From Chromera velia (Eukaryota; Sar; Chromeraceae): a stretch of 32,408 nt of DNA. The stretch covers positions 2,501 through 34,908 of the forward strand of contig JAHBMJ010000720.1 in NCBI GenBank assembly GCA_018398765.1, given 5' to 3'. Each line of letters begins with the position of its first letter. The first letter of the stretch is position 1. Under the pieces are notes generated by a model. The model ran no database searches, was not told the DNA's origin, and saw only the letters and a list, made by a program, of their open reading frames with translations. Made by a program: the position numbers and the translations under genes. Below are positions 1 through 32,408 of this stretch, piece after piece.

Positions 1-3000
1 CTCGACTTTTTCTTTGGAGTCCCGCTAGCGAGCTGCGAGGAGGGGAAGTCCACTGTATCTTCGCAAAAGGAGAGACGGGACCGAGACATTTGGCTCGAGA
101 CCCCTCTCCAGTTTGCAAGTGCCCTGCTGGGAGGGCTGGCAATGGGAGGGCTGGCAACAGGAGAAGAGAGGTCGCTCCTCATGCGTTCGAAGTCGGAGGG
201 CGGGGGTTGCGGGGCGACTCCGTCAAAGGAGAAGAACGACCCTTCTTTTCTGGGAGACACCGGAAGCGGACTTTGAGACTCGCGGAAACTTTGCGTGAGA
301 GGTGAAGAGGGTCGAAGAAAAGGGTCTAACATTGATTGAATGAGAAGGGCGGGTTCGGATGCCTCTGTCATTTGGTCATTGAGGGTGAGTCGGGTGAGGA
401 AGTGAGGGACTGCATGAATTGGGGGATCGAATGGAGGAGGAGGATCCTGGCTTTCTTGGAAGGAAATGGAACTTTCGTCTAGAGGAGACGTCAGAAGGTC
501 CTCTAATGTGTCATGAGATTTGACTGGAGGTTTGATGGTAGACGAATCTCTGGACTTTCTTTCCTTCACGCCGGACCTTCTCCTCTCCTCAATGCTGATC
601 CTCGGAGCCACTCCGTCTTTGGTAGCCTTCCTCTTCCCTCTTTTCAAGAGAGATGAGGCTCTAGGCATTGGCGAACTAGGCATTGGTGAGCTGGTGGGTG
701 CATTGGGAGAGGCAGAAGAGGAAGACGGACCTTCGGTGGGCTTGGAGTTGAGTTGCTCCTCCTCAACTGGAGGAAGGGGACGCGCAAACTCTCTTCGTTC
801 CAGTAAGCTGCCTCTCTGCTCCGGACTTTTCTTCTCTTCCAGAGAGTTCGTTCCTGCTTTGCCTGCAGGTGTGTCAGCTCCGGCAGTGCCGACGACAGGA
901 ACAGCAGTCGGAAATACAGGAGATGCCACAGCCTTGAAAGGGGGGGAGTCGGGAAGGGAGGCAGCCACAGGGGTATCATTCGGATCTTCGGACTTGCGTG
1001 GTGAGACGGGTATGGGTTGATCCTCACGGGGTGGAGTTTCTGTAGGTTGGGGGAGGGGGGAAGAGGGGCTTTTTGCCGTGTGTTTTGTTTGAGGAGTGGG
1101 AGAGCCGCCCTTTGACTTGAATTTGGGGGATTCTTTTGAGTCCTTTTGGTTCTTCGACTGAGTCGGACTCCCAATTTGTTCGAAAATGCCACGAGGCTTA
1201 TCAGCAGCCAGATTGCCTTCTTTCTTGCCTTTTTCTTCTTCTTTTTTTCCCGCTTTTGTTGGAGAAGGGGGGGCACCGGATGGATCAGACGGTGAGCCCG
1301 AGCGGCGTCGCGGCATTGGAGACGAACGAAGCTTTGCTTTCGGTGACGTCTTTTCACTTCTTCCCTTGTCTTCCGTCTCCGTTTGCTTCTGCTTTTCCTT
1401 TTCGTTCTCTTTGGTTTTTCGCTCTGCCGGGGCCTCTTCGGGACTGTTGAGACTGTCTGGGGCTTGCGGACTTTGCGAAGCTGAAGGGGGGGACAGAGGG
1501 GCAGGGGCGATGGGTTTCGGAGCCTTCCGTGGCTGCGTAGCGACCTTCTCTGCCTCTGCTGTTTGGTGCTCAATTTTAAAGTCTTCCGAGTGCTGCTGGC
1601 CCTCTGATTGGCTGGGCCTCTGCCAAGAAGGACGAGAGAGCTCCCTCGCTACCTGGGCTAGATCCTCCTCACTCACTGAGGGCTTCAGTGTGGGGAGACG
1701 GGCCCATGAGGGCTTTGAGAGTGATCGCGCGACATCTGCAAGGTCCTCATCGTCGTCCTTTTCCGTCTCTTTTTCTTTTTCTTCTGGCTCCTTCTTTTGC
1801 TGGACTATAGTGGACTCCGGCAGAGTCGCAGAAGGAAGCGGATAGGTTTCCTTCGGAACTGTAGTGGATGACTTTTGGGGGGAATCTGATGGCCGATTGG
1901 TCTTTTCTTTTTCCGGGGGGGGAGCCTCCTTCTGAGACTCTTTTTGCGCTGCTGCTTTTTGACGGTGGGGGGAGTCTATTGGAGTGTCCGCCTTCTTTTT
2001 CTGGCCTTCTTTCGTCGTCTCTGACATATTTTGAGCAGCTGCACTTGGCTCCACGGCTTTGGACTCTTTATCTGCAGATGACTTGACTTCTTTCACAGTC
2101 TCTTTGAACAATGCTGCACGGACAGTGGATGCCTTTCCCTTTTGCGATGGAGACGTTGGAGAGGTTTCTTTCAAAAGGGACTTCGCATCCTGAGGCTCTG
2201 GATTCTTTTCCTTCTTCCCAAGCAGTGCCTCAGTGGTGATGGGGCTCTTTGTGCGCTGTTGGCTTGAGCTCAGTTCGGGACTCCTGGCACGCGTGAGTTC
2301 AACCGAATCTTTCCGAGCCTTTGATTTAGCTTTCTCTTCTCCTTTTGCAGGTGTTTCCTGATTCTTCTTTTTCGGACTTCCTTTCAGTTTTTCCTTCTCT
2401 TTCTCTTTCTTCTTTTTCTTGTCGTCTCCAAGTTGGAATGCTCTGAGATCTGCTTTTGCCTTCGCCGGGGATGAATGTGACGGGTCAGTCTCAGAGGAGA
2501 CTAGACGGTCGGTGTCCCCCTCATGTGGAGAAAGGGCGGATGAGACGCCACCGGAGCTCGGTCCAGGGGAAGTGGGGCCCATTTGGTTTTCCTGCATGCA
2601 GGGTTAATTGTTTGATGAATGAACAGAAATGCAAATATCAATACATGCACTCAGAGGTAGGTCCGGAAAGAAGACTTGCATGAATCTTAACTGCCAGAAG
2701 CTCGGCTCCACCTGGCTTATTCATTCACTCACTCATTCATTCATTCATTCATTCACTCACTCATTCATTCATTCATTCATTTACTCACAAAGTGGGAGTG
2801 AACGGGTGTCGTCTCCTAGATCCCTCTCGGATAACAAGGGAGGGGTGAAATAGAAGGTTCGGATGAAAAAAAGGGGGGGCACAGAAGAGAAGTGGCAGTT
2901 TGTGAGGCCATGAGTGGATGGAGGGAAAGAGGCAGGGACAAATCGAAATAGGGCAGCCAAAACGAACACGAAAGGTCAGGAGACCCACAACCAATTTCCC

Positions 3001-4472
3001 CTGAAAGGCACAAAAGCATAAATTACCAGCACGAGGAATTCAGTCTTTCTTCCTTTCTTTCTTTCTTTCTTTCTTTTTTTCTTTCTTCCTTCCTCTCTTT
3101 GCTTTCTTTTCTTTCTTTGCTTTCTTTTTTTTCTTTTCTTTTTTTCTTTTCTTTTTTTTCTTTTCTTTTCTTTTCTTTTTTTCTTTTCTTTCTTTCTTTC
3201 TTTCTTTCTTTCTTTCATTCGTTCGTTCGTTCGTTCGTTCGTTCGTTCGTTCGTTCGTTCTTTCTTTCTTTCTTTCTTTCGTTCGTTCGTTCGTTCGTTC
3301 TTTCTTTCTTTCTTTCTTTCTTTCTTCAGCATGTTGTTGAGTGTCACTTGAATCCTTTTCACCTATTCGTACACGGAATTCCCTGTTCTCTCCGTTTTCT
3401 GGCTCTGCTACCATCCTCCATTTCTTGAGACCATTAGAGAAACGAAACTTACGTCGCCTTTGTTCCTCTTCACGAAGGCCACTAAAGCCGCCTTGAAAGT
3501 TTCTTCTTTTTCAGTCGCCCGACTTTGCATCGAAAGCGTCGGAGAGTTGGTTCCTTCTGTAAAATTGGACATCGTGGGGCTCTTCGGGTCCAGCTCCGGG
3601 TCGTCTTCAGTCAAGGCGGCCTTCATAGCTTGCCTGAGAGTTTTACCTCCAAAGTTTCCCAACCTCTCCCTTCTTGAACTCTTCTTGAAAGTTGCATACA
3701 GGGAATCCGCGATGGCTATTGCGTCCTCACCAGCTTCTTCTCTGTGCTGAGAAACCATTCTCTTCAAAAGCTCAGTCGAAGACATGTCTTCAGTCAGTTC
3801 ACTCTCTGACACGGTGTCCAGAATCGGACTGATGCTCATACTCAAAGCCATGGCATCTGGAAAGTTTAACTGAGAATCCCCCGGCTGGTCCCCCAAAGGT
3901 TGCTGTGCCATGATCGGTGCCTTTCCTGGCAAGACTGGAACTTCATTCGCAGTCCCCTCCCCTGCAGGAGCAGCTCCAGACATGAGGGATAAGTTCGAAC
4001 TGCTTCGGGATAGCAGCATTTCAACTTGCTTAGCTCGGAAGGACTTCTCTCTGTACTCTTTCATGTCCTGTCGAATTGAGATCAAATTTTGCTGATCCCA
4101 GTGAACCCGTTTCTTTTGGTTCACGTTTTGCATAACGGTTTTCGTAGGGGAGTCGGGACGTCCTTGCGGGTTATCACTCGCCCTCCTGAAATTGGACTTA
4201 TTGAGGTCTTGAAGGCTAATCCGCTTTCCTGCCTCTGGAACAGAGGATCTCTGCGGACTCAAGACGGGAACAGAAGTGTTATTAGAGAACCTGCCAGTAG
4301 GAGAACGACTGCGCCTGGGCTTCAACGGAGCGCCCACGCCCACGCCTGTCCCAGGTCTTTGCACGGGTTCGAGAGTTGACCTCGGGGAGGGCAGGTTGCG
4401 TGGGGAGACCCCCACCCCCACTCGAGGCGGACCCTGCCTCCCGTTCAGGGCACCACTCTGCCATCCACTCAT
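1..4472 (-). CDS. Large disordered Ser/Pro/Lys-rich protein, two exons, 3' part beyond the window edge
   Basis: Exon 1 is 4472-3453 (M1 to D340, phase 0) and ends at a GTAAGT donor. Exon 2 starts at 2591 after the acceptor TGCATGCAG and stays open on the minus strand to base 1, more than 860 codons, so the protein exceeds 1,200 residues and is incomplete. An open frame of that length supports a real gene. Composition is low complexity: many SP, SPT and SPR sites and long KEKEK stretches; no globular enzyme domain is visible. Residues 120-125 (KKRVHW) fit the RVxF docking motif for protein phosphatase 1, and the following WDQQNL slightly recalls inhibitor-2 (WDExNI), but the other inhibitor-2 motifs are absent. 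Exon 2 carries two copies of a LAxVARxLSxPSW unit (about 1692-1755 and 1622-1675). The function is unknown; a scaffold or phosphatase regulator is only a guess. The start is the first ATG of exon 1. Confidence 0.7.
2719..2788. repeat. (ATTC/ACTC)n tetranucleotide tract
   Basis: About 70 bp of ATTC units with scattered ACTC units keep strict 4-nt periodicity inside the intron of the disordered-protein gene. Confidence 0.9.
3046..3326. repeat. Polypyrimidine (TTTC)n with interspersed (GTTC)n blocks
   Basis: About 280 bp of imperfect TTTC/TTTTC is followed by alternating uniform blocks of GTTC (about 3218-3260 and 3280-3300) and TTTC. In the transcribed orientation it is GAAA/GAAC. Long reading frames here (KERKKER or FLSFFLS) are artefacts of the repeat. 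Confidence 0.92.
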
Positions 4473-6020
4473 TTTGGCAACAATGGGATTGGGGTTCTTA
4501 GATTGAACTCTCGAGATTCCTTTGGTGCCTCTTCAGACAAGAAATTCCAGACGAACGCGCTTTTCGGTTGGTGCGGATACAGGTTATGGCTCTGCAGCCA
4601 CAATGCTTTGCGAGCTAGTTTGCGAGAAGTGGCGGAAAGAGGACATGAGAACTGACGGAAAAGGGCTTTATTCGGTGGATTATACAGCTTGCGTGGTGTA
4701 TAAGCATATACACACAAGAGCCTTACCTCCATCGGTCGCTGCTATGTATTAAAATCATTTGTACCATGTATGTCTGTATGCGTTTTATACGTAAAGGTAC
4801 ATACAGAACTATATATTGAATTAATTTATTGCGATTTAAATCGAACAAAAATGTAACAGAAATTGCAGTGTACGTATCGGTATTCGATCCGTTTTTGATC
4901 GGCAAGAGCGAATTGCGCGCGTGTGCTCAATTTTGCATGAATGACAAAAAAAGCCCTTTTTTGAGCCAAAAAAAAAGTACGCACCAATCTGCTACGATCA
5001 TACCTTTTTTTTTCCAACACTAATGAATAAACCCTTTTTTCGTGTTTGAACCCTACATCAAAAAAAAAGCAAAAGAAACTAATTTATTTGTATTATTTTT
5101 TAAACTTTATGATCTTTTCTCATATATGTATGCAAATGCTAGGCCTGCCTAGGGTTAAGCCTAGGGTGCTAAGCCAGTCTATCTATCAAGCAATCATGAA
5201 CAAATAATAAGCTACGCATTAAAAATGATCAATAAGCTTGCTCCTAGAATTGACTAACAGGAAAAAGTGGAATCTTCGGACAAACTAGGCTAGATCCGCC
5301 CCTCATATATGGGGATGCGGCATGCATAACAAAACCCTCAATTATCTATCATCATGAACATCATATAAGATTTGGCATTGCTAAATCTAGAACTTAACAC
5401 TACATCATCAGAAGTATAAACGTTATTTTGCTATTGCCTTTCTCCCAGATGGTCTCGTACGAGAAGCAAAAAAACATTTAGATAGAGAAAAAAAGATGTC
5501 ACGTGTGTTTCTCCTTTCATTAAGTGTAAACCGTTCACAACACAGGTTAAACCTGTTCGGGCGGGGGGGTCTGGCAGTGATACCGTGTCTAGATGCTTTC
5601 TCTAGAAGCTAGTTGCACGTCGAACATTCAAGATTGGCACAGGAAGCCAATCCTCCGGACATAAATCCTAATCTTAACTATTATTATGATAACAGTTATT
5701 AATGGTACATTGTATGTTTATATAGTGATAGTACTGTTATACTAGTAGTATATAAGGCTAGGTACTTATAAATGCAATATGTCGTGAACTGGTATAAGAC
5801 ACAAAATCAGATAGAAACTAGGATGGAAAAATAAAAATATAACAACTTACTTGAAATAAGTATAAAGAAGTAAAATGTTTAAAAAAATGAAACTCCGTTT
5901 TTTAAAAACTACTATTTAAACTATAAATTACAAAGGGGAATAATTAGGAATAATGTGGTTCACTTCAAAGAAAACTAAATTAAATGGCAACCAGCCGCAT
6001 GGGTCATTGTGCATGCCAGG
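4473..6020. other. AT-rich intergenic spacer
   Basis: No credible coding sequence lies between the start of the disordered-protein gene and the 3' end of the next minus-strand gene. From about 4750 to 5990 the DNA is clearly AT-rich, with many A/T homopolymers. It includes a short direct repeat of GCCTAGGGT (about 5151-5170) and a small palindrome AGGTTAAACCT near 5545. The promoter of the minus-strand gene should lie just above 4472, but I see no recognisable core element. The AT-rich part may be decayed transposon sequence. Confidence 0.5.
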
Positions 6021-6488
6021 CTAGCCAATATCGATGTCCTCATCAAGCAATCCATCCCCATTTTGCTTTCCTGCAAAGCAAACAGCAGCACACAACGAAA
6101 TCGTAAGAGCCCAAACCTGAATCACTATGCTTGGCCATATGCCGTAAAGTGCAGAAACTGACGTCCTTAGAGATCTCTGTCGATTTTTGTTCTTTGCTGC
6201 TCCATCCTCAAATGCCAAAAGGCAGACACGAAAGACAACCTACTTCAATAAAGCACCGAAAATGAGAAAATCCCAGAAAGCAGTGGACAGAAGCAAACAG
6301 AAAGGGGGCACACCAAGAAAATTGTTTGGCGGCGACAATGCATGACTGAGTAACAAAAACGACGTTGTCCGGAATTTCCTTTGCCCGCTTCCCCACACCG
6401 GGAAGGGAAAGGTGTGAAAGGATGAAAACGAGAGGGGCCTCTCAGTCTTTTTCACTCTCTGAGTCAGTCAGTCAGTCAGTCAGTCAGT

Positions 6489-6557
<69 letters not shown>

Positions 6558-8907
6558 CGTGCGTATAATCTTAGTGTTTACATACGTGCCGGCTTGCATT
6601 TTTCAGGCGAGCTTCTTTCTCCCCTGCGTTGTGCTGTCACTCTCTACGTTCTTCATGTTCCTGACGCTGACATGCTGACTGCATGAAGGAAGAAGAGCGA
6701 GTGAAGAAAGAAGAGTACCACCGTTGGACAGCTAAGGGACTCACAAATGGATGGATCAGTTACTGGTGATATGGATCTTACTTACACACCGACTTTGTCT
6801 CACTCATCACTCACTCACTCACGGACTCGTCTCTCGTGTCGTTCCCATCCCCAGGCTTCCTGCCAGGTCTTGCAGTCTTCTCTTGGCAGCACAAGAGAGC
6901 CACTGCGCTGGTTGTGTCTCCTCTCTCCATGTCGAGTCAAACAGCGATCCCCTGAGGAAGTGAGTGTTCCTTCCCATCATGTGCCCTTCCCTTGCTCCTG
7001 CTAGCGCCGAGACCTCGACAGATTCGGGTGTTGATGTGCAGTCGCCGTTTCTTTCTGCCGGGGGGCGGGGCGAATCTTTCGGGATTTCATCTGACAGTGC
7101 GGAGTTGAGAACGCCAGGCGCCACGGGACATGCAGGGAAACACACAGAGAAAAAAAACGGGGAGACGGCGATTCAGAGAACAGAATCAAAGACACCCAAA
7201 AACGGCAGCACGAGTCAGCAACGACACCCAGCTTCTGTTCCAGCTCAGGAAAACTAAGAGCGGGTGCATTCATCTCGGGGATTTGACGGTTTCTTGAAAA
7301 TAAGTGCGTGACTGAACAGAGGAATCAATGAGCACGAATGCATGACCAAACAAACATGCATAGGAACCAACTGCTTCAACAGAAAAACCAAACCAGGAAC
7401 TGCAAGCAACATCGGTCGCTCGAACCTCCTCAAAGCGTAAATGTACATTTCGCAGAAAAGTCCCTTCCCGAACTGAGTGCCGAGACCGGAATGCACAGAC
7501 GGACAGAAACTGTTCGATCATTGTGCAGAATCCCGACATAATTGGTGGTGACATACAGGGGCACGGCAGGCACAAGACAGAAAAGCTGGGACAGATACTG
7601 CATGGGCATTTAATGATGTGTTGAGGAGGGCAGGGAGGCGGTCGGTTTGCATAGTGAAAAAAGCCGGTGACTGTTGACTCCTTGGCTCACCAACCTGCAT
7701 GCTGCCCCCCTCCGCTACCTGACGATGCGGTTGTTGATGCAGAGATGGCCAGTGTGCTATCAACAGAGAGGGGTGTGGATTGGATCGATCTGGCAGAAGC
7801 ATATTGGATCTCTGCTGGACCCTGTGCTTGAAGGTGACTGTAAGATCCATTAGATCCCTTCAGTACGTTTGTTTCAGCTGAGAGTCCATCTACATGCGTG
7901 AGGACACCTGTTCCCTCTGGACCGCCAGTCGAGGTTCTTCGTCCTCCTTCTGTTGCTGCTTGGTGTTTTGCTCGTAGAAGTTTCGTCAGGGCTTCCTCGG
8001 AATCATCCGAAAGGAGCGGTGAGAAGTCAATGAGGATAAACGGGAGAGACCTCAGAAGGGGGGGGCGCGAACGTAGAGCGGCACAGAGATCACTCAAAAG
8101 TCTGAACACAGAAGGGAAATACACACATACAGCTCATCCAAGGCAATGACAAAAACAGATGCACAGATACGACGTTTGCACGAAATGAGACCAAAAGAGA
8201 CAGAAGAACGGGTACCATCAATTGACAGACTGAGACAAGAATCGGAATCCTCACTCCGTTGTTCCTGTCGACAGGCAGGCTCTAGATTCATCAAGGACAG
8301 GCAAGGAAGAGCCAGTCGAAAAGACAACACTTCCATGCGTCTGTTTGATCACAGATTCCTGAGCTCGCACCCCAGTACTTGAAAAAGCAGAAAGAAGACA
8401 TCGAAGAGGCCATAAAGTCGAATCATCTCCCTTTCGACTTCTTCCCCCCCCCCGCTTGTGCCGCCCCGTTTTTTCTTCCAGCTCCTCTTTCTGCCTCTGA
8501 CTTCCTACGTCCCTCCCCTTTCTGGCTGCGTCGGACTATCCCACCCTCGTAGTTCGCCCCTCTTTCAAATCCAAGGAAGCCCTGCACTTCACCGCCTAGA
8601 GCCACTCCTTGCCCTCCTTGAACTGATGTGTCTCACAGCTTTCGACAGATTAACGCGAACACCGAATCGAAGGAAGCAAGGAAGCAAACAAGAAAAGAAG
8701 GAAGGAAGGAAAGAAGGAAGGAAAGAAGGAAGGAAGGAAGGCAGGAAGGAAGGGAGGAAGGAAGGAAGGAAAGAAGGAAGGAAGGAAAGAAGGAAGGAAG
8801 GAAGGAAGGAAGGGAGGAAGGAAGGAAGGAAGGAAGGAAAGAAGGAAGGAAGGAAGGGAAGGAAGGAAGGACGGCAAGAAGGGAAGAAAGAGAGAAAGAA
8901 AAAAAAA

Positions 8908-8942
<35 letters not shown>

Positions 8943-11283
8943 GAAGGAAGGAAGGAAGGGAAGGAAGGAAGGAAGGGAAGGAAGGAAGGAAGGAAGGAAG
9001 GAAGGAAGGAAGGAAGGAAGGAAAGAAAGAAGGAAGGAAGGAAGGAAGGAAAGAAGGAAGGAAGGAAGGAAGGAAGGGAGGAAGGAAGGAAGGGAAGGAA
9101 GGAAGGAAGGGAAGGAAGGAAGGAAGGAAGGAAGGGCAGGAAGGAAGGAAGGAAGGAAGGAAGGGAAGGAAGGAAGGAAGGAAGGAAGGAAGGAAAGAAG
9201 GAAGGAAGGAAGGAAGGAAGGAAGGAAGGAAGGATGGAAAGAAGGAAGGAAGGAAGGAAGGAAGAAAGGAAGAAAGGAAGGAAGGAAGGAAGGAAGGAAA
9301 GAAAGAAGGAAGGAAGGAAGGAAGGAAGGAAAGAAGGAAGGAAGGAAGGAAAGAAGGAAGGAAGGAAGGAAGGAAGGGAGGGAGGAAGGGAGGAAGCGAC
9401 CAGCAGATGAGAAGAGGGAGTGACGGACCTGTCAGACAGGGGACTCTGGAGAAGAGACATCGGGTGGCTGACTCGCAAGACAGCATGGCGACTCAAGTCG
9501 ATGCCCTCCGGGAAGAAGTCACAGGCGCCCCCTGATCTTTCCATTTCCGGACTTGAACGGATGCGGGCACACAAGGCCGCCACATACCGCTCACACAACT
9601 GCAAAAATGCCCGCACCGACCCCCACATAGAGACAGACGGAGACGCCCTATGCTTCACTCTTTTCCTGCCTTATCTCCATGTACGTAACAGAAGAAGGAA
9701 AAAGAATCAAAAAGCGGACAGAGAGGCAGACAGACTGTATTGCTGTTTTTCTTTCTTTTCCTTGCGTCTGTTCATGCATACAACAGACAGACAGACTGCA
9801 TGATTTTTTCTTTTCCACCCTTGTCACAACAACGAATTCCATCCTTGAGTTACTGATTCAATGAACGAAATGAGCGACCGAACGAATGAATGAATGAACG
9901 AATGAATGGAACAGCGAACGAATGAACGACAAGTGGATGCACGGAGGAAGGAAGGACGGAATCAAGGAGTGCAAGACTTATCAAGGGACCAGGGAAGAAA
10001 AGAAGGAAGGACGGGCAACATTCATGATGAGAACCAAACTAACCGATTGTGCCAAATATCGCACATTGGTCTCTTCCGCAATGGTTTCACGGGAAATTTC
10101 CACTCGAAGGCCAAAAGCGGACTCTCCCACAAGTTTCTTTTCCGCTGCCACAAATCCATCAAAAGCAGAAAAAAACAAATCCGAAATTTTTGGACAGTTA
10201 ACTTTCAATACAGACGTCACCGACTGGGCCCACTCCTTTTCTCTCTTTGCACAGGCAGACACAAGGCTAAGTACGTGCCGCCTCCGCTCCTCCGGATTTG
10301 CATCTTCGTCCAGCTCTTTTGACGGTGCAAGAATGATTTGTGCAAACTCGGCAACAGCTTTATGAAAGTGTGCCACACTTTGTGTGGCTGCTTCACGGCG
10401 CTCCTCTGCACACACGTGGAGTGCCGTCACGAGGGTGTCCTCGTTGGTGTGGGAACTCAAGGCGAGACAACTCTCCGTCATTCGATCAGGAAGAAATTGA
10501 ATCAAAATCGGAGACGCCGCAATGCATGCAGATCAAAATTCGGCGCTCGATCAAAATTGACACACCTGTGACGACAAAGATCTCGAAGCTCTTTTCATGC
10601 AGACTTGGTACATCTCTTTCAGCACTTGAAAGAGGGTTTGGCCAGCAATGGCGGCTACCACTGTCCGCAGTGTCCGTCTATACTGCTTCGGAGTCAAGAT
10701 AGAGAAATTCATGACAAATCCTACAGAGGAGACGCATGATTTAGCTCGGACTGCGGAAAAGAAAGGGCGTGGAAATGGCGCGGAATGGCTCTCGCATGCA
10801 TGCATGCACCGAAAAAGAGACGGCCCGACGGGGGTCCGATGCATGGCGATCCGTCAATGCATGTCTGTCAGAGAGCTAGCCGAAGGCCGATCGATCCTGG
10901 AACCCCGGCCGATCAGTTCAATGACAGGTTGCCGATGTTGCCGTGGAGCGTACGATCATAACGAACACTCTTTTCTTCTCGATCAGTGCAGAACTGGTAG
11001 AAGTTCGCCGCCGACCCGCGTTGAGGCACTCGAAAGAAATGCATTCGACCGTCGGACTTGAAGGTCTGTTGCATCAGTGGTGATGCCTTCAGGCCGTCCA
11101 ATTTTGTGAGACCCCCCTTTCTCGAACGATCATCCAGGGTGATGAGTGTGAGTGAAAACAATTCCTTGAACTCTTCTGTCGCTGCGTAGAGCACGAAGCG
11201 TGGAGTCGCAGGGTTCCCTTCCCTGGCTGTATCTGTATGGAAGGGACTCACCTGAACTTCAGTCCGAATTCCGTTGCCGACAT
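6021..11283 (-). CDS. Uncharacterised 583-residue protein, eight-exon model
   Basis: The model is 11283-11252, 11222-10954, 10720-10566, 10472-10044, 9598-9429, 8101-7719, 7090-6827 and 6070-6021. All phases agree and the total is 584 codons including TAG. I do not recognise a family. The middle (exons 3-6) looks alpha-helical, with repeated Leu/Ala/Arg faces such as RLLSDLCAALRSR and FILIDFSPLLSDDSEEALT, recalling helical tethering or HEAT-type proteins. Exons 6-7 are Ser/Thr/Gly-rich and probably flexible; the C-terminus is acidic (GLLDEDIDIG). Exons 4 to 6 are best supported. Exon 1 needs a 29-nt intron (GTGAGT...CCAG), the exon 2 donor has two candidates (GTACGC or GTTATG, both phase 1), and the exon 4 acceptor GGAG is non-standard. 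The last two exons rest on phase agreement and a shared GTCCGT donor. The gene is head-to-head with the 5'-nucleotidase gene. Confidence 0.5.
6462..6563. repeat. (GTCA)n followed by (GT)n microsatellite
   Basis: Six GTCA units (about 6463-6488) are followed by about 60 bp of GT with a single A interruption and a short GCGC end. It lies in the last intron of the uncharacterised minus-strand gene. Confidence 0.93.
8672..9399. repeat. About 730-bp polypurine (GGAA)n tract in an intron
   Basis: Plus-strand GGAA/GAAA/GGGA units run almost without a pyrimidine for about 730 bp. The tract sits in the intron between exons 9598-9429 and 8101-7719 of the uncharacterised minus-strand gene, so it is polypyrimidine in the pre-mRNA. 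The long frames of GRKE or LPSF repeats it creates are not genes. Confidence 0.95.
9861..9930. repeat. (AATG/AACG)n tetranucleotide tract
   Basis: About 70 bp of imperfect GAATGAAC units lie in the intron between exons 10472-10044 and 9598-9429 of the uncharacterised gene. Confidence 0.85.
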
Positions 11284-11610
11284 GGGCGGAGGGGGTTCGG
11301 TTCACTCCGGGAAGGACGGAGAGGCTCGTGGGAGCTCTGATGTGAAGCCCGAAAAGTACACTGGCACGTGGAATTGTGCATCCAACACAAGGACAGGGGC
11401 AAGCGATCCCCGGCCGCCCGACAAAACGCCGCTTGTTCGAAGAGACTCCACGAAGGAGTACACGGGGGAGAAGTCAGTCAGTCAGTCAGTCAGTCGGTGG
11501 GGCTTAGCAATACGAAGAGAGAACTGCCAGCCAGCTTTTGTGAGGCACAGCTGATCAATTGGGTCGATGGACGTCTTTCCTTGCCTTCTTTCCATCCTGT
11601 CGGAGTTCGG
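11284..11610. promoter_or_regulatory. Divergent intergenic region between the uncharacterised gene and the 5'-nucleotidase gene
   Basis: The two predicted start codons face away from each other across about 327 bp, so both promoters should lie here. A (GTCA)5 tract is at about 11475-11496. No TATA-like element is evident. The role is inferred from gene orientation only. Confidence 0.35.
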
Positions 11611-13636
11611 ATGGGAAACAAGAAGAGAAAGGAGAACGTCGTATCCGTTTTCAAACCGTTTTCTAACCGATCAGACCTGTAATATTTTCACCTCATTTTC
11701 CCCCCATGTGTTTCTCGCTCTCTGCTGTGTTTTCTTTCGCATTCTGACGCTTCTTCTATCTATCTTTGTATGTGTGTGTGTGTGTGTGTGTGTGGATCCA
11801 GATACCTCGACTTCGTCCACCCCTTCGGGAGGGACGACCCGATCACAATCATCCATTTCAACGACGTCTACAACGTCGACCCTCCCAAAAACGGGTGGGG
11901 GGGTGCGCCTCGATTCGTTGGAGCATTGCGGAGTTTTGCGAAACGGAATCCTTTGATTCTTTTTTCGGGGGACGCATTCAACCCCTCCATGATGTCTACC
12001 CACACAAAGGGAAAACACATGGTGGCGTTTCTTAACATGATGAAGATACACACTGCCTGCTATGGAAACCACGACTTTGATTTTGGGGTCGATAACTTGG
12101 AATATCTAGCGGGCAGCTGTGGGTTTCCGTGGTTGATTTCGAATGTCACTGAGAAAGAGTCAGGGCTTCCGCTTGCAAATGGCCAGGTGTACAGGTTGTT
12201 TGAGTGGCAGGGGCATAGAATTGGGGTGATCGGGTTGGTAGAGAGGGAGTGGCTGGCAACGCTCGCACATGTGTCAGAGGAGGACGTTGTGTTTGAAGAT
12301 TTTGTCGTGAGTGGGTCGAAGTTAGCCAAGCAGTTGAGAGCCAAGGGGGCAGAGCTAATCATCGCCCTGACCCATATGAGAGCTCCGAATGACGAGAAAC
12401 TTGCTCGGGAGCAAGAAGGAATTGACCTGATTCTGGGAGGACATGATCATCAATGGTTAGTCGGTTGGTTTGTCCCTCTTTGCTGCTGAATGGTTTGGTT
12501 TGTTTGTTTGTTTGTTTCGTCGTTTGCCTCTGCTTCTGCGTCATTTGGCTTGTCGGTTTCCCGGACGCTGACTGTTAGGTTGCTCAGAAAGGGTTGGTTG
12601 TTGCCCTTGTTTTTCTTCAATGTGCCTCTGTCTTTTCTTCACGTCGTTTTTCGCGTTGACCCCCTTCCTCTTTTTCTTCGTTGCGTTTGTTTTGCTTGCA
12701 GGTACGGTCACATGAGAATGGGAAGTTGTGTTGTCGGAAAGTCCGGCACCGATTTTCGAGAATTTTCCCTGATCACCATTCACCCTGGGAAGAGAACACA
12801 GGAAGCCCCAGGCGATGAAAATGACAAAAATCCCCCGGTCTGTCTGTCTGTCTGGCTGGCTGGCTGTTTTTTTGTGGCCGACTCTATTCATTCTTTCATT
12901 GTTTCCTCTGTTCCTGCTCCTTTCTCTCGGTACTTCCATGCACATCATCTTCATGCCTCTTTTCGCCCATCTGCTATGCCTGCCTGCCTGCCTGTGCAAT
13001 GTGTCCGTTTCTGTGTAGCTACTTTGCCTCTGCCGTGTGCAAGTGTCGAAGAGGAGCCACTGGTGAATATGTCCCGCTGTATTCCATCCTTTCTCCTCTG
13101 AATTCTTCTGCTGTCTCTTTTCCCAGATGGGCTCATTCCGACCCTCCAACGAGACGAAGGAAGGTCGGACGGAGGGCCGGTGTTTGTTGGAGAGGTTCCA
13201 GGGAGGGTCGCTGCTTGAGTGGAGGGCAGTGGAGGTGCAGCCCGAGTTGTTCCCTTCCGTGCCTGCTGTGGAGAGAATTGTGGACGACCATCTGGCAGAC
13301 CTGGCGAAGAGCATGGATGAGGTGGTGGGGTATTCGGCGGTGACGCTGGAGACGCGGTTTGGGAAGATCAGGACAGAGGTTCGTTCGTGTATGCATTCAT
13401 TTTCATACAGAACTCTGTATCCATTTGGGAGGATCAGGACAGAGGTTGGTCGGTCAGCCCCCCGAGGAAAAGAGAAGGGAAGCATTAGAGAAGGAAGGGA
13501 CCTACCTTTGAAGGCCAGAAAAGGATCATAGAAATGGGGGACCTGATGATGGAAGCTCCGCGAAAAGATCGCACGGGTATACTTTGAGGGCAACAGGGAA
13601 AGGGAAAGGAAGACGGATGCGTTCCCCTCTCTTTCT

Positions 13637-13675
<39 letters not shown>

Positions 13676-15316
13676 AACAACTTCTACCAGCGTATGTATT
13701 TTTAGAAGCGTGTACGTATGTATCCCTGTTCGTCCTTCTCCACTTTCTCACTGACCTGCCGAATCGCCTACCTACTTGAATCTGTCCCCCTGTTCTTCAA
13801 TTGAAACAAACGGCTGCATGCTGCAGGAGACCAATGTTGGCAATTGGCTGACAGACTTGATGCGGGCGTCCACAAAATCGGACATCGCCCTTCTGAACGG
13901 TGGCACGGTCAGGTCGGATTCCCAGATCCGCCCCGGTCCTCTGAAGCTCAGGGACATCACGGCGATGTTGCCGATGATGGATCCTTTGTGTGTTGTGAGA
14001 ATCAACGGGGAACAGATGGTGAGAGCACTGGAGAACTCGGTCTCTCAGTATCCTAAGCTGGAGGGAAGATTCGCACAGGTTTCCGGAATCCGTTTCGTTT
14101 TTGATGGTCAGCCAGCTGCTTCGGGGGGCTCTTTGCATGCATCATGGAATATTATTGAAGGCTATCTGATTGTCGGCAGACAGAGATGTGGGCGGAAGGA
14201 AAGAACTTCTGTCGCCCCCATCCCTGCCTCTCCACGAACTCGGCTTTCCCTGTCGTATCTCTGGAGTCAACTTGTTTGCTTCAACGAATGAAAGCCCTCC
14301 GTTCTCTTAGTCTGTCGCTGTCGCGCCGCTCTTGTGCAGCCCTCTGTCTCTTTCCTCCTGCATATAGCAATTGCATGTTTCTTTCACAACCTCACTCACC
14401 TGCAGGGAGCGCACCCGCTGGCAACAGGATCGTGCGTGAGTGCGTGGAGGTGTTCAACGACAAGACGGGAGAGTACGAGCCCTTGGAGGACGACAAGTCC
14501 TACCGTCTCTGTCTGAAGGATTATCTCCGAGACGGCAAGGACGGCTACACTGTGTTTCCTGAGTGCGAGCTCTTGATGGACTCTGAAGTCGCTGGGTACC
14601 TTCCGACGATGGTCCGAAACGCTCTACAGGTGGGGGTTCATGATGTGAATATCGTTTGAACAGAATGGTATTAATGTTTTCGTGGCAAGAATCATTGGTG
14701 CTACGTGGGCACGTTCTGAGAATGATCTCTCGAGAGTGCGACTGCATGGGGGTTTGCAGGGAATTGACTGTTTCGTACTTCTCGTTTTGATCGATCTCTT
14801 TGTCCCTCCCTCCCGCCGTGCCTGCAGGGTATTCGGTGCGATGAGAGTGTTCTTTCTTTTTCATGCAGCTTCCGCGTTTGTTACTCTTGTTTTCGTGTGT
14901 GTGGTTCTGACTGTCTCGCTTCGTCTTCTGAGGACGTGCTGTTGTTGGTTTGCCTCCCTCAGTTGTTCTGCGCATGCTGGTTTTCTCTGTCCCTCCCCTT
15001 TCATGTGTGAGCTTGAACGAGCAAATAGACCTTCGAGCGAAAAATCCCCAAAAATGTGGTTTGGCTTTCTTTCCTTCTCACGCAGATGGCAGACTTGGCA
15101 AGCGGTGTCACAAAGCCGGTGTCGGTTTTAAGTCAGCACAATCTCCAGAGGATGCTGAGCTGTAGCGAAGACCAATTGCGCCACGTTGCTGGGTTGGCGC
15201 AAGAAAAGGACAGCCAGTCATACAAGATCAACGTGAGGACAGAGGGAAGGATCACAGTTGTGAACGGTCACGACTGGGATGCCACACCGAGTGGGTCTCC
15301 GACCTCAAAGAGCTAG
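11611..15316 (+). CDS. 5'-nucleotidase / calcineurin-like phosphoesterase
   Basis: Exons are 11611-11678, 11802-12455, 12702-12837, 13127-13378, 13827-14106, 14406-14629 and 15086-15316. Phases match throughout and give 614 residues. The N-terminal metallophosphatase domain shows IIHFNDVYNV, LFSGDAFNPS, CYGNHDFDFG, ALTHMR and LILGGHDHQW, the metal-ligand blocks of the UshA/5'-nucleotidase family. The C-terminal substrate domain shows ETNVGNWLTDLM, ALLNGGTVRSD and DGKDGYTVF. It probably hydrolyses nucleoside 5'-monophosphates or related phosphate esters; the real substrate cannot be read from sequence. In the first motif the usual His (NDxH) is Tyr, as I recall for a eukaryotic NDVYN subgroup. 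No signal peptide or membrane anchor is evident, suggesting a cytosolic enzyme. The first exon is chosen because its end (phase 2 at a GTAATA donor) fits the next exon. The third donor (GTCTGT) is weak. Confidence 0.85.
11770..11795. repeat. (TG)n microsatellite just before a 3' splice site
   Basis: About 13 TG units end seven bases before the GATCCAG acceptor of the first intron of the 5'-nucleotidase gene. Confidence 0.85.
12838..12866. repeat. (GTCT/GGCT)n tract beginning at a predicted 5' splice site
   Basis: Four GTCT units followed by GGCT units start exactly where the third 5'-nucleotidase exon should end, so the donor GT would be the first base pair of a microsatellite. Confidence 0.7.
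13353..13449 (+). repeat. Direct repeat duplicating a splice donor
   Basis: The end of the fourth 5'-nucleotidase exon with its donor (about 13358-13384) recurs 66 bp downstream (about 13424-13450) with two or three differences in about 26 nt. The second copy keeps GACAGAG followed by GTTGGT. Confidence 0.75.
13638..13674. repeat. (TG)n microsatellite
   Basis: About 18 GT/TG units lie in the fourth intron of the 5'-nucleotidase gene. Confidence 0.93.
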
Positions 15317-16150
15317 CGACCGAGAGAGAGAGACACACACACACACACACCGTTTGTCTGTTTGTTTCTTCCTTCTGTCGCCTTCTGCCATTTTGACTCT
15401 GTCTGCCCCCAGCCGCTGCATCTGCCCTTTCAAGTCCTGCGCTGGTTTGTCGTCCTGACTTCCCTCCTGTTCTCGGCGTCGATCGAATGTGAAGTCACGT
15501 AGTAGTCTTCTGTCTGTCCGTCCGTCTGTCTGACTTTCCGCTCGGATGGAAGAAAAGCGTCAGCAACCTGTCGTTTCGGTCTTGCAGACGGAACGCCTGT
15601 AGATTCTAAATGTATTTAAAAGGGGGGGGGAGAGCTCGTTGACTCTGCGGTTATTAATCGTTGAATGTTCTCGTGGTAGTCAGCAGAAAGGAGAGGAAGA
15701 GAGAAACCGTGCAGGCAACCAGGTGGCCTCAATTCAGAGAATCTGGCCTGCCTGCTTGTCCGCACGCCCTGTCGGAAAATGATGCACGCGCCCGAGACCA
15801 GACAGATTTTGTAGGCGATCAGAGGAGGAGAAGAAAGCACAAGTGGGAAAGAGCTGTTCGAGCGTATGCAACAAAGTGATTATTTAATCGTGCATGCCGG
15901 CCTTGTTGCCCTTTTTTGGTAAGATGAATGCAAGTTCATTGCTGTTTTGTTCAATTTGCACCTCAACTCTTTGAAGTCCATCCTTTTCGACGTTCAAACC
16001 AATTTGGAGGCATTGCTTCAGGCGGCCACTGTGCAATCTAGAGCTTCAGTGCGCTAGCCTCAGTACGTGCAGCTACGTGCTGCACATCACAAATACGTTT
16101 GCTAGTACGTTTGACAGTTGGTGGCACTGCACACTCATTAACTATGTCAT
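15317..16150. other. 3' flank of the 5'-nucleotidase gene, no gene seen
   Basis: It begins with a short (AC)n run (about 15332-15350) and pyrimidine-rich DNA, the likely 3' UTR. A G9 run lies near 15621. I see no credible coding sequence and cannot place the polyadenylation site. Confidence 0.4.
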
Positions 16151-16322
16151 TAAATGAGTCTGGCATCAATTATTAAATCATGCACTACTAAGTATCAATA
16201 CTTGTGTAACAGACTACTATCATCATTTTTTATTATGCACTCATTGCACCATCGCCATCGGCCTGTATATAGTAAGGCGTCTAGCATTCGGCGTCAGACA
16301 GACTGTTGTTTAACAGTTATGT

Positions 16323-16520
16323 CTAGGCGTCGGCTAAAGAAAAAAAAAAAAAAATCCCCCGAAACCCTTTACTTTTTTTCTCTTTTTTTTTTCTTTTTCA
16401 GTCAAACAACTGTTGTTCATGTGTTGCACAAGTGTTGTTTAGGATAGAAAAGTAAAAAAGAAAGAAAAAAAAAAAAATCTCCTCTGATAGCTTATTTTTT
16501 TTTCTTTAGCCGACGCCTAG
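16323..16520. mobile_element. MITE-like foldback element with 20-bp perfect terminal inverted repeats
   Basis: CTAGGCGTCGGCTAAAGAAA at 16323-16342 is matched as its exact reverse complement at 16501-16520, followed inward by A-rich and T-rich tracts that extend the pairing. The 198-bp element encodes nothing recognisable. A further near-palindrome with TGTTGTT sits inside (about 16398-16441). No clear target-site duplication was found. Confidence 0.65.
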
Positions 16521-16583
16521 AGTTGTGTAACTTTCAACTTATGTTACTAGCTCAACAGTTGTGTAACTTTCATTTTCTATTAC

Positions 16584-16830
16584 TAGCTCTGGGCGTATCA
16601 CAGCAAAAAAAAAGTAAACCAGAATTGGTTTTAATCATTTTTTTCTTTTTTTTTGTGTGTAACACCTAAACAACATTTGTGTAACACCAAAACAACAGTT
16701 AAGCAACACTTGAACAACAGTTTTTTATTACCTAACACTGTCGAAAAAATAAAAAAAATAAGTGAGGATTGGCTTTAATTATTTTCTTTTTTTGTATTTT
16801 TTTGCTATGATACACCTAGTACTAGCTCTA
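16584..16830. mobile_element. Second MITE-like imperfect inverted repeat
   Basis: GCGTATCACAGCAAAAAAA near 16593 is mirrored by TTTTTTTGCTATGATACAC ending at 16815. An internal pair of related T-rich segments containing ATTGG(T/C)TTTAAT lies between them (about 16620 and 16768). The AT-rich body has no coding capacity. Ends are imprecise and overlap the tandem repeat that follows. Confidence 0.45.
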
Positions 16831-16858
16831 GTACTAGCTCTAGTACCAGCTCTAGTGT
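16816..16858. repeat. CTAGTACTAGCT tandem repeat
   Basis: About 3.5 copies of a 12-bp unit, CTAGTACTAGCT with one A-to-C variant, directly follow the second foldback element. Confidence 0.8.
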
Positions 16859-16906
16859 TATAGCTGGAAATTTATAGGAAAAGAATCATCCTCTCATCGC
16901 ATATTT

Positions 16907-17266
16907 GTGTTTTTTCTTTGCAACAAATCCACCTCTGGTCTCTACTCCTTTTCCGCCCTCCCTCGATCTGCTCTCACAGTAACCAACGGCTCTCTGTTCG
17001 GTTTCTTACGTCTGCTCTCATTTAACCCACAAGACGAAAGCAATGCTCTGTCTGTTGAATGTAGCGTCCACAAACTCTATGTACATGATTCTTGTATTCG
17101 GTGTGTTGATAACTTCATGTATAGACTTTCTTCATGTGGCAAGTGGCTGGATGAAAGAGAATTCCTGCACTGTCTGGCTGAGCTGGAATCCATTAATTCA
17201 AATGATTGTAACTGTCCACTCCCCGGTGCAAGTACATCTGAACTCTTCATCCGTAATATCATTTGA
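16907..17266 (+). CDS. Hypothetical open frame, possibly the decayed 3' coding end of a retroelement
   Basis: An open frame of about 119 codons in an otherwise stop-rich, AT-rich spacer ends at TGA 17264-17266. There is no clear ATG near the start and the frame is open a little upstream, so it may be the tail of a longer decayed frame. The residues, for example GKWLDEREFLHCLAELE, are not low complexity. I recognise no domain. About 100 bp downstream lies a hairpin plus short tandem tail typical of non-LTR retrotransposon 3' ends, hence the tentative link. Confidence 0.25.
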   Translation: MFFLCNKSTSGLYSFSALPRSALTVTNGSLFGFLRLLSFNPQDESNALSVECSVHKLYVHDSCIRCVDNFMYRLSSCGKWLDEREFLHCLAELESINSNDCNCPLPGASTSELFIRNII

Positions 17267-17359
17267 TCGCTTCTACACTCACATTCAGTCTGTCTCTTTG
17301 ATGCCTGTCTCCCTATTCTAGAAAGTGATTAACTGATCAACTCCACCGGCGACTTAACA

Positions 17360-17450
17360 AACAACAACCATGCATGTATGTGCCGCCCGGGAGCTTAGCG
17401 CTCCAACTGGGGTTAGGCATCCTTTAACTAACTAACTAACTATAATTATT
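17360..17450 (+). mobile_element. Probable 3' terminus of a LINE/SINE: stem-loop plus (TAAC)n tail
   Basis: GGAGCTTAGCGCTCC (about 17389-17404) forms a 5-bp stem with a short loop. It is followed by AACTGGGGTTAGGCATCC and then four TAAC units (about 17426-17443). A conserved stem-loop before a short tandem tail is the usual 3' layout recognised by stringent non-LTR reverse transcriptases. The call is by layout, not by family match. Confidence 0.4.
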
Positions 17451-18700
17451 ATGTTATAATAAAATTTATCTTAGGATTTATCTTTTTAGCTAATCATAAG
17501 GGCTATAAGGGCCAATAATCAGACAAATCAAAACCTAGATCAAAACCGACCTTTAACTTGAATGTCACCTACTGAGTCGGACTTTTTCGAGAAAGGCTAG
17601 GAGAGAAAAGGGGAGCTAGAAAGGAAGGAGGTCAATGACCGACGTATTGACCGTACAACATATGAACAACGCTCAAACAACTCAAGAAAAATCTGTTACT
17701 TAAACCAGTTAAAGGTCCAATTTTATACATTCTATTATATAACATATATATGCAAGTTATAATGCAACATTTAAACAACACGATAGGCATAACACTAATT
17801 CTTAAAGGAAACCCTAGAGTAAACCGACCTGAATGGGTGAAAACGAAACTTTGAAGGGAGAGGGGTGTATATCTGACACTGTAGATATCAGTTTTGATTC
17901 TTAAATCATTCTTTAGCCACCTATATGCATCACTAGCTCAGTCTAGCTGTGAAAGACTAAAAGTTTAAACTTTTTAAAACTACTATAAGTGAACTCGTAA
18001 GTTAGGCTTTCAACTAGGCTTCCAGGGGCTGCTTCCTATTCAAAAAGGCTTAGTCACATATAGAGTTACCTACAACTTTGCTATAAAATTATTACCTAGA
18101 TTATTACTCATTCTTCATTTAATAAAGAATTTAAGAGCAAAGCTATTTCAATTTTTGAAAGGTATTGACCCAGGTGTTGACTGCAGAGTGACCGTACCAC
18201 AGTTTAGTGCACAGTCTGCACCTATTCTGCCTCAGTCTGCACTGTCAGTCTGTGACTATATGATGACTGTCTGTCACTGAATATATATATAATTAAAGTA
18301 TTAAGCACTAAGTATATGAAGACTGCCTATCTAGTTATGAGTGCATTATACACTGTGCATAAACAATTGACTGTGGAGTCCGCAGAGCTTGTCTCTTTTA
18401 TCCTGGTGTTGTCGGACTGTGTATCCACAGCATGATCCACTTACCACACTCCACACGGCAGCATGGATTCACAACATATAACATATGACACAAAGAAAAG
18501 CAGTACGTCATATGCGTGCGTTTGTTTGTGACGATGTTTTTATGAGGAAAAATGGAAAAACTCATCCCTGATACGCTTCATGTTGATTTCATTCGTGCCT
18601 TGCATGAGTTATCTCCCCTTTTCCCCTGTAACTCTGCATTGAGGAACACATTCATGTCCATGCACCCGCCCGGCCTATTTGGTGCCTAGGCCAATTTGCC
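17451..18700. other. AT-rich spacer without genes
   Basis: The DNA is stop-rich and AT-rich, with short palindromic AT stretches near 17450 and 18280-18300 and a cluster of CAGTCTG repeats at about 18205-18275. I see no credible coding sequence or RNA gene. Confidence 0.45.
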
Positions 18701-19017
18701 CGGCCAAAACCCCAGCTCATACACACACACACACAGAGGGGTCATCCACACTCTCTGTCTCTTTGGCTTTCTTCCCAAAGATGCAACATGCATTCATCCT
18801 TGTTCTATCAGTGGCCCTGGCGCACACTGTCAGACGGACGTTCATGCATGCATGAAGCCAGGGAGGCAGCGGAGCAGAGAAAGAGATGTGCAGAAAAAGA
18901 CGTCGACCCTGACGTGGTGCAATCTGTCATAACGGAGAGCTGGCATTCAATAGCAATTCCCTTCTGCTTACTTCTTTTCCTTCCTCCTTCTTCCTTCCGT
19001 TCTTTCTTGCTGAGTCT

Positions 19018-19044
19018 CTCTCTCTGTGTGTGTGTGTGTGTGTG

Positions 19045-19078
<34 letters not shown>

Positions 19079-19080
19079 CC
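19018..19080. repeat. (TG)n/(TC)n compound microsatellite
   Basis: TC units, ten TG units and a longer TC run lie just beyond the 3' end of the P450-ATPase gene. Confidence 0.92.
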
Positions 19081-19161
19081 CCTCCCTGCCTCTGTCTGCC
19101 TGTTTCGCTCCTTTTTCTCTCGTTTTCCCTTCCTTTCCCTTTTCGTTTGATCTTGCTTTCG

Positions 19162-21917
19162 TCACTTTCTTCCCCGCTGCGGTGTTGCTTTCAGGTGCGA
19201 GAGGACTGTTTTTGTTGCATGAGAACGAGAAGGGGAAGACGAAAGAGAAGAAAACCCACCACGGTGATCGGTAGGCATTCCCTCTTCGTCGAACTCTTCG
19301 GCGGCAAGAGCGTCGGCTGTCTCAGCGACTCTCTCAGGAGAAGCAACGGAAAAGGAGGACACACGAGCGCCTCCCGAGGGAGAAACCGTAGGAGTCTCCG
19401 GACACGCGACTTCTTCCTCCTCCTGCTTCTCAAAGAGGCTCGAGGCACTGCCCCCGCCTCCTTGTTTCGTGTTCTCCCCCTCTAAAGGTCTTTCGAACCT
19501 TGAACGAATCACGTCTAGAACCTCTTTTGTCCTTTCGTCTATGCTGGGCCCGCATGCCTCCTCACTCGCACCAACCGCCCACCCGTCACCCTCACCTTCC
19601 CTCTTCCCTCCCCCTTCCGCCTCGAGAGTCACTCGAGGCCCTCGGAGACGGACGAGGCTGAACTTGTCTGCAAGCTCTTCCATAATTCTCTCGTCGTCTT
19701 CCTGCGGCATCAGACACACACCGTCGCGCTTGACGGTGTCTCTCCGGAAAGGGAAGTGCAGAATAAGGCAGTCGGGAGATTCAGCCACCTCCCGTGCAAG
19801 GGCATTCGCCCTCTTGTGAATCTCCTTACCCCTCTCCGACTTCATATGACTTTTCTCTAGATAGAAGAGAATGTCAACGGGCGACCGATCAATGAGACGG
19901 AACGGCTGTGCGTGCCTCTCTCTGAAGATTGCTTCGTTCTTTTCAAGCAGCTGTTCCTGCAAATCGAGATGGATCTCTTTCGACCGACTGAGGTCCTCGG
20001 GAGTCCACCCCCTCTCCCTCATCACCTCTCGTGCTACTTCGGAGACGTACGGAATCATAGGAAACTGTTTTCTTATCGCCTCGAGAGTGGTTGTCTTTCC
20101 TGTCGAGCTCTGTCCCGTCAGGTAGACATCCGCTCGGGGGAATGGCCAAAGCTTCAAATCGGTGCTTGGGGCGTTGGCAACATCCCACTTGGGTTTGAGG
20201 ACTTCGAGGCCCTCCCCGTTTTCTGTGAAGAAGGAGAAGCGGGAAAGGGTGGAACTCAGATAGATTCTTGCTTCTTTCTCGGCAAAAAAACGGCCGGGGC
20301 ATGATTTTGATCCTGTTCCGAAACTGAGGGGAAAGGGCTCCCCGCCTCCCCCCTTTGCCCTTTCTATGTACCGATCGGGACAAAAGCTGTCGGGATCCGA
20401 GTACACACGGGGGTCACGGTTCATCCTTTCTATGTTGAAGATGACTCCGTCACCTTGTCGAACTGAGTGCTCTGCATGCATGCGAAAAGAAAGCCTTCCA
20501 AATTAAAGGAATTAAAAGAAATTGTTGAATCGATTGGATGCATGAAACCTTCGCAATTGCTTCAGGTCGCTGATAAGGACACGGTGGATATATGCAAGGG
20601 AAACGGTTGGAATGGTCGCAACTGATTGCTGCACGAAGAGGTACAAAAAGGGCAGAGAATCAAGTAGACAGACTGAGAGACACCGGCATGCAGACGCAAG
20701 GCAAGCAGAAAAAACATGCCCGTCTGGCTGACCGACCTCCGGAGCCAAGCTTCACCTCGGGGATATCCACGATTGCCTCTCGAAGGGACACAGGTCCCAC
20801 CGGGATCAGCCGCTGGGCTTCGTAGAAAAGTCGTTTGATAGCTTCGACAGACCCACTCTCCTCGCTTTCTGGCAAAACTTCTCTCCCCCTTTCCCCTTTG
20901 CTCCTTCTGGGAGTTGTCATTGCTGCAAGGCGGGGGTGTGTAGATGCTAGGACGAGGGAATAAAACAGCGTCAGACTTGTTGTGTCTGTTCCAGCCAACA
21001 GCATTTCGCACGTGTTCTGCCGTATCTCTGCAGCGGTTGCTGTACCCTCCCAGCCACCAGGTGCGGAGGTGCTGCTTTCGTGAATCTTGTGCAGTAGTCC
21101 CAAAAAGGATTCTCTTCCCCCTTCTCTTCCTTCCTCCTCCACCCGTCTTCCCTGATTTTGTTCCTTCCATAATCGCACGATTTCTTCCCCCTTCTCCCTC
21201 ATGAGGTCGATCGCTTTTGTGTGTTCATCGGACGACTGGGTGCTAAACAGGTGGAACTCCCACGCCTTGAAGTACCCACCAACGATCGCAATTGTGTTCT
21301 TCTTCCACTGGGAGTCGGACGTCAGGGAAGGCAGTCGAAGGAGACACTGGAGAGTCAGGCAGATTGTGAAATCACGAACTCGATCCAACATACTCACAGG
21401 CTGAATAAGAGGAATCTCTAGCCCCCCCTGAGCCATATATTCCCCTCCCTGCTGATCAAGCTCTTTTTGCCCTTCCTCCAGAGCCTTCTCGAATGCTTTC
21501 CTGTTTTTCTTCCACAGATCAACGTCATAATTCCATATCAGACCATTCTTGTGCATTCCCATTCTTTCCATGCCAACAGAAGACCCCATCCTCCTCGACA
21601 GGGCGTCCTTCTTCTTTCCAAGCTTCTCAAAAAGAGACATCGGAAATGAAGAAGACTCTCTGTCCAAACAGAGATCCAAGGACCACTCTACCGTACTTCT
21701 GTTCAATGTAAGCCGTCACTTCTGGGATTCTGGCCCAGCGATAGAAAACTGGGACGTTGAGGAACAGTAGATTTTCCCACGAACTCATTTGAACAAGCTC
21801 GAAGGGAGCTTTGCCACCGCTGTGCACAGCAAACCTCCTGAACCTGATCCACAGAGAGCGGACGGGGCCCCACAACCAGCGACCAACCAGATCGCTCAAA
21901 AGACGGGAGAGCCACAT
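19162..21917 (-). CDS. Cytochrome P450 fused to a C-terminal NadR/AAA_28-like P-loop ATPase
   Basis: Exon 1 is 21917-20756 and exon 2 is 20469-19162, about 822 residues. P450 marks: hydrophobic N-terminus MWLSRLLSDLVGRWLWGPV (likely ER anchor), helix C WKKNR (about 135), I-helix AGTDTT (about 308), K-helix EAQR (about 366), PERF-type PDRY and the haem loop FGTGSKSCPG (Cys about 444). The same exon runs on without a linker into DVYLTGQSSTGKTT (Walker A, Lys about 512) and a DRSPVD block (about 581), as in NadR/Ttd14-type AAA_28 ATPases, then an acidic Ser-rich tail from about 700. The P450 half should be a haem monooxygenase; the ATPase substrate is unknown. Exon 1 has a +1 shift at an A5 run (21629-21633); one base fewer joins DVSF to EKLGKKK. 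The exon 2 start at 20469 keeps phase but uses the second AG after GCATGCAG. The start is the ATG that heads the anchor. The gene is head-to-head with the RdRP-helicase gene. Confidence 0.8.
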
Positions 21918-22437
21918 CTTCTGTAACCTTCTCTCTCTCTCTGGTTGCCTTCTTTGGCCGGATTTCAAAGTCGGAAGTTGCTTTAGCAAAGGAGGTCGCC
22001 ACTTCAATGCACTCTTCCTTGAACTGTTTCAAATCTTCGAACCCTTTTGACATCGTTGTACTGCATTGAAGCATGGCACAGTCCTGGCAGTCCTCTAGCA
22101 TCCTAGCTAGCTCTATCGTTGGGCCCCACGCAACGGTTGCTGAGAATTAAGCGCGCGCAGTCCTGCTGTTAACTCGGTGCTGCAGCTCTCCGAGTTAATC
22201 CCAGACACATGCCGTCTCCTTTTGTCGAGTCCTCGATGCGCACGCTGTTCGAAACCCCCACGCGGCAGTCGTGCTTCTGAAGTTCACTCAGACTTCTCTG
22301 TACATTCAATGCGCGAGACGAGGCTCTTGAAGGTTCCAAACCATGCCTTGGTGTCAGAGTAATTGAGACTTTTCGAGGTTTGGGGACCGTCAGAAAGTTG
22401 TGACAGACAGTCACCACTTCAAACAAGCGCAGTCTGC
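21918..22437. promoter_or_regulatory. Divergent intergenic region between the P450-ATPase and RdRP-helicase genes
   Basis: About 520 bp separate the two opposed starts, so both promoters, and possibly a 5' non-coding exon of the RdRP gene, should be here. The minus strand has an open frame upstream of the P450 ATG in another phase (from about 22101), which could be leader sequence or an unrecognised exon. No core promoter motif stands out. Confidence 0.3.
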
Positions 22438-25400
22438 ATGAAATTATTAGCCCGAGTCAGCTTGCATGCTGGAAATAGCTCGGCAAGAATAGACGCGACA
22501 TGGTGCATGGTGACGATTTTTGTTGTTTCCAGCTTACCTTCCTTGCGCCCTCCTGTCTCTTGGAGGCGTGAGCTCGGCCCCGAGATTCAAGTGAGGGAGC
22601 TATCCGAGAAGGATTTACGGACAGCAGTGGTGGCAGCAGGAGAGTTGCGATCCTCCATTGTTGTCTTGTTGACCTCTTCTGATGACCCAGGAAGTGCAGA
22701 TTCCGTGCGTGACTATCTGCACGAGAAAAGGCTCTGCTTCATTGAAGAACCGAGTAGCACATCACGCAGCCCGAGGTTTTTGCAGAGACAAATTCTGGAG
22801 ATCCACGGGGATCCTTCACTTTCGACCCCCACTTCGATCCCCTTCCAACTCCCTCCTTTCCAGATCCTCTTGAAATGCAGAGGAGCATCTCAATGGACTC
22901 CCCGTCTGGCCTTCCATCGGTCGAGAATCCAGCTCTCTGTGAAAGAGCAAGCGAATCCTCCCCGTCTCTTTCGTGTGCCAGAGGAGCGGGCGCAGGAGCA
23001 GTCTCAGGGGGGACCCTTTTCGCCTCCCCGTCTCCGACCGTCGGAGATGTTGATGGTCAGTTTCGACCAGTCAAGTTCAGCAGCCTACGCATCCGCCATT
23101 CTGAGATCTGGGGTGATGCTTGGAAGGGACGAGTACCATTTCTTTGGCTGCAGCGGCCAGGGTCTCAAGGAGCGCACTGCCTATTTTTTATGTGCGCCCA
23201 GCCAGGCAGCAGTACGCCAGAGACTTCTCCACTTCGGACAGTTCGAGGCCGCAAAATCGCCTGCAAAGTTTTTGGCGAGAGTCAGCCTGATTTTCTCTCG
23301 AGGCACCCCGACGGGAGTGCGTCCCTGTGTGTGGCGGTCTGTACCTGATATTCCCGCGATGGAACCGAAGAAAGTCTTTACCGACGGCTGCGGGTTGGTT
23401 GGCGAATCGCTGGCCTGGCGACTTGCGCTTGCAGTCGATGCAGTGTGTGCTCCGTTCAGCATTAGCACTGCGGCATTGTCGAAGTTCCCGGCTTCTATCC
23501 GCAGAGAGCTGACGCGTGAGCAGGAGAAAGAGTTAGAATCACGCCCAGACGGCTGTCTCCTTCTCCCCTCAGTATTCCAGATTAGATGGCAGGGGAACAA
23601 GGGCGTGGTCTGTCTTGACAGGTCAGGATCGACTGCCGCTGAGGAGCTGGTAGTGCGGCCTTCGATGACCAAGTTTGAAACAGAAGTTTTCCCCACAGTA
23701 GACGTTGTGAACTGGTCTCGTCCCTATGCTTTTGGTAAATTGAATACACAATTCATCACCCTCCTTTCAGGATTGGGGGTCCCTGATGAAGCTTTCTTGG
23801 ACATTATGGCTGAGCACTTTCAGCTCCTCGACAGAGCCATGTCCGAGCCCGATGCTGCACTAGGCCTTGCCGTCGCTGCTGGGGATGTGCAGCTGGCAAG
23901 ACGCATTGCAGCATGTGCAAATGTGACGCAGGATGTGGCAATCCGGCAGTCTCTAAAAAGACTGCGCCAAATTTCTTGGAAAAAGGAAGGAACGCAATCC
24001 CCCAGAGAGTGCCACCTTGAAGCCCAGGCTCTTGGTGGAGCAGTCCCGTACTCTATTTGGGGTCTGCGACCATCTGGGGGTGCTGGAAGAGGGCGAGTGT
24101 CTCGTCCGAGTCATTGTCGACGGAGAGCCTCGATCCATCTGTCAACCCGTGATTGTTTCCAAAAACCCCTGCTACCTTTTGGGGGACGTCCGCGTTCTCC
24201 GCGGCGTCTCCTCTTTTTCCGATAACGGTAATCGAGCAGCCTCTGCTGAACGGGGGGGGATTCGGGCCCTCGAGAGGGATTTGTGTGAGTGCATTGTGTT
24301 CCCAACCAAAGGGAGACGCCCCCATGCAGATGAAGTTGCGGGGTCGGACCTCGACGGAGACCAGTTCTTCGTCTGCTGGGATCCCCGACTGATTCCCCCC
24401 AGAGTATCCCCCGCTTACACCTATCCTTCCGCAGATGTGCAGCCACTAGTGGGGGGCGTGACGCTTCAAGCATTGGCTGACTATTTTGGGCGGCAGAACG
24501 AGACGAGACGCACAGTTGGATTGATCGATACGCTCTTTTGCCGATGGCGCGATGAGAAAGGGCCCGGAAGTATGGAGTGTGAGTACCTGGGAAAGCTGTT
24601 CTCGAGAGCCATCGATGCAGCGAAAACAGGGGAGACGGTGCGCGTTCCCTTGACGCTCCGAGATGTCCCTGCGTCTTCGTCACTCCTGATACCTGCTTCA
24701 GACACACAAGCAGTCCCTGGGCGTAGTCGTCCTATTTGGTTGAGACTTGAGGACGAAATTCTTCGTCACCTGTCGAGGGAGAGCGAAGGAGGGGGGGAGG
24801 GGGAGGGTGAGGGTGATGAAAAGGCAGAACTTCACGGCGAACGAGACCGGCTCTTGGTGTCGTCTCTCGAACGTCGGGAGTGGGAGAAGGTGACTCGACA
24901 CTCTAGATTGAGCACCGACGAGAAACTCCAATTTCTTCTGCCAGCCCTGCACAGGGCGAGAGAAGAGTTTAAGTTCGAGGAATGGATTTCTCGCTTGAAG
25001 GAGCTGGCGAGAGAACTAAACTTGTCTCGACTTTCCCTGCCCGAACAGAAACGTGCCTTTGAGGTCAGTCAGTCGGCATGTGAATGACTATGGGGCCTTA
25101 AGAGGAATTTGGAAACTGATCGGTTGAAAGGGAGCATGTCGACCCTGTTTGGAAACATTCACAGGAGCAGAAGTAATTTTGTATTGAACGACCTATCATC
25201 TAGTCCGTCCTCCAAATTGTTTGCTTCGTGCGCCGCTTTCCTCTCCTTTTCTGCGTGTGTGCAGGCAGGCATCCCCCGCATCCTCCTGTGCAACGCGCTG
25301 TCATACTCCGAAATTCTTTCCGCCGAGGCTCTCCACACGTTCCTTCTGGAGTCTTCGAACCCCGGATGGCGGCTTTTCCACCGTGCCGCAGGGCCCTCAA

Positions 25401-28400
25401 GTGACCTTCGTCCTCTGGGGGCAGCCCTCAGACAGACCCAGAGAACTCTGGCAGTTCTTGACCTCCTGACCACACCCACAACACAGGCAGGCAACGTACA
25501 GGAGAGTTCTGCCGGAGAGGTTCGGGTCAGAGTTCTTCTCGACTTTAGAGGTCGACTCGATCTGTCGGGAGACAACATAAAGGAGCACGAGTTGCCTGCC
25601 TGCTCGTTTGCATCCTTCTTTCTCTCCGATCGCTTTCCCGGCCTGGCTCGACGTCGTCTCTTTCCCTCCGCCCTCTTTCTAGACCTTGAAACATCGTCAG
25701 GGCTTCACCGTCTGCAGGTGTACCGACAGCGAAATCTTCAAAACACCTTCATTTGCTTCAAAGTCTGGCCATCCGCCGGAAAGAAGGCACCGCCTTCGCG
25801 CTATCTCCGTGCCAGCATAGATCTCACCGCTTTTCCAGGCGATATACTCCGCCACCCGAATACTCCCCACCCTACTGTGAACCAAGCAGATTTGCAAAAT
25901 CTGGAAATTTTCGTTTCAGACGATGACATGTTCGCAAATGCTCCCAGTGGTGTGATGCGAGAGAATGAAACGGGGGACGTTTTTGACATTCCAGAGACGG
26001 TCGGGGACACTGCAGGAGGGGGGGAAACTGAGGAGGATTTGGTTGCTGAGGTCGAAGTGATCTCAGATCTGCAGCGGCGCCTCGAGTGCCCTCTCCTACC
26101 TGATGGGGAGGAGTGGGGTGCCTCGATTTGCTGCCCCGATTCCCCCCCTCTGGTCTTTCAAAGCGATCCCTCAGTTGAGGTCCCGGAGCGCCTTCTCGTT
26201 GCTGCAAGAGAGGGAAAGATTTTGGCTGTTCTCCAGTCTCTCCTGGTCGCAGCAACAGCAGCTGGGTCCAGAAGGGGCTCACCGAGACCGCTTTCTGAAA
26301 GGGAAACCGGATTTGCGTCTGTCGCCCCCAATCGTTTCGAAGGGTCGCAGTTTGCTGTCTCATCGGAAAGGACTGAGAGTCGACCTGAAGGCGCGTGTGG
26401 CAGCGTTACGGAAGCTTTGAATCAGGAAAGCGGGGAGGCGCTTATGAGGGGTCGCGGTCTCTTCTGTGTCCTCAGAATTGTGCTGCAAGAGGTCTCTGAC
26501 CTCCTTGGACCCCTGAGTCTCTCCAAAGTGTCCCCACAGAGTGCAGAACTGCTCTCGACCGCCTGTTTGGCTGTCGACAGTTTAAGCCCTCAGTGCCTGC
26601 AAACCGCTCGTGCCATTGATGTGGGCGCAGTGATTCTCCTTGTCAGGCGACTCAGTTTGCAGAGAGAATCAGAACTTCTGCTAGATGCCTGGTCGAATTT
26701 TTACAGCCATAGCAGGTGCTTGCACCGCACTCACTGCGGCAAAGCAGAGAGGAGAGAAGCAGAACAGACAATTACGGGGATCTCAGTTGACGTTCCCAGT
26801 CACGCCACACTAGAAGCGGGCGTCAGTAGCCCGATCCCTGAGAGTCCCCACTCTCAATCTGAAGGGGCTCCGAATCGTGAAAGTGTCCCGTCCGAGACAG
26901 CCGACGCGCACTGCAGACGCAGTGAGTTTACCCTCCTGGGTCAGAATGCTGCCGAGTGTTGCGCTTTGTGGCAGCTTTTCTTCCAGTGCCCATTCCGTGA
27001 GGCGAAAGAGATTCTCAGACGACTCTTCTTCCCCACCTGCGGCTCGAAGTCAGTCAATTGGCGCAATAGTGCAGCTTTTGCAGGTTTTTTTTTTCTTTTC
27101 CCCCTTTTCCGCTTCTGCTAGACGAAAGGCGCATCCCATGCGGTCAGCTGTCAGTAAGTTTTAAAGTCAATTCTGTTCTTGTGCGTTGGTCAATTAAGGT
27201 CGGCTGCCAGTGCCCTGCACGGTTCTTGTCTCAACTGAAGTACTTGGTCAAGGAGAGAGGGACATATTGGCGTGCAGAGGGAGAGCCGGGGAAAGAACTT
27301 TGTCAGATCACGCCCCTCACGTTGATCCTACGTTTTGGTACGCTTGCAGGTGTGGATGCTGCGGTTCTGATGGTGGCCTTCAAGGTCTCCTTTGCCTTCC
27401 AAGCCAAGTTGGGGGTGTGGAGACTGGTGGCAGCATCACAGCACCGACAGATGAAGATCAGCGAGCCCAAACCTCGACTCTGCAGACGTGGCGTCGGTGG
27501 GCATCAGGCCTGACTGCGCCGGATACGATGCCTGTCACTGAAGCGGAGGCCGCTCTGTTGCGTGATTTCTACGTGCATCGGTTGTCGTATTTGCACTTGC
27601 TCGCCTTCTTGGCCGAGGAGGAGGCAACCGCGCAGAAAGATGCGATGTCAGAGGGAGGGCATGACAAGGTTTGGCATCGGGAGACGCCAAGACAGAGACG
27701 GACGGTGGGACAGCTTTCGATCCCCCTCTTTGACGTCATAGGTCGGTGAATGAATGGCACTGGGAGGGCATAAGAGACGGGCCTTGTGCATTTTCTAGGT
27801 GCATTTTCCAAATGGACTATTTTCAGGTGGGTGGGGGGATGGATCTGATCGTAAGATCACCGTGTGATGGAATGCCTTTTCGTTATTCCAGCAGAATGTT
27901 CTCCTTCTCTAATTATGGACCGACTGCATTTTCTTTTCATATGCGGCGCATGTCATTGACAGGGAAAAGGTACGCCAAAGCCGTGCTTCCAAGTGTACTC
28001 ACACATATCCATGCGGCAAACACGTGATCGCATCATGCAGAGGTGGGTGAACATCACCACAAAAGCAAATATACACTCGCACACCGTCACACTATCAGCC
28101 ACGCATGGGCTGACGAATCACCCCACTCACAGGACGATGCAGATGAAAAACGCAGTGCACAGTAGAGACACGCGTACATATATCTATTGCAGGGTCCCGC
28201 ACTGAGGCATTTGGCAGTGGAGAGTCGAGCTCGAGACAGAAAGAAAACACCGAAGTCCCGCGAAGCGCCGACCATCGTGCTGCAGATGTTAGCGCGGAGG
28301 CAGCGGGCCTCAGTGGTGAGTCTCTTGAGAAAAGACGGCCGCTCCCCGCCCTCCGGGGTCCAGATGAAGAAGGGATCAGTGAAAGAGAAGACGAGGAGGA

Positions 28401-30978
28401 GTTGGTGATTGAGTTTTTCTACAGGGGAGCGGGAGCAGTGGGGTTCCTACCTTCCTCTTTGGTGGGTGCCACAGTGGCAATTGAACGGGAGAAGGATGTT
28501 GCCGCAGTCCTTCGGCCCCCAAAAGAAACAGCAGGGGAATTTGGGGCGAGGATCGTGTCTGGCTCAAATGAGGCGCCCCGTCGTGTCTCTCCCAGATGCC
28601 CAGTTGCATTTGGTGTCGTGCGGTCCTTTCAAGAGGAGCCGCTGGTGTTGGAGGTGGAGATTCCTTTCCCCGGACCCCCGTTGATTCGAGCAGCGTTGCA
28701 GAAACAGCGTAGCTGGATGTGGCAGCTCACTGTGGTAGGAAACATCCCAGTTTTTGAGAGGGTCAGACGGTCGATCTCCGACCTTTCAACCTCCTCTCCA
28801 AGAAACATCCCGTTGCTCCCACTCATTTCGGCCGCCTCCCTTAGCAGCCGGAGTCCCCCTGAAACGAATTATGCTTCACAAGCAGCGGCACACAACGACT
28901 TTTCGAACCTGTGCAGTCCCTCTGATTTTCAAGCAGAGGGCCTGAGCCTCAACGAAGAGGGAAGAAGCTCATCGGACAGGGAAAGGGGGAGGTGTGGTGA
29001 CTTTGGACAGCCATCATTGCCTAGTCCTGATGGTCTGAGTTCCATGCAGGGAATTTGCTTGAATGACAGCCAGAAGCTTGCTGTCTCCGCTGCCCTCCAG
29101 AACAGACTCACCCTGATTCAGGGACCGCCAGGAACGGGAAAGACCGAGACCGCATGCTGTATCATACAGACATTTCTACAGCGGTACAACCCAGCAGAAA
29201 GTTCACCGTCAGGCCTTGCGCCGAGAGGTGCAATTCGATAGAGCCGGTATGTGGGAGAAGAGTCGCATCAGGAGGGACAAAGCTTGACAGAACTCCCTCG
29301 AGCATCTAACGTCAACATACCGCGAGATGACGCACTCGGTCAAACGAGAAAGTCAGCCACTGGCGTTCCCCCCCCCCAGCCCAGCCATTCCCGTAGCGGA
29401 CCGCGGGTCTTGGCTGTGGCGGAGACGGCCGTGGCAGCGGCGAATCTTTCCCGCCGTCTGGACTCCATGGGAGTTCGAGTGGTCTGTCTTGGAGGCCGTT
29501 CGCACGGCTTCGACGAGGCACAGGGAGGGTTTCCCTTCCGCCTGACTCTGGAGGGCCGGCTTGAGGCCCTTCGTCAGGCAGGTTCCCGCACACACGCAAA
29601 AGATGGGACTGGGCGTCGCGTACGCAGTCAAAGATTTGTGCAGAAAGTGATCCGAAGTGCGGAGGTCATTTGTGCAACGTGTGCCGCATCTGGAGAGCCC
29701 GCTCTTTTGAATTGCCTAGCTCGTTTCGATCTTCGTTTCGAATTGTTGTTGATTGATGAGGCCACGCAGGCCTCTGAACTTTCCACCTGGGTTCCGCTTT
29801 CTGTTGCAGCACAGAGTGAGCATGTGTGTCTGATAGGAGATCAGATGCAGCTGCCTCCAACAGTGATCGGTGTAGGTGTAGAGGGACGCGGCAGCCAGGT
29901 GCGGGGGGAAGGGGGATCGTACAACCACAACCCACCGCCGAGCACTGTCAGCTCACGCGTGGGTAATTCATTCTCTCACGAGTCACCACCTCTTGAGAGT
30001 CTGAAAGTCTCTTTATTCCACAGCCTCGCTGCTGGGGTGCTTCCTGTCTTCCTCCTTGACGTTCAACACCGAATGCACCCTGCGCTCTCCGCGTATCCCA
30101 ACGAGACCTTCTACGCAGGGCGGCTCAAGGATGCTCCCGGACTCGCTGATACACGTGTCCCACCCGAATTTCCTTGGCCACACGATTTGCGTTCTTCCAG
30201 TAGCCCCCGACCGTTAATGCTGTTGGATGTTCAAGAGGGGAGAGAAAGACGGGGCATGGGGGGTTCCTTGAAGAACGAGAGAGAGGCAGAGGTTGTCGTT
30301 CAACTGGTGCGACGTCTGATCGAAGGCCCTCCCGATGGGAGGTCTGTTGACTTGTCAAAACTGGTGCCTGCAGATCAGGTCGCTGTGCTGACACCCTACC
30401 GTGCTCAAGTGCATTGTATTCAGCAGAAGCTTTCAGAGTGCGGCTTGGCCTCCGCTGTTCCTGTAAGGACTGTCGACGGATTTCAAGGACAGGAACGCGA
30501 TGTTGTCGTTTTCTCTCTCGTGCGCTCCGGGCCCTCTCTCGGCTTTGCCACCTCTCCAGAGAGGGTCAATGTGCTCTTGACCAGATGCAGGCGAGGACTC
30601 ATAGGGGTTTTGAACAGGCAGGCATTCGAGAGCTCCGAGGTTTGGGGGGAAGGGATTCGAAGAACTCCGTCGAGGTCTCCCGCCTTTCTCTCTGAGGGAG
30701 ATGAGCCTCCGAGTCGCAGGGGCCGCGCGAGTCACAGAGCAGGGCGTCAGCCCGGAGAACCTGCCGGTACGACCGGTATGCGTGAGCATGCAAGCACAGG
30801 CAGTTCAGGTTCACGCGGAAGGGGTTACTCAACTTGCGGGCCCCATCGGGGGGGATTTAGAGGTCACAGGGGGGGAAGAGGTCGTGGAACTGGACCGGGG
30901 GGGAGAGGATCCAAACAGATCGAATTCCCAATGATTGTTGTATGTTCATCGTCATCCAAAATTCATGGTATATGTTAG
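22438..30978 (+). CDS. RNA-dependent RNA polymerase fused to a UPF1/Hrr1-class SF1 helicase with RGG tail
   Basis: Exon segments are 22438-25063, 25265-27048, 27350-27741, 28193-29200 and 29291-30978, about 2,500 residues. The RdRP part (to about 25063) shows YHFFGCSGQGLKE, VFTDGCGLVGESLA, FQIRWQGNKGVV, RPSMTKF, LFGVCDHLGVLEEGE and the catalytic GSDLDGD (Asp triad 24347-24361), so all hallmarks of eukaryotic RDR enzymes are present. A Ser-rich, partly ankyrin-like linker follows (exon 2). The helicase has a beta-barrel region, LNDSQ, GPPGTGKT (29122-29145), LLIDEAT (29746), GDQMQLPP, QHRMHP, DGFQGQERD and VNVLLTR. The C-terminus is RGG-rich. It would make and unwind dsRNA for silencing, by analogy with RdRP plus Hrr1 or ZNFX-1. 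Phases agree at every junction. Caveats: a +1 shift between 23955 and 24016, a TAG at 29239 removed only by the proposed 90-nt intron, and an uncertain start. ATG 22438 is the first in frame; ATG 22507, or an upstream exon spliced at 22532, are alternatives. Confidence 0.75.
29201..29290 (+). other. Proposed 90-nt intron removing an in-frame stop
   Basis: GTTCAC at 29201 and TTGACAG ending at 29290 bound 90 nt (30 codons) containing TAG at 29239-29241. The frame is the same on both sides, and removal joins RYNPAE to LPRASN through a Lys codon, between helicase motifs I and Ia. The donor is weak, so readthrough, a mutation or a sequence error are alternatives. Confidence 0.4.
30690..30920 (+). 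other. RGG/GAR-rich C-terminal tail of the helicase
   Basis: The last coding stretch is rich in Arg and Gly, with RGRGYS, HRGGFRGHRGGRGRG and GPGGRG clusters, typical of arginine-methylated RNA-binding tails. About 15 ordinary residues follow before the stop. Confidence 0.75.
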
Positions 30979-31470
30979 GGTGCAAAGTAAAGCATTTATA
31001 TTTTTACATATTTGAATGGTATATCTTGTAGATGGCTACAGTAAAAAAAAACATTGTTGTTTGCGTAACTTTGCATTAAAAAAAAACACACATATATAAA
31101 AAATGTTGTTATAAACTTGAACGATGACGATCTGACCGTTACGATCAATTGGGTTTATCACCAAATTTACTAGATCTAGTTTTTATTCAATCAAATTTTG
31201 TAATAATTGTATGAATGACTAAAGCCATATATCGTTAATTCGGATTTGTTCCCTGAACTTTTCAGGATTACATTGTATTCGGGGCCGGAGCCCTAGACCT
31301 GCGTGCCAGTTATTTGACGTCCGCCTTGCACCATATATTCATGCACATTACTCCACACTATGTACGCATACATGCAATGACACATCTCATCACGACACAT
31401 GAATTTCTTGCCTTACACTTCAAAACCATTGCTACTGCCGACAAACATGGATGCAGTTGAATTATGGTCT
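30979..31470. other. 3' flank of the RdRP-helicase gene, AT-rich, no gene seen
   Basis: The base composition drops sharply in GC right after the stop codon. There are A-runs near 31042 and 31079. I see no coding sequence. Confidence 0.45.
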
Positions 31471-31935
31471 GCATGCCGGGGGCGAGTGGGGTGCTTTTTG
31501 CCCCCCTTTCTGCATAGGGGACTGGCGCTTTTCCGTAAAAAACTCGTTTTCATAATTGGTAAGGAGTTAGAAGCTGAAACTTTGTGTAAGAAGACGTTAT
31601 AATGATAGAAAAAGAACTATAGAACAGATTTTTTATATCATTTCTAGAAACATAGGCTGCCATACAAATTTTGTGAGTTTTAGGTAGTTTTGAGCCATTT
31701 TTTAACGGTTTTTAACAATAAGAAAAATGGTATAAAACTCACAAAATTTGTATGGCAGCCTATGTTTCTAAAAATGATATAAAAAATCTGTTCCATAGTT
31801 CTTTTTCTATATCATTTCAACGTCTTCTTACACAAAGTTTCAGCTTCTAACTCCTTACTAATTATGAGAACGAGTTTTTTGCGGAAATACGCCGCTTTAG
31901 GGGGGCAAAAAGCATTCCACTCGCCCCCGGCATGC
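31471..31935. mobile_element. 465-bp near-perfect inverted repeat (foldback/MITE-like)
   Basis: GCATGCCGGGGGCGAGTGG at 31471 is mirrored by CCACTCGCCCCCGGCATGC ending at 31935. The arms stay almost complementary for about 210-225 nt each, differing by a short insertion near 31500-31520 and scattered bases, around a short centre at about 31700-31720. There is no coding capacity and no clear target duplication. RNA crossing it would fold into one long hairpin. Confidence 0.85.
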
Positions 31936-32104
31936 GTCCCAGGATAATATTAAGTTATGCTTGATTTTCTCTGATGAAGTGCGAGTGAAAGACAGAGTGA
32001 TAGAGGGCAGGGGTGGAGCAATAGCATGCATCCTCTATTACTTTTACGACCTAGTTTACGACCTTATGCCTACGTACAGAGCCTGTCTCTCTTGCTCTTT
32101 TCAT

Positions 32105-32335
32105 CTAATAAAGCATACCGATCAGATCTTCTACCTTGGAACGCGGCTCTCTATTTCTTTTCCCTTTCTCTTCTTTGTCGTGGACTTCTGCGAGCTGTTC
32201 GGCAGTCACATCTCGAAAAGCATCCTTGAGTTCCTCTTTACATCTCCCCCATACTCTTCGTCTCATCAAGATTCTTTTTATCAGTGTGTTTATATGGTAG
32301 TCTGCTTCGTTGACCAAAAAGGTGAACAAGGCCAT
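32105..32335 (-). CDS. Hypothetical short open frame at the right edge
   Basis: A 76-codon minus-strand frame from an ATG encodes a charged, helix-like sequence (for example WGRCKEELKDAF and VEDLIGMLY). I recognise no family. A competing plus-strand frame over the same bases (31961-32362) is hydrophobic and looks less like coding sequence. It may be a transposon remnant or the terminal exon of a gene beyond the edge. Confidence 0.2.
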   Translation of the reverse strand: MALFTFLVNEADYHINTLIKRILMRRRVWGRCKEELKDAFRDVTAEQLAEVHDKEEKGKRNREPRSKVEDLIGMLY

Positions 32336-32408
32336 TTTATCGATTTTTCCATCCCCTTCTGACTTTCTTACACGCTTTGCTATAGAGGTCTAGATATAGG
32401 GGGGGGGG

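Follow-up and report, generated by a model that had tools for sequence, protein, structure and literature searches.

An RNA-dependent RNA polymerase collinear with a UPF1-like SF1 helicase in Chromera velia, and a eukaryotic family with the same domain order

A locus of Chromera velia carries exons for an RNA-dependent RNA polymerase (RdRP), a UPF1-like SF1 helicase and, between them, a predicted TLDc-like domain, collinear on one strand and likely spliced together to yield one protein that would make dsRNA from ssRNA templates. Eukaryotic RdRPs are usually treated as lone enzymes, with partner helicases acting in trans. The locus lies in a stretch of 32,408 nucleotides of strain CCMP2878 (the window; contig C719, positions 2501-34908), in which the initial annotation had recognised one gene with an RdRP followed by an SF1 helicase. 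That reading agrees with the collinearity of the locus with fused relatives, one of which (P0125, containing AAA_28, RdRP and helicase) is by its name the complete ORF of a Trinity transcript. The gene start, initially set at 22438, fits better at 22507, the start used in UniProt entry A0A0G4FYX3. The features of the gene are as follows.

22507..30978, + strand: whole gene, predicted (N-terminal part, RdRP, TLDc-like domain, linker, SF1 helicase, RG-rich tail); Pfam and family profile, start as in A0A0G4FYX3
22507..22800, + strand: N-terminal part without a Walker A, predicted to adopt an alpha/beta fold; AF2 model, block pLDDT 58-80
23041..23976, + strand: RdRP, first part, frame 1; family profile 254-385 and 390-534, PF05183 58-306
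23976..24020, + strand: shift of the RdRP from frame 1 into frame 2, due to a sequencing or assembly error or to a genuine lesion; profile position 534 ends at 23976 and 540 starts at 24020
24020..25063, + strand: RdRP, catalytic part, frame 2, with DLDGD at 24347-24361; family profile 540-850, PF05183 337-546
25064..25264, + strand: intron 1, phase 0; GT-AG, joined frame
25265..25927, + strand: TLDc-like domain (fold predicted), conserved among the fused proteins
25928..27048, + strand: divergent linker; open frame, no Pfam match
27049..27349, + strand: intron 2, phase 2; GT-AG, joined frame
27350..27741, + strand: exon 3, part of the linker, with the weakest support among the exons; linker profile match at 27561-27638 (E 0.25, ranked second among 944 ORFs), and present as an exon in A0A0G4FYX3
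27742..28192, + strand: intron 3, phase 1; GT-AG, joined frame
28193..29183, + strand: helicase stalk/1B and motif I (GPPGTGKT, 29122-29145); family profile 1356-1510 at 28564-29190
29184..29396, + strand: intron 4, predicted, phase 2, containing the TAG at 29239-29241 (GT at 29184 or 29208, AG at 29384 or 29396); profile positions 1510 and 1512 separated by 207 nt
29398..30693, + strand: helicase RecA domains, motifs Ia-VI (DEAT from 29755); family profile 1512-1878 (309 bits), AAA_12 E 2.6e-45
30850..30909, + strand: RG-rich C-terminal tail

Repeats occur elsewhere in the window. A nested inverted repeat at 31471-31935, fold-back or MITE-like with arms 90, 95 and 97% complementary, lies 0.5 kb downstream of the RdRP-helicase gene, and at 8416-9670 there is a long low-complexity purine-rich repeat whose translation gives EGRK or SFLP repeats on either strand, in several frames.

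Domains, introns and reading frame

Both enzymatic parts are recognised by Pfam on one strand, at the places where the initial annotation had put them. PF05183 matches the ORFs 22363-24225 (E 1.1e-46) and 23957-25087 (E 3.2e-44) with 160 and 152 bits against a cut-off of 23.8; AAA_11 matches the ORFs 28147-29241 and 29242-30978, the latter also being matched by AAA_12. The catalytic motifs read from the DNA are present as described: DLDGD (the RdRP motif DxDGD), GPPGTGKT, and LLIDEATQ at 29746-29769. All 110 aligned relatives retain the three aspartates and the glycine of DxDGD; they also retain Walker A, for which they had been preselected.

The order of the parts was compared with a family profile made from 110 full-length fused relatives, Chromera excluded (111 sequences were aligned, 10 of 121 having been removed for their length, for a missing motif I or as a truncated Chromera record). 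Among the 944 six-frame ORFs of the window, seven match this profile significantly: one is an N-terminal-domain match in the neighbouring gene, and six fall in the RdRP-helicase gene, in order. Profile positions 254-385 correspond to 23041-23436, 390-534 to 23551-23976, 540-850 to 24020-25066, 846-1043 to 25253-25927, 1356-1510 to 28564-29190, and 1512-1878 to 29398-30693. The stretch 25928-28563 is mostly devoid of significant matches to the family or linker profiles; the two best of the 944 ORFs with the linker profile (28414-28689, E 0.07, and 27561-27638) are weak, and they lie within the gene and in order.

The three introns proposed initially all have GT-AG borders, their phases (0, 2, 1) agree, and the exons join in frame. 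Their splicing bears on a very improbable alternative, in which the locus holds two neighbouring genes, the RdRP gene finishing near 27121 and the SF1 helicase having a gene of its own further downstream. Without splicing of intron 2 the frame does close at 27121, and the linker is hardly conserved. However, the TLDc-like exon and the exon with the helicase stalk align with consecutive sections of one profile, both enzymatic parts occur in one predicted protein and in the same order in 112 of 112 relatives with both motifs (a named transcript ORF among them), and the public model A0A0G4FYX3 also joins the RdRP to helicase motif I. A single transcript for the whole locus is thus the prediction preferred here.

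The intervening frame, initially described as open, is so from 23957 to the TAG once the three introns are joined, but two interruptions had been overlooked: the frame change at 23976-24020, and the in-frame TAG at 29239-29241, which splits the helicase when these three introns alone are applied. The 207-nt insert with the TAG is best explained as a fourth intron, predicted from the sequence. Fourteen in-frame GT-AG pairs could remove the TAG, and four of them (29184 or 29208 with 29384 or 29396) leave the least extra sequence; the donor GTCAGG resembles GTCAGT of introns 1 and 2. Readthrough of the TAG is unnecessary, since relatives lack the whole insert. The public protein A0A0G4FYX3 (C. 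velia CCMP2878), the best protein match of the gene and one of which ten probe pieces agree exactly with the window, has 1890 aa and ends at 29238, directly before the TAG and without AAA_12. The public Chromera record therefore hides the fused architecture, as the annotated protein stops at a probably intronic TAG.

The frame change is of a different kind. In the assembly, the RdRP domain is split between two frames, with about five profile positions between 23976 and 24020, so that a normal intron would not fit without deleting conserved sequence; this explanation was rejected, conserved sequence running to 23976 in one frame and resuming at 24020 in the other. Such a lesion could mean that the fusion was inherited and has been decaying in Chromera, leaving a pseudogene or a gene for a truncated protein. 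The 109-nt intron (23935-24043) with which A0A0G4FYX3 bridges the frame change is in keeping with decay, as it removes some of the conserved RdRP sequence. Nevertheless, decay is considered unlikely: the frames outside the change are open given intron 4 (506 codons before, 1,963 after), the catalytic motifs are intact, and each of the six exon segments has its highest G+C at codon position 1, which is a weak sign and no clean coding test because some intron frames show the same pattern.

A fused family and its accessory domains

The initial annotation did not judge whether RdRPs with this layout were already known from apicomplexans or chromerids. The layout is not confined to chromerids: the same order is found in uncharacterized proteins of bivalves (Dreissena, Mya, Mercenaria, Mytilus), cnidarians including corals, sponges and diatoms. 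These relatives come from a search with the RdRP region, over which they are 35-41% identical to Chromera, and the best 120 of its 189 matches together with the joined Chromera model give 121 sequences, Chromera being counted twice. DxDGD is present in 120 of these, SF1 motif I in 113 and both in 112, with the RdRP first in 112 of 112. Chromera is the sole named alveolate among the best 120 of the 189 matches. A search with the helicase part alone gives 1415 matches, among which PF05183 is present in 38 of the top 40 and in 47 of the best 120; the two top rows are non-RdRP proteins with several helicase copies. This search adds lancelets and rotifers; the lancelet fused protein P0127 is presumably BL02069 of Branchiostoma lanceolatum. 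A viral origin was also considered and rejected: 51 pattern matches in viral contigs include no relative by tblastn.

For BL02069, the presence of AAA_12 in an RdRP is noted in a figure legend, and the main text of the same paper names neither TLDc nor helicase (PMC6396948). Stramenopile sequences are placed there inside the metazoan RdRP clade beta (PMC6396948). A term search finds the word 'helicase' absent from the main text of PMC6396948, PMC7943196 and PMC10062562, and in a non-exhaustive literature search the AAA_12 note on the lancelet RdRP was the sole mention of an RdRP-SF1 fusion. RdRP-TLDc-SF1 is thus a widespread eukaryotic RdRP architecture for which no earlier description was found. 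Fusions of another kind are known: RDRs of Dictyostelium, oomycetes, Hydra and Nematostella also join an RdRP to a helicase, but theirs is a DEAD-box (SF2) helicase placed before the RdRP, whereas in Chromera an SF1 helicase stands behind it (PMC4791657).

Chromera shares with its fused relatives the order of RdRP, conserved middle domain and SF1 helicase. The conserved domain between RdRP and helicase is predicted to have a TLDc fold. In the members scanned, the domain lies below every Pfam cut-off: PF07534 (TLD) is matched by three of 12 fused members, at best with E 0.0078 and 16.6 bits, under the cut-off of 24.5, and the Chromera domain matches no Pfam family. The profile of the domain finds no TLDc chain among PDB sequences.

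Unlike Chromera, most fused relatives carry an N-terminal kinase of the NadR/AAA_28 type. A profile of this P-loop kinase, built from 63 members, matches 90 of the 121 sequences; both Chromera rows are among the 31 that do not match, and the Chromera N-terminus scores -1.1 bits. Its first 98 residues are predicted, with moderate confidence, to form a small alpha/beta fold. The RG-rich tail reported at the other end, as an RGG tail, is real, but at least five RG in the last 160 residues occur in only 29 of the 111 aligned members.

Two AAA_28 domains are found in the Chromera genome (profile search of the 177.8 Mb assembly). One, on contig C658, has no family RdRP or helicase match in the 28 kb inspected. 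The other terminates a cytochrome P450 ORF in the window (19162-20502, - strand, with a NadR/Ttd14-type AAA_28 at 19672-20130); the P450 gene is divergent from the RdRP-helicase gene, and the domain, at its C-terminus, is 2.4 kb from the start of the latter. It scores 62 bits with the RdRP-type kinase profile against 59.8 bits with Pfam AAA_28, and among proteins of 0.55-1.75 times its length, the P450-AAA_28 protein has no relative but its own record. The closeness of this domain to the RdRP-helicase gene is striking post hoc, but the sequence does not tie the domain to the RdRP-borne kinases. Other TLDc proteins dock on V-ATPase. In a broader and improbable scenario, a silencing polymerase of four parts, with NadR-like kinase, RdRP, TLDc and UPF1-like helicase, would predate the split of animals, stramenopiles and alveolates and represent a basic type of eukaryotic RNA copying that has escaped notice. 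Its TLDc domain would dock on V-ATPase-bearing membranes and thereby place dsRNA synthesis at the sites of entry of foreign RNA into the cell, and the Chromera kinase would have moved out, to the end of the P450 gene 2.4 kb away.

Relationships of the helicase and polymerase parts

The initial annotation had assigned the helicase to a UPF1/Hrr1 class. Hrr1 is described as the S. pombe orthologue of ZNFX-1 (PMC9276528), and profile scores of the fused family are nearer to UPF1 (401 bits, first among 83 sequences scored) than to ZNFX1 (267 bits), which speaks for UPF1 and, with ZNFX1 standing for its group, against an Hrr1 origin. NAM7 (387), SEN1 (312) and SMUBP-2 (282) lie between these two, followed by DNA2 (237) and Aquarius (at most 166). 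When only 29242-30975 of Chromera is scored, UPF1 (127) comes slightly behind a SEN1-like chain (136). Likeness to UPF1 extends to the stalk/1B helicase core, which aligns to the family profile, and to the TC-GAGD-L stretch of UPF1, which is present in the consensus of the relatives. Chromera itself departs from this stretch, and differs from UPF1 further in the fusion of its helicase behind an RdRP; the Zn-binding (CH) domain of UPF1 was not found in the six ORF pieces scanned with Pfam.

Two helicase trees were built with UPF1 and ZNFX1 included, and neither decides the sister group of the fused clade. In the first tree (109 of the 111 fused helicases and five PDB chains), all fused helicases, Chromera included, separate from the PDB chains at support 94, support labels in both trees having been read after re-rooting and possibly being shifted near the root. 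UPF1 is the nearest of the five solved chains (distance 2.34; ZNFX1 3.14). In the second tree (48 sequences, with a weak backbone), unfused UPF1, SEN1 and SMUBP-2 form one clade with a diatom helicase group at support 71, and the main fused clade lacks five of the 26 fused helicases, which are placed elsewhere with supports of 28-57. ZNFX1 was chosen as the root of both trees. Without rooting, it sits between the fused helicases on one side and UPF1, SEN1 and SMUBP-2 on the other; the topology is therefore compatible with ZNFX1 as sister.

Unfused helicases of about 1,400 aa (P0128, P0130-P0132, P0134, P0194 and similar, diatom where named) match the family profile at about 1210-1882, i.e., from the late linker onwards, and seven of them fall with UPF1 in the tree. 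A local fusion of a Chromera helicase is disfavoured, as the helicase clusters with those of fused proteins from other species (the sole other Chromera helicase in the tree is the SEN1-like C529). Its closest grouping is with P0125, at support 84, and this placement within the family differs from that of the RdRP half, which groups with bivalve and cnidarian proteins at support 75 (RdRP tree, 34 of 132 sequences used).

The RdRP part of the family profile scores 367 bits with plant RDR2 and 83 bits with QDE-1. A plain Chromera RdRP (L028 on contig C1732; 490 bits to PF05183, positions 1-581, one in-frame TAA) is nearer to plant RDR2 than to the fused proteins in the same RdRP tree.

Proposed working and biological setting

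UPF1 moves 5' to 3'. In the proposed mechanism, the helicase of the fused protein would bind the ssRNA template and run 5' to 3', stripping proteins and structure from it. At the template 3' end, it would pass this end in cis to the polymerase, which would copy the template from there into dsRNA; as RdRP and helicase are tethered, the hand-over would be local. The TLDc-like domain would most likely be a docking module or surface. Alternatively, the helicase might peel the product strand, which is conceivable because this strand grows in the direction of the helicase.

The protein would, by analogy, work like the Rdp1-Hrr1 pair of S. pombe. In this pair (RDRC), as in nematode EGO-1 with ZNFX-1, an RdRP works with an SF1 helicase (PMC9276528). 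These systems differ from the Chromera protein in having two chains and a ZNFX1-group helicase, the Chromera helicase scoring nearer to UPF1. The initial view of the gene as a covalent RdRP-Hrr1 therefore holds as an analogy, but descent from that pair finds no support. No activity of any fused member is reported in the literature examined.

The dsRNA would be handed on to Dicer-like and Argonaute proteins. Candidate domains for both occur in the genome, with 20 Piwi matches spread over 14 contigs (18 above the cut-off) and five RNase III matches, two of them together on contig C774. Their presence makes a small-RNA pathway plausible in Chromera, in which the fused protein would produce dsRNA for RNAi. 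PF05183 has 10 matches on six contigs of the genome, and AAA_12 at least 59; among the AAA_12 matches listed, the contig of the RdRP-helicase gene (C719) is the sole one of the six PF05183 contigs.

A fairly unlikely alternative that shares the anatomy of the preferred reading is a working fused protein with a role outside RNAi, e.g., detecting foreign or aberrant RNA, or copying it, with no siRNAs involved. The TLDc-like domain is not known to be linked to RNAi. Branchiostoma, moreover, has the fused protein, and it showed no siRNA-like products although its RdRP genes are transcribed (PMC6396948), so that RNAi may not be the role. Against this stand the Piwi and RNase III domains of Chromera and the description of RNAi amplification as the only known function of eukaryotic RdRPs (PMC6396948). 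Production of dsRNA for RNAi is retained as the proposed role of the Chromera protein.

A conserved single chain would let the contribution of the helicase to dsRNA synthesis be tested by one point mutation. As lancelets, bivalves and corals carry the fused protein, it may also provide a handle on animal RdRPs of obscure role.
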